A stretch of DNA of 64,000 nucleotides, from assembly GCF_013408825.1 (NCBI RefSeq), contig NZ_JACCBZ010000008.1:62001-126000 (forward strand), given 5' to 3'. Under the pieces are notes generated by a model. It saw only the letters and a list, made by a program, of their open reading frames with translations. It was not told where the DNA came from and searched no databases. The translations under genes were made by a program, and so were the position numbers. Below are positions 1 through 64,000 of the stretch, in pieces (the stretch's first letter is position 1; each line of letters begins with the position of its first letter). The stretch is from Mucilaginibacter tundrae. Lineage in GTDB: Bacteria > Bacteroidota > Bacteroidia > Sphingobacteriales > Sphingobacteriaceae.

Positions 1-263
1 TAAATAAACTATTGATCGAGACCGCGCAAAAAGCCGAAATTCCATTTCAGCGCCAGGCATCATCACGATCTACAGGTACTGACACTGACGCTTTTGCTTA
101 TTCAAACGGAGGCGTGCCATCAGCATTAATATCCTTACCGTTACGGTATATGCATACTACTGTGGAAATGATACACAAAGAAGATGTGGACAACGTTATT
201 CGCTTAATATATGAATCGTTGCTAAACATTAAAGCAGGTCAGGACTTTAGGTACATTAAATAG
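1..263 (+). CDS. M42 family metallopeptidase, C-terminal fragment (5' end outside window)
   Basis: The reading frame is open to the left edge, so this is the 3' end of a longer gene. It shows the characteristic C-terminal block of M42 (glutamyl aminopeptidase / tetrahedral aminopeptidase) enzymes: a GTDTDAFAYSNGGVPSALIS segment followed by LPLRYMHTTVEMIHKEDV. In the family the aspartate-rich stretch and the conserved HTTVE region belong to the dinuclear-metal catalytic domain, and the enzymes are cytosolic aminopeptidases. A TTG in frame at position 12 is not a credible start because family members run to about 350 residues and conservation continues upstream. The next gene starts about 100 bp later with its own upstream region. 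Confidence 0.8.
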   Translation, partial: NKLLIETAQKAEIPFQRQASSRSTGTDTDAFAYSNGGVPSALISLPLRYMHTTVEMIHKEDVDNVIRLIYESLLNIKAGQDFRYIK

Positions 264-360
264 ATTTTAAAACAATTTTAACCAAAACAAGTATTCACTG
301 TAGTAAAAGTTGTTTTAAAATGTCATATTTACAGTTATAAATTATCACCTCTAATATACT

Positions 361-1263
361 ATGAAACCTACATTATTAATACTGGCTGCAGGTATGGCCA
401 GCCGCTATGGCAGCATGAAACAAGTTGATGGCTTTGGCCCTAATGGCGAAACCATTATTGATTACTCCATTTATGATGCCATTAAAGCAGGATTTGGAAA
501 AGTGAGCTTTATTATTCGTGAAGAATTTGCTGAACCTTTCAAGGCTATTTTTGAACCTAAACTAGCAGGCCGTATTGAAACTGATTATGTTTACCAAAGC
601 TATGATTTGAAGCCTTTTGGTATTGATAAAGAAATTGAGCGTGCTAAACCCTGGGGAACTGCCCATGCAGTGTTGGCTGCCCGTAACCAGATAAACGAAC
701 CTTTTTGCGTAATTAATGCCGATGATTTTTACGGTTATGATTCATTTGAAAAAATGGCTAAGTTTTTAACTACCGAAGTTGCTAACGATAAATACTCATT
801 AATAGGTTACCAGATAGATAAAACTTTATCAGACTACGGTTCGGTATCGCGCGGTGTTTGCAAAGTTGATGATAATGGTAACATGATCGAGGTAAACGAG
901 CGTACGCAAGTTTATTTTAAAGATGGCGGAAAAGTGGTTTATGAAGAAGGTGGTGTTGAAACGGAGCTTTCTACAGATACGCGTGTATCAATGAACTTTT
1001 GGGGCTTTACCCCGGCTGTATTTAAACAAAGCGAGCAAATGTTCCGTGATTTTGTCGCGGCTAATGAGGATAAGCCAAAATCGGAATTTTTTATTCCATT
1101 AGTTGCCGATCAGCTTATCAAAAGCGGGATCGCATCATTCAAAGTTATTCCAACTGCATCAAAATGGTTTGGCGTTACTTATAAAGAAGATAAACCTATC
1201 GTTCAAAAATGTATCTCTGATTTGGTAAACAGTGGTGTTTATCCGGAGAATCTTTGGGCGTAA
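361..1263 (+). CDS. Sugar-phosphate / NDP-sugar nucleotidyltransferase family protein
   Basis: A 300-residue protein with the N-terminal nucleotide-binding signature of NTP transferases (LILAAGMASRYGSMKQ, residues 5-20) and a central NADDFYG motif near residue 120 that would hold the metal and sugar-phosphate site. The family transfers a nucleotidyl group to a sugar phosphate to make an activated sugar in the cytoplasm; the exact sugar cannot be read here. The length is normal for a single-domain member, with no added left-handed beta-helix acyltransferase domain as in GlmU. The gene is monocistronic: a clear hairpin terminator follows at 1319-1358. It could be a glucose-1-phosphate thymidylyl-like enzyme, but the substrate is inference. 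Confidence 0.75.
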   Translation: MKPTLLILAAGMASRYGSMKQVDGFGPNGETIIDYSIYDAIKAGFGKVSFIIREEFAEPFKAIFEPKLAGRIETDYVYQSYDLKPFGIDKEIERAKPWGTAHAVLAARNQINEPFCVINADDFYGYDSFEKMAKFLTTEVANDKYSLIGYQIDKTLSDYGSVSRGVCKVDDNGNMIEVNERTQVYFKDGGKVVYEEGGVETELSTDTRVSMNFWGFTPAVFKQSEQMFRDFVAANEDKPKSEFFIPLVADQLIKSGIASFKVIPTASKWFGVTYKEDKPIVQKCISDLVNSGVYPENLWA

Positions 1264-1318
1264 AGCCAGAAAAGAACGAAGATTTATACGTTAAACATAA
1301 ATCTATATAATAAAATTC

Positions 1319-1358
1319 AGCGTCATTGCTTCTAATTAGCAATGACGCTTTGTTTTTT
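1319..1358 (+). terminator. Rho-independent terminator after the nucleotidyltransferase
   Basis: A perfect 12-bp stem (AGCGTCATTGCT at 1319-1330 with its complement at 1338-1349), a 7-nt loop and a T-rich tail to 1358. It closes the upstream gene on the plus strand. Confidence 0.85.
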
Positions 1359-1399
1359 AAGTTGCTTTAGTATCTTTAGGTGTAATTATATTCAGCTAA

Positions 1400-1876
1400 A
1401 TGGAGCCTATTACCTTTTTAATTCAATTAGATTATAAAACATATATAAAGGCTTCATTTCTTCAGTATTATCTAAAGTGGCAAATAAAAGGAATTTATAT
1501 ATTTTTCATTTATTTATTGCTTGTATCGTTATTTAGTTCTGATAAAAATATAGTCTCTACTATATTAACTTTTGTTATCGCAATCGCATTTACCGTCATT
1601 CTATATTTTCGGGTTAGAAATGTATATAAATCAACTCCACATGCTGGTCAGGAAATGTTTTGGAAAATAGATGAAACTGGCATTCAAATAATCGGAAATT
1701 CCTTTTCCCAACATATGGGATGGGATAACATTAGTAATATTACGTATAGTAAAAAATGGATTTTTATTTGGTATAACAAGATGCAGTATTTATTTTTTCC
1801 TAGAGATAAGGTATCGGAATCTCAATTGTATGAGATCATAAGATTGACTTACAGTAATCGAATCAAACTACAATAA
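1400..1876 (+). CDS. YcxB-like membrane protein
   Basis: A 158-residue protein with two adjacent hydrophobic helices (about residues 30-46 and 53-70), then a soluble C-terminal half with the pattern of YcxB-like domains: a FWKIDETGIQI strand pair, a MGWDNISNI segment and a YLFFPRDKVSE segment before the last helix. The function of the family is unknown. The gene is AT-rich compared with its neighbours and stands alone between the terminator at 1319-1358 and the GH31 gene. The family call rests on pattern only. It might otherwise be left as a hypothetical two-helix membrane protein. Confidence 0.55.
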   Translation: MEPITFLIQLDYKTYIKASFLQYYLKWQIKGIYIFFIYLLLVSLFSSDKNIVSTILTFVIAIAFTVILYFRVRNVYKSTPHAGQEMFWKIDETGIQIIGNSFSQHMGWDNISNITYSKKWIFIWYNKMQYLFFPRDKVSESQLYEIIRLTYSNRIKLQ

Positions 1877-1939
1877 ATAAAGAATTTCCAACGATCTTAT
1901 TTATTGGTGATTGTTCCGGCAACGTTCCCGGATAATTAC

Positions 1940-1947
1940 TACTTTTG
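1940..1947 (+). promoter_or_regulatory. Bacteroidota-type -7 promoter element before the GH31 gene
   Basis: TACTTTTG matches the TAnnTTTG -7 consensus used by the primary sigma factor of Bacteroidota and lies 20 bp before the ATG at 1968. No convincing -33 TTG at the usual spacing was found. Confidence 0.45.
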
Positions 1948-1967
1948 AAAATACCAATTATTAAAAT

Positions 1968-4358
1968 ATGAAACGTTATTGCTTGTCGCTCGTTATTCTG
2001 TTAGCAGTTTATTCATCAAACCTATTTGCTCAACAACATATGGATGTACAAATTTTAGGAAATGCGGAGAGCATCAATAAAGAGAACAATGTTTTAGTCA
2101 TCAAAACAAAAGAAGCGGAAGCAAGAGTTTGGATATATAGCCCTACTATTATCAGGGTAAGTATTAGTAAGGAGCATAGCATTGATACATCTTTCGCCGT
2201 TGTACAACAGCCGCAAGGAGATTTGCAATATAAAGAGAATGATAAAGATGTTGAATTAACTACATCAGCCTTAAAACTGGTTATTAATAAATCGCCATTA
2301 CGGTTTAATTTTTATACTGCCGATGGAAAAGCGTTAAGTCAGGATGATCCACGGTTTGGCACAAACTGGCAGGGTACAAGGGTGGTCAACTACCGTAAAT
2401 TATACAAAGACGAACGTTTTATTGGCTTAGGCGAGAAAACCGGAAACCTTGATCGCAGAGGTAGCTCATATGTGAATTGGAATACGGATGCGCCTAACCA
2501 CGGCCCTACGAGCGATCCGCTTTATGAAACCTTTCCATTTTTTGTGGGTATGCACAGCGGCTTAACTTACGGTTTGTTTTTTGATAATACCCACAAAAGT
2601 TATTTCGATTTTGGAGGATCTACCGATGAACAAACCAGTTGGTATGGCGCGGATGCAGGCGATATGAATTATTACTTCTTCGGCGCGCAAAGTGTAGCGG
2701 AGATCATTGAGGACTATACCTGGTTGACCGGGCGTATGGAAATGCCCCCGCTTTGGAGCTTGGGTTACCAGCAATGCCGTTGGAGCTATGCAAGTGCCGC
2801 CGAAGTTTTAAGTATTGCTGACCGACTTAGAAAAGACAAAATACCTGCTGACGTAATGTATTGTGATATTGATTACATGGATCATTACAAAATATTTACG
2901 TGGAACAAAACCACTTTCCCTGACCCGAAGGGGATGATAGACAAATTAAAATCGATGAATTTTCATTTGGTTACTATTGTTGACCCGGGTATAAAGGTTG
3001 AAGATGGATACAAACAGCACGATGAGGGTGTTGCCAATAATTATTTCGCTACTTACCCTGACGGTGAGAAATATATAGGCAGCGTTTGGCCGGGCAGATG
3101 TTATTTCCCGAATTTTACCGATAAAGCTGTGCGTGACTGGTGGGGAGCTTCATTTACAGCGTTAACTGAGCCCGGTGTTGAAGGTTTTTGGAACGATATG
3201 AATGAGCCTGCGGCATGGGGGCAGAATATTCCATGGATGGTGAAATTCGGCAAATTTTATATGCCCGAAATACGGAATGTATACGGTATGCAAATGGCTG
3301 AAGGCACTTATTTGGGTACCAAAAAGATATTAGGTAATAAACGCCCGTTTGTGTTAACCCGTGCTGCTTATTCGGGCACGCAACGCTACTCGGCAGTGTG
3401 GACAGGTGATAACTCTGCTTATGACGCGCACATGCTGTTAGGCCAGCGTATGGTAAATAGCTTGGGTATAACAGGCATGTCGTTAGTTGGTGTGGATATC
3501 GGTGGCTTTACAGGCAATCCTACGCCGGAGCTGATGGTCCGTTGGAATTCGTTGGGTGTTTATACGCCAATGTTTCGTAACCACGCTGCAAAAGGTACCA
3601 AGTACCGCGAGCCTTGGCGTTGGGGTAAGGCAAATGAAGATATCATCAGGAAAGATATTGAACAGCGTTATAAATTGTTGCCATACATATATTCAAGTTT
3701 CTACCAGTCGCATTTAACTGGCTTGCCAGTAAGCCGCACCTTAGCGATTAACTATACACAAGAAGACAGTATTTATTCAGAACATTTCCAAAATCAGTTT
3801 ATGTTTGGCGATGCGATAATGGTGGCACCGGTTGAAAGCACTAAATTGATAGAAGACGTTTATTTGCCAAAAGGTGAATGGTACCGCTTAACTACTGGTG
3901 AGAAATTTAAAGGTGGCAAAATAATTAAAGCGCCCGCACCTTTAACTGACCTACCGGTGTTTATTAAGGGCAGCGCTATTATCCCAATGCAAAACCTGGT
4001 ACAAAGTACTAATGAAAAAGGCGATGGCGTATTAAAAATAAACGTATGGTACGGTTCAAAAGCGAATAGTTATGTTTATTATGAAGATGACGGTTCATCT
4101 TATGATTATCAACAAGGCGCTTTTTACAAACGCACTATCGGGTTTGATCCTAAGAAATCAGAGATAACATTGGGCGTGGTTGAGGGTACGTTCCCATCTA
4201 AATACAATAAAATTGAGTTGGTGCTGCATGGCTTTAGAGGCAACGTTAAAACCTTTAAAGTGAATGGTGAACCTGTGAAGCTATATCCGAATGTTAAGGA
4301 CGGTGCTGATTACAGCACATTTGTTAATGATGGTAAAGAGATAAGGGTTCAATATTAA
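1968..4358 (+). CDS. Glycoside hydrolase family 31 alpha-glucosidase, secreted
   Basis: A 796-residue enzyme with a Sec signal peptide ending at FAQ (residue about 21), so it is exported to the periplasm or surface. The GH31 barrel is clear: the nucleophile motif WNDMNEP places the catalytic aspartate at residue 410, and WTGDN places the acid/base aspartate at residue 481. The N-terminal part carries the usual galactose-mutarotase-like beta-sandwich. The C-terminal portion (from about residue 680) has the DUF5110-type beta domain with a YYEDDG motif. GH31 enzymes release glucose from the non-reducing end of alpha-glucans; alpha-xylosidase activity is also known in the family, so the substrate is open. 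No SusC/D pair is nearby, so it is not in a recognisable polysaccharide utilisation locus. Confidence 0.9.
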   Translation: MKRYCLSLVILLAVYSSNLFAQQHMDVQILGNAESINKENNVLVIKTKEAEARVWIYSPTIIRVSISKEHSIDTSFAVVQQPQGDLQYKENDKDVELTTSALKLVINKSPLRFNFYTADGKALSQDDPRFGTNWQGTRVVNYRKLYKDERFIGLGEKTGNLDRRGSSYVNWNTDAPNHGPTSDPLYETFPFFVGMHSGLTYGLFFDNTHKSYFDFGGSTDEQTSWYGADAGDMNYYFFGAQSVAEIIEDYTWLTGRMEMPPLWSLGYQQCRWSYASAAEVLSIADRLRKDKIPADVMYCDIDYMDHYKIFTWNKTTFPDPKGMIDKLKSMNFHLVTIVDPGIKVEDGYKQHDEGVANNYFATYPDGEKYIGSVWPGRCYFPNFTDKAVRDWWGASFTALTEPGVEGFWNDMNEPAAWGQNIPWMVKFGKFYMPEIRNVYGMQMAEGTYLGTKKILGNKRPFVLTRAAYSGTQRYSAVWTGDNSAYDAHMLLGQRMVNSLGITGMSLVGVDIGGFTGNPTPELMVRWNSLGVYTPMFRNHAAKGTKYREPWRWGKANEDIIRKDIEQRYKLLPYIYSSFYQSHLTGLPVSRTLAINYTQEDSIYSEHFQNQFMFGDAIMVAPVESTKLIEDVYLPKGEWYRLTTGEKFKGGKIIKAPAPLTDLPVFIKGSAIIPMQNLVQSTNEKGDGVLKINVWYGSKANSYVYYEDDGSSYDYQQGAFYKRTIGFDPKKSEITLGVVEGTFPSKYNKIELVLHGFRGNVKTFKVNGEPVKLYPNVKDGADYSTFVNDGKEIRVQY

Positions 4359-4377
4359 GGTTTAAGATATATTGGGT

Positions 4378-4447
4378 GTCATGTTGAGCTTAGTCGAAGC
4401 ATGTGGGCAGGCCTTTACTCACATGCTTCGACTAAGCTCAGCATGAC
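4378..4447. repeat. Dispersed 70-bp inverted repeat element
   Basis: Two 28-bp arms (4378-4405 and 4420-4447) match with one mismatch across a 14-nt loop. The arms begin GTCATGTTGAGC and include TTAGTCGAAGC. It sits after the GH31 stop codon, before the bidirectional terminator. A degenerate relative lies inside the repeat at 63301-63484. Such GTCAT...GAGC...CGAAGC palindromes are commonly seen as mobile intergenic palindromes in this group (general knowledge, not searched here). Confidence 0.85.
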
Positions 4448-4472
4448 GGGCCTTCTTTAGAAGAACATTAAA

Positions 4473-4512
4473 CAAAAAAAATCCCGGTTGGAAATTTCCA
4501 ACCGGGATTTTT
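4473..4512. terminator. Bidirectional terminator between GH31 gene and dnaK
   Basis: A perfect 30-bp palindrome (4480-4509, AATCCCGGTTGG in the left arm) flanked by seven A residues on the left and five T residues on the right. It can stop transcription from both convergent genes. Confidence 0.9.
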
Positions 4513-4542
4513 AGTTTTCTATCTATTAGGAGATAGGGAGAA

Positions 4543-6453
4543 TTATTTTACTTCCTCGAAGTCAACATCTGTTACGTTGTCAGCATTGCCTTCAGCGTGA
4601 GCTTCAGGGCCGCCTGCGCCTTCAGCGCCTGGTTGTGCCTGGCCTGCGTCAGCAGCAGCTTTGTACATGTCTTCAGATGCAGCAGTCCATGAAGTGTTTA
4701 ACTCCTCTTGTGCAGCTTCAATGTCAGCTAAGTTTTTAGAAGCAAAAGCATCTTTCAGTTTTTTCAAACCTTCTTCGATAGGTGCTTTTTTATCTGCCGG
4801 GATCTTATCGCCGTACTCTTTCAATTGTTTTTCAGTTGAGAAGATCAGCGCATCAGCAGCGTTAAGTTTTTCAACTTCTTCTTTTGCAGCTTTATCAGCA
4901 TCAGCGTTAGCTTCAGCTTCGTCTTTCATACGTTTGATCTCAGCATCAGTTAAACCTGAAGATGCTTCGATACGGATGTTTTGCTCTTTACCTGTTGCTT
5001 TATCTTTAGCAGCCACATGTAATATACCGTTAGCATCAATATCAAATGTTACTTCGATCTGAGGCACACCGCGAGGTGCCGGTGGTATACCGTCTAAGTG
5101 GAAACGGCCTATAGTACGGTTACCCGCAGCCATTGGGCGCTCACCCTGTAATATGTGGATCTCTACTGACGGCTGGCTATCAGACGCGGTTGAGAAGGTT
5201 TCAGATTTTTTAGTTGGGATAGTTGTGTTAGCCTCGATTAATTTGGTCATTACACCACCCATAGTTTCAATACCTAATGAAAGCGGGGTAACATCTAACA
5301 ATAACACATCCTTAACTTCACCGGTTAATACACCACCTTGAATAGCAGCACCAATAGCCACAACTTCATCAGGGTTTACACCTTTTGAAGGCGCTTTACC
5401 GAAGAATTTTTCAACCGCTTCCTGTATAGCAGGGATACGTGTTGAACCACCTACTAAGATCACTTCGTCAATATCAGAAGTTTTTAAGCCGGCATTTTTC
5501 AATGCTGAACGGCAAGGATCAATAGTACGTTTGATCAAGCTATCAGCTAACTGCTCAAATTTAGCGCGGGTTAAAGTTTTAACCAAGTGCTTAGGCATAC
5601 CATCAACAGCAGTGATGTATGGTAAGTTAATTTCTGTTTGAGCAGTGCTTGATAATTCAATTTTAGCTTTCTCAGCAGACTCTTTTAAACGTTGTAAAGC
5701 CATTGGATCTTTACGCAGATCAATACCTTCGTCGCTTTTAAATTCGTCAGCCATCCAGTCAATAATAACCTGGTCAAAGTCATCACCACCTAAGTGAGTA
5801 TCACCATCGGTTGATTTTACTTCGAAAACGCCATCACCTAATTCCAGGATAGACACGTCATGTGTACCACCACCGCAATCAAATACCGCGATTTTCATAT
5901 CCTTGTGTGCTTTGTCTAAGCCATAAGCTAAGGCAGCAGCAGTAGGTTCGTTTATAATACGACGTACTTTTAAGCCTGCGATCTCACCGGCTTCTTTAGT
6001 AGCCTGGCGTTGCGCGTCGTTAAAATAAGCCGGAACGGTAATAACCGCTTCAGTAACTTCGGTACCTAAAAAGTCTTCAGCAGTTTTCTTCATTTTCTGA
6101 AGGATCATTGCTGAAATTTCCTGTGGAGTATAGTTACGGTCACCAATTTCAACACGTGGGGTGTTGTTGTCGCCTTTAACCACTTTGTATGGTACACGAG
6201 ATGCTTCTTTAGTAACTTCGTTAAAGTTGTTACCCATAAAGCGTTTTATAGAGTAAATAGTTTTTGTAGGATTGGTGATAGCCTGACGCTTCGCCGGGTC
6301 ACCCACTTTACGTTCGCCGTTTTCAACAAATGCAACTACCGATGGTGTAGTACGCTTACCCTCACTGTTAGGTATAACTACAGGTTCGTTACCCTCCATT
6401 ACAGCTACGCATGAATTTGTTGTCCCTAAGTCGATTCCAATAATTTTAGCCAT
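4543..6453 (-). CDS. dnaK: Molecular chaperone DnaK (Hsp70)
   Basis: A 636-residue Hsp70 of normal length. It shows the N-terminal ATPase signature [14 protein letters not shown], the phosphate-2 region [13 protein letters not shown], the hinge after [14 protein letters not shown] at the start of the substrate-binding domain, and the acidic EEVK C-terminus typical of bacterial DnaK. It binds unfolded hydrophobic peptides in an ATP cycle with DnaJ and GrpE in the cytoplasm. Neither dnaJ nor grpE is adjacent, so the gene stands alone here. The start is fixed by the conserved [11 protein letters not shown]-terminus. Upstream there is a sigma-54-like promoter rather than an obvious CIRCE element (see 6501-6517). 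The gene ends at the shared terminator 4473-4512. Confidence 0.98.
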
Positions 6454-6500
6454 TATATGATTGTTTTTTCTTGATTGATATTTTATATACTACAGCTATT

Positions 6501-6517
6501 TATCAATGCTTGTGCCA
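6501..6517 (-). promoter_or_regulatory. Sigma-54-like -24/-12 promoter of dnaK
   Basis: Read on the minus strand the sequence is TGGCAC, five bases, then TTGAT. This matches the -24 half perfectly and departs from TTGCW of the -12 half by one base. It would start transcription about 35-40 nt before the dnaK ATG. Further upstream (about 6570-6620) the minus strand has several CTGTC / TTGAC / CTGAC pentamers that could be activator sites. No CIRCE inverted repeat (TTAGCACTC-N9-GAGTGCTAA) was seen. Confidence 0.5.
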
Positions 6518-6689
6518 ATATGCGTTTGGCAGGAAATATTCTTGAAATGAATAAGAATCGAACTTTATTCCGTCAGAAAAAGTCAAAATAACGGTGACAG
6601 GATGGCAGAATTTGGACAGGTTTTATTTACCCATCGTCTATTGAGAACGAAGCAATCTTTATGCTATACAGAGCGGGTAATAAGATCTG

Positions 6690-6857
6690 CTTCGTTCCTC
6701 AGCAGAGATGTTCTCGTTTTAAAGTGATATTCTGTCCCGCTCCCGCGGGGGGTACTACTTTTTTCTTGATAAAAAAGTAGCAAAAAATCAAGACAGAAAA
6801 AACCTTCTGCCCGCGAGGCCAGCTCCCGGCCCGGTTTTCTGTCGGGCTTTTGCGCGC
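6690..6857. repeat. Dispersed structured element, copy 1 (pseudoknot-forming)
   Basis: About 168 bp of non-coding sequence that reappears in inverted orientation at 63301-63484. Shared blocks in order are TTCGTTCCTCAGC, an ATTCTGTC block, a hairpin region, CAAGAC then GAAAA, CCTTCTGCCCGCGAGGCCA, and a TTTTCTGTCG block. The core hairpin has arms 6755-6764 and 6771-6780 (CTACTTTTTT and complement) with loop CTTGAT. The loop is complementary to ATCAAG at 6787-6792, giving an H-type pseudoknot layout. It occupies the dnaK upstream gap (6454-6939) together with the dnaK promoter and the terminator at 6884-6919. Open frames inside it are accidental. Confidence 0.8.
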
Positions 6858-6883
6858 TTTTTAGATTAGATAGGAGTATAAAC

Positions 6884-6919
6884 AAAAACGCTGTTTGTGA
6901 GGACACAAACAGCGTTTTT
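6884..6919. terminator. Terminator after the 6940-7989 gene
   Basis: A perfect 16-bp stem (6884-6899 with 6904-6919) around an AGGA loop, with A-tract and T-tract at its two sides, so it works on the minus strand for the adjacent gene and possibly both ways. Confidence 0.9.
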
Positions 6920-6939
6920 ATTATGTGGAAATATCTGCT

Positions 6940-7989
6940 TTAATAATTATTATTCTCAGCCGGTGTAAACCTCGCTATAGTCTTCCTACCTAGATCATAA
7001 GTGATCCGGAATACTTCCTGGTTGTCATTTAAGTGGTTGGGCGACATATGGAAACTGGCTATGAACTGGCCAGTAATACGCTCGGCTTTAAATGGTGTGT
7101 AGATTATATCCAAACGATTGTAAGTGGGTTTTTCATAAAAAGAGTCGCCGTAATAGATGATGCTGCCCTGGCCTTTGTAAAATTCATCCCTGAAAGCTAA
7201 TCGACGGTTTAAGGCCGCATATGCCGTAAACACAAATCCATTACGGGTTTGCCAGCCGGTTGAGCCACGTTCCCTCAAGAATGAGGTAAGGTTACCGGCC
7301 TCGAATGCTAATGAATCCAAACCGGAACTTTTTGTAAGATCTAAGCCAAGCCTTAACTCAAGCGCGCCATTATCATAAATATGGTCTGTTGGCTGTAATA
7401 TGGCAGCTCCCGCATCATGCTCCATCATAAAGTAATCCCTGATGTAAAAAGGGCCGGTTTTTCCAAAGGTGTATTTGCCTTCCGCTCCGAACATGAATTC
7501 TTCGCGTTGGGTGTCTGTTTGACGGCTTAGCCAGTCGATAAAACCTATCTGCCAAAAATTACCGGCCTGGTATCTTGTAAGCAAACCTTCAACATTAGGG
7601 CGATAGTACATTAATGTATCATTCAGCATAGCACGCGGGAAATCATCTATCAATCCTTCGCGTGGAAACTCGCCGGCGTTAAACAACCAGTGGCTGTTTT
7701 GAAAATGATAGTAGGCAACCGGTACCGCGCTTAAAAAATAAGGTACCGCGCCAAATTCATGTATGGCATTTGTACCTACACGGAAACTATTATTGGTATC
7801 TATCACCAAGCCAAAATCTAAAGCTGTACGTGTACCCGAGTAGGTTCGTGAACGTGGAATAAATGCTTTGTATTCGCGGTTATCTAACCAGCCTAATGCA
7901 TTAAAATGCACATCAAGGCTATCCTGTGCAAAAGTTGTAGCTGAAGTTAAAAATAATAAAAAAGCTAATAGGTAAAGTTTTTTAATCAT
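6940..7989 (-). CDS. Uncharacterised outer-membrane beta-barrel-like protein
   Basis: A 349-residue protein with a clear Sec signal peptide ending at TTFAQ (about residue 22). The mature part lacks transmembrane helices and is rich in alternating aromatic/polar strands (for example WQTRNGFVFTAYAALNRRLAFRDEFY), as in outer-membrane beta-barrels or porin-like proteins. No named domain is recognised. It lies 25 bp after the GT39-like glycosyltransferase on the same strand, so the two are probably co-transcribed, and it is followed by the terminator at 6884-6919. A role linked to envelope glycan modification would be inference from that context only. Confidence 0.65.
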   Translation of the reverse strand: MIKKLYLLAFLLFLTSATTFAQDSLDVHFNALGWLDNREYKAFIPRSRTYSGTRTALDFGLVIDTNNSFRVGTNAIHEFGAVPYFLSAVPVAYYHFQNSHWLFNAGEFPREGLIDDFPRAMLNDTLMYYRPNVEGLLTRYQAGNFWQIGFIDWLSRQTDTQREEFMFGAEGKYTFGKTGPFYIRDYFMMEHDAGAAILQPTDHIYDNGALELRLGLDLTKSSGLDSLAFEAGNLTSFLRERGSTGWQTRNGFVFTAYAALNRRLAFRDEFYKGQGSIIYYGDSFYEKPTYNRLDIIYTPFKAERITGQFIASFHMSPNHLNDNQEVFRITYDLGRKTIARFTPAENNNY

Positions 7990-8014
7990 ATGGGTAATTA
8001 TTTGTAAGGGGTAT

Positions 8015-9721
8015 TTAATTCGCGGTAAATTTAACTATTCTGCTGTTTTTGCTGCCATTAAAAGGGTCGGTACGGATAGAAAACATCAATTCATACTGCC
8101 CTTTTTGCTTTGGGGTGACAATTGTAAAGTTGTAATGGGTGCTTTGTCCCGCCTTTAACGCAATATTATTAAAGGTAGTATCTGCATTTTGAATTTTCGC
8201 GTCGCCCTTTTCATCAAAAAAACAAGCTCGTAAAGTAACAGGATGCAGCTGGTTTTTATTACTGAAATTGATGGCGACAGGATAGGGGTTTTTGATGGTC
8301 AGATCGAAAGTGTGTTTTATGCCTGCGGGGAGGCTTATTTTGTAATTGCCGTTATCAACAGTAACCTTTTGGTAGCTGCGCACATCGTTAACCCAGCCCG
8401 TGTACCATTTACCGGCGGGTACTTTTATGGAATCGGTTGTTATGCCCGGCAACTTGTAGGTTAATACATATAAAACACGCTTGTGCTGGATGCTGTCTTC
8501 AATAGGCCAAATATCAAACTGGGTGCCGCGGTAGTATATATCATCGTAAGAAAAGCCTTTGAGCGTATTATTATAATAATCGTATTTAGATGGGTTTTGG
8601 AAGCCCTCGTTAAAAACCACGTAATTATCGCCTGCCCTTTGTTTTACAGCGTATGCCCATTGTTTAAACCCAAACTGGCTTTGCAAACGGCCAATAGGTA
8701 TGCCTGCAATTAATGTTAACCGCACGCACACAATAATAGCAATATTGACATAAGCAACAGGGTAGAACCATTTTGGCAGATTGGGTTTTTGCGCGAAATT
8801 GATAACGATTAACAGGATAAGCGGGGCAAAGGCAATATAAGTCCATTGGGGCTGTACTTCGCCACGAAAAGACGAGATCAGGAAAAATATAGGTGTGCCA
8901 ATGCAGTTAACCATGAGGCAACGGATAAATGCATCTGTAATTTTAGCGGTAAAGCCTTTATAAAATAAGTACCAGCCAATAAGCGGCCCGGCCATTAGTA
9001 TTTGCCCGAGGGGAAATAAGTAAGTGAATTCCGGGTGATACTTTTCGGCTGAGCGCTCAGATAAATGGTAGTTAAGCGAGGGGAAATTATGATGTACCTG
9101 CCACAATATATGTGGGATGAATAGTATACTTGCCAGCGCGACTATCAACCAAAAGGATGGGCGTTTTAATAGTTTGATATTTGATAACACCGTGAAGCCA
9201 ATTAACAATACTGCATGATATTTACTGTAAAGCAGGCAGGCGATGACCAACCCGAGAATAAAAGCTAATAACCAGGTATCCTGCTCGATGTATTTTTGAT
9301 AGAAGTAGTAAAATACCACCGCGAAAAAGAAAAGCGGGGAATCGGGTGTTGTGGTAAAGCCATACATGTGGCACATAAACATGCAGGCGATGACAATTGC
9401 AAACAGCTTGGCGCTTGCATTATATTTTTTTAAAATGAGCCAAAGTATATAAATAGATGCAGTACTAACTGTAATGGTGAGTATCCGCAGCCCGAGCTCG
9501 TTGTGCATGATATTATCGCCAAAGCGGATGAATAGCGCGACCATTGGCGGGTGGTCAAAATAACCCCAATCTAAAAAGCGGGAGTAAAGCCAGTAATAGG
9601 CTTCGTCGGCATGAAGTTCGAAGGTGTAGCCCTGGATGATGTTTAAGATCGTCCATCCCAACAGGAAATACCAGATGATCTTTTTGGATTGATAAGTGGT
9701 ATTTAAAGTGCTATCGGGCAT
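8015..9721 (-). CDS. GT39/ArnT-type lipid-linked glycosyltransferase (PMT family)
   Basis: A 568-residue integral membrane protein. The first periplasmic loop, FELHADEAYYWLYSRFLDWGYFDHPP, has the acidic ADEAYYW and DHPP motifs typical of the GT-C fold PMT/ArnT superfamily. About ten to eleven hydrophobic helices follow to around residue 340, then a soluble periplasmic C-terminal domain of about 200 residues with beta-rich sequence. Family members move a sugar from a polyprenyl phosphate carrier onto lipid or protein on the outer face of the inner membrane. The acceptor here is unknown. It is the first gene of a likely two-gene unit with the outer-membrane protein at 6940-7989. Confidence 0.85.
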   Translation of the reverse strand: MPDSTLNTTYQSKKIIWYFLLGWTILNIIQGYTFELHADEAYYWLYSRFLDWGYFDHPPMVALFIRFGDNIMHNELGLRILTITVSTASIYILWLILKKYNASAKLFAIVIACMFMCHMYGFTTTPDSPLFFFAVVFYYFYQKYIEQDTWLLAFILGLVIACLLYSKYHAVLLIGFTVLSNIKLLKRPSFWLIVALASILFIPHILWQVHHNFPSLNYHLSERSAEKYHPEFTYLFPLGQILMAGPLIGWYLFYKGFTAKITDAFIRCLMVNCIGTPIFFLISSFRGEVQPQWTYIAFAPLILLIVINFAQKPNLPKWFYPVAYVNIAIIVCVRLTLIAGIPIGRLQSQFGFKQWAYAVKQRAGDNYVVFNEGFQNPSKYDYYNNTLKGFSYDDIYYRGTQFDIWPIEDSIQHKRVLYVLTYKLPGITTDSIKVPAGKWYTGWVNDVRSYQKVTVDNGNYKISLPAGIKHTFDLTIKNPYPVAINFSNKNQLHPVTLRACFFDEKGDAKIQNADTTFNNIALKAGQSTHYNFTIVTPKQKGQYELMFSIRTDPFNGSKNSRIVKFTAN

Positions 9722-9837
9722 TCAAATTGTATGTTGGTTACAGGCCGTAAAGTTATAATAAAACCGGGAAGCTGTAAGTGTGCCAAACACCTGCCTTATT
9801 AAAATATTTTATGCACATTAGCCGAAATTTTATCACA

Positions 9838-10293
9838 ATGAAAAGAGCTATTGAAATTATAAAACAACCACGCCAAAAGATACTTGATGAAATAAACCAT
9901 TTAAGTGTTGAGCAATTAAACAAGATACCTGAAGGATTCAATAACAACATCATTTGGAACCTTGGGCATATGATAGCGTCGCAGCAGGGCATTTGCTATA
10001 AGCGTGCCGGTTTAAACGTTAGGGTAGATGAGGCATTTTTTAATGCCTACAAACCCGAAACTAAACCCGAAGGTTTTGTTGACGGGGCAGGCGTTGAAGA
10101 GATTAAAAAAATGTTATTCACTACGCTTGAGCAATTAGAAGCCGATTATGATAACGGTGCGATTAGCAATTATACATCATTTGTTACCCGTTATAATATC
10201 CCGTTAAGCAGCATTGACGAAGCGATAGCCTTTTTGCCTTTTCATGAAGGCTTGCATATTGGCTATATTATGAGTTTGAGGAAGCTAGTGTAA
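9838..10293 (+). CDS. DinB superfamily protein
   Basis: A 151-residue four-helix-bundle protein with the spaced histidines expected for a DinB/YfiT-type metal site: the WNLGHMIAS motif in helix 2 and FHEGLHIGYI in the last helix. Members bind a divalent metal, and several act as thiol-dependent transferases (bacillithiol or mycothiol S-transferases), but function cannot be assigned here. The start is taken at the ATG at 9838 (MKRAIEII); an upstream in-frame ATG at 9778 would add 20 residues with no family resemblance. It is divergent from the glycosyltransferase and followed by the dispersed element at 10300-10575. Confidence 0.8.
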   Translation: MKRAIEIIKQPRQKILDEINHLSVEQLNKIPEGFNNNIIWNLGHMIASQQGICYKRAGLNVRVDEAFFNAYKPETKPEGFVDGAGVEEIKKMLFTTLEQLEADYDNGAISNYTSFVTRYNIPLSSIDEAIAFLPFHEGLHIGYIMSLRKLV

Positions 10294-10299
10294 GAAATG

Positions 10300-10575
10300 A
10301 CTGTACCAAAAGTGGAATAAATCGGAACATTTTGCGCGTTTTTTCTGAAATAAAAGCTATAAAAAGTGCGATTTTTCTATCAGAAATGAGCGAAAAATAG
10401 ATAAAAAGTGATGCTTTTTGGTCGTTTTTAGGTCTAAAATGGGCTGTTTTTGGTCGCAAAACGCAAAAAAAAGATTATAAAAACCCGCTTTTTAGGGTCG
10501 TTTAGGGCGTTTTTGGGGCGAAAAGTGTACCAAATGTACCAACTGTTCCACTTGTTTCGTGGTACAGTTGGTACA
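10300..10575. repeat. Dispersed GTACCA-iteron element, copy A
   Basis: A 276-bp non-coding stretch between two convergent genes. Its right end holds four 9-bp iterons at 10526-10561 (TGTACCAAA, TGTACCAAC, TGTTCCACT, TGTTTCGTG) followed by GTACAG. The same end forms a 17-bp stem with one mismatch (10535-10551 with 10559-10575, 7-nt loop). The body is AT-rich with recurring CGTTTTT motifs, and the far end again has GTACCA and GGAACA. A related copy lies inverted at 63026-63278. In both, the iteron end is 8-10 bp from the stop codon of the adjacent gene. Short open frames over it are accidental. Confidence 0.75.
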
Positions 10576-10585
10576 AAAATGTCAA

Positions 10586-11563
10586 TTAACTATGCCCTTG
10601 TATGGAGTGTGGTTTGTAAGGTTCTTCGAGTTTTTTAATTTCCTCGTCACTTAGTTTTAATGATAGCGCTGCAACCGCATCTTCCAAATGGCCGGGTTTG
10701 CTGGCACCAATGATTGGCGAAGTAATTGTGGGTTTGGTTAACATCCATGCCATAGCCACTTGCGCATTTGGAACGCTATGTTGATGGGCGATCTCGGTAA
10801 CACGTTTTACAATTTCCATATCGGCGTCCTCTGTATATAATGATTTGCCGAAAGCGTCGGTTTGAGCACGTTTGGTATCATTGCGCTCCTCGGGTTTGCG
10901 GGTCAGCACGCCACGCGCCAATGGCGACCATGGGATAACAGCTATTTTCTGATCCTCACACAGCGGTAGCATTTCGCGTTCTTCTTCACGATAGATTAAG
11001 TTGTAATGCGGTTGCATGGATATGAATTTGGTCCAGCCGTTTAGCTCTGATGTATACAAAGCCTTGGCGAACTGCCAGCTATACATGGATGATGCGCCAA
11101 TGTACCTTGCTTTACCTGCTTTAACTACATCGTGCAATGCTTCCATGGTTTCTTCAATTGGGGTATCATAATCCCAGCGATGGATCTGGTAGAGGTCGAC
11201 GTAATCAGTGCCTAAACGTTTCAAACTGGCATCAATAGCGCTCATAATATGTTTACGGGATAGGCCTTTATCGTTTGGACCCGGGCCCATAGGGTTGAAT
11301 ACTTTGGTAGCCAGCACATAATCGTCGCGTTTAGCAAAATCCTTTAGGGCACGGCCTACCACTTCCTCACTTTTGCCGGCGGTGTACACATCCGCAGTGT
11401 CAAAAAAGTTAATACCCAGTTCAAGTGCTTTTTTGATGAATGGGCGGCTTTGTTCTTCGTTCAATGCCCATGGCCAGCGGGTATCAGGTTCGCCATATGT
11501 CATAGTGCCGAGACATAACTTTGAAACGGTTATTCCGGTATTTCCAAATCTTGTAAATTCCAT
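10586..11563 (-). CDS. Aldo/keto reductase
   Basis: A 325-residue TIM-barrel NADPH-dependent oxidoreductase with the complete AKR signature: FFDTADVYTAGKSEEVVG (catalytic Asp and Tyr), VLATKVF (Lys) and YQIHRWD (His). The C-terminal cofactor-binding segment SPIIGASKPGHLEDAV is present. Members reduce aldehydes and ketones in the cytoplasm; sequence features (SRKHIMSAIDASLKRLGTDY, ETMEALHDVV) fit the AKR11/13-like YajO group. The physiological substrate is unknown. The ATG at 11563 gives the conserved MEFTRFGNTGITVSKLCLGT N-terminus. The 3' end abuts the repeat at 10300-10575. Confidence 0.93.
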   Translation of the reverse strand: MEFTRFGNTGITVSKLCLGTMTYGEPDTRWPWALNEEQSRPFIKKALELGINFFDTADVYTAGKSEEVVGRALKDFAKRDDYVLATKVFNPMGPGPNDKGLSRKHIMSAIDASLKRLGTDYVDLYQIHRWDYDTPIEETMEALHDVVKAGKARYIGASSMYSWQFAKALYTSELNGWTKFISMQPHYNLIYREEEREMLPLCEDQKIAVIPWSPLARGVLTRKPEERNDTKRAQTDAFGKSLYTEDADMEIVKRVTEIAHQHSVPNAQVAMAWMLTKPTITSPIIGASKPGHLEDAVAALSLKLSDEEIKKLEEPYKPHSIQGHS

Positions 11564-11698
11564 AATGTATTGTTTATTAAATTACAAATGGAAGGTAGGG
11601 TAAGTTTGCTTTTTTAGAGAAAAAGGAGGGTAATAATTGTGTTACCCTTCCGCATGAAAATGCTAAATTAAAAATCGGTAAATTCGCACAAAAAAAGC

Positions 11699-11896
11699 AT
11701 GGACGAATTCAACAAAGAAATAGACGCGATAGGGGTAAAGAATGCAATTGAGATTACAGGAGATTTAAAAGACTATTTCAAAATCATCCAACGTCCTAAT
11801 AAGAGCTATAAAATTGTTTGGGAGAAAAAAGCCTCAACCCACATTAAGCATAAAGTTACCGCGGTAGTGAAGAAGTATTTTATACCGACTTTTTAA
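11699..11896 (+). CDS. Small uncharacterised basic protein
   Basis: A 65-residue protein with no recognised domain, signal peptide or membrane helix. It is lysine-rich, with alternating charged and hydrophobic residues and a C-terminal KKYFIPTF. A TAAATTCG box at 11679-11686, one base from the TAnnTTTG -7 consensus, precedes the ATG, and a terminator follows at 11926-11962, which supports it as a real single gene. Function cannot be inferred. Confidence 0.55.
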   Translation: MDEFNKEIDAIGVKNAIEITGDLKDYFKIIQRPNKSYKIVWEKKASTHIKHKVTAVVKKYFIPTF

Positions 11897-11925
11897 GAGT
11901 CTATTTAAAAAGGGTAAAAACAATA

Positions 11926-11962
11926 AAAAAGCCCGGCTGTAATTTACAACCAGGCTTTATAT
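11926..11962. terminator. Terminator between the small gene and odhB
   Basis: An imperfect 15-bp stem with arms AAAGCCCGGCTGTAA (11928-11942) and TTACAACCAGGCTTT (11944-11958), A-tract on the left and T-rich on the right. It probably serves both convergent genes. Confidence 0.7.
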
Positions 11963-11968
11963 TTTAAC

Positions 11969-11995
11969 GTTCCCCCTTCAGGGGGCTAGGGGGTT
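11969..11995. repeat. C-rich dispersed repeat, short copy
   Basis: GTTCCCCCTTCAGGGGGC followed by TAGGGGGTT, a small palindrome that overlaps the odhB stop codon. It resembles the C-rich repeats at 18643-18716 and 59957-59986, which belong to a family of intergenic palindromes. Confidence 0.6.
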
Positions 11996-13247
11996 AAACG
12001 CCTAATAATAATCTTGACGGATCTTCCAGTAATTGTTTAACCCTTACCAGGAAGCTAACCGACTCACGACCATCGATGATACGGTGATCATATGATAGCG
12101 CAACATACATCATCGGGCGGATAACTACTTGTCCGTTTACAGCAACAGGGCGCTCAATAATATTGTGCATACCTAGTATTGCCGATTGCGGTGAGTTAAT
12201 GATGGGGGTTGATAACATTGAGCCGAAAACACCACCATTGGTAATGGTAAATGTACCACCAGTCATTTCTTCCAGCGATAGTTTGTTATCGCGGGCTTTA
12301 ACAGCAAGTGCTGCAACCGCTTTCTCAATACCTGCAAGACTCAAGCTTTCCGCGTTACGGATAACCGGTACCACTAAACCTTTTGGTGCAGATACAGCGA
12401 TAGAGATATCAGCATAATTGCTGTAAACTACTTCTTCGCCTTCAATACGTGCGCCAACAGCAGGCCAATCTTTCAATGCCTCGGTAACCGCTTTGGTAAA
12501 GAATGACATAAAGCCTAAGCCAACACCATATTTCTCTTTAAACTTATCTTTGTATTTGGCACGAAGCTCCATAATTGGGGCCATATCCACTTCGTTAAAA
12601 GTGGTTAACATCGCGGTTTCGTTTTTAACTGTTACTAAGCGTTTAGCAACAGTTTTGCGTAACGACGACATTTTTTCGCGTTTCTCAGTACGTTCGCCTG
12701 TTTGTGCTACCGGAGCAGGAGCTGCAACAGGTGCCGCTTTTGGGGCAGGAGCAGCAGCCGGCGCGCTTTGCGCATTAAGAGCATCTTCCTTGGTAATTCT
12801 TCCGGCAACGCCGTTACCATTTACGCTGGCAGGATCAATACCTTTTTCAGCTAATATTTTTGCAGCAGCAGGCGATGGTGTGCCCGATGCGTAAGTAGCT
12901 TGTTTTGATGTTTCAGCAGTTGTTAAAGCTAATTTTTCCTCTTCCTTAGCTTCTTCTTTCGTTGGAGTAGCAGTTGTTGCTGCTGCCGTAGCAGGAGCCG
13001 CTGCAGTGGCGCCACTTTCTTCAATAGTACAAACTATTGCACCAATAGGTAATACATCGCCTTCTTTAGCTATTGTTTTTAAAGTTCCGGCTTTTTCGGC
13101 AGTAAGCTCGAAAGTTGCTTTGTCTGATTCTAATTCAGCAATTACTTCATCCATTTGTACTGCATCGCCGTCTTTTTTTAACCACGATGCCAGTGTTACT
13201 TCGGTAATTGATTCGCCAACCGGCGGAACTTTGATCTCTAAACTCAT
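11994..13247 (-). CDS. odhB: 2-oxoglutarate dehydrogenase E2, dihydrolipoyl succinyltransferase
   Basis: A 417-residue E2 with the standard order: a lipoyl domain at residues 1-75 whose lipoylated lysine is K43 in ESDKATFEL; an Ala/Pro linker; a peripheral-subunit-binding domain at about 118-158 ([20 protein letters not shown]); a second Ala/Pro linker; and the acyltransferase domain ending in [13 protein letters not shown] with the catalytic His near residue 388 and Asp near 392. It passes the succinyl group from E1 to CoA in the TCA cycle. It lies 85 bp after odhA on the same strand, the usual E1-E2 operon order. E3 (lipoamide dehydrogenase) is not in the window. The odhA-odhB gap has two GGAGCGAGG repeats. 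Confidence 0.97.
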
Positions 13248-13332
13248 AATTGTTATTTTGTTATCGGAGCGAGGGTGGAGGAGCGAGGTGCGAAAAGCAA
13301 GTCATCCCGCTCTTCGCCTTGTCTACCAGCCA

Positions 13333-16134
13333 CTAATCTGCGCTGGCCGTAGCCATTTTTTGTGTTGTTTTGTTTATTTTTTCTTTTAATACAGGGCCAA
13401 CAGGCGATTCAAATGCTTTAGCAATGATGTGTAATTGTTGCGCGGCATGTTGTTTAGCGAATCCAGTCGCGGTGCTGCTGCCTTCCAAACGGGAAATAAC
13501 GTCTAGTTTTAATATATCGTCCTTGCGGAATTTGCGGCACATATATGGCCAGGCTCCCATGTTTTCCGGTTCTTCCTGTACCCATATAAATTCAGTGGCT
13601 TTGCCGTATTTAGATTTTATTTTAGCCATTTGCTGTACAGGTGTTGGATATAACTGCTCTATACGAACAATTGCTACATCTTTACGCTGATCAGTTTGTT
13701 GTTTATCCAGCAAATCATAGTATATTTTACCTGAGCAGAATAATACGCGTTTAACTTTTTTAGCATCCGCGAAATTATCATCAATAACCTCTTGGAATTT
13801 ACCTTCGGTGAAATCGATCAGTGGTGATACACATTTAGGGCTGCGAAGCAAACTCTTAGGTGTAAATACGATCAATGGTTTACGGAAATCGCGGTAAATC
13901 TGGCGGCGTAATATATGGAAGAAGTTTGCAGGGGTAGTACAATTAGCAACCTGAATATTATTATCAGCACAAAGCTCCATAAAACGCTCGATACGCGCTG
14001 ATGAGTGCTCAGGACCCTGGCCTTCGTAACCATGTGGCAACAACATTACTAAACCGTTACCACGTTGCCATTTTGTTTCAGCGCTGGCTACATATTGATC
14101 AACGATGATTTGCGCACCGTTAAAGAAGTCACCAAATTGAGCTTCCCAAATAGTTAATGCGTTAGGGTTGGCTAAAGCATAACCATATTCAAAGCCCAAT
14201 ACACCGTACTCAGATAATAATGAATTATAGATGCTGAATTTTGCATCAGTTTCTATAGTATCAAGCGGAGTATACTCCTGTTCAGAATCAGCAAGTGTTA
14301 ACACCGCATGGCGATGAGAGAATGTACCACGTTTAACGTCTTCTCCGCTTAGTCTAACTGAATGACCGTCTTTTAATAAAGTGCCGTAAGCTAATAATTC
14401 GCCCATAGCCCAGTCAAATACCTGGGTTTGGTTAACCATTGCTGCACGATCCTGGAATAATTTTTCTATCTTTTTGAAGAATTCTTTATCTTTTGGCAAT
14501 TCAGTAAGTGATTTCCCAATAGCTAATAACTCGTCTTTAGGTACAGCGGTATCGGTTTTCGCGATAGTTTCCTTTTCAGTAGCTATATGCAAGCCTTGCC
14601 ATGCACCTTCAAACATCGGGATAGCATTGGTAAAGCGTTCTTCTGCTTTTGATTCGTCTAACTGTGATTGTAAAAGATCACGAAATTTTTTCTCAGATTC
14701 TTTTGCCAGTTCATCAGTAATCGAACCTTCTGCCAAAAGTTTATCTAAATAAACTTTGCGCGGATTTTCATGAGCATCAATGGCTTTGTATAATACTGGT
14801 TGAGTGAACTTTGGTTCATCAGCCTCATTATGACCATAACGACGGTAGCACAAAATATCAATAAATACATCGCTGTGGAAAGCCTGACGGTATTCCATAG
14901 CTAAGTTAATTACATAAGTAACCGCCTCAACATCATCGCCATTAACGTGGAAAACCGGCGACAGCACGGTTTTGGCAACATCAGTACAATAGGTGCTTGA
15001 GCGGGCATCAAGGTAGTTGGTTGTAAAGCCAATCTGGTTATTGATTACAAGATGGATGGTACCGCCGGTGCTATAGCCATTCAGTTTTTCCATTTGTAAA
15101 ACCTCATAAACTATACCCTGGCCAGCAACTGATGCATCACCATGGATCAATATTGGCGCGATCTTTTCTTCGTCGCCATTATATTTAAAGTCGATTTTTG
15201 AGCGGGTAAGGCCTTCAACAACCGGGTCAACCGCCTCTAGGTGCGAAGGGTTAGGGCAAAGGCTCAGGTGAACATTTTTACCATCATCTGTTTTTACGTC
15301 GGTTGAATAACCTAAGTGATATTTAACGTCACCACTAAATGGTGAATCCTCGTCGTAATTTTTACCTTCAAACTCAAAAAAGATCTCCTTATAGGTTTTC
15401 TTCATGATGTTTGCCAGCACGTTTAAACGGCCACGGTGAGCCATCCCAATAATGTACTCCTGGATGCCTAACGACGACCCTTTTTGAATAACAGAATCAA
15501 GAGCAGGAATAATGGCTTCGGCCCCTTCTAACGAAAAACGTTTTTGGCCCAAAAATTTGGTGCCTAAAAAGTTTTCAAATATTACGGCCTGGCTAAGTTT
15601 CTCAAACATTAGCCTTTTTTGGTCAACAGTGAATGAAGGTGTGTTGCGGGTACGCTCCATGCGCTCTTCAAACCATTTTATTTTTATCGGGTTGCGTACG
15701 TAGCGGTATTCGGCACCAATGGTACGGCAATAAGTGTCTTCTAAAGCCTGGCGAATGTCGCGTAACTTGGCGGGGCCTAAGCCAATCTCGACACCTGCAT
15801 TAAATACAGTGTCCATATCAGCCTCGCTTAAACCAAATGTTTCCAGTTCTTTGCCAGGGAAGTATTGGCGGCGCTCGCGTACTGGGTTTGTGGTGGCAAA
15901 CAGATGGCCGCGTGTGCGGTACCCGTTTATCATGTTCAGTACGTTAATCTCTTTCAAAAAGTGCTCAGGAGTTTCGGCAGTTACTGAGGTTGCTTCGGCA
16001 CCACGGCCAAAATCAAAACCTTCAAAAAACTTCTGCCATCCAAAATCAACCGAGGCGGGGTTTTGCTTATATTCTTCGTATAGGGAATCAATAAAAGCTG
16101 CGTTAGCGCTATTTATATAATTTAGGCGATCCAT
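13333..16134 (-). CDS. odhA: 2-oxoglutarate dehydrogenase E1 component
   Basis: A 933-residue thiamine-diphosphate enzyme of the usual length, decarboxylating 2-oxoglutarate and transferring the succinyl unit to the lipoyl arm of OdhB. Visible landmarks are the N-terminal FIDSLYEEYKQNPASVDFGWQ tail that binds E2, GMAHRGRLNVL in the ThDP domain, HGDASVAGQGIVYE with the Mg/ThDP motif, and RYGHNEADEP. The C-terminal half carries LLPHGYEGQGPEHSSARIER. The start is taken at 16134 (MDRLNYINSANAAF); a longer frame to 16173 would run over the promoter at 16161-16168. With odhB it forms a two-gene operon. Confidence 0.97.
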   Translation of the reverse strand: MDRLNYINSANAAFIDSLYEEYKQNPASVDFGWQKFFEGFDFGRGAEATSVTAETPEHFLKEINVLNMINGYRTRGHLFATTNPVRERRQYFPGKELETFGLSEADMDTVFNAGVEIGLGPAKLRDIRQALEDTYCRTIGAEYRYVRNPIKIKWFEERMERTRNTPSFTVDQKRLMFEKLSQAVIFENFLGTKFLGQKRFSLEGAEAIIPALDSVIQKGSSLGIQEYIIGMAHRGRLNVLANIMKKTYKEIFFEFEGKNYDEDSPFSGDVKYHLGYSTDVKTDDGKNVHLSLCPNPSHLEAVDPVVEGLTRSKIDFKYNGDEEKIAPILIHGDASVAGQGIVYEVLQMEKLNGYSTGGTIHLVINNQIGFTTNYLDARSSTYCTDVAKTVLSPVFHVNGDDVEAVTYVINLAMEYRQAFHSDVFIDILCYRRYGHNEADEPKFTQPVLYKAIDAHENPRKVYLDKLLAEGSITDELAKESEKKFRDLLQSQLDESKAEERFTNAIPMFEGAWQGLHIATEKETIAKTDTAVPKDELLAIGKSLTELPKDKEFFKKIEKLFQDRAAMVNQTQVFDWAMGELLAYGTLLKDGHSVRLSGEDVKRGTFSHRHAVLTLADSEQEYTPLDTIETDAKFSIYNSLLSEYGVLGFEYGYALANPNALTIWEAQFGDFFNGAQIIVDQYVASAETKWQRGNGLVMLLPHGYEGQGPEHSSARIERFMELCADNNIQVANCTTPANFFHILRRQIYRDFRKPLIVFTPKSLLRSPKCVSPLIDFTEGKFQEVIDDNFADAKKVKRVLFCSGKIYYDLLDKQQTDQRKDVAIVRIEQLYPTPVQQMAKIKSKYGKATEFIWVQEEPENMGAWPYMCRKFRKDDILKLDVISRLEGSSTATGFAKQHAAQQLHIIAKAFESPVGPVLKEKINKTTQKMATASAD

Positions 16135-16160
16135 GTGTAAAACCAATCTATTAAACGGTA

Positions 16161-16183
16161 CAAAAGTAAGCATATGTGCTTAC
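16161..16183 (-). promoter_or_regulatory. odhA promoter -7 box overlapped by an inverted repeat
   Basis: On the minus strand TACTTTTG (forward 16161-16168) matches TAnnTTTG and lies 27 bp before the odhA ATG at 16134. It overlaps a 7-bp inverted repeat (GTAAGCA at 16166-16172, TGCTTAC at 16177-16183, 4-nt spacer), a layout expected of a repressor operator. Confidence 0.45.
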
Positions 16184-16430
16184 AAACTTTAAATTTAATT
16201 TATAAAACATTCATTAAAATTGAAATAAGGTGGTTGTTATTAAAAAATAACTAGTGTGTTACCTTAGTGTAACAGTTTATGAAGAAAATCGCGCACATAA
16301 GATACCCCTTCCAAAAGCACTGCAAGGAGGCCTATGATAATGGTAAATGATTAAAAAGAATTCATGATTGTGGCGTTTATACTTATATAGACGAAATAAG
16401 ATACTTAAAGTTACTTATTAAATTTTTAGT
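16184..16430. other. AT-rich gap between odhA and the cryptochrome gene
   Basis: No credible gene was seen in this stretch. It holds a small inverted repeat TGTTAC / GTAACA (16257-16274) and a 23-codon ATG frame from 16278 that stops early and is not convincing. The remainder may carry unrecognised regulatory sequence. Confidence 0.4.
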
Positions 16431-17744
16431 TTACAAAGAACTGACATGTAACGGTTTTGCAGTGTCGCACAACCATGTATCAATGAAATCACCTTTAGTT
16501 TCAAGTTCACCAGTTTGGCGAGCGATATTAAAATAACGGTTATCGCGTGGGTCATTGCCAATGCCTGCTATAAATGCCCAGTTACCCCAATTGCTGGCAG
16601 GAGAGTAGTCTATTAGTTTTTCTTCAAAATAGCTGGCGCCTTTGGTCCAGTCTACTTTAAGTGTATTTACCAGGTATCCTGCTGCAATTTGCCTGCTATG
16701 ATTATTAATGTACCCGGTGGCATTTAATTCGTGCATAATGGCATCAACTAAAGGTGTGCCGGTAGTGCCGTTTTTCCATTTATCAAAAAGCTCATCCTGG
16801 TTATCAGCAAAATCGCCAACATCTTCATTATTTTTAGCGGCAATAAACTTTTGGCCATGCTTTTTAAACATAAACCTGAAATAATCGCGCCATAATAATT
16901 CTAACATCAACGGCCCGTTATTATGCTGAAAGTTTCCGATTTTTAGCACTTCCCAGTAAACCTGCCTTAATGATATGCAACCAATTGTGATCCATGGAGA
17001 AAGATGTGAAGCTACGGATGAATTGGCATTGACCTTGCCTGCTTTTGAGCTACTTTGCTGGATATTGGAAAGGAAATAATGCAATTGTTTTAATGCTTCC
17101 GTTTCACCGCCAACTAATTTAATATTGGCACGTTTATCATCGATTGGCTCATCCAAATCTAATTGGTTTAAGGTTGGTACCTCTCCGGCATCAGCAATCA
17201 CAGGGATGTTAATTTCAGCCGGTGTATCAATACAAGGGCGTACATTACTATCGCGCTCAATTTTCTTTTTAAAAATGGCAAAGCTATCAGGAATGTCTTT
17301 TATAGGGAATGGGAGATCCTCTTTATGGTATAGCGTGTGGCCTATAAAATGTTTTAAATTAAGCTTGATCTTCCATAACGCTTCTTCTACCTGTTCAGAT
17401 ATATTGGTTTCTTCATAGGCAACTTCACGGTGATGGTATACTTCGTTTACCTGGTATTCTTCGCAAAGTTGTGGCAAAACCTCAGCTGGATTACCGGTTC
17501 GCACAATAAGTTCGGCGCCGTGGGACTGTAAATTTTTACGCAGATCAGCAACAGATTCTAATAAGAAACGTGCCCGAAAGTTTCCTGTTTTAGGCTCACC
17601 GGTAGACGTTTTGGTGAAGTAAAAAGGATCAAAACAATATACGGGCAAAATTTTATCAGCTTTACGGATAGCTTCTAACAGTATTTCGTTATCGTGTATT
17701 CGTAAATCATTTCTAAACCAAACCAGAATAGTTTTTTCGCTCAT
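16431..17744 (-). CDS. DASH-family cryptochrome / photolyase
   Basis: A 437-residue flavoprotein of the cryptochrome/photolyase family. The N-terminal Rossmann-like photolyase domain starts ILVWFRNDLRIHDNEIL. The segment TLYHKEDLPFPIKDIPDSFAIFKK is typical of DASH cryptochromes, and the FAD-binding C-terminal domain shows LLWRDYFRFMFKKHG, LVDAIMHELNATGYINNHSRQIAA and YSPASNWGNWAFIAGIGNDPRDNRYFN. Members repair pyrimidine dimers in single-stranded DNA and bind MTHF. The start at 17744 (MSEKTILVW) is preferred over 17810, which adds 22 non-conserved residues. It is divergent from the TetR-like gene and about 6 kb from a class I photolyase, suggesting a shared light-linked role. Confidence 0.92.
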   Translation of the reverse strand: MSEKTILVWFRNDLRIHDNEILLEAIRKADKILPVYCFDPFYFTKTSTGEPKTGNFRARFLLESVADLRKNLQSHGAELIVRTGNPAEVLPQLCEEYQVNEVYHHREVAYEETNISEQVEEALWKIKLNLKHFIGHTLYHKEDLPFPIKDIPDSFAIFKKKIERDSNVRPCIDTPAEINIPVIADAGEVPTLNQLDLDEPIDDKRANIKLVGGETEALKQLHYFLSNIQQSSSKAGKVNANSSVASHLSPWITIGCISLRQVYWEVLKIGNFQHNNGPLMLELLWRDYFRFMFKKHGQKFIAAKNNEDVGDFADNQDELFDKWKNGTTGTPLVDAIMHELNATGYINNHSRQIAAGYLVNTLKVDWTKGASYFEEKLIDYSPASNWGNWAFIAGIGNDPRDNRYFNIARQTGELETKGDFIDTWLCDTAKPLHVSSL

Positions 17745-17976
17745 GTTTAGCAGACCCTTCAGAAAATTTGCGGTAGACAAAAATTGCAAATTTTTATTTG
17801 TTTTTTGCATGTGTATTAATTATTTGACATGTACTAAACATTTTGGAGTTTATACGTGTATTGTAACAGGGTGAAATATTACTATAACATCAGTACTTAT
17901 TATCCGTTTAATTATAGATAAGCATGACATATAGCTGTTTATATAATGCTTAATTTTATACGATAATTCAAACAAT

Positions 17977-18636
17977 ATGGCAACTATAGAAGGTATTAGA
18001 AAGGCATATATGGATTTTGTACTGACAGAAGGTGAACAGCCAAAATCGGTTTACATATTCGCTAAGAAAAATAAGATGACTGAAGCTGAATTTTACCAGT
18101 TCTTCGGGTCATTTGACGCTATCGAGGAAAGTATTTGGTCCGGTTTGGCGCTTAATACGCTAATCGAGATTAGGGCGCAAGAAGTTTGGCAGGAATATTC
18201 ATCTCGCGAGAAAGCATTATCATTCTTTTACGCGTTTTTTGAGTTGTTGAAAGGCAACCGGAGCTTTGCGATTTATAGTGTTAAAAAAGCACCTAAAAGT
18301 TTTACGACACCCAAAGTTTTTGAGAAGCTAAAAGAAATTTTTGAAGGCTTTGCTGAAGAGATCATTAATGAGGGCATTGAAAGCTCGGAACTGTCTGACC
18401 GTAAATTCTTCTCCAAAAAATATAAGGATGCTTTATGGATACAATTTGTATTTGTGCTAAATTTCTGGATAAATGATAACACAGCAGGCTTTGAAAAAAC
18501 TGATGAAGCCATTGAAAAAGGCGTTAATGTAACTTTCGATCTTTTCCAACGCTCACCAATTGACAACCTTTTTGAGTACGGCAAGTTTTTAGCTAAAAAC
18601 GGCGGTATGAAAGAAAAGATGGGTTTCGGATTTTAA
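17977..18636 (+). CDS. TetR-like transcriptional regulator
   Basis: A 219-residue all-helical protein. The N-terminus (IRKAYMDFVLTEGEQPKSVYIFAKKNKMTEAEFYQFFGSFDAIEESIW) has the length and YxFFxSxxxxE pattern of the TetR helix-turn-helix, though it is divergent. The remainder fits a TetR ligand-binding domain. It is the first gene of a plus-strand series leading to the ABC1-family kinase, and divergent from the cryptochrome gene across a 232-bp gap that must hold both promoters. Its target is probably local, but no operator could be assigned with confidence. Confidence 0.7.
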   Translation: MATIEGIRKAYMDFVLTEGEQPKSVYIFAKKNKMTEAEFYQFFGSFDAIEESIWSGLALNTLIEIRAQEVWQEYSSREKALSFFYAFFELLKGNRSFAIYSVKKAPKSFTTPKVFEKLKEIFEGFAEEIINEGIESSELSDRKFFSKKYKDALWIQFVFVLNFWINDNTAGFEKTDEAIEKGVNVTFDLFQRSPIDNLFEYGKFLAKNGGMKEKMGFGF

Positions 18637-18642
18637 TTATAA

Positions 18643-18716
18643 CAGCCCCACCCAAACCCTCCCGGGAAGGGAGGGCTTAAAAGTCTTCCCAACCGGGGGA
18701 GATTTAGAGGGGGCTT
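18643..18716. repeat. C-rich dispersed repeat, long copy
   Basis: A palindromic C/G-rich block between the TetR-like and HAD genes: CCCCACCCAAACCCTCCC, then an inner GGGAAGGGAGGG part, then CCGGGGGAGATTTAGAGGGG. It resembles 11969-11995 and 59957-59986 and differs strongly in composition from the flanking genes. Confidence 0.65.
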
Positions 18717-18730
18717 AACACATTTACTCT

Positions 18731-19387
18731 TTGAAAAACTTTACCGCAATTTTTGATATGGACGGTACTTTGGTAGATAATACCCCATATCACTTTAAAT
18801 CATGGCAAGCCTTTTATAAAAATCACGGACTTGGCGAACTGGAAGAATCAACCTACAAAACATCTATCAGCGGTGTACCCATTATTGAAACGTTAAGGGG
18901 ATTATTCCCGGATGCTGATGAGGCAACCTTGAAGGGTTATCTAAACGAAAAGGAAACTTACTACCGCGAAATATATGCACCCTTTTTAAGGCCGATTAAC
19001 GGGTTGGAAAACTTTTTATCAGAAATGAAAGATGCCGGTGTTAAAATGGCGATGGCATCATCGGCTACCATGGAGGATATTAATTTTATATTAAATAAGA
19101 TACCGATCCGCCAGGATTTTGAAGCGATCATCGACGGGAGCAGAGTAACTAAAGGAAAACCTAACCCACAGATATTTTTAAAAGCTGCCGAAGAGCTAAA
19201 TGCAGACCCTGCCAATTGTGTAGTTTTTGAAGATTCATTGGCAGGTATTAAGGCAGCGAACGCCGCTGGCATGAAAGTGGTAGGAATTACCACTGGCCAC
19301 AAAGCAGATCAACTGCAACCGTCAAATTTGGTAATAGATGACTATTCCACTTTAACGGTACAAAAGTTGGCTGCATTATTTGAATAG
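18731..19387 (+). CDS. HAD-superfamily phosphatase, beta-phosphoglucomutase-like
   Basis: A 218-residue HAD subfamily IA enzyme. Motif I is FDMDGTLVDNTPYH (nucleophile and acid/base aspartates), motif II ASSAT, motif III K in TKGKPNPQIF, and motif IV VVFEDSLAGIKAANAAGM. The small cap lies between motifs I and II, as in phosphoglucomutase/phosphatase members. The substrate is unknown. The start is a TTG at 18731 (KNFTAIFDMDG); no in-frame ATG lies between it and motif I. It sits between the TetR-like regulator and the ABC1 kinase. Confidence 0.88.
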   Translation: MKNFTAIFDMDGTLVDNTPYHFKSWQAFYKNHGLGELEESTYKTSISGVPIIETLRGLFPDADEATLKGYLNEKETYYREIYAPFLRPINGLENFLSEMKDAGVKMAMASSATMEDINFILNKIPIRQDFEAIIDGSRVTKGKPNPQIFLKAAEELNADPANCVVFEDSLAGIKAANAAGMKVVGITTGHKADQLQPSNLVIDDYSTLTVQKLAALFE

Positions 19388-19388
19388 G

Positions 19389-19472
19389 TTATGGTTCATG
19401 GTTGATAGTTCATGGTAACTACCTGTTAAACATGAGATTTGCTATGAACCATGAACAGTATACTATGAACTG
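19389..19472. repeat. Palindromic intergenic repeat (GTTCATGGTT family)
   Basis: Two 15-bp arms, GTTCATGGTTGATAG at 19394-19408 and its complement with one mismatch at 19442-19456, plus partial direct repeats of GTTCATGG and CTATGAAC. It fills the gap between the HAD gene and the ABC1 gene. No coding potential. Confidence 0.65.
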
Positions 19473-19478
19473 AAAGAT

Positions 19479-20816
19479 ATGAGCGATACGCCAAAAGAAC
19501 AAAATAGCATACCAACAAGTAAAGTACAACGATCAGGTAAATTTGTTAAAACAGGTTTCAAGATCGGCGGAAATTACATCAAGCATTACTCCAAAAAACT
19601 CTTTAACCCCGATATGGATAAAAGTGAATTGAATGAGGATAATGCTGCAGATATCTATGAATCATTAAGCGAATTGAAAGGCAGTGCCTTAAAAGTAGCG
19701 CAAATGCTTAGCATGGATAAAAACCTGCTGCCGCAGGCTTATGTAGATAAGTTTTCGCAGTCTCAATACAATGCGCCGCCGCTGTCCGGTCCGCTGATCG
19801 TTCAAACGTTCAAAAAAAACCTTGGCAAAACTCCAGAGCAGATTTATGATAAGTTTAACCTGAAGTCAACCAATGCGGCTTCTATTGGGCAGGTACATTC
19901 GGCAGAGTTAAATGGAAAAAAATTAGCTGTTAAAATTCAGTACCCGGGTGTGGGTGATTCTATCTCATCCGACCTGAAACTGGTTAAGCCATTTGCTTTC
20001 CGATTATTAGGCATGAGTGAAAAAGAACTGGATGTATACATGCGCGAAGTTGAAGAGCGCCTGTTAGAAGAAACAGATTATGAATTAGAGATCCGCAGGT
20101 CGATTGAATTTTCCAATGCCTGCGCTAATTTAAATAATGTAGTTTTTCCTACCTATTATCCTGAATTATCCAGCAAGCGTATCATCACAATGGATTGGCT
20201 CGAAGGTCAGCATTTAAAAGAGTTCTTAGCTACTAATCCATCGCAAGAATTAAGGAACACGATAGGGCAGGCGCTTTGGGATTTTTATAATTTCCAGCAG
20301 CATGAATTACGCGCCGTACACGCCGACCCGCATCCAGGTAATTTTATGATTACGCCTGATGGTAAATTGGGAGTGATTGATTTTGGCTGTATCAAGGAAA
20401 TGCCGGAAGATTTTTATTCGCCTTTCTTCTCGCTTACCTCAACTAATTTATTGGATAATAAAGAAGAAACCATTAAGGCTTTCCGCTTACTGGAGATGAT
20501 CCAACCGAAGGATACACTTGCACAGGTGGAGTTTTATTATGGTATGTATAAACAGATGATCAAATTGTTCGCAATGCCTTATATCGACAGTACCTTTGAT
20601 TTTGGTGAGACCAATTTTTTTGATGAACTGTTTAGTTTTGGCGAGAAGATATCAAAGATGCCCGAGTTTAAACAAGCGCGTGGCGTTAAACATTTTATTT
20701 ATGTAAACCGCACGAATTTTGGGTTGTACAATATATTGCATGAGTTGAATGCAAAAGTTAAAACAGATACTTATAAACCGCATGTAACTACGCATTTTGC
20801 GGTTGATAGTTTATAA
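19479..20816 (+). CDS. ABC1/AarF (UbiB-like) atypical kinase
   Basis: A 445-residue ABC1 domain protein. It has the family KxGQ-like segment in the form LKGSALKVAQMLSMD, the alanine-rich loop NAASIGQVHSAELNGKKLAVKIQYPGV (invariant lysine), and the catalytic HADPHPGNFMITPDGKLGVIDFG with the HxD-like and DFG motifs. Family members support ubiquinone or other isoprenoid lipid biology through ATPase activity. There is no C-terminal membrane helix as in UbiB, so it may be soluble or peripheral. It is followed 10 bp later by the Dabb gene, forming a tight pair, in a cluster with two photolyase-family genes. Confidence 0.9.
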   Translation: MSDTPKEQNSIPTSKVQRSGKFVKTGFKIGGNYIKHYSKKLFNPDMDKSELNEDNAADIYESLSELKGSALKVAQMLSMDKNLLPQAYVDKFSQSQYNAPPLSGPLIVQTFKKNLGKTPEQIYDKFNLKSTNAASIGQVHSAELNGKKLAVKIQYPGVGDSISSDLKLVKPFAFRLLGMSEKELDVYMREVEERLLEETDYELEIRRSIEFSNACANLNNVVFPTYYPELSSKRIITMDWLEGQHLKEFLATNPSQELRNTIGQALWDFYNFQQHELRAVHADPHPGNFMITPDGKLGVIDFGCIKEMPEDFYSPFFSLTSTNLLDNKEETIKAFRLLEMIQPKDTLAQVEFYYGMYKQMIKLFAMPYIDSTFDFGETNFFDELFSFGEKISKMPEFKQARGVKHFIYVNRTNFGLYNILHELNAKVKTDTYKPHVTTHFAVDSL

Positions 20817-20826
20817 TACTGAATTT

Positions 20827-21135
20827 ATGATCTTAGAAAATACATTCGCACACCACGTGCTTTTTTGGTTGAATGATAAAGCCGACAAACAAAAATTTGT
20901 TGATGGGTTGAAGATTTTAACCACCATAACCACAATCAGGGATATTCATATTGGCATAGTTGCAGACAGCCATGGCGGGCCAACTGATGATACTTATGAT
21001 GTTTCGTTATTGATCCTCTTTAACAGCCAGGCAGATCATGAATCATACGAAATTGATCCTATCCACCAAGGATTCATCGGGGAGTATGGTAAGCTTTGCG
21101 CTAAGGTGGTTGCCTATGATAGCATTAATGCCTAA
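20827..21135 (+). CDS. Dabb (stress-responsive A/B barrel) domain protein
   Basis: A 102-residue single Dabb domain of the ferredoxin-like dimeric barrel type. Its N-terminal FAHHVLFWLND contains the HHVLFW motif, and YDVSLLILFNSQADHESYEIDPIHQGFI is the conserved second half. Family members are small dimeric proteins, some catalytic in polyketide chemistry; function is unknown here. The ATG at 20827 is preferred; the frame opens earlier but would overlap the ABC1 gene. Probably cotranscribed with it. Confidence 0.85.
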   Translation: MILENTFAHHVLFWLNDKADKQKFVDGLKILTTITTIRDIHIGIVADSHGGPTDDTYDVSLLILFNSQADHESYEIDPIHQGFIGEYGKLCAKVVAYDSINA

Positions 21136-21194
21136 CTATTCGTTTTAGGAATGCTATAAACCAAACAGCATCTTGATTATGTTGTTGCAATGAT

Positions 21195-22658
21195 ATGAAG
21201 GTATTAATTGCAGGTGCCAATGGTTATATAGGGACACGGCTTATCCCAATTCTTTTAGAGAAAGGCCATCAGGTAGTTTGCCTTGTGCGCGATAAACGAC
21301 GCTTTCATGAGCAAAATGACTATGCCGATAAGGTCACTCTAATAAAAGGTGATCTGCTTGATAGGAATAGTATCGAAACATTTCCTAAAAATATTGAAGC
21401 GGCTTACTACCTGGTACATTCCATGTCGCAAAATGAAGATTTTGCAAAGTTGGAAGCACAGTCTGGCGAAAACTTTGTTGAGGTAATTGACAAAACCAAT
21501 TGCAGGCAAATTATTTATCTGAGTGGTATTACTAATGATGACAACCTTTCCAAACACTTGAAATCCCGCAGGCATGTGGAAGATGTACTGCGTGAGGCCA
21601 AAGCACCTTTAACGGTATTAAGAGCGGCTATTATTATCGGCTCAGGAAGTTCCTCTTTCGAGATAATTCGTGACCTAACTGAAAAACTACCGGTAATGAC
21701 AGTACCGCGCTGGGTAAATACGAAATGCCAGCCGATAGGGATACGAGATGTACTGGCTTATTTGGAAGGTGTTTTATCAAATGAAAAAGCTTTAAATAGC
21801 ACATTTGATATTGGCGGGCCGGATATACTCAGCTTTAAACAAATGATGTTGGGCTACTCCGAGGTGCGCAAGCTTAAGCGTTACATTATTACTATCCCGT
21901 TCCTTTCTCCTAAAATATCCTCTTACTGGCTTTACTTTGTTACCTCAACAAGCTACCAGTTAGCGCAGAGCCTGGTGGATAGTATGAAAAATGAGACTAT
22001 AGTAAAAGATCATACTATAGATAAAGTGGTCCCGCACAAATGTTCTACGTATAAAGAAGCATTGGAATTAGCATTTAAAAAGATCGAGCAAAATTCGGTT
22101 GTTTCCAGTTGGAAGGATGCATTGAACATGGGCTATCTGAACTCGTCATTCATGGATCAAATAAAAGTACCGCAAAACGGCACGCTGGAATATAAAGTTA
22201 AGTTACCCATTTCAGTCGATGATAGTCTGGTATTGGATAATATTATGGCAATTGGTGGTAACCGCGGCTGGTATTATTGGGATTGGATATGGGGCATCCG
22301 TGGATTTTTAGATAAAATAGTAGGCGGAGTGGGATTGCGGCGTGGGCGTACCAGCAATGTTAATGTCTCACCTGGAGATGTAATTGATTTTTGGCGGGTA
22401 TTACTTGCAGATAAAAAAGCCAAACGTTTATTATTGTATGCAGAAATGAAATTGCCCGGCGAAGCCTGGCTGGAGTTTAAAATTATCGAAAGAAATAATA
22501 AAAAAATACTTAGTCAGGTAGCTACCTTTAGACCTAACGGACTTTTAGGCAGATTATACTGGTACAGCATGTTGCCATTCCATTTATTTATATTTAAAGG
22601 GATGGCTAAAAAACTCATCAGTTACAAAATACCTGAAGTAGCTTTAGAAGCACATTAA
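21195..22658 (+). CDS. SDR-family NAD(P)-binding protein with C-terminal DUF2867
   Basis: A 487-residue two-domain protein. Residues 1-290 are an atypical extended SDR with GANGYIGTRLIP as the dinucleotide-binding glycine motif. The C-terminal part from about residue 340 (GNRGWYYWDWIWGIRGFLDKIVGGVGLRRGR) is the DUF2867 domain, related to SRPBCC-like lipid-binding folds. The function is not established. This architecture often occurs in bacterial clusters with photolyases. It is 8 bp upstream of the TIGR01777 epimerase gene and probably co-transcribed with it and the photolyase. Confidence 0.88.
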   Translation: MKVLIAGANGYIGTRLIPILLEKGHQVVCLVRDKRRFHEQNDYADKVTLIKGDLLDRNSIETFPKNIEAAYYLVHSMSQNEDFAKLEAQSGENFVEVIDKTNCRQIIYLSGITNDDNLSKHLKSRRHVEDVLREAKAPLTVLRAAIIIGSGSSSFEIIRDLTEKLPVMTVPRWVNTKCQPIGIRDVLAYLEGVLSNEKALNSTFDIGGPDILSFKQMMLGYSEVRKLKRYIITIPFLSPKISSYWLYFVTSTSYQLAQSLVDSMKNETIVKDHTIDKVVPHKCSTYKEALELAFKKIEQNSVVSSWKDALNMGYLNSSFMDQIKVPQNGTLEYKVKLPISVDDSLVLDNIMAIGGNRGWYYWDWIWGIRGFLDKIVGGVGLRRGRTSNVNVSPGDVIDFWRVLLADKKAKRLLLYAEMKLPGEAWLEFKIIERNNKKILSQVATFRPNGLLGRLYWYSMLPFHLFIFKGMAKKLISYKIPEVALEAH

Positions 22659-22666
22659 GAATAATT

Positions 22667-23572
22667 ATGCAAAAACATATTTTATTAACAGGTGGTACAG
22701 GGCTGATAGGCACTCATCTAACCCAAGCTTTATTAGATAAAGGTTATAAGGTGAGCCATTTAGGCCGGAAACCGGGCAACAATCCTAAAGTGAAAACTTA
22801 TTTGTGGGATGTACCCAAAGGTGAGATTGATGAGGCATGTATAAATGAAATTGATACTATTGTGCACTTGGCAGGGGCGGGTGTTGTTGATAAGCGCTGG
22901 TCGGATAAACGAAAAAAGGAAATTATAGATAGTCGGACTAAATCAGTTGGATTGATTTATCAGGTTCTTCGTAAAAAAAGCCATAACGTAAAAACCATAA
23001 TTAGCGCATCAGCAACGGGATATTATGGCGATAGAGGATCAGAACTACTTACTGAGGAAAGTGAACCAGGAAGTGATTTTTTAGCGGAGGTTTGTATAAA
23101 GTGGGAGGCTGCTGCTGATAAAGGCGAGGATTTGGATTTACGAATTGTAAAATTCCGCACCGGAATTGTGTTGAATAAAGATGGTGGAGCTTTACCTCAA
23201 TTAGCTAATCCTATAAAATGGGGAATTGGATCGCCATTAGTCAACGGGGAGCAATGGATGCCGTGGATACACTGGCGCGATGTGGTAAAAATGTATATTT
23301 ATGGTATTGAAAACGACTCATTATCAGGTGTTTATAATATGACAGGGCCAAACCCGGTGACTAATAAACAATTAACCAAAGCGGTGGCTGAGCAGCTTCA
23401 TAAACCACTTTGGACACCAAATGTACCTGAGTTTTTATTAAAATTAATTTTAGGTGAAATGCGGATCGCAGTGTTAGAAAGCGACAGGACATCTTCTAAA
23501 AAAATAGAAGATGCCGGGTTTGAGTTTGATTACCCTGACCTGTTGGTAGCGCTAAAAGAAATCTATGGATAA
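22667..23572 (+). CDS. TIGR01777 family epimerase (YfcH-like)
   Basis: A 301-residue short-chain dehydrogenase/epimerase-like protein. It starts with LTGGTGLIGTHLTQALLDKG (cofactor motif), continues with ISASATGYYGDRG (active-site YxxxK region altered, as usual in the family) and ends with a DUF1731-like C-terminal segment (LWTPNVPEFLLKLILGEM). The substrate is unknown. It overlaps the photolyase start by 8 bp, strong evidence of co-translation. Family members are often found beside photolyase genes in light-induced clusters. Confidence 0.9.
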   Translation: MQKHILLTGGTGLIGTHLTQALLDKGYKVSHLGRKPGNNPKVKTYLWDVPKGEIDEACINEIDTIVHLAGAGVVDKRWSDKRKKEIIDSRTKSVGLIYQVLRKKSHNVKTIISASATGYYGDRGSELLTEESEPGSDFLAEVCIKWEAAADKGEDLDLRIVKFRTGIVLNKDGGALPQLANPIKWGIGSPLVNGEQWMPWIHWRDVVKMYIYGIENDSLSGVYNMTGPNPVTNKQLTKAVAEQLHKPLWTPNVPEFLLKLILGEMRIAVLESDRTSSKKIEDAGFEFDYPDLLVALKEIYG

Positions 23573-24881
23573 AAAAATGCCATTAACCATATTCTGGTTC
23601 AGGCGGGATTTGAGGTTGGATGACAATGCTGGTTTATATCGCGCTTTAAAGAGCGGCAACCCGGTGCTGCCGATATTTATCTTCGACAAAGAAATACTAT
23701 ATAAACTGGAGGATAAAGATGATGCGCGTGTAACTTTTATTTATAACGCTATTGAAAATATTGATACCGAGCTTAAAAAGCATGGTAGTAGTTTGCTGGT
23801 TTTTTACGATAAGCCGGAACATGTGTGGAAGAAACTGTTAAACGATTATGAGATTGCATTAGTTTATACCAATCATGATTATGAGCCGTATGCGAAAAAA
23901 CGTGATGCAGATGTTGCTGGATTTTTAAAGAAGCACAATATTGAATTTAAAACATATAAAGACCAGGTTATATTCGACCGCGACGAGGTTTTAAAAAACG
24001 ACGGTAAACCTTACACTGTTTATACCCCCTATATGCGTAAATGGTACGAAACGCTTACGCCGTTCCATTTAAAAGCTTATTCGACAAAAAAATATTTCAA
24101 AAACATGTTTAAAACGACTAGCCTTAAGATGCCAACGTTAAAGGGTATAGGCTTTGAAAAAAGTTCCATGAATTTTCCCAGTGAGAACTATGAAACTGCG
24201 ATACAGGATTATGCTGAAAAGCGTGATTATCCTGGGATCAAAGGCACATCACATATTGGTTTGCATTTACGATTCGGCACGGTTAGTATACGTAAACTTG
24301 CGGGCACTGCTAATGGGTATAAGGAAAAAACATGGCTGAATGAGTTGATATGGAGGGAGTTTTATATGATGATCCTTGATCATTTCCCATATACTATGGA
24401 TCATTCGTTCAGGCATGATTATGATAATATTAAGTGGATAAATGACGAAGTTCAGTTCAAAGCATGGTGCGAAGGAAATACTGGTTTTCCATTGGTTGAT
24501 GCCGGTATGCGTGAATTGAATGCAACGGGATATATGCATAATCGGGTAAGAATGGTTGTCGCCAGCTTTTTAGCCAAGGATCTTTTAATTGACTGGCGCT
24601 GGGGTGAGCGCTATTTTGCCAGGAAATTATTAGATTACGAGATGGCAAGCAATGTTGGCGGTTGGCAGTGGTCGGCAGGGAGCGGTACTGATGCCGCACC
24701 ATATTTCCGCATCTTTAATCCTGATTCACAACTGAAAAGGTTTGATCCGCAATTTATTTACATAAAAAAATGGGTTCCGGAGTATGCTGACTTCAGCAAA
24801 TATCCAAAACCCATTATCGATCATGCTTTTGCACGTGAACGATGTTTAAAAGCCTTTAAAGCGGCCTTATCAGGGAGTTAA
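23565..24881 (+). CDS. phrB: Class I deoxyribodipyrimidine (CPD) photolyase
   Basis: A 438-residue FAD enzyme that reverses UV cyclobutane dimers with blue light. N-terminal domain: LTIFWFRRDLRLDDNAGLYRAL. FAD-binding helical domain: LNELIWREFYMMIL, GNTGFPLVDAGMRELNATGYMHNRVRMVVASFLAKDLLIDWRWGE and NVGGWQWSAGSGTDAAPYFRIFNP, all canonical. Length is slightly short (about 470 in E. coli) but complete. It is the last gene of a unit with SDR-DUF2867 and the epimerase. The next gene is convergent and begins at its very next base (24882), leaving no intergenic space. Confidence 0.95.
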   Translation: MDKKMPLTIFWFRRDLRLDDNAGLYRALKSGNPVLPIFIFDKEILYKLEDKDDARVTFIYNAIENIDTELKKHGSSLLVFYDKPEHVWKKLLNDYEIALVYTNHDYEPYAKKRDADVAGFLKKHNIEFKTYKDQVIFDRDEVLKNDGKPYTVYTPYMRKWYETLTPFHLKAYSTKKYFKNMFKTTSLKMPTLKGIGFEKSSMNFPSENYETAIQDYAEKRDYPGIKGTSHIGLHLRFGTVSIRKLAGTANGYKEKTWLNELIWREFYMMILDHFPYTMDHSFRHDYDNIKWINDEVQFKAWCEGNTGFPLVDAGMRELNATGYMHNRVRMVVASFLAKDLLIDWRWGERYFARKLLDYEMASNVGGWQWSAGSGTDAAPYFRIFNPDSQLKRFDPQFIYIKKWVPEYADFSKYPKPIIDHAFARERCLKAFKAALSGS

Positions 24882-25928
24882 TTAGGGAGATACTCTCCTC
24901 ACTTCAAACTCAAATCTTAAAGGACTGTAAGTAGGAATACCGCCCCCCGATGGCGGGTTAGCACCATACCCTAAGGCTGATGGCAATATCATTGAAATCG
25001 TAGCCCCTGTGGTTGCATGGCTCAATGCTTCTTGAACACCTAATGCTAAAGTAGGAACGGCGAAACTGATGGTATCGGCTATAGTATTATTCGATTCATC
25101 AAAATATGTATTATTTAATATCCTACCCGCATAAGTGGTTGTTATGGTTGAGTTTTGATTAATTGTATCAGTACCTGTACCTTGGACCTTTATAGCGTAA
25201 TAATAGTAAGCGCCCGGGACGTTAATAGATGGCACCCTGTAATAAGTTTTACTGCTAACAATATTAGATGGAGTGTTGGAGTAAGTGAAACCACTAGCCG
25301 TCAGGTAATTTTGTATTACCTGATCATCATAAGCATTTTGCGCGGTGTTACTGATATATTGATAGCCATAAGCATTAGTACCATAAACATTATTCTTTTC
25401 AGAAGAAATAATATGGACATAGTAATCCAGGCACTGGTTGCCTGCAATGTGGGAGCCAGCAACGTTTATACTACCCGATCCGTACCCATTAACGCCGTAA
25501 GCTAAATCAGATGGTATTAATATGCGCATGCTACCACCACTATATTTTAAATCATTAATTATAGCGATTTCAAGCCCGGCAGGTAAGTTCGAAGTGCTAA
25601 TATGCCCTACATAACCGGCATAGTGATTCATGATAGTATCATTACTTGTATATTTACCATCAAAACTACGCAGGGTAAATACAAAGGATACATTGTCGCT
25701 ATAAGTTAAACTGTCGCCTAAAACAGCTTTTGGAGTGTCTAATATCTTATAATAAATACCTGATGTATCACCACGATCTGGTTTCATGCCTGTTATACCA
25801 TTAGCCTTGATGTAGTTTTGTATTTGGGTTTGATCATATTGCGCAATATTGGGTTCCGTGCCGGTTTTTCGGCATGACATAAACCCAATAGTTGAAAGTA
25901 GTAAAAGGGTAAAAATTGTTTGTTTCAT
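24882..25928 (-). CDS. FKBP-type peptidyl-prolyl isomerase lipoprotein with two FKBP-like domains
   Basis: A 348-residue lipoprotein: signal peptide followed by lipobox GFMSC (Cys at about residue 19). Two FKBP-like modules follow. The first (about 60-175) has GGSMRILIPSDLAYGVNGYG, the second (about 215-345) GATISMILPSALGYGANPP. The second has a less canonical core. Members catalyse prolyl isomerisation, assisting folding of exported proteins in the periplasm or on the outer membrane. The gene directly follows the 173-residue FKBP lipoprotein gene (4-bp gap) and is probably its duplicate plus a fused second module. Confidence 0.87.
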   Translation of the reverse strand: MKQTIFTLLLLSTIGFMSCRKTGTEPNIAQYDQTQIQNYIKANGITGMKPDRGDTSGIYYKILDTPKAVLGDSLTYSDNVSFVFTLRSFDGKYTSNDTIMNHYAGYVGHISTSNLPAGLEIAIINDLKYSGGSMRILIPSDLAYGVNGYGSGSINVAGSHIAGNQCLDYYVHIISSEKNNVYGTNAYGYQYISNTAQNAYDDQVIQNYLTASGFTYSNTPSNIVSSKTYYRVPSINVPGAYYYYAIKVQGTGTDTINQNSTITTTYAGRILNNTYFDESNNTIADTISFAVPTLALGVQEALSHATTGATISMILPSALGYGANPPSGGGIPTYSPLRFEFEVRRVSP

Positions 25929-25932
25929 TTAA

Positions 25933-26454
25933 TTAATTAGTTACACTATAAATTCGTATCGAAAAATCAAGAATAGCATCCCCGGGCAGTCCCAGCGCTT
26001 GTTGAGGATAATGGCCATATGCGTAGCGCGAGGGTATAAGTAAACGGATCTCGCCACCTGCTGTACCTTCAGGAATACCTAATTGCCACCCTAAGATTAC
26101 ATTTGCCAAGGTATATGATGGATGAAAATTATTGGTTTCATAAAATTGGGTTTCGGAAGTACCATTTTTGTTAATATATCTTCCGGTATCACCCACAGTT
26201 ACCTGTGTTGATGTTGTAAAAAGAGTATTAGCCGATCCCGTATCAATCACCATATAATAAACACCAATTGTGTCATTGTTTTGTACATGTTTAAATTTGC
26301 CTTCTAAACCATTGACCCGGATGTAATTGCTTACAATTGAATCATCAATTTTTTTCTGTGCCGCATACTGTGTAGGCCCGTATAATGACGATTTAGTACA
26401 GGCAACAGTGCAGCAAACATAGAAAAGCGCAATAACTAACAGTATCCTGTTCAT
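25933..26454 (-). CDS. FKBP-type peptidyl-prolyl isomerase lipoprotein
   Basis: A 173-residue lipoprotein with signal peptide and lipobox CTVAC (Cys about residue 19). It has one FKBP domain with GGEIRLLIPSRYAYGHYPQ and a C-terminal LDFSIRIYSV strand. Its N-terminal half (IDDSIVSNYIRVNGLEGKFKHVQNNDTIGVYYMV) resembles the same region of the next protein, showing paralogy. It is first in a two-gene operon with the 348-residue protein. Periplasmic folding assistance is inferred from the family. Confidence 0.85.
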   Translation of the reverse strand: MNRILLVIALFYVCCTVACTKSSLYGPTQYAAQKKIDDSIVSNYIRVNGLEGKFKHVQNNDTIGVYYMVIDTGSANTLFTTSTQVTVGDTGRYINKNGTSETQFYETNNFHPSYTLANVILGWQLGIPEGTAGGEIRLLIPSRYAYGHYPQQALGLPGDAILDFSIRIYSVTN

Positions 26455-26584
26455 TTAAATTTCAAACGGCAAATTTATTCTTTTATAATTCAAAAACGGC
26501 AGGTTAACATTTTTTAACAATATTATTGTGATTTAACCCTGTAAATTGAGATTTATTGTGGGAGGAGTGCTTTTTTAGAGCTGT

Positions 26585-27028
26585 TTATGGCTTGTAATTT
26601 AAGGTTAGCTGGTTTATCTTCTCGAGCATATTTATTAAATATTGTTTATCGGCCTCGTTAATGTGGTCATTCAGGTAGTTATTAAACTGTTTAACAATGC
26701 CACGGGCAAGGTGTCGCTTCTCTTTACCCAAATCTGTTAAATAAATTTTAACAGATCGCTTATCACCTGGGTTTGATTCCCGATAAATAAGTCCTGTTTT
26801 TTCGAGTTGATTAAGCATTCGCGATAAACTGGTTGATTTTAGCCCGAGTAAAGCAGCCGCTTTTGATACCGTAGTACCTTCCTGTTCATCAATATTGATC
26901 AATAAATATCCTATTGATTGCGTAATGCCAAATTCTGTTACCAATTGGTTATACCTGTTTGCAACAGTTTGCCATACTATTTTCAAAAAATAGTCGATGG
27001 TTTCCTGGCTTTTTACATTGTTACGCAT
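26585..27028 (-). CDS. MarR family transcriptional regulator
   Basis: A 147-residue dimeric winged-helix repressor. The recognition region AAALLGLKSTSLSRMLNQLEKTGLIYRESNPGDKRSVKIYLTDLG is canonical for MarR. It lies 37 bp downstream of the gamma-glutamyltransferase gene on the same strand, so the two could be co-expressed, but its ligand and targets are unknown. No clear palindrome was identified nearby. Confidence 0.9.
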   Translation of the reverse strand: MRNNVKSQETIDYFLKIVWQTVANRYNQLVTEFGITQSIGYLLINIDEQEGTTVSKAAALLGLKSTSLSRMLNQLEKTGLIYRESNPGDKRSVKIYLTDLGKEKRHLARGIVKQFNNYLNDHINEADKQYLINMLEKINQLTLNYKP

Positions 27029-27065
27029 ATATCACAAACATAAGTAATTTTCGGCTTCGTAAAAT

Positions 27066-28781
27066 TTACCATCCAAGTTTAGTGTCATCACCCCTAGGGT
27101 CAGCACCGCCTTCATAATAACCCCATTTTGTCTTCAAAATTGCATCAACACGTCCTATAGGTTTATGATCCACAATTTTGTAACCTTTTTTTTGCAATTT
27201 TTGACGGGTAATGCTATCTATAGCCGCTGCTTCAACATCTACTTCATCCGGCAGCCATTGGCTATGGAAACGTTTGGCAGTAACAGCTTGTTGCATATCC
27301 ATGTTAAATTCAATCACATTTAATATGGTTTGAAATACAGAAGTGATAATTGTTGAACCTCCGGGTGTACCTACCACCATAAATAATTTACCATCCTTTT
27401 CAACGATAGTTGGTGTCATGGATGATAACATGCGTTTGCCGGGCTGTACGCTATTGGCTTTGCCGCCAACCAGGCCGTACATATTTGGAACGCCGGGCTT
27501 TTCGCTAAAATCATCCATCTCGTTATTCAGCAAAAAGCCAGCGCCTTTAACAAATATTTTTGATCCGAATGAATCGTTAAGTGTAGTGGTAATAGATACC
27601 GCGTTCCCATCACGGTCAACAACACAATAGTGTGTGGTTTGATCACTTTCATAGCCTACAAATGTTCCGGGTTGTATCGCGGTGCTTGGCGTTGCGGCGT
27701 TCCAGTTAAAGCTTTGCATGCGTCGCGTTATATAAGCTGGATTTAACAGACTGTCAATAGGTACCTTGTAGAAATCAGGATCGCCCAGGTATTTTGAACG
27801 ATCTGCATAAACCCGGCGTTCTGCTTCAACCATTAATTGTACAGTCGAATCCTGGTTATAGCCCCATCGTTGTAAAGGATATTTTTCAACCGATTTTAAT
27901 AGTTGGATTAAGGCAATTCCGCCGCTTGATGGGGGAGGCATGGTAATTATTGTATAGTTTTTATATTGGCCGATGATAGGTTTACGCCAAATGGCATGGT
28001 AATTTTTAAGATCAGTTTTGGTGATGATACCGTCTCCACCTTTCATTTCGGCTACCATTTCATCGGCAACTTCACCCTCGTAGAAGCCCGCACGGCCCTT
28101 ATCACGAATCAATTGTAAAGTTTTAGACAGATCAGTCTGTACTAATAGGTCACCTTCTTTCCATGGTGTGTCTTTTAGCATATATGATTTGCCCGGATTC
28201 AGTTTCTTGAATATCCCTTGTGATTCATTTAATCCTTCGGCAAGCTTATCAGTAATTTTAAATCCGCTTGCGGCGAGATCAATAGCAGGCTGTACAAGGT
28301 CGGCCCATTTTAACTTCCCATATTTATTATGCGCTTCAATCATGCCATCAACAGAACCGGGTACACCTGAGGCTTTATGAGTATATAAACTCATATCGGG
28401 TATTGGATTACCAGCTGAATCAAGATACATATTAGTTGTCGCGGCTGCGGGGGCTTTTTCCCTGAAATCAAGTGTATTGCTTTGGCCATCGGCAGCACGA
28501 TACACCATAAATCCGCCGCCGCCTATATTGCCGGCCTGGGGTAATGTTACGGCGAGCGCAAATTGTACGGCTATGGCTGCATCAACAGCATTGCCGCCTT
28601 TTTGAAGGATGGCCAGCCCAACCTTTGATGCATCTGGATAAGCGCAAACAACCATCCCGTTAGTATATTCCTTGCCGCTGGTATCATTTAAAGCACCCTG
28701 TACGCAACCATGTAAAGTAGGGATGAGAAGTAAAAATAAAAGCAAATAACATGCTTTTTTTATTATAATGGAATTTCGCAT
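27066..28781 (-). CDS. ggt: Gamma-glutamyltransferase / glutathione hydrolase, lipoprotein form
   Basis: A 571-residue N-terminal nucleophile hydrolase precursor. It cleaves itself before the threonine of TTHYCVVDRDGNAVS (T382), which becomes the catalytic nucleophile of the small subunit. The large subunit contains GKEYTNGMVVCAYPDASKVGL and GGIGGGGFMVYR-type sequences, and the small subunit contains MLSSMTPTIV and GTPGGSTIITSV. It hydrolyses or transpeptidates gamma-glutamyl bonds of glutathione-like peptides. The N-terminus has a lipobox-like TLHGC (about residue 26), suggesting lipid anchoring in the periplasm, which is less usual than a simple signal peptide. The MarR gene follows. Confidence 0.93.
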   Translation of the reverse strand: MRNSIIIKKACYLLLFLLLIPTLHGCVQGALNDTSGKEYTNGMVVCAYPDASKVGLAILQKGGNAVDAAIAVQFALAVTLPQAGNIGGGGFMVYRAADGQSNTLDFREKAPAAATTNMYLDSAGNPIPDMSLYTHKASGVPGSVDGMIEAHNKYGKLKWADLVQPAIDLAASGFKITDKLAEGLNESQGIFKKLNPGKSYMLKDTPWKEGDLLVQTDLSKTLQLIRDKGRAGFYEGEVADEMVAEMKGGDGIITKTDLKNYHAIWRKPIIGQYKNYTIITMPPPSSGGIALIQLLKSVEKYPLQRWGYNQDSTVQLMVEAERRVYADRSKYLGDPDFYKVPIDSLLNPAYITRRMQSFNWNAATPSTAIQPGTFVGYESDQTTHYCVVDRDGNAVSITTTLNDSFGSKIFVKGAGFLLNNEMDDFSEKPGVPNMYGLVGGKANSVQPGKRMLSSMTPTIVEKDGKLFMVVGTPGGSTIITSVFQTILNVIEFNMDMQQAVTAKRFHSQWLPDEVDVEAAAIDSITRQKLQKKGYKIVDHKPIGRVDAILKTKWGYYEGGADPRGDDTKLGW

Positions 28782-29000
28782 TGAACTATAATATGGTTAA
28801 AATACCCGCAATGCCTTGGCGGGATAACCGCACTAATTTAGTTTATTTTGATGCATTGTGCTGCTAAAAACAGAATTGTTTTTTATTGACACACAGCTGG
28901 TTTGCCAACTAGAATATTAATTTTTTAGATAACCAAGCCATAAAACCTAATTTTGGTCGTTTTCTGATTGTAATATTTATAGTCACAAAACTACCTATTG

Positions 29001-29516
29001 ATGAAAAAAATACTTTTAACATTGTTTATTGCAGCCTCCTTTTTGATAATTTCTAACAGATTAAAGGCGCAAGATTCGCAAACGCAGGGCGGCCAGGATT
29101 ATAAAACCGCGGTGGGGTTAAAGTTCGGCCCATTTGAAAGCGGGGTGAGCATAAAATATTTCCCTACCAATGATATATCTTATGAAGGTATAATCGGCTT
29201 CAATAATCATGGACTTGTTTTAACCGGTTTGTATGAATTAAACCAAGAGGCCTTTAATGTGCCCGCGTTAAAATTTTATTATGGATTCGGCGCCCATATC
29301 GGTTCCGAGGGTAAAGGTGAAGTTGACAATTTTAACGGCGCTAAATATTATAACAACAACCATATTTTGTTAGGCGCGGATGGAGTTGTTGGTCTTGAAT
29401 ATACTTTTCCTAACACGCCTATAGCCATAAGCCTCGATCTTGATCCAAGAATAGAGTTAGCCAGTGGCCCTAACTTTGACCTTGCTCCCGGTATAGGATT
29501 GAAATATGCCTTTTAA
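29001..29516 (+). CDS. Small outer-membrane beta-barrel protein
   Basis: A 171-residue protein with a Sec signal peptide ending at LKAQ (about residue 24). The remainder alternates Gly/aromatic strands (AVGLKFGPFESGVSIKYF, LKFYYGFGAHIG, GVVGLEYTF) and ends in IGLKYAF with a terminal Phe, the usual beta-barrel outer-membrane insertion signal. The length suits an eight-stranded barrel. The ATG at 29001 is chosen over the TTG three bases earlier. Function unknown. It ends 22 bp before a bidirectional terminator shared with the convergent subtilase gene. Confidence 0.8.
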   Translation: MKKILLTLFIAASFLIISNRLKAQDSQTQGGQDYKTAVGLKFGPFESGVSIKYFPTNDISYEGIIGFNNHGLVLTGLYELNQEAFNVPALKFYYGFGAHIGSEGKGEVDNFNGAKYYNNNHILLGADGVVGLEYTFPNTPIAISLDLDPRIELASGPNFDLAPGIGLKYAF

Positions 29517-29538
29517 TCATTTCTAACTAATCATTTCT

Positions 29539-29574
29539 AAAAAAGATCGTTATCTAACAATAACGATCTTTTTT
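29539..29574. terminator. Bidirectional terminator overlapping the subtilase stop codon
   Basis: A 15-bp stem, AAAAAAGATCGTTAT (29539-29553) with its complement (29560-29574), and a 6-nt loop. On the minus strand one arm is made from the last codons (KKIVIVR) of the subtilase gene, which stops at 29550. Confidence 0.85.
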
Positions 29575-32500
29575 GTATAAACCTTAGTGCCCAGCATCAA
29601 CTTTAATATATATGCGCCGGGAGCCTGATTGCTTACATTTAACACGGTGCTAAAGTTGCCCGCGGTTATGCTTTGTTTGCTGGTATATACAATTCTGCCT
29701 ATGCTGCTTACCAGGCTCAGGCTCATGTCTGCATTGGTCGGGGCATTAAACAGTACATTTAAAATGGTATTCGCCGGTACCGGGTATAATGTTAAGCCCA
29801 CGCCGTTATCAGTTACAGTTGAGGGCGATATATATACAAAAGTAGATGATGTATCTGAACATCCCGTGCTTGAAGTAACCCTGACTTTGTAATTACCATT
29901 AACTGTGGGTAAATATGTTTGGTTGGTAGCATTATTTAAAATGTTGCCATTTAAATACCATTGGTTTCCTGATGCAAAGTTAGAGTTTAGTTCCGTGCCA
30001 TTGGCAGTAATAGTTGGTCTTACCAATACTACAGCTTGCCTTCCATCAGAAGTACAACCTGTGCTTATTACCTTTAGGTTATAAAAATAATAATAGTAAG
30101 TAGCTGGATTGGTACCTGTTCCTGTGGCGGTATTGCTTATTATGTTAAACACACTATCGGCCGAAAAAGGATATCCACTTACGCCAGCATTATTGCGGTA
30201 GATGGTGACGTTAGCGTCATAAGCAACATTTATTGAATAATCTCCTGCTGCCGGTATCAGTAAGTTTAAATTATATACCTTGCCAGTATCGCTTGGGTCA
30301 TCATTCCGTGCACCAGGTTGCGGGTTAGTAGTAGTTGCAGCTGCATTAATCGTTGTGCTCGATAATGTTTCGCCTCCTGCATTAGTTACCGAAAATGTTA
30401 AACTACCCGGATAGCCAATATATAAGCGTGCGCTTTGCAATATTACGGGTGCATTTGCATGTACCAATACCGAGGGGCCGAATTGGTTATATCCACCACC
30501 GCTAAAAACTTCCTTAGTAGCTGGGCCAACTGTACCGCTAAAATCATTAAGACCCGCGTAAACCGTCTTGTTTGCTGAGATTTGTGTTGCCGTTGCAGGC
30601 GATCCTATAGCAATAGGGGCAGTATCTGTGGTGTTATTATACCAGAATATTGTTCCATCGCCGGTACCGGTAAATGAATATTTACTACTTTCAATACAAT
30701 AATTAACATTCAGGTTGCTGATAGTTGGCGCCGGGTTTATAGTGATTTTTGTGCTTGCAGTGTCATTGCTGGTAATTACGTCATTAGGAAGGCTGGTTAC
30801 GGCAGTTATGGTATATGTTGCTCCGGCTATTGCATTAAAAGTTGAATTTAATTTGAAGTTAGCTTCAGCTAGTGGCGATAATGTACCGGTATAAGTTTCA
30901 TTAAAGGTAGTAATGGTATTGTTAGGTGCTTGTACGGTTACTGTTACAGGGATATTACTTACGGAAGCAGAACCATAGTTTTTAAGCGTGACCGTAATAG
31001 GAATAGGACCGGAGCAATTGCCGGTTGTGTCCGGATTGGCGATTGCCACTGCACCTGCATCTGTGGTAGATTTGATGAATTCAACACGGTAATCCTGTGT
31101 TTCGCCTTTCGCGTAAGAGCCGCATGCCTGTACTACTGATGTATCGCTGGTTTCACTTAATACTATGCGCATTAAACTGTAATTGCCGGGTATAACAGTA
31201 ATGGGGACGGTGATGTTAGTGTTGTAGCTACCTGTGCCGTTAATAACGTTTGTGGTTGCTACCAATTCGCCGGGGCCGTTGAAATTGCCATCGCCATTCC
31301 AGTCAATATATACTTTTGCAACTTTGTTAAAGTTATTGCCACAAGTACCTAGTGTAAGGCTTAATGGATAAGTTTTTCCTGCAACCAGTGAATCTGTAAG
31401 GTTGGTGTAATCAGAATAAGTAGTACAGCCTGCTGGTGGAGTATTGTTTATGTTTGACAGTGTTACGTTATTTATACGCGAATCGGCACTTGAGGTTGGT
31501 CCTGATGTGCAATATGCCGAGCCTCCCACACCTGTCGTTATCAATGAATATGCTTGTCCACCTGATTGTAATGTGTTTTTGTGTGAAACGGTGATAGTAT
31601 ACTGTCTACCCGGAACGGCGCCCGCTATATAAACCTGTTCAATATTATCACGAATATTGTCGCCTGTTTGCGCCGGGTTTGATGGATTTAATGGATCTAA
31701 TATCCATGGCATAAATGTATTTGTGCCATCATTCACCCTAATATCCAGATCGTTTACTAATTTAATGGTTCGGTCATTTACTATCCCATCCGCTGTTGCT
31801 GTGCCTGCTGGGTCTGTCCATGAAATGGTGGCTATTAATGGGCCATCACCTGATGCCGTTACAGCAAATGCTTTTGTTTGCCCTTGCGATAAGGAATCTT
31901 CTTTTATAATGCTTTTTGTACCATTATCAATTAATGCCTGTGCTGCAGCTTTCGTATTGAGCAGCCCCCATCCATACATATAGTCAGGCCCAACGGTTCC
32001 TGCGTCAACAGCGGTAGCACATACAAGTCCCTTTAAAGTAGCAGCACGCATAAAAGCGCCGGAGTGCTTCTCTGCGTAATACTCCTGCAATAAATAGAGT
32101 GAGCCAGTTACATTTGGCGCCGACATGGATGTACCGCTTAATGTAATATAAGTTGTGGGTGATGCTGCACCACATGATAACACATTTTCGCCCATGCCAA
32201 CTATATCAGGCTTAACGCGCCCATCATCCGTTGGCCCGTAGCTACTAAAGTAACTGGCGATAATAGCTGAACTATTGGGCGGCCCATATGGTAATTGGCC
32301 TACTGAACCGACCGTCAAAATATTTTTAGCGTTGCCGGTGGTAGCAATACCATCATAACCAAGTTGACTGCTAATGTTGCTGGTAGCGGTACGGGTTTTT
32401 GTAATCAAGGTCATATTTGTTGCACTGGTGTAACCCTGGTAAGTACCACCAATTGCAGGGCCGTTATAGCCACGTGAATTTCCCGCTGATTCCACAATCA

Positions 32501-33278
32501 GGTAATAAGGCGCATTATATTCTATCTGGTCGAAACTGACTGTGCGGTCACTATATTGGCCGAATGCATAGTCGACACTATCGCCGGGTAAGCCATACCA
32601 TGTCCAGTTACCATTATCATCCAGATCCCATCCGGCAACGTCACCATAAGAGTGGTTTGACAGTATTAAGCCTGATGCGGCCGCGCTAATGGTGGTAATA
32701 TCATTATTAAAATCATACGATTGCAAGGTACTTGCATTAAAAGCCATTCCTTTAGCTGGTGCATAAACACCTTTGGCTATCATGGTGCCAGCAACGTGTG
32801 TTGAGTGGTCTAATACTGCCTCGGTAGTATTAAGAGTTATTGTTTTGCCCGCAAATTCCTGGTGTGCGGCATATACCGCGCCGCCATCCCAAATGCCAAG
32901 CTTATTGGCTAAGAAACTACTTGATCCAGATAAATTAAGGCCTAATGATCCACCGGGCTGAACAGCGTTGGTTTGAGTTGTTGCAGCTGATATTATATTA
33001 TCATAGGTTTTAAGATAGATGGGGAAGCCCTTGCTGTTTAATCCCTGTAATGATTTTACCCCGCCGTCTTTTGTTTTAGTCAGGATTTTCCAGCCATGAA
33101 TGGTCGCTTGCGCCAAAGCCTGTTGATGGCTACTGGCATATAAGGCGTTTTTTTGAAGCGAAAGATCGTGAAGCGCTTTCTTTTTAGCATCAGTAACTAA
33201 CTGATGTTGGCCAAATGCATCACCAATAAAAATAAATAACAAAATACCGGTAATTATTGCCGAGTAGCATTTGCTCAT
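29550..33278 (-). CDS. Secreted S8 subtilisin-like peptidase with GEVED, CARDB-like and T9SS sorting domains
   Basis: A 1242-residue multidomain surface or secreted protease. Signal peptide ends about residue 23 (DAFGQ). The S8 catalytic triad is visible: D131 (KLGIWDGG), H161 (DHSTHVAGTM) and S384 (LSGTSMSAPNVTG). After the peptidase come a beta-sandwich P-like region, a GEVED domain (KVAKVYIDWNGDGNFNGPGE), a CARDB-like segment (PIPITVTLKNYGSASVSNIPV) and further beta domains. The last 75 residues (LTLYPVPANTILNVLFN...KKIVIVR) form a type A T9SS sorting domain that routes it through the type IX secretion system. It likely degrades environmental proteins; substrates unknown. Its final codons form a terminator arm. 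Confidence 0.93.
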   Translation of the reverse strand: MSKCYSAIITGILLFIFIGDAFGQHQLVTDAKKKALHDLSLQKNALYASSHQQALAQATIHGWKILTKTKDGGVKSLQGLNSKGFPIYLKTYDNIISAATTQTNAVQPGGSLGLNLSGSSSFLANKLGIWDGGAVYAAHQEFAGKTITLNTTEAVLDHSTHVAGTMIAKGVYAPAKGMAFNASTLQSYDFNNDITTISAAASGLILSNHSYGDVAGWDLDDNGNWTWYGLPGDSVDYAFGQYSDRTVSFDQIEYNAPYYLIVESAGNSRGYNGPAIGGTYQGYTSATNMTLITKTRTATSNISSQLGYDGIATTGNAKNILTVGSVGQLPYGPPNSSAIIASYFSSYGPTDDGRVKPDIVGMGENVLSCGAASPTTYITLSGTSMSAPNVTGSLYLLQEYYAEKHSGAFMRAATLKGLVCATAVDAGTVGPDYMYGWGLLNTKAAAQALIDNGTKSIIKEDSLSQGQTKAFAVTASGDGPLIATISWTDPAGTATADGIVNDRTIKLVNDLDIRVNDGTNTFMPWILDPLNPSNPAQTGDNIRDNIEQVYIAGAVPGRQYTITVSHKNTLQSGGQAYSLITTGVGGSAYCTSGPTSSADSRINNVTLSNINNTPPAGCTTYSDYTNLTDSLVAGKTYPLSLTLGTCGNNFNKVAKVYIDWNGDGNFNGPGELVATTNVINGTGSYNTNITVPITVIPGNYSLMRIVLSETSDTSVVQACGSYAKGETQDYRVEFIKSTTDAGAVAIANPDTTGNCSGPIPITVTLKNYGSASVSNIPVTVTVQAPNNTITTFNETYTGTLSPLAEANFKLNSTFNAIAGATYTITAVTSLPNDVITSNDTASTKITINPAPTISNLNVNYCIESSKYSFTGTGDGTIFWYNNTTDTAPIAIGSPATATQISANKTVYAGLNDFSGTVGPATKEVFSGGGYNQFGPSVLVHANAPVILQSARLYIGYPGSLTFSVTNAGGETLSSTTINAAATTTNPQPGARNDDPSDTGKVYNLNLLIPAAGDYSINVAYDANVTIYRNNAGVSGYPFSADSVFNIISNTATGTGTNPATYYYYFYNLKVISTGCTSDGRQAVVLVRPTITANGTELNSNFASGNQWYLNGNILNNATNQTYLPTVNGNYKVRVTSSTGCSDTSSTFVYISPSTVTDNGVGLTLYPVPANTILNVLFNAPTNADMSLSLVSSIGRIVYTSKQSITAGNFSTVLNVSNQAPGAYILKLMLGTKVYTKKIVIVR

Positions 33279-33418
33279 AAGCCCTGAAAATAAATATTTT
33301 AACCTGTTAAGTTTAGTTTAACAAGTTTCTGTAATTAAAACGGGATTATGAAATTTTTCGGATTGTAACCGGATTAGAATTGACGAAACTGTATTTTAAT
33401 CCAACTAATCGTGAGGCG

Positions 33419-34036
33419 CTATATTTTATCAATTCTTATCCACCTCATACCCGCTGCTTCCGCGGCAAGGGTTCCCGCCTCGCCATCTTCAAAAACAAGG
33501 CAATGTTCGGGTGCTACACCTAACTTTTCGGCAGCAGCTAAAAACGGATCAGGATATGGCTTGCCATGCGGGGTTTCGCCTGCGCAAACTAATACTTCAG
33601 GCAAACCAGCTATTCCAAGTACACGCAAGGTTCTTTCCACGGCGCTACGCTGGCTTCCGGAAACTACAGCAATTTTAACTTTACCCACATGCGCCTTTAA
33701 ATGATTAACCACGTAATCTATGGGTTGGGTTTGATCTATATATTCTTCCAGAAAAAGCTCTTCTCTTCTATGCGCGAATTCAATAGGGTCAAGCGTGCTG
33801 TTGTAACGTTTATTTATTTCTTCAACTACTTTTACAACTGGCCAGCCTGCTAATTCATCAACCAAAGCAGCATCTATTAAAACACCATCTTGCGCGGCTA
33901 TGTGTACGTAAGTTTTTTTGTGGGCGCCCATGTTATCGGCAAGTGTTCCATCGCAATCATATAAAAATGCCTGGAAATCGCCTTCGGTAAGCAGTATAAG
34001 CTTTTCGTATTTGGAATTATTAGTGGTATTTGCCAT
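33419..34036 (-). CDS. HAD-superfamily phosphatase (YqaB-like)
   Basis: A 205-residue HAD-IA hydrolase. Motif I is FLYDCDGTLADNMGAH, motif II VVSGSQ, the lysine of motif III lies in GETPHGKPYPDPF, and motif IV is CLVFEDGEAGTLAAEAAGM. The cap is short. The pattern and length resemble fructose-1-phosphatase YqaB, but substrate specificity is inference. It sits between the subtilase and the DUF47 gene on the same strand, 43 bp downstream of the latter, so it may be read with it. Confidence 0.87.
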   Translation of the reverse strand: MANTTNNSKYEKLILLTEGDFQAFLYDCDGTLADNMGAHKKTYVHIAAQDGVLIDAALVDELAGWPVVKVVEEINKRYNSTLDPIEFAHRREELFLEEYIDQTQPIDYVVNHLKAHVGKVKIAVVSGSQRSAVERTLRVLGIAGLPEVLVCAGETPHGKPYPDPFLAAAEKLGVAPEHCLVFEDGEAGTLAAEAAGMRWIRIDKI

Positions 34037-34079
34037 TATACCGCAAAAGTAATTATTTAAGTAACAGAGATTAGGCTAT

Positions 34080-34739
34080 TTAACTATTAGCCGAAAAATT
34101 AAAGCTGTTTACTAAAATGGTCTTTAAAACGTCGGTAACGCTTTTACATTTATTGGTGGTAGTTTCTAATGAGTATAGGATCTCGCGGTATTTGATTAAT
34201 GTTATTGCGTTCTTCTCGTTTGCGAAAAGATCGGCAAGGGCATTATAATAGATCTGATCCGAGTTATGCTCTAATTGTTTAATGTGCCTACATGATTCTA
34301 ATATTAAAGCACCTTTTGCCGATGCGCTAAGCATATTAACCGACTTTTTAATTTCCTTACTCGCTTCCAGTACAATATCGGCAATTTCTATCATGGATGA
34401 AGTGAATTCAGTAATATTATATAAGTACATCCGCTCGCTTGCTTCATGTATAAAATCGGCAACATCATCAATGGCTGATGCCAGGGTATGAATATCGGGG
34501 CGGTTTAAAGGGGTAAAGATTACCTTGTCGAGCGCCAGGTATATTTTATGGGTGATGTCATCGCCGATATTTTCAAGACGGTCTATTTGTTTGAAAATTA
34601 CTTCACGATCATCTGCCAAATCACTGTTTACCGCATTCACCAGTAAGCCAGCCATTTCAACAGCATTGTCGGCAGCCTGATCAAATAAATTATAGAACTG
34701 CGCGCCATTTAAAAAATAATCTTGGAAAAATCTTCCCAT
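34080..34739 (-). CDS. DUF47 / PhoU-related phosphate transport regulator
   Basis: A 219-residue all-helical DUF47 protein with repeated acidic ExxxD motifs (IDRLENIGDDITHK, AIDDVADFIHEASER, HIKQLEHNSDQIYY) of the PhoU-like metal-binding bundles. DUF47 proteins normally accompany PiT-type low-affinity phosphate transporters; here no PiT gene follows, and instead the gene diverges from the high-affinity pst operon. Two ATTAAC units 11 bp apart lie 40-60 bp before its start, similar to those before the pst operon, suggesting common PhoB control. Confidence 0.9.
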   Translation of the reverse strand: MGRFFQDYFLNGAQFYNLFDQAADNAVEMAGLLVNAVNSDLADDREVIFKQIDRLENIGDDITHKIYLALDKVIFTPLNRPDIHTLASAIDDVADFIHEASERMYLYNITEFTSSMIEIADIVLEASKEIKKSVNMLSASAKGALILESCRHIKQLEHNSDQIYYNALADLFANEKNAITLIKYREILYSLETTTNKCKSVTDVLKTILVNSFNFSANS

Positions 34740-34779
34740 ATGCCTGTTGTTATTAAAGACGCTAAAATAACGGCGGGAT

Positions 34780-34817
34780 ATTAACTGGGTATTAACGCAG
34801 GATTATGCTATGTTAAT
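34780..34817 (-). promoter_or_regulatory. Putative Pho box upstream of the DUF47 gene
   Basis: Two perfect ATTAAC units at 34780-34785 and 34791-34796, with weaker continuation ATTATG at 34802 and GTTAAT at 34812. The 11-bp period is that of PhoB/PhoP-type direct-repeat boxes. The site is about 40-75 bp before the ATG at 34739. Confidence 0.5.
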
Positions 34818-34956
34818 TCTATATAAACAAATTTTAAAGTAGTGATTTTATGGGTAATTGGCTGCTAAACAGCTGTTTATTTAATATAAATTTAATCTAT
34901 AATTAAGCAAATTATACTCAGAGTATATAAACTTCATCAAGTTAATATTTAAATAA

Positions 34957-35013
34957 CATTACCAAATGTTAATGCATCCTTAATATTAAGGTAACCTGAG
35001 CGCCGCACCTTTG
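34957..35013 (+). promoter_or_regulatory. Putative Pho box and -7 element of the porin-pst operon
   Basis: Four units spaced exactly 11 bp: CATTAC (34957), GTTAAT (34968), CTTAAT (34979), GGTAAC (34990). A CACCTTTG box at 35006-35013, one base from TAnnTTTG, follows, and the ATG is at 35040. The gap 34740-35039 otherwise shows only AT-rich sequence and the DUF47 promoter region. Confidence 0.55.
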
Positions 35014-35039
35014 AAGAAAAAATTTAAACTCATTTCGTT

Positions 35040-36479
35040 ATGAAAAAAACGTTTACGTATTTACTTGGTACTGCAGCATTAACGGCCCTGTTAATGACCA
35101 GCTTTACTACTGAAGCCCAAACTACTTTTGCATCGGCAGAAACTATGCACAAGAAAACAGTTATCAAAACTGACTCAGCCGCTAACGCAGATATAACAGC
35201 TACTAAAGTAGCCGCAAAAGATGAGCCTGTTGATACTGCATGGCATCCACAAAGAAGATTATGGGGTTATGCATTTGGTGATGCATATTATGATCAGCAC
35301 TCACCAGCTTTAACTTCAACTCAAGGTAAAGAAAACAACTACTACCAAACTCCATCAGGTAGAAATGCTTTTCAGTTCCGTCGTTTATACTTAGGTTACG
35401 ATTATGATATCAACAAAAAATTCAAAGCTGAAGTTTTGTTAGCCTCTGAGCCTAACGAAAACACTTTACCGGTAAGCAGCACTGTAGGTGTTCAAAACGG
35501 TGACAACTTAGCTGACGGCAGAATGTCATTCTACATCAAAAACTTCAACTTACGTGCAAGAGAAGTTTGGCCAGGAACGGATTTCGTGATAGGTGAAATG
35601 AGTACACCAGGTTTCGCTTTAAATGAAGGTGGAACAAACGCTCCAACTTCATTATCGGAAACAACCTGGGGCTACCGTTCAGTTGAAAGAACCATCACTG
35701 ACTTCCACAAGAATAACTCTTATGATGTAGGTGCTGCTTTACAAGGTACTTTTGACCCTAAAACTAAAAACTTTGGTTATGTTTTCATGATAGGTGATAA
35801 CACTACTTCAACTTTAGCTACTGTTTATAACAGTAATAACGCTTTAAGTGCAACCAATCCTAACCCTAACACAGGTTTCTTTAAAATATTTTACGGCGAT
35901 TTGTGGGGTAAATTCCTGAACAACAGAATATATGTTGATTTATATGCGGATTATGCTAAAACTCAATCTAACACGCCTGTAGCTACTACAGTTCTTCCTT
36001 CAGGTGTACTAGGCGAACAAGAGCACAATATGTATAAAATATTTGTTTCATACAACAGCTCGCCATTAACAGTAGGTGTTGAGGCCTATACCCAACAATT
36101 TGGATTAGGTGTTACCGATAAAAACACATTGACTGCTGAAAATGTAACTGCACAAGGTCTTTCATTATGGGCAAAAGGTGCCATTGTTAAAAATCAATGG
36201 GGTTGGTTTGCACGTTTCGATGCTTACAATCCTGATACCAAATTTAACGGTGCAAATACTTATACTGTTAATACTAACTATGGTTCATACGATCCTACAG
36301 AAAAGGAACAATTTGTTACAGCAGGTTTAGATTTCACTCCGGCCAAAAACATCCACTTTATGCCAAACATATGGCTTACAAGATACATGGATCAATTAGA
36401 CAAAACTACAGCAGGTTACTTACCTGACAACCACACTTTAGTGTACAGAATGACTTTCTTCTACACTTTCGGTAAATAA
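35040..36479 (+). CDS. Outer-membrane porin-like protein of the phosphate operon
   Basis: A 479-residue protein with a signal peptide ending TTEAQ (about residue 27), then a roughly 40-residue Ala/Lys/Thr-rich spacer, then a barrel with amphipathic strands (FQFRRLYLGYDYDINKKFKAEVLLA, GRMSFYIKNFNLRARE, GWFARFDAYNPDTKF) ending in MTFFYTFGK. The FRRLYLGYDY segment recalls phosphate-selective porin O/P-type proteins. Placement as first gene of the pst operon, 30 bp before pstS, supports a role in passing phosphate or phosphorylated compounds across the outer membrane. Specificity is inference from context. Confidence 0.8.
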   Translation: MKKTFTYLLGTAALTALLMTSFTTEAQTTFASAETMHKKTVIKTDSAANADITATKVAAKDEPVDTAWHPQRRLWGYAFGDAYYDQHSPALTSTQGKENNYYQTPSGRNAFQFRRLYLGYDYDINKKFKAEVLLASEPNENTLPVSSTVGVQNGDNLADGRMSFYIKNFNLRAREVWPGTDFVIGEMSTPGFALNEGGTNAPTSLSETTWGYRSVERTITDFHKNNSYDVGAALQGTFDPKTKNFGYVFMIGDNTTSTLATVYNSNNALSATNPNPNTGFFKIFYGDLWGKFLNNRIYVDLYADYAKTQSNTPVATTVLPSGVLGEQEHNMYKIFVSYNSSPLTVGVEAYTQQFGLGVTDKNTLTAENVTAQGLSLWAKGAIVKNQWGWFARFDAYNPDTKFNGANTYTVNTNYGSYDPTEKEQFVTAGLDFTPAKNIHFMPNIWLTRYMDQLDKTTAGYLPDNHTLVYRMTFFYTFGK

Positions 36480-36509
36480 TAACACAAACAAACAATATAA
36501 ATACAGATC

Positions 36510-37550
36510 ATGAAAGTAATGAAAAGTTTAAAAGTTGCGGTTGTTGCATTAGCAGCATCAGTGGCGACATTATCTGCTTCGGCACAGGATAATACCTTAC
36601 TGGGCGCAGGTAGTACATTTGTTTACCCCCTGTTCTCAAAAATGTTCTCTCAATACACTGCTTCTAAAGTAAACTACCAGTCAATTGGTTCTGGTGGTGG
36701 TATATTGCAGTTAACAAACAAAACAGTTGATTTTGGTGATTCAGATGCTCCTTTAAATGCTGACCAAACAGCTAAAATGAGTGCCCCTGTTCTGCATATC
36801 CCAATGACTTCAGGTGCTGTTGTTGTAACTTACAACATCCCTGGTGTTAGCGCGGCTTTAAACCTTACCGGTAAAGATCTTGCTGATATTTACTTAGGTA
36901 AAATTACTACCTGGAACGCGGCTGAAATTAAAGCTACTAACAAAGGTGTTAACTTGCCTGAATTACCTATCGTAGTTATTCACCGTTCAGACGGTAGCGG
37001 TACATCATTTATCTTCACTGATTACTTAACTAAAGTAAATGCTGATTGGGCAAAAAGAGTTGGTAAAGCAAGTGCTGTTAACTGGCCAGCTGGTTTAGGT
37101 GGTAAAGGTAGCGAAGGTGTTGCTGGTTTAGTTAAGCAAACTCCTGGTGCTATTGGTTATGTTGAATTAGCTTACGCTAAACAAAACCACATGCCTATTT
37201 CAAACATCCAAAACAAAAGCGGAAAGTTTATTACGCCAACTATTGAAGCTACAACTTTAGCTAGCAACGTGGTTATCCCTGCAGATTCAAAAGTATCAAT
37301 CACTGATACCGATAACCCTAAAGGTTACCCAATTGCCAGCTTTACCTGGGCCTTAATATACAAAGAGCAAAACTACGGCGGCCGTTCAAAAGCTCGTGCT
37401 ACTGAATTAGTGAAATTGTTATGGTGGAATATTCACCAGGGACAAGCTGATTGCGCTCCGTTAAACTATGCGCCGCTTTCAAAATCGGCTGTTAAAGTTG
37501 CTGAGCAAATATTAAAATCAGCTACTTACGATGGTAAAGCGATATTATAA
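36510..37550 (+). CDS. pstS: Phosphate ABC transporter substrate-binding protein PstS
   Basis: A 346-residue periplasmic phosphate-binding protein. Signal peptide cleaves after SASAQ (about residue 26). Phosphate-contacting motifs are present: GAGSTFVYPLFSKM, SIGSGGGILQL, DFGDSDAPL and HRSDGSGTSFIFTDYL. It delivers phosphate to PstCA in the inner membrane. There is a second in-frame ATG at 36519. The gene is followed by a palindromic repeat and a strong hairpin before pstC, which probably lets PstS be made in excess of the membrane subunits. Confidence 0.96.
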   Translation: MKVMKSLKVAVVALAASVATLSASAQDNTLLGAGSTFVYPLFSKMFSQYTASKVNYQSIGSGGGILQLTNKTVDFGDSDAPLNADQTAKMSAPVLHIPMTSGAVVVTYNIPGVSAALNLTGKDLADIYLGKITTWNAAEIKATNKGVNLPELPIVVIHRSDGSGTSFIFTDYLTKVNADWAKRVGKASAVNWPAGLGGKGSEGVAGLVKQTPGAIGYVELAYAKQNHMPISNIQNKSGKFITPTIEATTLASNVVIPADSKVSITDTDNPKGYPIASFTWALIYKEQNYGGRSKARATELVKLLWWNIHQGQADCAPLNYAPLSKSAVKVAEQILKSATYDGKAIL

Positions 37551-37564
37551 TAAGAACTAAGAAA

Positions 37565-37622
37565 TAGAGTCAGGAAATCAAGATCAAAAGTCTTGATTCC
37601 TGATTTATAAGTCTTGACTCTA
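37565..37622. repeat. Palindromic GAGTCAAG repeat after pstS
   Basis: A 58-bp block bounded by TAGAGTCA and TGACTCTA with an inner pair TCAAGA / TCTTGA. The same family, more extended, follows pstB at 40196-40268. Both lie just after a stop codon inside the pst operon. Confidence 0.65.
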
Positions 37623-37628
37623 AAAACT

Positions 37629-37670
37629 AACTACCAGTTCCCGAAATACGTGAACTGGTAGTTGTTTGTA
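37629..37670 (+). terminator. Hairpin between pstS and pstC (partial terminator / processing site)
   Basis: A perfect 12-bp stem (AACTACCAGTTC at 37629-37640 with 37652-37663) with an 11-nt loop and a short GTTTGT tail. The U tract is weak, so read-through into pstC is likely; it may protect the upstream pstS mRNA. Confidence 0.65.
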
Positions 37671-37688
37671 TAAGAAAACCAACATTTT

Positions 37689-38603
37689 GTGGAAAATAAA
37701 AGATTAAAACTATCTAACGGTCAGCTTAAGTGGGAAACCATATTCAGGCGGATACTAATAGCAATGAGCATTTTGCTTGTGGTAATTATATTAGGTGTAT
37801 TGGCTACCCTTATATTGGAATCCCTGCCAACTATCAAAACATTAGGCATTGGGTTTTTATGGGGTAAAGTATGGGATCCGGTAAGTAATATCTACGGCGC
37901 GTATCCATTTTTGGTAGGTACGTTGCTTACCTCATTTATCGCGCTAATTATTTCGGTTCCGTTTTCTTATGCTATTGCTATCTACCTTGGGGAATACAAT
38001 CCCAAAGGCTGGTTGTCCGATCTGCTTAAAAATGCTATCGAACTGATCGCTGCCGTGCCATCTATCATTTACGGCTTTTGGGGATTATTCGTATTAGTAC
38101 CGATCATCCGCACATTCGAAATGAAAATAGGCGTTGCCCCTTATGGTATCGGTGTGTTGACATCTTCGCTTATTTTGGCGGTGATGATCATCCCTTACGC
38201 TGCTTCGCTGGGTATAACACTAATCCGCATGGTGCCGTCTCCGTTAAAAGAGGCAGCATATGGCTTGGGTGCTACCCGTTTTGAAGTGATCCGCAAAGTG
38301 ATCATGCCTTACACCCGTTCGGGCTTGTTTGCAGGCGTGCTGCTTTCATTAGGCAGGGCCTTGGGCGAAACTATGGCAGTTACCATGCTAATTGGTAATA
38401 CCAGTGCTGTTGCAGATAGTATTAAGAACGCCATTTTTGGCCCGGGTAATACCATGGCCAGCGTGATAGCCAACGAGTTTACTGAGGCAGATCACTCTCA
38501 ATACCTGTCAGCTTTGATAGAGCTTGGCTTGGTTTTGTTTTTTGTAACGGTAGTAATTAACCTGATTGGCAAACGAATCATCACCCGGTTCACAAACGAA
38601 TAA
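37689..38603 (+). CDS. pstC: Phosphate ABC transporter permease PstC
   Basis: A 304-residue inner-membrane permease with six to seven helices. It carries the ABC-permease EAA-type loop LKEAAYGLGATRFEVIRKVIMP before GRALGETMAVTMLIG. It pairs with PstA to form the phosphate channel driven by PstB. The start is GTG at 37689 (MENKRLKLSNGQLKW), with no in-frame ATG upstream before the hairpin. It lies 6 bp before pstA. Confidence 0.96.
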   Translation: MENKRLKLSNGQLKWETIFRRILIAMSILLVVIILGVLATLILESLPTIKTLGIGFLWGKVWDPVSNIYGAYPFLVGTLLTSFIALIISVPFSYAIAIYLGEYNPKGWLSDLLKNAIELIAAVPSIIYGFWGLFVLVPIIRTFEMKIGVAPYGIGVLTSSLILAVMIIPYAASLGITLIRMVPSPLKEAAYGLGATRFEVIRKVIMPYTRSGLFAGVLLSLGRALGETMAVTMLIGNTSAVADSIKNAIFGPGNTMASVIANEFTEADHSQYLSALIELGLVLFFVTVVINLIGKRIITRFTNE

Positions 38604-38609
38604 TCAGCT

Positions 38610-39455
38610 ATGGAATTAAATATAAATTTCAGAAATGCCAAGAGCGCGATATTTAAAGGCATCATAGTGTTTTTTGCTTTTTTAATTACCGTACCACTTA
38701 TTATCGTGTTAGGGTATATTATAAAACAAGGTATATTCCAGGTTAACTGGCATTTTTTAACCAACGTACCTGCACCGGTAGGTGAAACAGGCGGCGGTAT
38801 TATAAATGCATTAGTCGGTAGTTTCATTATGGTAATGGTAGCTGCGGTAGTCGCAATCCCTGTTGGGATGGCTGCCGGTATCTATTTAAGTGAAAACCCG
38901 CGTACCAAACTGGCTTATTACAGCGGTTTATGCGTTGATATTTTGCAAGGCGTACCATCAATTGTGGTTGGTATTGTCGTTTACTTCTGGATCGTTAAAC
39001 CGTTAGGTACATTCTCGGCTATATCAGGTAGTGCCGCATTGGCTATCATGATGTTGCCTATCGTGATCAGGTCGACAGAGCAAACACTTAAAATGCTGCC
39101 GGCTTCATTAAAAGAAGCTGCGCTTTCATTAGGTGTACCGTATCATAGGGTGATTTTAAAAGTTATTGTTCCCTGCGGGTTCGCGGGTATTTTGTCAGGT
39201 ATCATGCTGTCAGTTGCTCGTGTTATTGGTGAAACGGCACCATTGCTGTTTACCGCTTTTGGTAACCCGTATTTATCATATTCCATTACCAAACCAATGG
39301 AAAGCTTACCGCACCTGATATTTACTTATGCCACCAGCCCTTATGATGACTGGCATAACCTGGCCTGGGGCGCGTCATTTATATTATTAATGTTTGTTTT
39401 AGTATTAAACATATTCACAAAAGTGTTAACAAGAAAATGGAAAGTACAATTGTAA
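38610..39455 (+). CDS. pstA: Phosphate ABC transporter permease PstA
   Basis: A 281-residue permease with about six helices. The cytoplasmic coupling loop is LPASLKEAALSLGVPYHRVILKVIVP, followed by ARVIGETAPLLFTAF as usual for PstA. It assembles with PstC and PstB. It overlaps pstB by 19 bp, indicating translational coupling. Confidence 0.96.
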   Translation: MELNINFRNAKSAIFKGIIVFFAFLITVPLIIVLGYIIKQGIFQVNWHFLTNVPAPVGETGGGIINALVGSFIMVMVAAVVAIPVGMAAGIYLSENPRTKLAYYSGLCVDILQGVPSIVVGIVVYFWIVKPLGTFSAISGSAALAIMMLPIVIRSTEQTLKMLPASLKEAALSLGVPYHRVILKVIVPCGFAGILSGIMLSVARVIGETAPLLFTAFGNPYLSYSITKPMESLPHLIFTYATSPYDDWHNLAWGASFILLMFVLVLNIFTKVLTRKWKVQL

Positions 39456-40195
39456 AAGCTGAAAATTATAACTCTTATTTTGGTGATAACCATGTTGTAA
39501 AAGATGTAAATATCAGTATAAACAAAAATGAGGTTATTGCCGTAATGGGCCCCTCGGGTTGCGGAAAAACTACGTTTTTACGTGGCATTAACCGGATGCA
39601 CGAGCTGATCCCTAACGCGACATCAAAAGGTAAGATACTGCTTGATGGTGAAAATGTTTACGACATGAATGCTATTTATGTGCGCTCGAAAATTGGTATG
39701 GTGTTTCAACGCCCTAACCCGTTCCCGAACCTGAGCATATATGAAAATGTGGTAGCCGGATACTTGCTTAACGGCATCAAAATATCAAAAGCTGATAAAG
39801 ATGTGATCGTTGAAAAATCATTAACCAGCTCTGCCTTGTGGAAAGAGGTTAAAGATTCGTTACATAAGAAAGGTACATTCCTTTCAGGTGGCCAGCAACA
39901 GCGTTTGTGCATTGCACGCGCTATTGCCATGCAGCCCGAATTGATCTTGTTTGATGAGCCAACATCGGCACTCGACCCTATATCTACCTCAAGTGTTGAA
40001 GCCTTGTTTCATGAACTGAAAGCTAATTATACGCTCATCATTGTAACACACAATATGCAGCAGGCTGCACGTGTTAGTGACAGGACAGCGTTCTTTTACA
40101 TGGGCGAGTTAGTGGAATTTGATGATACCAAACAAATGTTCACCAACCCAAGCGATCAACGTACACAAAATTATATAACAGGAAGATTTTCGTAA
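39437..40195 (+). CDS. pstB: Phosphate ABC transporter ATP-binding protein PstB
   Basis: A 252-residue ABC ATPase. Walker A is GPSGCGKTTF, the signature is LSGGQQQRLCIARAIA, Walker B is LILFDEP followed by TSALDP, and the H-loop is VTHNM. It powers phosphate import with PstC and PstA. Start at 39437 within the end of pstA. A palindromic repeat begins directly after its stop codon. Confidence 0.97.
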   Translation: MESTIVKAENYNSYFGDNHVVKDVNISINKNEVIAVMGPSGCGKTTFLRGINRMHELIPNATSKGKILLDGENVYDMNAIYVRSKIGMVFQRPNPFPNLSIYENVVAGYLLNGIKISKADKDVIVEKSLTSSALWKEVKDSLHKKGTFLSGGQQQRLCIARAIAMQPELILFDEPTSALDPISTSSVEALFHELKANYTLIIVTHNMQQAARVSDRTAFFYMGELVEFDDTKQMFTNPSDQRTQNYITGRFS

Positions 40196-40268
40196 TAGAG
40201 TCAAGAGCCAAGAGCCAAGAATCAAGAGAAAATTAATCTTGACTCTTGATTCTTGACTCTTGGTTCTC
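40196..40268. repeat. Palindromic GAGTCAAG repeat after pstB
   Basis: A 73-bp block starting at the base after the pstB stop codon. The left arm has repeated CAAGAGCCAAGA units and TCAAGA; the right arm is the complement, CTTGACTCTTGATTC. A strong hairpin between pstB and phoU, of the same family as 37565-37622. Confidence 0.7.
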
Positions 40269-40294
40269 AATTTCAATAACCAAAAACAAAAGTT

Positions 40295-40987
40295 ATGACA
40301 CCATTAGAAAACGAGATAAACGCGCTTAAAAAGGAATTGATCAATATGTGGATATTGGTACAGTCTCAATTAAACAAAGCCAAGGATGCTATGATCCAGT
40401 TTGATAAGGATTTGGCGCGCGAGGTTTTGATCAAAGAAAAAAGAGTAAACTCTTTTGAGTTGAAGATAGACAGGGATTGCGAAAATATTTTCGCGTTACA
40501 TTGCCCGGTAGCTATCGACTTAAGGTTTTTATTAGCTGCCTTAAAGATCAATACCAACTTAGAGCGTATTGGCGATATTGCTGCTGGTATAGCTAAATAT
40601 GTGGTTGATTCGTCTGTTAATTTTGACCAGGCGGCTATGGAAAGCACTTCTATGATCCGTATGTACGAAGAGGCTGTAAATATTTTAATAGATACCCGCA
40701 CCGCTTTTGAAAAAGAAGATACTGTACTGGCACGCAGCATATTTAAACGTGATGACGTGTTAGATGATATTAATGATGCCGCACCGATTACTGTTGCCGA
40801 AGTGATCAAAAAAGATATTGACAGCTTGCCCGAAGCGCTTTATATCTTATCCATCATTCGTAAACTGGAGCGTGTTGGCGATCAGTCAAAGAATATTGCA
40901 GAAGAAATTATTTTTTATGTTGAGGCCAAAATCCTTAAACATTACGAAAGCAGCCGCGAAGGTTTGGCTGATGAAGAGCAACAATAG
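40295..40987 (+). CDS. phoU: Phosphate signalling regulator PhoU
   Basis: A 230-residue two-bundle helical protein. The metal-binding ExxxD motifs appear in each half: TNLERIGDIAAGIAKY and IRKLERVGDQSKNIAEEI. PhoU links Pst transport to the PhoR sensor kinase and prevents toxic phosphate uptake. It is the last gene of the operon; a terminator follows at 41020-41048. The phoR/phoB pair is not in this window. Confidence 0.95.
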   Translation: MTPLENEINALKKELINMWILVQSQLNKAKDAMIQFDKDLAREVLIKEKRVNSFELKIDRDCENIFALHCPVAIDLRFLLAALKINTNLERIGDIAAGIAKYVVDSSVNFDQAAMESTSMIRMYEEAVNILIDTRTAFEKEDTVLARSIFKRDDVLDDINDAAPITVAEVIKKDIDSLPEALYILSIIRKLERVGDQSKNIAEEIIFYVEAKILKHYESSREGLADEEQQ

Positions 40988-41019
40988 GTTAGTTGAAATA
41001 AGTTTGATTTGATTTTTAG

Positions 41020-41048
41020 AAGGGCAGGTTTTATACCTGCCCTTTTTT
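41020..41048. terminator. Terminator between phoU and acr3
   Basis: A perfect 10-bp stem, AAGGGCAGGT (41020-41029) and ACCTGCCCTT (41035-41044), with a TTTT tail. It lies between convergent genes and may serve phoU chiefly. Confidence 0.8.
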
Positions 41049-41054
41049 GTGGGT

Positions 41055-42119
41055 TTAATTTGCTGGATAAAACCTTCTTTTTAGCCAAAAAGCCACATTA
41101 ACTAATGCTATTAAAGCCGGCACTTCAACCAACGGGCCTATTACGCCTACAAATGCTTGACCGCTATTAATGCCGAATACACCTATTGCGACAGCAATAG
41201 CTAATTCAAAATTATTGCCTGCGGCGGTAAAGGATATGGCTGCATTTTGCGAATAATCAGCACCAAGATATCTGCCTAAAAAGAAGCTGACCAAAAACAT
41301 GATAGCGAAATAAATGACCAGTGGCACGGCAATACGTAATACATCAAAAGGAATAGCCACAATCAATTTACCTTTAAGGCTGAACATTACAATGATGGTA
41401 AACAATAAGGCAACTAATGTAACAGGCGATATAAAAGGAATGAATTTTTGCTGATACCAATCTTTGCCTTTTGCTTTGATAAACATATAACGGCTGGTAA
41501 AACCCGCAATAAACGGAATACCCAAATACACCGCGACAGATTTTGCGATAGCGCCAATGGTAATGTTTATCATTGAGCCTTTAAACCCGAAAAGAGGTAA
41601 CAAAATGGTAATAAATAACCAAGCGTATACACTGTAGAGCAACACCTGGAAAATACTGTTAATAGCTACCAATCCCGCGGCGTATTCACGGTTTCCGTCA
41701 GCAAGTTCGTTCCATACCAATACCATGGCTATGCAGCGAGCGATACCGATGAGGATAAGCCCGATCATATACTGCGGATAATGATGCAGAAATATTATCG
41801 CAAGGACGAACATGAGTATTGGCCCAATGATCCAATTAAGCAGGAGGGATACACCTAATATTTTGGTATTGTTAAATACTTTGCCAATGGTTTCGTAATT
41901 CACCTTAGCCAATGGGGGATATAGCATTAATATTAAACCGATAGCCAAAGGTATATTGGTTGTACCGCTGGAATAAGAGCTGATAAATGCCGGCGCCGAT
42001 GGTATAAAATACCCCAGAGCAATACCTGCGCCCATTGCTATAAAAATCCATAACGTGAGGTAGCTATCTAAAAAAGATAGTTTTTTTCTTTGGGCTGGGT
42101 TGCAGTTGTTTGCACTCAT
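41055..42119 (-). CDS. acr3: ACR3 family arsenite efflux transporter
   Basis: A 354-residue membrane protein with about ten helices. ACR3 features: [11 protein letters not shown] in the first loop, [22 protein letters not shown] with the conserved cysteine in helix 4, and [20 protein letters not shown]. It exports As(OH)3 from the cytoplasm. Last gene of the arsenic operon, 5 bp after arsC. The protein ends LKRRFYPAN close to a terminator at 41020-41048. Confidence 0.95.
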
Positions 42120-42124
42120 GTAGA

Positions 42125-42541
42125 TTATAATAGATGTTCGTTTATGAAATCTTCTGAATAGACTTTTATCATGTCCCGTACTCGTCTAAATTCATTCATT
42201 ATTTCGTTTAAATCGCCGGTAGCCTTTGCCGGATCAGAGAAGTTCTGATGAAAGCGTTGTGCTTTGGTTGGGAAATAAGGGCAATTCTCTTTGGCATTAT
42301 CACAAACAGTTATCACAAAGTCGAATGGTATATCCATGTATTCATCAATATTGTTTGAGGTATGTTTAGAAATGTCTATGCCATCTTCTGCCATAACTTG
42401 TATAGCTTTGGGATTAACGCCATGGGTTTCTATCCCTGCACTGTAAACATTTGCTTTGTTTTTTGCAAAATATCTTAAGTAACCTTCGGCTATCTGGCTA
42501 CGGCAACTATTGCCTGTGCATAATACTAATATATTTTTCAC
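42125..42541 (-). CDS. arsC: Arsenate reductase ArsC (thioredoxin-dependent, LMW-phosphatase fold)
   Basis: A 138-residue enzyme with the phosphatase-like P-loop [14 protein letters not shown] (catalytic cysteine in CTGNSCR) and the second redox cysteines in [14 protein letters not shown]. It reduces arsenate to arsenite in the cytoplasm, which Acr3 then exports. It lies 10 bp after the DUF6428 gene. Confidence 0.95.
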
Positions 42542-42551
42542 TTGTATGTAA

Positions 42552-43079
42552 TTAGCAACATCCTGATCCCGGCGCGCAGCTATTTGCGCCTACCGGATTT
42601 TTTAATTCTACTTTTGGTTTGTCAGTGCCACAGCTATCGCCACGGTTAATGGCTTTGCATTGTACAGCATCCGGGCGCAGATCAATAATTAGGTCGTCAC
42701 CATCTATTATAATTTCATTCGGAAACATTTGGCGGGTATCAAAATCCGAGTTGCCAAATTCAATTTTCACTATACCGTCCGACGCTAACTTTAACTTTTG
42801 TTCCACAATATCAATAATTGTTAATGCCTTTTTAACTTTCATCGGTTTAAGCTGATGCTGGCCAATTGGCTCCCATAATTGTACAATTATTTCCGTCCAG
42901 CTACTTAGTACACCGCCACAATCAACCGATGTGATAGGTGCTTGTTTAATTTCGGTGATATGATAGGCGGCATCAACCAGTTTATTCTCCGCATACTTAA
43001 ATTGTAGGTTTAATTCAGGATTTTGTATTAATTTATCCCTAAATGTTTGCCAGTTTATTGCTTGGATAGCGTTTATCAT
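42552..43079 (-). CDS. DUF6428 family protein of arsenic operon, Cys-rich tail
   Basis: A 175-residue soluble protein fitting DUF6428, a family usually found in Bacteroidota arsenic operons. No enzyme motif is visible. The C-terminus contains CGTD, NSCAPGSGCC and an upstream VQCKAINRG, giving up to five cysteines in the last 40 residues and a vicinal CC pair, suitable for As(III) or metal binding. VDCGGVLSSW in the middle adds another cysteine. It could act as a metallochaperone delivering arsenite to Acr3, which is inference. It lies between arsR and arsC, with its own copy of the ArsR-type operator upstream. Confidence 0.75.
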   Translation of the reverse strand: MINAIQAINWQTFRDKLIQNPELNLQFKYAENKLVDAAYHITEIKQAPITSVDCGGVLSSWTEIIVQLWEPIGQHQLKPMKVKKALTIIDIVEQKLKLASDGIVKIEFGNSDFDTRQMFPNEIIIDGDDLIIDLRPDAVQCKAINRGDSCGTDKPKVELKNPVGANSCAPGSGCC

Positions 43080-43089
43080 TTTTTATTTA

Positions 43090-43109
43090 ATTGTAATATT
43101 ACGATAGAT
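43090..43109. promoter_or_regulatory. ArsR-type operator, second copy (before the DUF6428 gene)
   Basis: ATTGTAATATTACGATAGAT, which differs at only three of 20 positions from the site at 43460-43479. It lies between arsR and the DUF6428 gene and 11 bp before the latter's start, suggesting a second autoregulated promoter. Confidence 0.55.
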
Positions 43110-43123
43110 AAAATCAAATTTTT

Positions 43124-43453
43124 TTAACAGCAGGTTTTGGGATTATTATATGCCCGGAAGAAATTACTTAATTCTTTATTTAGCATTGCCCATGCAGTAG
43201 GCTCAATACAATAGCAAATGCTAACGCCTTCGATAGTGCCTTGTATTAAGCCTGCGTTTTTAAGCTCTTTTAGATGCTGTGATATGGTTGCTTGTGCCAG
43301 CCCTAGTTCTTCTACTAAATCGCCGCAAATGCAGGCGTTAGCGCTTATTATATGTTGTAGAATGGCAATACGTGCCGGGTGTGCCATTGCTTTAAGCATT
43401 AGCGCCAGCTTGTTTTGCTCTTCGGTAAATATTTCAGTTTTAGTAGTTCCCAT
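43124..43453 (-). CDS. arsR: ArsR family arsenic-responsive repressor
   Basis: A 109-residue winged-helix repressor. Its metal site is probably the CICGDLVEELGL segment at the start of the recognition region (compare ELCVCDL in E. coli ArsR), with extra cysteines in SICYC and the C-terminal KTCC. Helix-turn-helix LGLAQATISQHLKELKNAGLI. It should release its operator on binding As(III) or Sb(III). Operator candidates are at 43460-43479 and 43090-43109. Confidence 0.93.
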   Translation of the reverse strand: MGTTKTEIFTEEQNKLALMLKAMAHPARIAILQHIISANACICGDLVEELGLAQATISQHLKELKNAGLIQGTIEGVSICYCIEPTAWAMLNKELSNFFRAYNNPKTCC

Positions 43454-43459
43454 ATTTAT

Positions 43460-43479
43460 ATCGCAATATTACGATTGAT
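43460..43479. promoter_or_regulatory. ArsR-type operator before arsR
   Basis: ATCGCAATATTACGATTGAT contains the near-palindrome ATCG-N-AAT-ATT-N-CGAT. It lies immediately upstream of the arsR ATG (43453) and recurs nearly intact at 43090-43109. Confidence 0.6.
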
Positions 43480-43576
43480 TGTTGATGTTTGCAAAAAATG
43501 GAGATTATTTTACTTTTTAGATGTTATTTGCCATAATTTAACACAATCATGCCGGTAAAAATCTATTTTTGCGGTC

Positions 43577-44221
43577 ATGAGTATCTCACTGAAAAATAAA
43601 TTCGACAGTATAATTTTTGATCTTGATGGCACACTTTGGGATAGTACCGCTAATGTTGCTGCCGCATGGCAGAAAGCTGAGCAACAAGTTGACTATGTAC
43701 AAAAGGAATTTACAGTAGATACCATACGTAGCATTACCGGAATGACCTATAAAGCTATTTTTGAAGTTTTGTTACCGGAGCTTAATGAAAATCAGCGGGA
43801 AGAGTTTAAGGCTATAGCAGCCAAATATGAGATTGAAACCCTGGACGAAAAGGGAGGCGAACTTTATCCGCAGCTTGAATTTGTGCTACAAGACCTGCAA
43901 ACCGGGTACAAATTATTCATCGTGAGCAATTGCCAGAGTAATTATATTGAGACATTCCTGAATTTTAGTCAGTTAGGGCATTATTTTTTAGGTCACCAAT
44001 GTTATGGTACCAAGAATGCTCCAAAGGCTGAAAATATTATGGATATAGTTAATGATCATAACCTTAAAGCGCCTGTTTATGTTGGCGATACTATGGGCGA
44101 TTTTACGAGTGCACAAAAGGCTGGTGTTCCTTTTATTTTTGCGGCTTACGGTTTTGGTAAGGTAGAAGAAGGGCAGATAGCGACCATCGAACATTTTACA
44201 GATTTGCTGGAAATACTTTAG
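43577..44221 (+). CDS. HAD-superfamily hydrolase, phosphoglycolate-phosphatase-like
   Basis: A 214-residue HAD-IA protein: motif I IIFDLDGTLWDSTANV, motif II FIVSNCQ, motif III in GTKNAPKAENI and motif IV VYVGDTMGDFTSAQKAGVPFI. The Gly-Asp-Thr motif resembles Gph phosphoglycolate phosphatases rather than beta-phosphoglucomutases, but the substrate is not settled. It is divergent from the arsenic operon and convergent with the ROK gene, 10 bp away. Confidence 0.87.
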   Translation: MSISLKNKFDSIIFDLDGTLWDSTANVAAAWQKAEQQVDYVQKEFTVDTIRSITGMTYKAIFEVLLPELNENQREEFKAIAAKYEIETLDEKGGELYPQLEFVLQDLQTGYKLFIVSNCQSNYIETFLNFSQLGHYFLGHQCYGTKNAPKAENIMDIVNDHNLKAPVYVGDTMGDFTSAQKAGVPFIFAAYGFGKVEEGQIATIEHFTDLLEIL

Positions 44222-44231
44222 TGATTATACC

Positions 44232-45440
44232 TTACTGATCGCAAACCAAACTTTCCATTACCAGTATGGCTGCGCCGATCAATTCAGCATCAAAACCGAG
44301 TTCCGATATTAATAGCTCCGTACTCGCCACTAAACGAGGTATACAGTATTTATTTAAAGCTTGCTGTATTGGCGCCAATAATATTTTGCCCACTACCGCA
44401 CCACGGCCGCTTAGAACAATGCTTGCGGGGTTCATGATATGGATAAGAATAGCAAGTGCTTTACCTATTTTATAACCTGAATCCGAAAGTAGTTCAATAG
44501 CAAACTGGTCGCCTGCATTTGCGGCCTCCATTATCGCGTCGCCAACTAATTTAGGGTGATTTTCTTCGGTATATTTTAAAGAAGAAACACGGCCTTCCTT
44601 GATGCCTTCTATAGCTTTTTGCACAACAACCAGTAAAGATGCTTCAATTTCTAAACATCCACGTTTACCGCAACTACATAGCGCGTTACTATCAGAAATA
44701 GGAATGTGGCTAAACTCACCGGCAAAACCGTTATGACCACGATATAAATCATCATTTACAATCATTCCCAACCCTATACCCCAACCAAGGTTAATCACCA
44801 TAACATCTTTACGGTTTTTCGCAATACCGAAACGTTGTTCGGCAAGCGCGATAAGGCTGGAGTCGTTATCAATACAAGTTGGTATACCTGTTTCTTGTGT
44901 TAATAAATGGGTTAAGCTTTCGCCGCCGGCATCAAGGTGGGTATAGTTTACACCTTCAATTACATTAATAAAGCCAGGCATACCTATGCCTATGCCAGCA
45001 AATTTATCTTTAGGAATGCCGGTACTTTTTACATACTGGTTTATGTATGATATTAGTTTTGGCAACGCGTCAGGGTTATCCATTAGCTGCAATTCAACCA
45101 CCATCATATCACCAACCGGGTTATTAAGTAAATCGGTAAGCTGAATACGGGTTGTAAACTGATCCATGGCCACGGTTATAATGTACATAGCATCTCCTTT
45201 TATGGAGTACACTTGCGGCCTGCGCCCGCCGCTTGAACGCGCGTAGCCATCTTCCATTACCAAGCCATCTTCAATCAATTCAGCAATAGCTTTTGCTGTT
45301 GAAGGAAGGCTTTTATCCAATATTTCACTTAGTTCGGCGCACGATAGTCCTTTATCAAAATAAAGATGCTTAATTATCTGGCTTTTTAGCGGTGAATTTT
45401 TCAAACTATTATAAATTAATTGGTGGTAAAAATCGCGCAA
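44232..45440 (-). CDS. ROK family transcriptional regulator (NagC/XylR-like)
   Basis: About 402 residues: an N-terminal winged helix (LSCAELSEILDKSLPSTAKAIAELIEDGLV) followed by a ROK sugar-kinase-like domain with the zinc motif CSCGKRGCLEIEAS and the GxxG-type VINLGWGIGLG. ROK regulators bind free or phosphorylated sugars and release operators. No ATG precedes the HTH; candidate starts are TTG at 45440 (shown) and TTG at 45485. The target genes are not evident; it is followed by a convergent HAD gene 10 bp away. Confidence 0.83.
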   Translation of the reverse strand: MRDFYHQLIYNSLKNSPLKSQIIKHLYFDKGLSCAELSEILDKSLPSTAKAIAELIEDGLVMEDGYARSSGGRRPQVYSIKGDAMYIITVAMDQFTTRIQLTDLLNNPVGDMMVVELQLMDNPDALPKLISYINQYVKSTGIPKDKFAGIGIGMPGFINVIEGVNYTHLDAGGESLTHLLTQETGIPTCIDNDSSLIALAEQRFGIAKNRKDVMVINLGWGIGLGMIVNDDLYRGHNGFAGEFSHIPISDSNALCSCGKRGCLEIEASLLVVVQKAIEGIKEGRVSSLKYTEENHPKLVGDAIMEAANAGDQFAIELLSDSGYKIGKALAILIHIMNPASIVLSGRGAVVGKILLAPIQQALNKYCIPRLVASTELLISELGFDAELIGAAILVMESLVCDQ

Positions 45441-45520
45441 CGGAATTGCTAAGGCAAAGTATAAATAAATAGTGCAAATAAGCAATATTTAGCACCACTT
45501 TTACGCATAATTATACAAAT

Positions 45521-45552
45521 AAAAAAAGCGCCTGGTTAATACCACGGCGCTT
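45521..45552 (-). terminator. Terminator after the YceI gene
   Basis: AAGCGCC (45526-45532) pairs with GGCGCTT (45546-45552), extended by TGGT/ACCA with a bulge. A seven-residue T tract follows on the minus strand, as expected for the YceI gene just upstream. Confidence 0.8.
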
Positions 45553-45572
45553 GCAAATCCATATAAAGGTAA

Positions 45573-46148
45573 TTATTTTGCTACTGCAAATTCACCATCA
45601 GCTTTAATGGCAACATCATCGCTCAGGATGGCATTTGGGTACATGCTGCCTAAATTAAATTCTGTGCGTGTTACGGTGCCTGTTAACTGGAAACCTGCAT
45701 CATTAGCTTTGCTCATTGGGTTAACAATTGTTCCGCGGTACCAAAGATCGAATGTTACTAATTTAGTTATGCCGTGCATGGTTAAGTTACCGCTTAATTT
45801 ATAGTGGTTAGCAGTTGTTTTAACGATACGAGTGCTAGTGAAAGTTATTGTTGGATCCAAAGCAAGGTTAAAGAAATGATCAGATTTTAAATCGCCATCG
45901 CGCATATCGTTTCCAGTATTTATAGAAGCTACGCTTGCAGTCATGTCAAATTTAGCATCGCTAAAGTCTGGTTTTGAAGAAGTGATGGTTACATCAAAAT
46001 CTTTAAAATTACCATCAACATCAGATACTGACATGTGTGTCACAGTAAATTGTAAGCGCGCATGTGCTTTGTCAACTTTCCAGGTAGTTTGTGCAAATAC
46101 CGCGGTTTGGAATAATACAGCAGCAGCTAATAGGATTAATTTTTTCAT
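45573..46148 (-). CDS. YceI family periplasmic lipid-binding protein
   Basis: A 191-residue protein. Signal peptide MKKLILLAAAVLFQTAVFAQ (cleavage after AQ, about residue 20). The mature part has the YceI lipocalin-like signature: WKVDKAHARLQFTVTHM, DMTASVASINTGNDMRDGDLKSDHFFN and LSGNLTMHGITKLVTF. The family binds polyisoprenoid quinones or similar lipids in the periplasm. The ATG at 46148 is chosen; the frame opens 30 bp earlier but the extension precedes the signal peptide. Confidence 0.92.
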   Translation of the reverse strand: MKKLILLAAAVLFQTAVFAQTTWKVDKAHARLQFTVTHMSVSDVDGNFKDFDVTITSSKPDFSDAKFDMTASVASINTGNDMRDGDLKSDHFFNLALDPTITFTSTRIVKTTANHYKLSGNLTMHGITKLVTFDLWYRGTIVNPMSKANDAGFQLTGTVTRTEFNLGSMYPNAILSDDVAIKADGEFAVAK

Positions 46149-46352
46149 TTTGTTTTTGTTATTAAATATTTTTATCAAAAGTAGAATAGTTATTTCTAAT
46201 TATATGTTTAAACATGTAAATTTATTGTCATATAAAGTTACGAAGAAATAACGGCTGATTTGTGCTATATTCATACGTTAACCATTGTTTTAAGATATGA
46301 AAAAAAATAATTACGTTTGGAAGATAACTGATCGAAATTATTAAACACATTT

Positions 46353-47888
46353 ATGCGATTTAAAAAGCCACTTGATAAGCTATTACAAGAAGCCGCTGAA
46401 ACGGGCGAGGGAACATTAAAAAGAACATTAGGAGCAGGTAATCTGATTGCCTTGGGCATAGGTGCCATTATTGGAGCCGGATTATTTGTAAGAACTGCAG
46501 CTGCAGCCGCCGATCATGCCGGTCCGTCTGTAACATTAGCATTTATACTTGCCGCTGTAGGTTGCGGACTTGCAGGGTTATGTTATGCAGAGTTTGCTGC
46601 CATGATACCAATTGCAGGTAGTGCCTACACTTATTCATACGCTACAATGGGCGAGATGGTAGCCTGGATTATAGGATGGGACTTGGTGTTGGAATATGCG
46701 GTTGGTGCTGCCACTGTATCTATTGCCTGGTCTGAGTATCTCAATAAACTTCTCAATAATTTTGGTATAAATATACCTTATCAATTATGCCACTCGCCAT
46801 TTCAAACCTCGTTAGATGGAACCGCACACGGTTTAATTAATATACCTGCATTATTTATTATCGTATGCCTATCCTTGGTGCTTATTCGCGGTACACAGGA
46901 GTCAGCGGCATTAAACGGTATTATTGTTATTGTAAAAGTAGCTATAGTAGTATTGTTTATTGCTTTGGGGTGGGGATTTATGAAACCGATAAACCACACT
47001 CCTTATATACCCGTTAACGCTGGCGAGGTAGCATTCTTCCATGGGCAGAAAAGCTTTTTGGATTATTTTGCTAACGACTTCGGAAAGTTTGGTATTTCGG
47101 GAATCATCAGCGCCGCTGGCGTCGTTTTCTTTGCCTTTATTGGGTTTGATGCCGTATCAACAGCAGCGCAGGAAGCTAAAAATCCAAAAAGAGATATGCC
47201 AATTGGTATATTGGTTTCATTAGCTATTTGTACAGTATTATATGTACTGTTTGGTCATGTATTAACCGGAATCGCTAATTATAAAGAGTTTGAAGCAGCT
47301 GGTAAAGAAGCATCAGTTGCTTATACCATTGAAACTTATATGCAAAGCTACCACTGGTTATCATTATTGGTTACGGTAGCTATTTTATTTGGTTTCTCAT
47401 CAGTTATATTGGTGATGTTACTGGGGCAATCAAGGGTATTCTTCTCTATGTCTAAAGATGGATTGGTGCCGCCTGTATTTTCACAGGTCCACCCTAAATT
47501 TAAAACACCCTATAAATCAAATCTTATATTTTTGGTGTTCGTTGGTATTTTTGCCGCTTTTGTGCCGGGAGATATAGTTGGAGATATGACCAGTATTGGT
47601 ACCCTGTTCGCATTTATGCTGGTTTGTATCGGTGTAATGATCCTGAGAAAATCAGATCCTAATACACCGCGTCCATTCCGTACACCATGGGTGCCGTTTG
47701 TGCCGGTATTAGGGGCAATAGTTTGTTTGTTAATGATGCTTGGCCTTGGTGAATTTAACTGGTTGCGTTTAATTGTGTGGATGGCAATAGGTTTTGTTGT
47801 ATACTTTACTTACAGCAAAAAACACTCACTTATTCGTAAGGGTATTGTGGTTTTACCGCATGATCCACAACCTCCTATGTTAGATTAA
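46353..47888 (+). CDS. APC superfamily amino acid permease (CAT-like)
   Basis: A 511-residue transporter with about twelve to fourteen helices. Substrate-binding helix 1 carries IALGIGAIIGAGLFV; helix 6 region has FFAFIGFDAVSTAAQEAKNPKRDMPIGI. The length and overall pattern resemble cationic-amino-acid-type members of the APC family, but substrate cannot be assigned. It stands alone between the YceI gene and a terminator at 47913-47945. Confidence 0.92.
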   Translation: MRFKKPLDKLLQEAAETGEGTLKRTLGAGNLIALGIGAIIGAGLFVRTAAAAADHAGPSVTLAFILAAVGCGLAGLCYAEFAAMIPIAGSAYTYSYATMGEMVAWIIGWDLVLEYAVGAATVSIAWSEYLNKLLNNFGINIPYQLCHSPFQTSLDGTAHGLINIPALFIIVCLSLVLIRGTQESAALNGIIVIVKVAIVVLFIALGWGFMKPINHTPYIPVNAGEVAFFHGQKSFLDYFANDFGKFGISGIISAAGVVFFAFIGFDAVSTAAQEAKNPKRDMPIGILVSLAICTVLYVLFGHVLTGIANYKEFEAAGKEASVAYTIETYMQSYHWLSLLVTVAILFGFSSVILVMLLGQSRVFFSMSKDGLVPPVFSQVHPKFKTPYKSNLIFLVFVGIFAAFVPGDIVGDMTSIGTLFAFMLVCIGVMILRKSDPNTPRPFRTPWVPFVPVLGAIVCLLMMLGLGEFNWLRLIVWMAIGFVVYFTYSKKHSLIRKGIVVLPHDPQPPMLD

Positions 47889-47912
47889 TCCAACAAATTA
47901 TAAATCATAGTA

Positions 47913-47945
47913 AAAAGGTTCTGAGATTTTTCAGAACCTTTTTTG
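47913..47945 (+). terminator. Terminator after the APC permease
   Basis: A perfect 13-bp stem AAAAAGGTTCTGA with its complement, a short loop and a long T tract to 47950. Confidence 0.9.
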
Positions 47946-47986
47946 TTTTAGTACTTTTATCCCCGTCCTCATCTTATAAATACCCA

Positions 47987-49153
47987 GTGAAGAATAAAGA
48001 GCTTTCCGTACTTGTTTTTATATGCATCATCAATTCGCTGGGATTTGGCATCATTGTGCCCCTGCTTTATTCTTATGGCAAAAGGTTTGGTATCAATCAT
48101 GAAACTATTGGCTTATTAACAGCTGCCTTCAGCATAGCCCAGTTTTTCGCTACGCCGGTTTTGGGTTCTATGAGTGATAAATTTGGCCGCAAGCCTTTAC
48201 TGGCTATTAGTTTGTTTGGCACTTGTTTGTCATTTCTGATGTTTGCCTTTGCGCAGAGCGTTATTATGCTGTTTGCCGCGAGGATATTGGATGGGTTAAC
48301 TGGTGGTAATGTGTCGGTAGCGCAAGCCATGATATCCGATACTTCAACCAGTAAGGACAGGGCGAAGAAGTTTGGTATACTAAGTTCGGCCTTTGGGTTT
48401 GGTTTCGTGATAGGACCCGCTGTAGGTGGTTTACTCAGCAAACTTGGCCCGCAGGTTCCATTTTACTTTGCAGCCTTTATAGCGCTTGTGGGCGCTTTAT
48501 GCTCTACTTTCTTTTTAAAGGAAACTCGTGTTAAAGAAAAGAAAACAGGTCTATCGGCAGCAAAGCGCTTTAGCTTTCTTTCATTAATCACCACATTAAA
48601 AATGCCTGTTATAGGTACCGCGATTTTTATTGGGTTTTTGCTGACGATGGCACAGTTTACTATGATCATCGGTTTTCAAACCTTTAGCGTAGATAACTTA
48701 AAATTAAGTAACACCAATATTGGTCTGTTGTATACGGGTTTCGCGGCTACAGGTATTATTATGCAACTATGCGTGCCATTTTTTACCCGTGTCATATCAT
48801 CAAAGGCAATGATATTATTACTCTCAACCGCGGCGTGTTTTGTAGCTATGTTTTATACCGGTTTTACGGGCGTGGTGATTACATTTAGTATAGGAATGAT
48901 TATTTATGGTTTGTTTAACGGTATACGGAACCCTATGCTCAACGCAATCATAGCGGATAATAATACCTCGAACAGGCAAGGCGAGGTTATGGGTGTAAAT
49001 CAATCATATGCGTCAATCGGGCAAACACTGGGGCCTATAACTGCTGGGTTGGTTACCATGTTTTCTATTCATTGCGTTTTCTTTTTATCAGCATTTTATA
49101 TTCTCATTGCATTTTTGCTTACTTTTAGGTTAACTGCTAAATCCAAATCCTAA
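47987..49153 (+). CDS. MFS transporter (TetA / multidrug efflux-like)
   Basis: A 388-residue major-facilitator protein with twelve predicted helices. Motif A is GSMSDKFGRKPLLAIS (after helix 2), and motif C-like FGFVIGPAVGGLLS lies in helix 5, as in drug/H+ antiporters of the TetA or Bcr group. Start is GTG at 47987 (MKNKELSVLVF). It lies 4 bp before marC and is probably co-transcribed. The substrate is unknown. Confidence 0.87.
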   Translation: MKNKELSVLVFICIINSLGFGIIVPLLYSYGKRFGINHETIGLLTAAFSIAQFFATPVLGSMSDKFGRKPLLAISLFGTCLSFLMFAFAQSVIMLFAARILDGLTGGNVSVAQAMISDTSTSKDRAKKFGILSSAFGFGFVIGPAVGGLLSKLGPQVPFYFAAFIALVGALCSTFFLKETRVKEKKTGLSAAKRFSFLSLITTLKMPVIGTAIFIGFLLTMAQFTMIIGFQTFSVDNLKLSNTNIGLLYTGFAATGIIMQLCVPFFTRVISSKAMILLLSTAACFVAMFYTGFTGVVITFSIGMIIYGLFNGIRNPMLNAIIADNNTSNRQGEVMGVNQSYASIGQTLGPITAGLVTMFSIHCVFFLSAFYILIAFLLTFRLTAKSKS

Positions 49154-49157
49154 AGTT

Positions 49158-49727
49158 ATGCACCCGATCATTTTTAAAGAGGTACTTTCAGTTACCATGA
49201 TCCTGTTCGCGATCATAGATATATTAGGCGCTATCCCGGTGATAATTGAGCTACGCCAGCGTGCGGGACATATCGAATCGGAAAAAGCAAGTATAGCGGT
49301 GTTGATCTTAATGGTTGGATTTTTGTTTGGCGGTAATGAGCTGCTGGATATTATTGGGCTTGATGTATCTTCGTTCGCCATTGCCGGTTCGCTGGTGATA
49401 TTTATTATAGCAATGGAGATGGTGTTAGGCGCGAAATTCTTTAAAGAAGAGATGCCGGAAACGGTGTCTATAGTTCCTCTAGCATTTCCACTGATAGCAG
49501 GTGCCGGTACCATGACTACCTTATTGTCGCTTAAGTCCCAATATCAAACACAAGATATATTGGTAGGGATTGTAGCTAATACACTATTTGTATATCTTGT
49601 GCTGAAAAATGTAAAATGGCTGGAAAAGCTATTCGGAAAAACGGGCATCAATATATTGCGTAAAGCTTTTGGTGTAATTTTGTTGGCTATAGCGATAAAG
49701 TTGTTTAGGAGTAATACCCATTTGTAA
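49158..49727 (+). CDS. MarC family membrane protein
   Basis: A 189-residue integral membrane protein with six helices. MarC features include LSVTMILFAIIDILGAIPVI and PLAFPLIAGAGTMTTLLSL. The function of MarC is not established; it does not participate in multiple antibiotic resistance despite the name. It follows the MFS gene with a 4-bp gap. Confidence 0.92.
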   Translation: MHPIIFKEVLSVTMILFAIIDILGAIPVIIELRQRAGHIESEKASIAVLILMVGFLFGGNELLDIIGLDVSSFAIAGSLVIFIIAMEMVLGAKFFKEEMPETVSIVPLAFPLIAGAGTMTTLLSLKSQYQTQDILVGIVANTLFVYLVLKNVKWLEKLFGKTGINILRKAFGVILLAIAIKLFRSNTHL

Positions 49728-49780
49728 AAAGGATGTGTGAGAAGATTGTCTTCTGCACTTTAATCAAATATAAAAGTGTT

Positions 49781-49819
49781 AATCCATTAGTTACAAGATT
49801 CTTCCGCCACTAATGGATT
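49781..49819. terminator. Hairpin between marC and the convergent SDR gene
   Basis: An 11-bp stem (AATCCATTAGT at 49781-49791 and its complement at 49809-49819) around a 17-nt loop. Lacks a strong T tract, so only a possible terminator. Confidence 0.4.
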
Positions 49820-49838
49820 CTCATTTCTATATGCGGGA

Positions 49839-50597
49839 TTATCGCTGCCCCCCAGCTACCGCGATCGTTTCTCCATGCACCCAGTACGAATCTTCAGATG
49901 CCAGAAATAAAGCAACTTTTGCGATGTCTTCCGGTTTACCCACACGGCCTAGCGGTGTTTCTGATACATGCCATTTCTCTCCATCACTGTTCATTACGCC
50001 TGAGCCGTGAGAGCCTTCAGTCTCAATCAATCCGGGGTTGATTGAATTAATACGAATCTTTTTAGGGCCAAGTTCCTTAGCTAGAATACGTGTCATTGCA
50101 TCAACTGCATATTTAGTTTGGGTATAGATCAGGGATGTCGGCATATCAAGAGTTGACACTATTGAACCGATATTGATTATTGTACCGCCGTTATCGCCAA
50201 ATAATTTTACAGCTTGCTGAATAGTGAGTATGCTGCCTAAAACATTGATGTTAAACATCCGATGGAAAGACTCCTCGGTTATGTCCTCAATACCGGCAAA
50301 ATTATAAACCCCGGCGTTATTAACCAGGATGTCAAGTTTACCAAATGCTTTAACCGTTTCATCGAATATACGTTTGACATCGGCCGCATTTTCTACATTA
50401 CCTTGTATGGCCATAGCTTTTCCGCCGGCGGTAGTTATTTCCTGAACAACCTTGTCGGCGTCTTCGCGACTGCTCGCATAATTGACAACTACAGATGCGC
50501 CTTCGTTTGCATATGATTTGGCTATACCGGCACCAATACCTTTAGAGGCGCCTGTTATTAGTGCTACTTTTCCGTTTAATTTTTTAGAAGTTTCCAT
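49839..50597 (-). CDS. SDR-family oxidoreductase, FabG / glucose 1-dehydrogenase-like
   Basis: A 252-residue classical short-chain dehydrogenase. It has the TGASKGIGAGIA cofactor motif, NNAG at about residue 93, the serine in INIGSIVST, and the Tyr-x-x-x-Lys pair in LIYTQTKYAVDAM. C-terminal NPGLIETE and AVAGGQR. Cofactor is probably NADP, from the NYASSR segment after strand 2. The substrate is uncertain. It is downstream of the Crp-like gene on the same strand. Confidence 0.92.
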   Translation of the reverse strand: METSKKLNGKVALITGASKGIGAGIAKSYANEGASVVVNYASSREDADKVVQEITTAGGKAMAIQGNVENAADVKRIFDETVKAFGKLDILVNNAGVYNFAGIEDITEESFHRMFNINVLGSILTIQQAVKLFGDNGGTIINIGSIVSTLDMPTSLIYTQTKYAVDAMTRILAKELGPKKIRINSINPGLIETEGSHGSGVMNSDGEKWHVSETPLGRVGKPEDIAKVALFLASEDSYWVHGETIAVAGGQR

Positions 50598-50693
50598 TTT
50601 CTTTATCTGAATATTTAATTATCGATAAAGCAAAATTGGAGTTTTGAATAGCGACAGACGATGAACTACATTAGGAAATATGGTTGAAGTAGA

Positions 50694-51284
50694 TTAAGAT
50701 TTTTGCTTTACACGTTTATTGCGGATTTTTGAAAGGAATTCAGTAGTCATACCTAAATAAGAAGCAATAACGTATTGTGGGAAGCGGCGGGTGAATTCAG
50801 CATAGCGTTCTATAAATAGTTCATAACGCTCTTCTGCTGATTTGGTCAAATTACTGATCAGACGTCTTTGCATAGAAGCAGCAGTTCGTTCTGCCAATAA
50901 ACGAAAAAACGTTTCAAACTGATGATTAATGGCCTTTAGCTTGGATTCATCGTCATAGCTAATCTCAAGCAGACGCGAATCTTCCAGTGCTACCACAAAC
51001 ATACTCGCCGGCTGTTGATAGATATAACTATTGTAATCGGATATCCACCATTCTTCTAAAGCTAACTGTATAGTGTGTTCTTGTCCGTCGTCGCCAATTA
51101 CATAAGCTCTTAACGATCCGTTTAGAACAAAATATCTGCTTTTCGCCGTAAAATTGGGTTGAATAAGAAACTGTCGTTTTTTTACCAGGATCTCTTTAAA
51201 AGCACTCGCAAATTCAATGGCTTCCAACTCAGTTATTGGAACTGTTTTTCTTGCGTAAGCAACAATAGCTTCTTTGTTATCCAT
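50694..51284 (-). CDS. Crp/Fnr family transcriptional regulator
   Basis: A 196-residue protein. Residues 20-120 form a cyclic-nucleotide-binding-like beta barrel (KKRQFLIQPNFTAKSRYFVLNGSLRAYV). The C-terminal wing is short, YVIASYLGMTTEFLSKIRNK, as usual for Bacteroidota Crp-like proteins. It lacks the canonical cAMP phosphate-binding RAA motif, so cAMP binding is doubtful. It lies 15 bp downstream of the RsmB-like gene on the same strand, and might regulate the SDR gene 96 bp further on, which is inference. Confidence 0.85.
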   Translation of the reverse strand: MDNKEAIVAYARKTVPITELEAIEFASAFKEILVKKRQFLIQPNFTAKSRYFVLNGSLRAYVIGDDGQEHTIQLALEEWWISDYNSYIYQQPASMFVVALEDSRLLEISYDDESKLKAINHQFETFFRLLAERTAASMQRRLISNLTKSAEERYELFIERYAEFTRRFPQYVIASYLGMTTEFLSKIRNKRVKQKS

Positions 51285-51299
51285 AAGCTTTTAGAAAAA

Positions 51300-52463
51300 T
51301 TAAACTGCTATTAACCTCGCCAAAAACATCGTATCAGCCTTATTCTCATAACCAGTCAAAACCGTTTGTTCTTCTAACTTCAACCCTAATTCTTTAACCA
51401 AATAATTAATTACATCCTCATTCTCTCCTTTAAAAGCAGAGCAGGTGATATAGATAATGGGTTTGCCTGGTTTAATAAACTTAGCCACATTACTTGCTAT
51501 GCTTTTCTGCAAACGCTGAAAGAATTCTATTTTGGATGGATGAAATTGCGCGATCATTTCCGGCGTTCTGCCCCAGGTACCTGAGCCTGAGCAGGGGGCA
51601 TCCAGGATTATCCCGTCAAAGGCATAATCATGCATCTCCTGGTCAGGATTTTGGGTGAGGTCGAGCAGTTTTTTCTGGTATTTACGTAATCCTGCTTGTT
51701 GAAACCGTTCGTCGAGATTAGCTAAAATGGATTCGCGTATATCTGATACTACCAGTTTAATATCAGGCTCCAGCTCATGCAGCAATAATGATTTACCGCC
51801 CGATGCCGCGCAGGCATCCCACCATTGATCCCATTTATTGGGTTTAAAATAGTTTGCTGTTTGCTGCGATGAATAATCCTGCACCTCGAACCAATGCTGG
51901 GTAGGAAAGATCGTTTCAAGCCGTGTACCGTTAGGCAGGGCGAAGCAACCGTTGCCTTCATCTTTAAAAGCAACCTCTGCTTTGTTTAATTCGGCCTTAA
52001 CCAAATGGTCGTAACCGTTATGTACGTGTATAAAAAGATCGGGCTGAACAAAGAATGATTTCAGGAAAGCTTCTTTATTAATTCCCGTGGATATTTGATT
52101 TGACCAGGGGAAAATGTCTTCTAACTTAAAATCCTTGTAAGCACTTTTTACCAGCGCTATTTTTTCATCCAAAGTAAAACCAATACATAGCGCCCATTCT
52201 GGTTTGAAATGTTGGATAAAGGAGTTTACTTGTGTATTGCATAGAAATTCGGCAACTATCAGGCGATCTTCTGATGGCTGGTTAGGTAAAGCCGCCCCTA
52301 AACGAAAGTAATTATAGATCAATCTGCTGGCAACCTTGCGGTCGGTGGAGCCCATTTGTTTGTTTTGGCGATAAAAGCCAGGTAAAAATTTGCTTAAAGG
52401 CGTTTCTGCCTGGTATTCTTCTAATAATCGTTGAAACGTCTTTAATTGATTTATTGCCTTCAT
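51300..52463 (-). CDS. RsmB/Fmu-like RNA cytosine-C5 methyltransferase
   Basis: A 387-residue SAM-dependent methyltransferase. An N-terminal NusB-like helical region is followed by the Rossmann domain with motif I WDACAASGGKSLLLHE, motif IV DAPCSGSGTWGR and motif VI TCSAFKGENEDV; the two cysteines in PC and TC are the catalytic pair. It should methylate rRNA (or tRNA) cytosine, most like RsmB. It overlaps the upstream lipoprotein gene by 4 bp, indicating translational coupling. Confidence 0.9.
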   Translation of the reverse strand: MKAINQLKTFQRLLEEYQAETPLSKFLPGFYRQNKQMGSTDRKVASRLIYNYFRLGAALPNQPSEDRLIVAEFLCNTQVNSFIQHFKPEWALCIGFTLDEKIALVKSAYKDFKLEDIFPWSNQISTGINKEAFLKSFFVQPDLFIHVHNGYDHLVKAELNKAEVAFKDEGNGCFALPNGTRLETIFPTQHWFEVQDYSSQQTANYFKPNKWDQWWDACAASGGKSLLLHELEPDIKLVVSDIRESILANLDERFQQAGLRKYQKKLLDLTQNPDQEMHDYAFDGIILDAPCSGSGTWGRTPEMIAQFHPSKIEFFQRLQKSIASNVAKFIKPGKPIIYITCSAFKGENEDVINYLVKELGLKLEEQTVLTGYENKADTMFLARLIAV

Positions 52464-53701
52464 TCTACCTTTCTAAGCTCAAAGTTACTATACATCAGCA
52501 ATTTTACGTGCGTATTTACCCAGCCCTGTCCCGCTATTTTTTGGAAGTGGAAACTGTTGTGTAAACCTTTAAAATCTGCCATGTTTTTTATACTGTTTTC
52601 AGCCAGTAATCTACCAAAATATAATCCCTCATCAAAGCCTTTTAATGCATACGCCGATGGCTCGGTATGCCAGGTATTGCGGTAGTTACGAATGAAATTT
52701 ATAGTTTCTGCAGTGTGGTAATCCACGTTATCAGCGGAAGTGATGTGTGTCCTTAGTCTTTGCAACTGCTTCGGCTTTAGAAATAAAAAATGCTCCCAGC
52801 TTGGGTGCCCGAATATCGTAACCGGGTAGCGGGCGTTCAGAGTATCCAGCGAATGAAGTGTAACCGTTAAAAATGCCTGGTTGGTTGACGGAATTACAAA
52901 TATGTTTTGTTTATCCTTGAATAACTGTGGCGTTAATATACTTAGCTGCCCGCGTACAATGGTAATAGTAACAATTTTAATATGCTTACCGCTCAGGCTA
53001 TCAAGCGCTCTTTTGAACGGTACAATATACTTGTTATCCTCGCTAAAACCTGAGGACAGGATGAATACTTTTTGGGGTTTTACGCGATCATTAATATACC
53101 GGGCAGTGGCCCAGGCATGGTATTCGAGCGGCGGATTTACGGTAACTAAATTTTGATTTTTAAAAACGGATGGCGACTCCGGCGATAGGGGAGAAACAAT
53201 AGGCTTTCGCGGACTGGTTAACACCGATGTGAATAATTTAACATCATCAGGAAAAACAGGGCCGACTATCAGATCGCTGGCACGTACTCTTGGGTTATAG
53301 GCAAGGCCATGCGCCTGGGAACCGTTGTCTCTTGAATCAAATAGTTGTAATTTGTAATTATAACCGTAAAAGGTAAGCGAGTCCAAAGCCAATTTAAAGC
53401 CGCGATAATAATCGGCAGCAATGCGCGCCTCCTTTAAGCTGATCCTGGTATATGATTGCCCTGGGCCAATATGATTCAAGCCGAAAGGTAATATTAATGA
53501 AATAACTGAAACTTTGGGAGCAGGCGGTACCACCGGCTTTGGCGCTGGTGGCGGTTCTACAGACTTTTCAGCAGGTTTATTTACAGGTTTGGATACCCAG
53601 CGTGTTTTTGGTGAACACGCGCCGATGGCCAAAACTGTAAATAAACCTATTAACCACCTATTCCCACTCAATAGTAGCAGGCGGTTTCGAACTGATGTCA
53701 T
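52460..53701 (-). CDS. Type 1 periplasmic-binding-protein-like lipoprotein (LppC-like)
   Basis: A 413-residue lipoprotein. Signal peptide ends at lipobox AIGAC (about residue 29), followed by a Pro/Lys-rich linker to about residue 60. The remainder is a type 1 periplasmic-binding fold ([11 protein letters not shown] at the start, [25 protein letters not shown]). The fold occurs in LpoA/LppC and in substrate-binding proteins; here no ABC permease is adjacent. It begins within the 3' end of guaA (44-bp overlap) and ends with a 4-bp overlap of the RsmB-like gene. A TTG at 53674 could be an alternative start. Confidence 0.75.
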
Positions 53702-55187
53702 ATACTACCCGGTTAATACCTTTTACGTTGTTGATAATGTCGTTTGATATTTTAGCCAACAGATCATAAGGTAAATGGCACCAGTCTGCTGTCATTCCAT
53801 CTAATGATTCTACTGCGCGCAGGCAAATTACATTTTCGTAGGTGCGCTCATCGCCCATAACTCCTACTGATTGTACAGGCAAAAATATCGCACCGGCTTG
53901 CCAAACTTTATCATAAACACCGTAAGAGCGCAAATTGTTGATATAAATCGCATCTGCTTCTTGTAATATCTGAACTTTCTCTGGTGTAACATCGCCCAAA
54001 ATCCTGATAGCCAAACCCGGACCCGGGAAAGGATGGCGGCCCAATATGTTTGGATCGATACCTAAAGCTTTGCCAACACGACGAACTTCATCTTTAAATA
54101 AAGTATTTAAGGGCTCAACAACTTTAAGTTTCATAAAGTCGGGCAAGCCACCCACGTTGTGGTGAGATTTAATAGTAGCTGATGGGCCTTTTACAGATAC
54201 TGATTCTATAATATCAGGGTAGATAGTACCTTGACCTAACCATTTGACATCGGTTACTTTGTGCGCCTCATCATCAAAAACCTCGATGAATACGCGACCG
54301 ATGGCTTTACGTTTTTGTTCAGGATCAGATATTCCTGCAAGGGCATCATAAAAACGTTGCTTGGCGTCAACTCCTTTTATGTTTAGGCCCATGTGCTGGT
54401 ACGAATCCAATACCGACTGGTATTCGTCCTTACGCAATAAACCGTTATCAACAAATATGCAATGCAGGTTTTTTCCGATTGCCTGATGTAACAGTACAGC
54501 AGCAACTGACGAATCCACACCGCCTGATAGGCCTAATACTACTTTATCGTCGCCCAGCTTTTCCTGTAAGGCGGCAATGGTAGTTTCGATGAAGGAATCG
54601 GGCGTCCAATCCTGTGAGCATCCGCAAATGTCAACCAAAAAGTTTTGCAGCAATTGCTTGCCGTCAATACTATGTGTTACTTCCGGGTGAAATTGTATAC
54701 CGTAAGTTTGTGTACCTGTTACCTGATAAGCAGCAACTTTAACCGAATCAGTACTGGCAATAATGTGGAAATTATCCGCGATGCGGGCAATGGTGTCCGC
54801 ATGCGACATCCAAACCTGCGATTCTAATGGGATATCTTTAAATAATTTATTTCCTTGGTCAATGTACTGCAAGTTTGCACGTCCATACTCGCGGGTGCTT
54901 GATTTCATTACCTCGCCACCGTTGTTATGTGCGATATGTTGCGCTCCATAGCAAACGCCCAATAATGGCAATTGATTATGAAACTTTTTGAAATCAAAGT
55001 TTGGCGCATCTTCCTGGCGTACAGAATATGGACTACCGGAAAGTATAATACCTTTTACAGTGCTGTCAATTTCAGGAAAATGATTGAAGGGGTAAATCTC
55101 GCAGTAGATATTGAGTTCCCTGACACGGCGAGCGATCAGTTGAGTAAACTGTGAGCCGAAGTCAAGAATAAGGATTTTTTCTTGCAT
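53658..55187 (-). CDS. guaA: GMP synthase (glutamine-hydrolysing)
   Basis: A 509-residue enzyme converting XMP to GMP. Amidotransferase domain: [18 protein letters not shown], the nucleophile C79 in [13 protein letters not shown], and the His-Glu pair in [12 protein letters not shown]-pyrophosphatase domain: [17 protein letters not shown]; the C-terminal dimerisation domain ends [17 protein letters not shown]. The start at 55187 ([11 protein letters not shown]) is preferred over 55220. First gene of a probable series guaA, PBP lipoprotein, RsmB-like, with overlapping reading frames. Confidence 0.97.
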
Positions 55188-55273
55188 GGGCAAAGATAGC
55201 TTTTTTGTGCAAAATTTCATTGAAAGATCAAAAAAGCTTATCTATTTATTAATAGTCCTCAAAGATAGGTGCG

Positions 55274-55885
55274 TTAAAAATCTATTCCAATATTAATACT
55301 TTCTCTTATGTTTTGAACTTTGTCATAGGAATCGCTATAGGCGTTTGTTAGGCCACTTTGCCCATCATATTCAATAAAAAATTTTTGGTGTTTTGATATT
55401 GGAATTTTTAGCCCGATTCCTAAGGCCAACCCAGCATCAATGTTACTAACAGCCGACGATACATCTAAATTATTACTGGTTTCTTTTGCTGATGTTAAAA
55501 AACCAATGTAAGGGCCAAAATCTAAATACCAATTACCTGTTCTTCCAAAATGCCAGTTTGCCATTACTGGTATGGTGATATAGTTAAATCTAAAATCAAC
55601 ACTTTTATTAACGGGGCCATCGCCAATCTGGGAGTTGCCGCCACCATATCCTTTTTGATCATAGATCGCTTTTACTTTAATACTCCATGAGCGGGAAAAG
55701 TAGTAATCAGCAGACAACCCGGCGTTAAAACCTAAAATAATACTGCTGCTTGAGATTGAAGAATACAGAAATGAGGTATTTAAACCCACATCAGCACCAA
55801 AATCAACACTGCCTTTTTGCTGCGCGAATGTTAGATTATAGCAACCTAAAAGAATAGTAAGCGTGATAAAAAGTTTCTTCATCAA
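55274..55885 (-). CDS. PorT-like outer-membrane beta-barrel protein
   Basis: A 203-residue barrel protein with signal peptide ending at LTFAQ (residue about 21). The mature part has Gly/aromatic strands (VDFGADVGLNTSFLYSS, FNAGLSADYYFSRSWSIKVKAIYD, DFRFNYITIPVMANWHFG) typical of PF13568-type outer-membrane barrels, ending NIGIDF. The function is unknown. It is a short single gene, downstream of the FkbM gene by 33 bp on the same strand. Confidence 0.85.
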   Translation of the reverse strand: MMKKLFITLTILLGCYNLTFAQQKGSVDFGADVGLNTSFLYSSISSSSIILGFNAGLSADYYFSRSWSIKVKAIYDQKGYGGGNSQIGDGPVNKSVDFRFNYITIPVMANWHFGRTGNWYLDFGPYIGFLTSAKETSNNLDVSSAVSNIDAGLALGIGLKIPISKHQKFFIEYDGQSGLTNAYSDSYDKVQNIRESINIGIDF

Positions 55886-55918
55886 TATGATTTAGTTGGC
55901 AAATATTATATGAAGAAC

Positions 55919-56644
55919 CTATGCCACAAAAAAGAAGTTTGTTACATCTTGCTTAGTGAAAGGGACTAATTTTTCACCATCATAAATTTTTACCTGGTAG
56001 CCAATTTGATTGGTAAGATAATCAATAGTACGAGTCCGTTTTTCATTATCCCAAAGTTCGCAATAAATAGGTGGCTTGTGTTTTAATAGCAATTGTTTTG
56101 CTCCTGAGAGTACTTCAAATTCAAAATTTTCAACATCTATTTTTATACCTCCTATTGATTCCGCGTTTTGTAATTCCACAATATCATCAAGCCTTTTTAC
56201 TGGTAGTGTGAAATGTTCTCCTTCTTCTGGGTTATTTTCATCTACTACGTGAGAGAGCCCCTGCATTTTTACGTTGTTAATAATGGGCATTACCATTTTT
56301 AATTCACCCGGTTCATTTCCTAAAGCCGTTTCAAACAGGGTTACATTTTTCAGCTTGTAATATTTTATCACCCTTTGTAACGCGATTATATTTTGCGGCA
56401 TAGGTTCAAAGGAATACACTTTGCCGTTAATGGCTTTTTGAGCCAGTGGAACAGTCATAATACCTATATTGGCGCCAATATCCAACAGGGTTTTATCGCT
56501 TGGTAAAATACTCAGAAAGTATAAAAACTCTACCTCATGCTTATTATTATAGAGGCGTTTAATGGTGTATATTGAAAAAAGGAAAAGGTAGTTATTAAAC
56601 CCTAAAACTTTTTGTAGAAATAATTTTACTTTATTTTTAAACAT
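55919..56644 (-). CDS. FkbM family SAM-dependent methyltransferase
   Basis: A 241-residue methyltransferase. SAM motif is LLDIGANIGIMTVPLAQKA, followed by KVYSFEPMPQNI (motif II) and GGIKIDVENFEFEVLSGA (motif IV region), all characteristic of FkbM. Members O-methylate small molecules or glycans. The N-terminus is slightly hydrophobic (FNNYLFLFSIYTIKRL). The substrate is unknown; it is not in a visible polysaccharide locus. Confidence 0.87.
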   Translation of the reverse strand: MFKNKVKLFLQKVLGFNNYLFLFSIYTIKRLYNNKHEVEFLYFLSILPSDKTLLDIGANIGIMTVPLAQKAINGKVYSFEPMPQNIIALQRVIKYYKLKNVTLFETALGNEPGELKMVMPIINNVKMQGLSHVVDENNPEEGEHFTLPVKRLDDIVELQNAESIGGIKIDVENFEFEVLSGAKQLLLKHKPPIYCELWDNEKRTRTIDYLTNQIGYQVKIYDGEKLVPFTKQDVTNFFFVA

Positions 56645-56799
56645 AATTATAAGTGTTTAATAGTAAATATATGCGTTTGCAAGCGTTATGCGATATACCA
56701 AAATGGTTTTATGCATAATTAGCATTTAGATATTAGGTAAAATAGCAAGTTTCGGGTTTTAAAACAGACACTGGCCGGGTAAATTTGTTTGAAATAAAA

Positions 56800-57648
56800 A
56801 TGGAAATGAAAACGCAGGAACAAGTTAATTACGAACGCATATCCGAAGCGATAGACTATATAAAGCTAAATTTTAAAGGACAACCAAACCTGGATGAGAT
56901 CGCTGCTAAAATAAACCTGAGTCCGTTCCATTTTCAACGTTTGTTTACTGATTGGGCTGGCATAAGCCCCAAAAAATTCCTGCAGTATTTGAGCCTTGAC
57001 TATGCAAAAAGTATGCTCAAGGAAAAAAGCGCCACTTTATTTGATACAGCTTATGAAACAGGATTGTCGGGTACAGGGCGTTTGCATGATTTATTTGTGA
57101 ACATAGAAGGAATGACGCCCGCTGAATATAAAAATGGCGGCGCGGCGCTAAGTATTAATTACAGTTTTGCTGAAAGCCCCTTCGGAAACCTGATTGTAGC
57201 ATCGACGATGAAAGGAATATGTTACATTGCTTTTGCTGATGATCCGGATTTTGCTCTTAGCGAATTGCAGGCTCAATTTCCAAATGCTACGTATCATCAA
57301 TTTGCGGATGCGGCCCAGCAAAACGCCCTGTTCATTTTCAGGAAGGATTGGACACAATTGTCAGAAATAAAACTGCATTTAAAAGGTACCAGCTTTCAAC
57401 TTAAAGTTTGGGAGGCGTTGCTCAAAATTCCAATGGGAGGATTAAACACTTATGCAAACATCGCGCAGCAAATAAATGCTCCACAAGCTAACAGGGCAGT
57501 CGGTACCGCGATAGGCGCGAATCCGGTTGCTTTTTTAATTCCTTGTCACCGGGTTATTCGTTCCTCAGGCGAAACCGGTCAGTACCATTGGGGTAGTACC
57601 CGTAAGTCCGCAATTATTGGCTGGGAGGCCGCTATATTAGAAGCTTGA
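56800..57648 (+). CDS. AraC helix-turn-helix fused to methylated-DNA cysteine methyltransferase (Ada-like)
   Basis: A 282-residue fusion: residues 1-105 AraC-type double HTH (IAAKINLSPFHFQRLFTDWAGISPKKFLQYLSLDYAKSML), and residues 120-282 an Ogt domain with active cysteine C249 in IPCHRVIRSSG and the NRAVGTAIGANPVAFL region. It removes O6-methylguanine by transferring the methyl group to C249. The N-terminal zinc Ada domain that senses methylphosphotriesters is absent, so the usual activation switch is missing. Starts at ATG 56800 (or 56806). It lies 92 bp before the small His-rich genes. Confidence 0.9.
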   Translation: MEMKTQEQVNYERISEAIDYIKLNFKGQPNLDEIAAKINLSPFHFQRLFTDWAGISPKKFLQYLSLDYAKSMLKEKSATLFDTAYETGLSGTGRLHDLFVNIEGMTPAEYKNGGAALSINYSFAESPFGNLIVASTMKGICYIAFADDPDFALSELQAQFPNATYHQFADAAQQNALFIFRKDWTQLSEIKLHLKGTSFQLKVWEALLKIPMGGLNTYANIAQQINAPQANRAVGTAIGANPVAFLIPCHRVIRSSGETGQYHWGSTRKSAIIGWEAAILEA

Positions 57649-57688
57649 TTGTTTTTAATTATGACATATTTGTGAGAATTAAAAACAA
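57649..57688. terminator. Hairpin after the Ada-like gene
   Basis: A perfect 12-bp AT-rich inverted repeat (TTGTTTTTAATT at 57649-57660 and its complement at 57677-57688) with a 16-nt spacer directly after the stop codon. A plausible but weak terminator, or a regulatory site of the small genes downstream. Confidence 0.4.
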
Positions 57689-57739
57689 TTAAATAATTCT
57701 ATGGTTTATGTTATGATACCCCGATAAAAAACACACAAC

Positions 57740-57865
57740 ATGAAAAAGTACATCACAAGGATCGTCGCATTGCTGATATTAACCGCGGCAATTTCAAGTT
57801 GCTCGGTACAGTATCGGGAACGCCACGGACATATGCATGACCACGATCATGACATGAATCATTAG
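57740..57865 (+). CDS. Small His/Asp-rich lipoprotein (41 aa)
   Basis: A 41-codon frame. MKKYITRIVALLILTAAISSC is a lipoprotein signal with the cysteine at residue 21 (lipobox-like AISSC). The mature peptide is only 21 residues and ends HGHMHDHDHDMNH, strongly metal-binding in character. It heads a group of three tiny genes ending at the terminator 58279-58310. No family is recognised. Confidence 0.65.
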   Translation: MKKYITRIVALLILTAAISSCSVQYRERHGHMHDHDHDMNH

Positions 57866-57906
57866 TAATTAATAATAAATACATTTATCTATAAAAACCA
57901 CAAATT

Positions 57907-58062
57907 ATGAAGTACCTTAAAATAATGTTGTTTGCCTTAATTATGGCATTCACATTCGTTGGCGCACAAGCGCAAGTAGTAGTAAGAGCACACATTGGCG
58001 GCCCGGCTTATCACCATCGTCACTGGCATCACCGTCACTGGCATCACTACCACAGATATTAG
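57907..58062 (+). CDS. Small secreted His-rich protein (51 aa)
   Basis: A 51-codon frame. The signal peptide MKYLKIMLFALIMAFTFVGA ends with AQAQ (about residue 23). The mature part of about 28 residues has ten histidines plus Trp, Tyr and Arg, with an internal duplicate RHWHH. Its signal sequence is nearly identical at DNA level to that of the next gene, evidence of tandem duplication. Predicted to be periplasmic or extracellular. A metal-binding or antimicrobial role is inference from composition only. Confidence 0.7.
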   Translation: MKYLKIMLFALIMAFTFVGAQAQVVVRAHIGGPAYHHRHWHHRHWHHYHRY

Positions 58063-58098
58063 TCAATAGTTGGTTAAAATCACAAAAAAACATAGATT

Positions 58099-58272
58099 AT
58101 GAAGTACCTTAAATTAATGTTGTTTGCCTTAATTATGGCATTCACTTTTGGAAGCGCCGATGCGCAAGTTAGAGTTAACATAGGCTTAGGCCCATATGTT
58201 CATAATGGCCATCATTATCATCACCGTACAGCATACTGGCGCGGTCACCACAGATACTATCGTTACTATTAA
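58099..58272 (+). CDS. Small secreted His/Tyr-rich protein (57 aa), paralogue of the previous
   Basis: A 57-codon frame. The signal MKYLKLMLFALIMAFTFGSA ends ADAQ (about residue 23). The mature peptide (about 34 residues) has seven histidines, seven tyrosines and several arginines (HNGHHYHHRTAYWRGHHRYY). Its signal peptide matches the previous gene at almost every base, whereas the mature parts have diverged. A strong terminator follows. No named family recognised. Confidence 0.7.
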   Translation: MKYLKLMLFALIMAFTFGSADAQVRVNIGLGPYVHNGHHYHHRTAYWRGHHRYYRYY

Positions 58273-58278
58273 CATAGT

Positions 58279-58310
58279 AAAGCCCCGCTTAATAGCGGGG
58301 CTTTTTTTTT
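58279..58310 (+). terminator. Terminator after the His-rich gene group
   Basis: A perfect 11-bp GC-rich stem, AAAGCCCCGCT (58279-58289) with AGCGGGGCTTT (58294-58304), a TAAT loop and a long T tract. It supports the three small genes being a real transcription unit. Confidence 0.9.
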
Positions 58311-58389
58311 GACTTTAAAGTGAATGTCAGATAATATTTTACGTGGTAATTAACTTACGTTTTTTAAATTGCAGACTTATAAGCTTTAT

Positions 58390-59655
58390 ATGCATAGAGG
58401 TGGCTTTTTAACAGTTTTTTTAATTATAGCAGCTATCACCCTGTTGTTTGACTGGTATGTATTTTCTGGGCTAAAAACATTTACCAACGATTGGCAGTCT
58501 ACCAAAGCCAGGCAAATTGTAATTTGGGGATATTTAATTATCTCTGTTGGTGTAACCATCTTATTTGTTTCCGGATTTGGCAGTTTTAGCCATGCGCGCG
58601 GAATGACGCCCTACCATGAGTATATGCTGAGCCTGTTCATTACTTTTTTTATAACCAAGCTCGTTTTTGTTATCGTATTGTCCTTAGGTGATTTGGGGCG
58701 TTTTATATATGGGGTAGGTAATTCATTTGCTAAGCATAACGAAAAAAGTACTCAGCCATTTTTTCCATCACGAAGGAAATTTATAAGTGAGCTGGCTATT
58801 TTACTGGCGGCATTTCCGTTTACCGGGTTTATTTATGCCATGGTAAGGGGCAAATACGATTATAAAGTACACAGGGAAACTATTTATTTTGATGGATTGC
58901 CTGATGCTTTTGATGGGTTTACTATCACCCAAATATCTGATATACACTCCGGTAGTTTTGATAATACCGCGGCGGTACAGCGTGGGATTGATTTAGCCAA
59001 TGCCCAAAAAAGCGACCTGTTTGTTTTTACAGGAGATTTGGTGAACAACGCGGCCTGGGAAATTGAGCAATACATCCCGAACTTTAAACAACTAAAGGCG
59101 CCCTATGGGCAATATTCTATTTTAGGCAACCATGATTATGGTGATTATATACAATGGGATAACGAAGCCGAAAAAGCTGCTAATTTAGACAAGCTGAAAC
59201 AGCACCATAAAGAGTTGGGCTACCGCCTACTGCTGGATGAAAACGTAGAATTGGAAAAAAACGGTCAAAAAATATCCTTAATAGGTGTGCAAAACTGGGG
59301 CAGGGGATTTATACAAATAGGGGATTTAGATAAAGCACTTAAAGGTGTTGATGAAAGTGCATTTAAAATACTGCTATCACACGACCCCACACACTGGGAG
59401 GATAAAGTACGTTTTAATACAACCAATATCGACCTGACATTGGCCGGGCACACACATGGTGCGCAATTTGGTGTTGAAACCGCAGGTTTTAGATGGAGCC
59501 CTGTGCAATATCGCTATCTCGACTGGGCTGGTTTAGCACATCATAATAAACGTTATTTATATGTAAACAGAGGCTTTGGCTTTTTAGCTTTCTCGGGTAG
59601 GTTAGGTATATGGCCGGAGGTTACGGTAATTACCCTGAAGAAAAAGGTTGTATAA
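58390..59655 (+). CDS. Membrane-anchored metallophosphoesterase
   Basis: About 421 residues. Four to five N-terminal helices (roughly the first 160 residues) precede a calcineurin-like phosphoesterase with all metal motifs in order: TQISDIHSG (DxH), FTGDLVNN (GD), LGNHDYG (GNHD), LSHDPTHW and AGHTHGAQFG (GHTH). The substrate is unknown; relatives include YkuE-like enzymes. The ATG at 58390 is chosen; a TTG at 58369 would extend the protein by seven residues. It ends close to the small gene at 59714. Confidence 0.9.
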   Translation: MHRGGFLTVFLIIAAITLLFDWYVFSGLKTFTNDWQSTKARQIVIWGYLIISVGVTILFVSGFGSFSHARGMTPYHEYMLSLFITFFITKLVFVIVLSLGDLGRFIYGVGNSFAKHNEKSTQPFFPSRRKFISELAILLAAFPFTGFIYAMVRGKYDYKVHRETIYFDGLPDAFDGFTITQISDIHSGSFDNTAAVQRGIDLANAQKSDLFVFTGDLVNNAAWEIEQYIPNFKQLKAPYGQYSILGNHDYGDYIQWDNEAEKAANLDKLKQHHKELGYRLLLDENVELEKNGQKISLIGVQNWGRGFIQIGDLDKALKGVDESAFKILLSHDPTHWEDKVRFNTTNIDLTLAGHTHGAQFGVETAGFRWSPVQYRYLDWAGLAHHNKRYLYVNRGFGFLAFSGRLGIWPEVTVITLKKKVV

Positions 59656-59713
59656 TAGAATAGTTTAAACAATTTCCTACCCTGATGCTTTTATATTTAA
59701 TAGAGCATCAATT

Positions 59714-59941
59714 ATGGCAACTCAACAAACCAAAAGAATAGGCGTAAAACCGTCCGTAGAAGCAGAAAAAGGCACTTACTTAACCAAAGATAACTGGGAA
59801 GTAATGAAGCCTTTTGTACATTTTGCCTTTAAAGCGATCACGGTGATAGGCTCAGTAATGTTTGCTATTGTAAAGATGGTCCCGAAAGCATTGGAAAATA
59901 AGCCAGAGGAGCGGAAGAACGATAAGGTTATAAAAATCTAA
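59714..59941 (+). CDS. Small single-helix membrane protein, uncharacterised
   Basis: A 75-residue protein with one hydrophobic segment (HFAFKAITVIGSVMFAIVKMV, about residues 37-57) between charged ends; the C-terminal part is rich in Lys and Glu. No family is recognised. It follows the metallophosphoesterase by 58 bp on the same strand and may be translated from the same transcript. Confidence 0.5.
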   Translation: MATQQTKRIGVKPSVEAEKGTYLTKDNWEVMKPFVHFAFKAITVIGSVMFAIVKMVPKALENKPEERKNDKVIKI

Positions 59942-59956
59942 ATAATTGTTTATCGG

Positions 59957-59986
59957 CACCCCCCCAAACCCCTCTCAAGAGGGGAA
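59957..59986. repeat. C-rich dispersed repeat, short copy
   Basis: CACCCCCCCAAACCCCTCTC followed by AAGAGGGG, an inner 8-bp palindrome. It resembles 11969-11995 and 18643-18716. Located between convergent genes. Confidence 0.6.
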
Positions 59987-59993
59987 TTTGATT

Positions 59994-61748
59994 CTATAAA
60001 TTCTTAGCCAATTTTTCCAGCATCTCGGCAGGTACTTTTTGAAAGTCCAGCACCAGGAACCCATCCAGGCAATCAGCGAATTTAGGGTCGATATTAAAGC
60101 AGATGATATTAGCGTTTAGCGCGATGTATTGCCTTAATAATACAGGAACTTTCATACTACGGGTTTCAACTTCGGAAATAATATCATCCAGATTCTTAAA
60201 ACTATCTTCGCCTGCCATTAGCATATCGGCATCAATTTTCGAGAAATCAACTTTAAATTTTCTTCGTGGTTTTACATACTGTGCCATTTCATGGTCGAAA
60301 TGATTCCGGTTGATATAATCCACAATCAACGATTTGGAAAATTTGGAAAACGAATTACTGATGCTCACCGGGCCGATCAGGTAGCGGTAACGCGGGTTAT
60401 CAATTAAAAATTTGAATATACCTTTCCATAATAAAAACAACGGTAACGGCTTTTGCTGGTATTCCTTACGGATGAATGAGCGACCCAGTTCGATACTTTT
60501 TCTAAGGACAGGCATTAACTGTTCTTTTATTTTAAACAGCTCGTTTAAATAAAAGCCATTTTTACCCTGACTGTAAAATATCTCATCGCCTAAACCAATG
60601 CGGTATGCGCCTACTATTAACTTTGCTTCAGTATCCCAAATAAACAAGTGGTGATAATAAATATCATATTCATCTAAATCGACACTTTTATTGGTACCCT
60701 CGCCAATTTCGCGGAAGGTGATCTCGCGCAAGCGACCTATCTCTCTGATTACATTCGGGATAACCGATGTAGGTACAATAAATACCTCATAGTTTTTTTC
60801 CTGCCAAACACGATAAGTATCACGCAGCGGTTCAACTTCTTTTTCCAATACCGCGCTATCTATTTCAGGCGCGAAAGCTTCCGGAAGTTTTTTGATTTTG
60901 AAGAGGTTGCGTGGGTTGAATAACTTTTTTTCTTCCTCTAAACCAGTACCTAGAGCGTAGGTTCGGGCCCTTAAAAAGCTAAGCAGTTTAGAACTGTTAT
61001 TATACTCGGGGTAATCCGCGATATTAATTGGTTTGCCAATACGCAGCTTTATAGTTTGCCCCTGTTTATTAAATAGTTCAGACGGTAGTTTGGCAGTACG
61101 CAGGGCAGGGTGTATCATGCTTAGCAGGTTAAACAGCAAGCCGTTGTTACCATGGAAATAGACAGGTACAACAGGTACTTTTGCTTTGGCAATGATCTTG
61201 CCCACAACAGGATGCCACAAGCGGTCGGTTACCTGCTGCGATTCCAGATCAAAAGTAGATACCTCGCCAGCAGGGAAAATACCTATCGGCGTACCTTGAT
61301 TCAGTAGCTCTAAAGTGTTTTTTAAACCACTGATACTGGATGAATGCTCTATATTTTCAAATGGATTTACCGCTATGAAGTAGTCGCTAAGGTTAGGGAT
61401 CTTTTTCAGCAGGAAATTAGCCATCAACTTGGCATCAGGCCTCACCGTTAATAGCATCTTTAGCAATACTAAACCTTCTATACCACCGTAAGGGTGATTG
61501 GCAATAGCTATAAAACTGCCTTCTTTGGGTATATTTTTCAGATCCCTTTCGTCAAACTCAACTTCAACACCACAACCGGCTAAAATAGCATCAATAAATT
61601 CAATGCCATTTTTGTGTTGCGCCTGGGCAAACACTTCGTTTACCTGGTTAATTTTCATTACTTCCATTAGTAAGGCAGCCAGGCCGGGCATTTTTAGCTT
61701 ATCTAACTTAGTGGCTTTGGCAAACTCTTCGGTGGTTATAATTTTCAT
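59994..61748 (-). CDS. Bifunctional acyltransferase, OlsF/GlsF-like (amino-acid lipid synthesis)
   Basis: A 584-residue two-domain protein. The N-terminal PlsC-type O-acyltransferase domain has the motif ANHPYGGIEG (catalytic His) and FPAGEVS (the FPxGExS-like motif). The C-terminal GNAT-type domain (about residues 300-500) starts with VFIVPTSVIPNVIREIGRLREITFREIGEG and resembles OlsB/hemolysin-type N-acyltransferases. This order is that of OlsF (Serratia) and GlsF (Flavobacterium), which acylate ornithine or glycine to make amino lipids. It may therefore make ornithine or glycine lipids, or both. The start at 61748 gives a natural N-terminus. Confidence 0.8.
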   Translation of the reverse strand: MKIITTEEFAKATKLDKLKMPGLAALLMEVMKINQVNEVFAQAQHKNGIEFIDAILAGCGVEVEFDERDLKNIPKEGSFIAIANHPYGGIEGLVLLKMLLTVRPDAKLMANFLLKKIPNLSDYFIAVNPFENIEHSSSISGLKNTLELLNQGTPIGIFPAGEVSTFDLESQQVTDRLWHPVVGKIIAKAKVPVVPVYFHGNNGLLFNLLSMIHPALRTAKLPSELFNKQGQTIKLRIGKPINIADYPEYNNSSKLLSFLRARTYALGTGLEEEKKLFNPRNLFKIKKLPEAFAPEIDSAVLEKEVEPLRDTYRVWQEKNYEVFIVPTSVIPNVIREIGRLREITFREIGEGTNKSVDLDEYDIYYHHLFIWDTEAKLIVGAYRIGLGDEIFYSQGKNGFYLNELFKIKEQLMPVLRKSIELGRSFIRKEYQQKPLPLFLLWKGIFKFLIDNPRYRYLIGPVSISNSFSKFSKSLIVDYINRNHFDHEMAQYVKPRRKFKVDFSKIDADMLMAGEDSFKNLDDIISEVETRSMKVPVLLRQYIALNANIICFNIDPKFADCLDGFLVLDFQKVPAEMLEKLAKNL

Positions 61749-61824
61749 TGGTGTTAAAAAGATATTGTTTTGGGGGTAAAAAATATTCCAAATTTATTTA
61801 ATTTAACCGGGTATTAAAGCCTGA

Positions 61825-62493
61825 ATGAAATCGCAATTTAAAAATTACTTCGCTATAACTAAAAAACAATGGAACGGACTGGTAGTGCTGGTTGCGCTTA
61901 TATTAGTAGTGCTTGCCGCTCCTTACGTATATCAGCATTACCGCAAAGATACTATAATAAACCTTAGCGGCTTTGATGCGGCAGTTGCACAGCTAAATAA
62001 GGCCCAAAAAGCCGATAGCATAGCTGCTACTAAAACTCCCGCATATAATAACCAATCGGCAAAAACTTATGTAAGCAACAAACTAAAACCCGGCTTAACT
62101 ATCGAGCTTAATGCGGCGGACTCAGCAAAATTGACTACCGTGCGTGGCATAGGCGCTTCATTTGCCATCCGCATCATCCGTTACCGTAACCGGATAGGCG
62201 GCTTCTATAAGAAGGAGCAATTGATGGAAGTGTACGAACTCGATTCCACCAAATACGCCGAGATAAAAGACCAGTTAACCGTCGATCCATCGCTTGTAAT
62301 TAAAGTAAATATCAATACCATTTCTTTTGCATCCTTGCGGCAAAGCCCATACCTTAGCTATAAGCAAGCCAGTGCTATTATTGAGTACAGAACCCAGCAC
62401 GGTAGCTATAATTCAATTGATGATGTAGGCAACGTAGCCATTATAACGCCCGATGTACTGCACAAAATTGAACCATACATAAAATTTAAATGA
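61825..62493 (+). CDS. Helix-hairpin-helix protein, ComEA-like, membrane-anchored
   Basis: A 222-residue protein: one N-terminal helix (NGLVVLVALILVVLAAPYVY), a linker, and two repeated HhH units: LNAADSAKLTTVRGIGASFAIRIIRYRNRIGGF (about residues 92-124) and VNINTISFASLRQSPYLSYKQASAIIEYR. HhH proteins of this layout bind DNA, as ComEA does at the periplasmic face in natural transformation; other roles are possible. It overlaps apt by 4 bp and is probably co-translated with it. Confidence 0.85.
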   Translation: MKSQFKNYFAITKKQWNGLVVLVALILVVLAAPYVYQHYRKDTIINLSGFDAAVAQLNKAQKADSIAATKTPAYNNQSAKTYVSNKLKPGLTIELNAADSAKLTTVRGIGASFAIRIIRYRNRIGGFYKKEQLMEVYELDSTKYAEIKDQLTVDPSLVIKVNINTISFASLRQSPYLSYKQASAIIEYRTQHGSYNSIDDVGNVAIITPDVLHKIEPYIKFK

Positions 62494-63017
62494 TAGCACA
62501 GCAGATAAAAGCAGCCATACGTGATATACCGGATTTTCCTAAGCCCGGTATTATTTTCAAGGATATTACCCCGATTTTAAAAGATCCCGCTCTATGCGAA
62601 CGAATAGTAGATATATTCGCTATAAAGCTGGCTGACAACAAGATAGATGTAGTAGCAGGTGTGGAAAGTCGCGGATTTTTGTTTGGGTTGATGTTGGCTA
62701 TCCGCCTTGGTGTTCCCTTTGTGCCGGTGCGTAAAGCAGGCAAGCTACCCCATACCGTAAAGCAAAAGGTTTACGAACTGGAATACGGCACTGCTACCAT
62801 CGAAATGCATATCGATGCCATCCAGCCCGGCCAGCACGTACTCATACACGACGATCTGCTGGCTACCGGCGGCACCGTAACTGCTGCCAGCGAACTGATA
62901 CAGGAGCTTGGCGGAATAGTGAGCGGCTTTAGCTTTGTAGTTGGCTTAGGCTTCTTAGGCGGCAAGGAAAAGATCACCCCAATAAGCGATAATATTATAG
63001 TTCTGGCGGAATACTAA
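62490..63017 (+). CDS. apt: Adenine phosphoribosyltransferase
   Basis: A 175-residue purine salvage enzyme converting adenine and PRPP to AMP. Motifs present: FPKPGIIFKDITP, VESRGFLFG, FVPVRKAGKLP (adenine site) and the PRPP loop VLIHDDLLATGGT. It overlaps the HhH gene by 4 bp. The stop codon is followed within 8 bp by a copy of the GTACCA element. Confidence 0.97.
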   Translation: MIAQQIKAAIRDIPDFPKPGIIFKDITPILKDPALCERIVDIFAIKLADNKIDVVAGVESRGFLFGLMLAIRLGVPFVPVRKAGKLPHTVKQKVYELEYGTATIEMHIDAIQPGQHVLIHDDLLATGGTVTAASELIQELGGIVSGFSFVVGLGFLGGKEKITPISDNIIVLAEY

Positions 63018-63025
63018 TCACCGTA

Positions 63026-63278
63026 CTGTACCATGAAACAGGTGAAACAAGTGGTACATTTGGTACACTTTTGACCCGAAAAAGTGCCTTTTTGTAGCCA
63101 AAAAGTGTATTATTGGAGTAAAAAATCATCGTTTTTAGGGCTAAAAACGTTCAAAAATGCTCGTTTTTTACTATTTTTTGATGAAAAAAACGTCTTTTTT
63201 GCAGGTATTTGAATAGGTTTTTAATGTATTTTTACGAGTTTTAGCGCGGTTTTTGTTCCATAATGAAACACTTTCAAA
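63026..63278. repeat. Dispersed GTACCA-iteron element, copy B
   Basis: Reverse-oriented relative of 10300-10575. Its four 9-bp iterons at 63032-63067 (reverse strand TGTACCAAA, TGTACCACT, TGTTTCACC, TGTTTCATG) end in GTACAG, and AAAAG precedes both versions. The AT-rich body again has CGTTTTT motifs, and the far end has TTGTTCCATAATGAAACAC. It starts 8 bp after the apt stop codon. Part of the gap 63018-63686, which has no gene. Confidence 0.75.
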
Positions 63279-63300
63279 GCCATCACAGCAAACAAACACG

Positions 63301-63484
63301 TGCGCAAAGACTCGACAGAAAAAACTGGGCCGTGTCACACTGAGGTAATCGAAGTGTGGCCTCGCGGGCAGAAGGTATTTTCCGTCTTGAATTTTTGGTT
63401 CTTTGGCAAGACAAAAGAACTAGCCTCCGCAGCAATGGGCGACAGAATACCTATAAAACGAATATATCTCGCTGAGGAACGAAG
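63301..63484. repeat. Dispersed structured element, copy 2 (pseudoknot-forming)
   Basis: Inverted relative of 6690-6857. On the reverse strand it has the TTCGTTCCTCAGC, ATTCTGTC and CCTTCTGCCCGCGAGGCCA blocks and the core hairpin GTTCTTT / AAAGAAC (forward 63398-63404 and 63414-63420), whose loop holds GTCTTG, complementary to the downstream CAAGAC (forward 63384-63389). A 27-bp palindromic patch near 63330-63360 (CACAC...GTGTG) interrupts the alignment and resembles the 4378-4447 repeat family. Open frames inside are accidental. Confidence 0.75.
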
Positions 63485-63510
63485 TATATTGTACAGTTGT
63501 AAACTACTTT

Positions 63511-63540
63511 AGATTCTTCACTCCATTCAGAATGACAAAG
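63511..63540. repeat. Fragment of a third intergenic repeat family
   Basis: AGATTCTTCACTCCATTCAG followed by AATGACAAAG. It has the form of one end of the common GTCATTCTGAA...GAAGAATCT palindromes of this group, but only one half is present. The gap continues to 63686 with AT-rich sequence and an ATATTA/TAATAT palindrome at 63611-63626. Confidence 0.4.
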
Positions 63541-63686
63541 GGAGATTTTAAAGTTTATACAAACTAGGTCTCTCCTCCCCAAAAAAAATATCCAAATCTT
63601 CGCACATAAAATATTAAAATTAATATCTTCATCATTTTTAAGCCAATTAAACTAATGCCCTGTGTTTTACAGGTAATTCAAACTAT

Positions 63687-64000
63687 ATGACTACGGTTAC
63701 CAACAAATCCCCGAAGGGTAAAAAACTGCTGCTTTTTAAAGTGCTGGCTGCTCTGTTTCCGTTTGTTTTATTGGTTTTGCTGGAGTTCGCCCTTCGCTTT
63801 TTCCATTACGGGCACAATACCGATCTGTTTATCAAAGATCCGTATGATGATCACTATATGGTGATGAATAACTATGCGTCCGACAAGTTTTTCTCCGATA
63901 CAGCAAACGCTACCAAAGGTAACTCCGAGCTGTTCCAGATTGATAAAGCTCCTAATACCTTCCGCATATTTGTACTTGGCGAATCAACCACTATCGGTTA
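63687..64000 (+). CDS. SGNH-hydrolase-like membrane protein, 5' end only
   Basis: The gene runs off the right edge; about 104 codons are present. An N-terminal helix (LLLFKVLAALFPFVLLVLLE) is followed by a short stalk and RIFVLGESTTIGY, which looks like block I of SGNH/GDSL esterases (the GES serine). The rest, including the catalytic Asp-His block, lies outside the window, so the call is tentative; many such Bacteroidota proteins also carry TPR repeats. Confidence 0.55.
   Translation, partial: MTTVTNKSPKGKKLLLFKVLAALFPFVLLVLLEFALRFFHYGHNTDLFIKDPYDDHYMVMNNYASDKFFSDTANATKGNSELFQIDKAPNTFRIFVLGESTTIG

Follow-up and report, generated by a model that had tools for sequence, protein, structure and literature searches.

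Histidine-rich metal-binding tails and loops occur in HypB, SlyD and ZnuA-type proteins, where the histidine stretch is part of a folded protein. ZraP is a Spy/CpxP-like periplasmic zinc-binding protein under sigma-54 control, and histidine-rich antimicrobial peptides exist as well. The three small tandem genes described here (ORF1 to ORF3) encode proteins that share HxHxH and HDHDHD runs with the first group, but in the trio proteins such sequence makes up nearly the whole mature protein. Likeness to ZraP lies in a small envelope protein rich in metal ligands and in the sigma-54-like promoters of some sister ORF1 genes; however, the trio matches no such protein model, mature ORF3 is without a predicted fold, and the trio itself has no sigma-54 promoter. 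No Pfam or NCBIfam model reached its cut-off for any of the three proteins, none of the Spy/ZraP/CpxP or RcnB-type families in either collection matched at E ≤ 1, and a match to the CzcI model (E = 0.22; 12.2 bits against a cut-off of 100) was at chance level. PHROGs gave nothing better than E = 0.09 and PADLOC nothing at E ≤ 0.1, while among solved structures ORF3 had a chance-level match (E = 0.24) and ORF1 none up to E = 1. Literature searches on Mucilaginibacter histidine-rich and small proteins, and on small secreted histidine-rich proteins of soil or peat Bacteroidetes, found no paper; one on Mucilaginibacter lipoproteins, proteome or exopolysaccharide gave nothing related by title, and one on histidine-rich zinc lipoproteins of the Bacteroidetes periplasm placed the family in no title among the matches listed. 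With no model match above chance, ORF1 to ORF3 represent an uncatalogued but conserved family of small histidine-rich exported proteins, largely of Mucilaginibacter and of a familiar, ordinary kind.

The window (the whole stretch of 64,000 nucleotides of Mucilaginibacter tundrae DNA that was analyzed) carries the frames at 57740 to 58272, where an earlier note on this DNA had placed three frames of 41, 51 and 57 codons in one direction, each with its own start and stop; this layout was confirmed (Table 1). Gaps of 41 nt (ORF1/ORF2) and 36 nt (ORF2/ORF3) separate them. The full trio is also present, in frame, in three other Mucilaginibacter genomes (G064, G071 and G098; the genome of the window is G000, genus g1), in each case with the same ada-like gene upstream and the same phosphoesterase gene downstream as in the window. 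The strong terminator that the note had claimed behind ORF3 was likewise found, with an 11-pair stem (−20.4 kcal/mol, z = −5.4) and a T run, and its stem-loop was recognized by eye in all four trio genomes. The block TATGGTTTATGTTATGATACCCC upstream of ORF1 is kept in the trio clade with a one-base insertion in G098 and one substitution at its start in G071. ORF1 to ORF3 are predicted to form a single transcription unit. The sigma-70-like consensus was found 5 times in the trio region against a shuffle mean of 3.5 (sd 1.8), no clear excess, and an Rfam scan of the window at gathering scores returned no match. An AT-rich inverted repeat (57645 to 57692; stretch z = −2.65) lies between the ada-like gene and ORF1 and may terminate the former.

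Table 1. Positions of the trio and its flanking features in the window
Feature	Positions	Strand	Description
AraC/O6-methylguanine methyltransferase fusion (ada-like)	56803-57648		Upstream of trio; Pfam
Conserved block TATGGTTTATGTTATGATACCCC upstream of ORF1	57700-57722	+	Probable promoter region, trio clade
ORF1	57740-57865	+	41 aa His/Asp-tailed lipoprotein; ATG start; lipobox ISSC, Cys21
ORF2	57907-58062	+	51 aa predicted Sec/Q-rule exported cationic peptide; ATG start; HHRHW-type repeats
ORF3	58099-58272	+	57 aa predicted Sec/Q-rule exported cationic His/Tyr/Arg peptide; ATG start
Intrinsic terminator of trio	58279-58310	+	Stem 58279-58304, T run to 58310
Calcineurin-like phosphoesterase	58369-59655		Downstream of trio; Pfam

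The export signals claimed for all three frames (lipobox-type in the first, Sec-type in the second and third) were recovered. ORF1 has its lipobox at residues 18 to 21, as signal peptidase II lipoproteins do, and is probably lipidated at Cys21, although its score against Pfam LPAM_1 was only 14.3 bits (cut-off 20). The C-terminal tail that follows is HGHMHDHDHDMNH (also given as SVQYRERHGHMHDHDHDMNH). The lipobox cysteine is invariant in the ORF1-type alignments (21 of 21 rows of A1, 26 of 26 of A6), whose rows were recognized partly by the lipobox motif itself. Members begin with M-K and a hydrophobic signal, share Ser20-Cys21 and Arg26, nearly always have Ser22, and show a conserved SCSVxYR head; the tail varies in length and drifts in sequence, His and Asp remain common in it, and it ends in YRNY in 11 of the 26 rows of A6. 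Forty-three mature parts chosen by head motif and length, with no His filter, had a median of 25% His and 16.4% Asp overall; 32 were net negative and 11 were not. The family profile drew 259 matches from the protein collection (one entry marked as the window's own), named mostly "hypothetical protein" or "lipoprotein" among the matches listed, with Zn2+ ABC transporter (substrate-binding protein), RcnA and LolB as further automatic names. MuYL_3766 of M. xinganensis (P0046) belongs to the same family, with the head SCSVEYR and a His/Asp tail, but its tail is longer and ends in HHYRNY; it is named only hypothetical protein or lipoprotein.

The Sec signals of ORF2 and ORF3 end in AQA/Q and ADA/Q (slash, predicted cleavage site), and the Gln after AxA (Q23) is invariant in the ORF3-type alignments (16/16 rows of A2, 19/19 of A5). 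Gln directly after AxA is the mark of the pyroglutamate-capped exported proteins of the Q-rule, as set out in PMC10653852; both peptides would accordingly be cut at AxA/Q and are likely to carry an N-terminal pyroglutamate, although the Q-rule defines a processing class and not a functional family. The His and Tyr counts of the earlier note hold by eye, with 10 His in the 29 aa of mature ORF2 and 7 His plus 7 Tyr in the 35 aa of mature ORF3. Eighteen protein-collection matches were obtained for ORF3, counting one labelled as the window's own entry, and most go by the name "hypothetical protein" or "lipoprotein"; Spy/CpxP chaperone also appears as an automatic name and, like the Zn2+ ABC transporter and RcnA names of ORF1 relatives, probably reflects composition and is not evidence. 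All 52 entries of the ORF3-type set are net positive in their mature parts (50 genes, two entered twice via alternative starts), a character that is partly selected because the set was filtered for H+R+Y above 17%. The 24 short members have 24.9% His and 18.8% Arg. In long relatives Arg, Val, Tyr and Pro are abundant and His is scarce, so that what the ORF3-type family keeps throughout is its positive charge and not its His. An aromatic C-terminus such as HHRYYRYY is common among close relatives of ORF3. Sixteen ORF3-type rows and three long relatives gave no Pfam match above cut-off, nor did four long relatives in NCBIfam. AlphaFold2 (19 sequences) was confident only near the signal helix of ORF3 (mean pLDDT 63, pTM 0.29) and gave the mature part no confident fold (pLDDT about 50 to 55). 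Mature ORF2 and ORF3 may be disordered in the cell.

Across 149 Mucilaginibacter genomes, ORF1-type matches (E ≤ 0.01, own genome included) were found in 85 and ORF3-type matches in 49. By profile (E ≤ 0.001), ORF1-type proteins occur in 62 of 301 sampled genomes of the family; outside the genus, strong matches (E below 1e-10) came from three genomes, two in genus g3 (G150 and G190) and one in g14 (G320), and the remainder were weak and mostly partial. The order-level sample held them in 30 of 201 genomes at E ≤ 1e-6, from 3 of 15 genera. ORF3-type profile matches were registered in 140 of the 301 family genomes at E ≤ 0.001, a number in which many weak matches cover mainly the signal and were not counted as relatives. 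In hand-made lists of 104 ORF1-type places in 102 genomes, 39 places are followed on the same strand by an ORF3-type match no more than 600 nt away. The other 65 show none so close: 10 have a match further off on the same contig, at 2.7 to 16 kb for nine of them and at 769 kb for the tenth, and 55 have no match in the lists. The 39 include both g3 genomes with an ORF1-type match; the pair of G150 has a gap of 25 nt, and in G190 the ORF3-type protein begins at an internal start within a longer frame. The pair is therefore common; it is not obligate, because the eight ORF1 genes that score best for a sigma-54-like site (see below) stand alone, with no ORF3-type frame within 600 nt downstream. 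The trio keeps its frames in three other genomes and its proteins have matches in the protein collection; the three frames are therefore real genes kept by selection, and the earlier note's view of them as real small exported histidine-rich genes is supported by their frames, order and many relatives. In G037, the ORF3-type match that follows ORF1 runs across two reading frames (L115, G037:C1:4434106-4434298), apparently a decayed gene or a sequencing error.

The earlier note had also proposed a tandem duplication with divergence restricted to the mature parts, under diversifying selection. Duplication and divergence stood: ORF2 and ORF3 are diverged tandem paralogues, and the first 51 nt of their signals agree at 48, the near-identity on which the note had remarked. 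Diversifying selection did not, as pooled dN/dS of the mature parts across the four trio genomes was 0.04 (ORF1), 0.08 (ORF2) and 0.26 (ORF3), nowhere above 1, with 0.18, 0.20 and 0.37 for the signal parts; these are rough values from pairwise pooled counts, with about 9 to 21 synonymous sites per part and pair. Five neighboring genes ranged from 0.015 to 0.113. The mature parts are under purifying selection, loosest in ORF3, and indels inside the frames are multiples of three, including a change in the copy number of the HRHWH unit in ORF2 of G064. Low dN/dS and in-frame indels indicate that ORF2 and ORF3 have each been kept since the duplication. Small exported proteins of low complexity are readily taken for noise; the trio demonstrates that they can be under strong purifying selection.

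Between species, ORF3 signals are identical at 50 to 51 of 51 nt, against 47 to 48 for ORF2 and ORF3 within a genome. The shared signal DNA thus looks to be held by constraint, at least in ORF3, and gene conversion of the ORF3 signal is not needed, as orthologues agree better than paralogues. The window's ORF2 signal matches the other three ORF2 signals at 47 to 48 of 51 nt, no better than it matches its own ORF3, and some local gene conversion may therefore have occurred there in the window's genome. Synonymous variation in ORF2 and ORF3 affected 4 of 33 signal codons (57907 to 57957 and 58099 to 58149) against 17 of 48 mature codons (Fisher P = 0.02; separately, ORF3 P = 0.016, ORF2 P = 0.48), a reduction that is suggestive only. 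Mature ORF3 (58165 to 58269) takes the form NIGLGPYVHNGHHY in G000 and G098 and KVGIGPYFHNGRHY in G064 and G071, at odds with the closer signal sequence shared by G064, G098 and G071; recombination between alleles is possible.

Part of the genus carries TTTGGCAY-N5-TTGC, the sigma-54 promoter form, about 50 nt before the ORF1-type ATG. A sigma-54-like score of at least 21.5 was reached by 8 of 42 ORF1 upstreams (48 to 53 nt before the ATG) and by 0 of 317 control upstreams, and a score of at least 18.5 by 17 of 42 against 17 of 317; the weights of this score were chosen by hand from the consensus, and kinship among the sequences means that they do not count as independent. When each region was compared with its own shuffles, 17 of 43 reached P ≤ 0.05. 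Sigma-54 promoters (TGGCAY-N5-TTGC, GG-N10-GC at fixed distance) are accordingly predicted for part of the sister ORF1 genes. At this place the trio clade has TATGGTTTATGTTATGATACC, with GG-N10-GA in G000, G064 and G071 and one more base in G098. Because the −12 GC is missing and the spacing is altered in G098, sigma-54 control of the trio was rejected and no such claim is made for the window. None of the seven exact sites in the window's genome falls on the window's contig. A regulon could not be drawn from exact sites, which were not enriched over the reversed pattern (G018, 10 against 9; G000, 7 against 7); in a crude frame test, 9 of 17 exact sites were without a suitable downstream frame, and at the G018 ORF1 site another frame was picked over ORF1. 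The sigma-54 gene itself, present in 142 of 149 genus genomes and in 117 of 117 good ones, is useless as a correlate of ORF1. Francke et al. (PMC3162934) argue that sigma-54 controls the bacterial exterior, and a 2025 survey (PMC12316311) notes sigma-54-dependent chaperone genes in Bacteroidota, with no mention of Mucilaginibacter in its main text.

Genomic context was of little functional help. Seventeen proteins (2 + 5 + 10) from the neighbor comparison, which covered 21 regions (20 hand-picked loci plus the window), were scanned against Pfam; they include phosphoesterase, GH16, cupin, DUF1493, GNAT, DnaJ, HAD, glyoxalase-like, histidine kinase, enoyl-CoA hydratase, acyltransferase, helix-hairpin-helix, outer-membrane barrel and FkbM methyltransferase proteins, and two had no match at E ≤ 0.01. 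Of the 21 regions, five have the ada-like neighbor named in the earlier note (those of the four trio genomes and of G037), and the rest have other neighbors.

The reading that we favor, tentatively, is that the trio buffers metal in the envelope, with cationic peptides as partners of the lipoprotein; the metal binding and surface coating put forward in the earlier note survive, as plausible roles only. Expressed as one transcription unit for small envelope proteins, the trio would supply a lipoprotein anchored in the envelope through lipidated Cys21, whose flexible His/Asp tail would offer many metal ligands, and two peptides that, once exported by Sec, cut at AxA/Q and probably capped with pyroglutamate, would act as unfolded polycations rich in His, Tyr and Trp. 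The His-rich segments may bind surplus divalent metal (Zn, Cu or Ni) as a low-cost buffer, and the positive peptides may dock on the anionic surface (LPS, exopolysaccharide) and on the acidic lipoprotein tails; the metal binding is suggested by composition only. Consistent with this are the conserved frames under purifying selection, the pairing at 39 of 104 ORF1-type places, including those of G150 and G190 in another genus, a His-rich and mostly net negative ORF1 tail that drifts while His and Asp persist, and ORF3-type mature parts that are net positive throughout the filtered set, His-rich when short and, in ORF3 itself, without a confident fold. The sigma-54-like promoters at some sister ORF1 genes have a parallel in Flavobacterium psychrophilum, where sigma-54 promoters serve protein quality control and envelope stress as well as exported proteins whose function is unknown (PMC9723704). 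Against it, none of the 17 scanned neighbors belongs to a metal-transport, metal-sensing or His-rich metal-binding family, long ORF3-type relatives are poor in His, a net negative charge is lacking in 11 of the 43 ORF1 mature parts, the eight ORF1 genes whose sigma-54-like sites score best are unpaired, and the trio promoter does not fit sigma-54. If a metal or polymer role is true, the trio would be a simple envelope buffering device.

It is possible, if somewhat less probable, that ORF2 and ORF3 form a cationic coat, binding exopolysaccharide, LPS or extracellular DNA through charge and aromatic stacking. His would then provide pH-dependent charge with metals incidental, and ORF1 would be a separate small envelope lipoprotein. 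The positive charge of all 52 entries (in a set filtered for H+R+Y), the many long members that are His-poor and rich in Arg and Tyr, the aromatic HHRYYRYY-like C-terminus of close ORF3 relatives and the 65 of 104 ORF1-type places for which the lists used show no ORF3-type match up to 600 nt away all fit such a coat. It leaves aside, however, that His and Asp are the commonest residues of ORF1 tails and that short ORF3-type members are strikingly His-rich; the trio also has no glycan-binding domain, though GH16 and FkbM-type genes lie near in some regions.

An envelope-stress accessory, in which the lipoprotein and chaperone-like peptides would serve under heat or envelope stress in the manner of ZraP, with metal binding as sensor or trigger, seems unlikely. 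The sigma-54-like elements at some sister ORF1 genes, the wide presence of the sigma-54 gene and six regions with a long ORF3-type gene downstream of a DnaJ-family gene would suit this role. Yet the trio clade has no sigma-54 element, exact sites are not enriched genome-wide, the DnaJ-linked genes have no sigma-54-like site of comparable score, mature ORF3 has no predicted fold, and no Spy/ZraP-type model of Pfam or NCBIfam matched. A more elaborate scheme, which we regard as speculative and less probable still, would be an uncatalogued two-part Sphingobacteriaceae envelope system of acidic His/Asp lipoprotein and unfolded cationic His/Tyr/Arg peptides; these would form a coat or condensate, cross-linked by metal and responsive to pH, on the mucilage-producing cell surface, and in part of the genus the system would be under envelope-stress (sigma-54) control.

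Secreted antimicrobial or toxic peptides under diversifying selection are very improbable: the trio peptides are small, cationic and exported, but they are strongly conserved under purifying selection, no immunity-like or dedicated export gene stands among the 17 scanned neighbors, and PADLOC gave no match and PHROGs only the one at E = 0.09, so that the peptide toxicity considered in the earlier note found no support. Chance open frames without function, to which the shortness and low complexity of all three might point, have a negligible probability and are refuted by the conservation of frames, signals, order and terminator in four genomes, by relatives in many genomes, by dN/dS well below 1 and by in-frame indels.

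Some further observations concern the surroundings of the family. The long ORF3-type genes of the DnaJ cluster (L105 to L110) encode Arg/Tyr/Pro-rich proteins of 105 to 118 aa and lie 371 to 405 nt downstream of the DnaJ-family gene; DnaJ domains were confirmed by Pfam on a seventh member of this cluster. A Tyr/Pro/Gly-rich ORF of 210 to 224 aa with a signal-like start (L112, 6928 to 7578, with counterparts L113 and L114) lies on the opposite strand between the ada-like gene and the trio in G064, G071 and G098 and is absent from the window; the one member scanned had no Pfam or NCBIfam match. G067 (L042) carries a tandem pair of ORF1-type lipoprotein genes, both of which have a TGGCA-type element of their own upstream.
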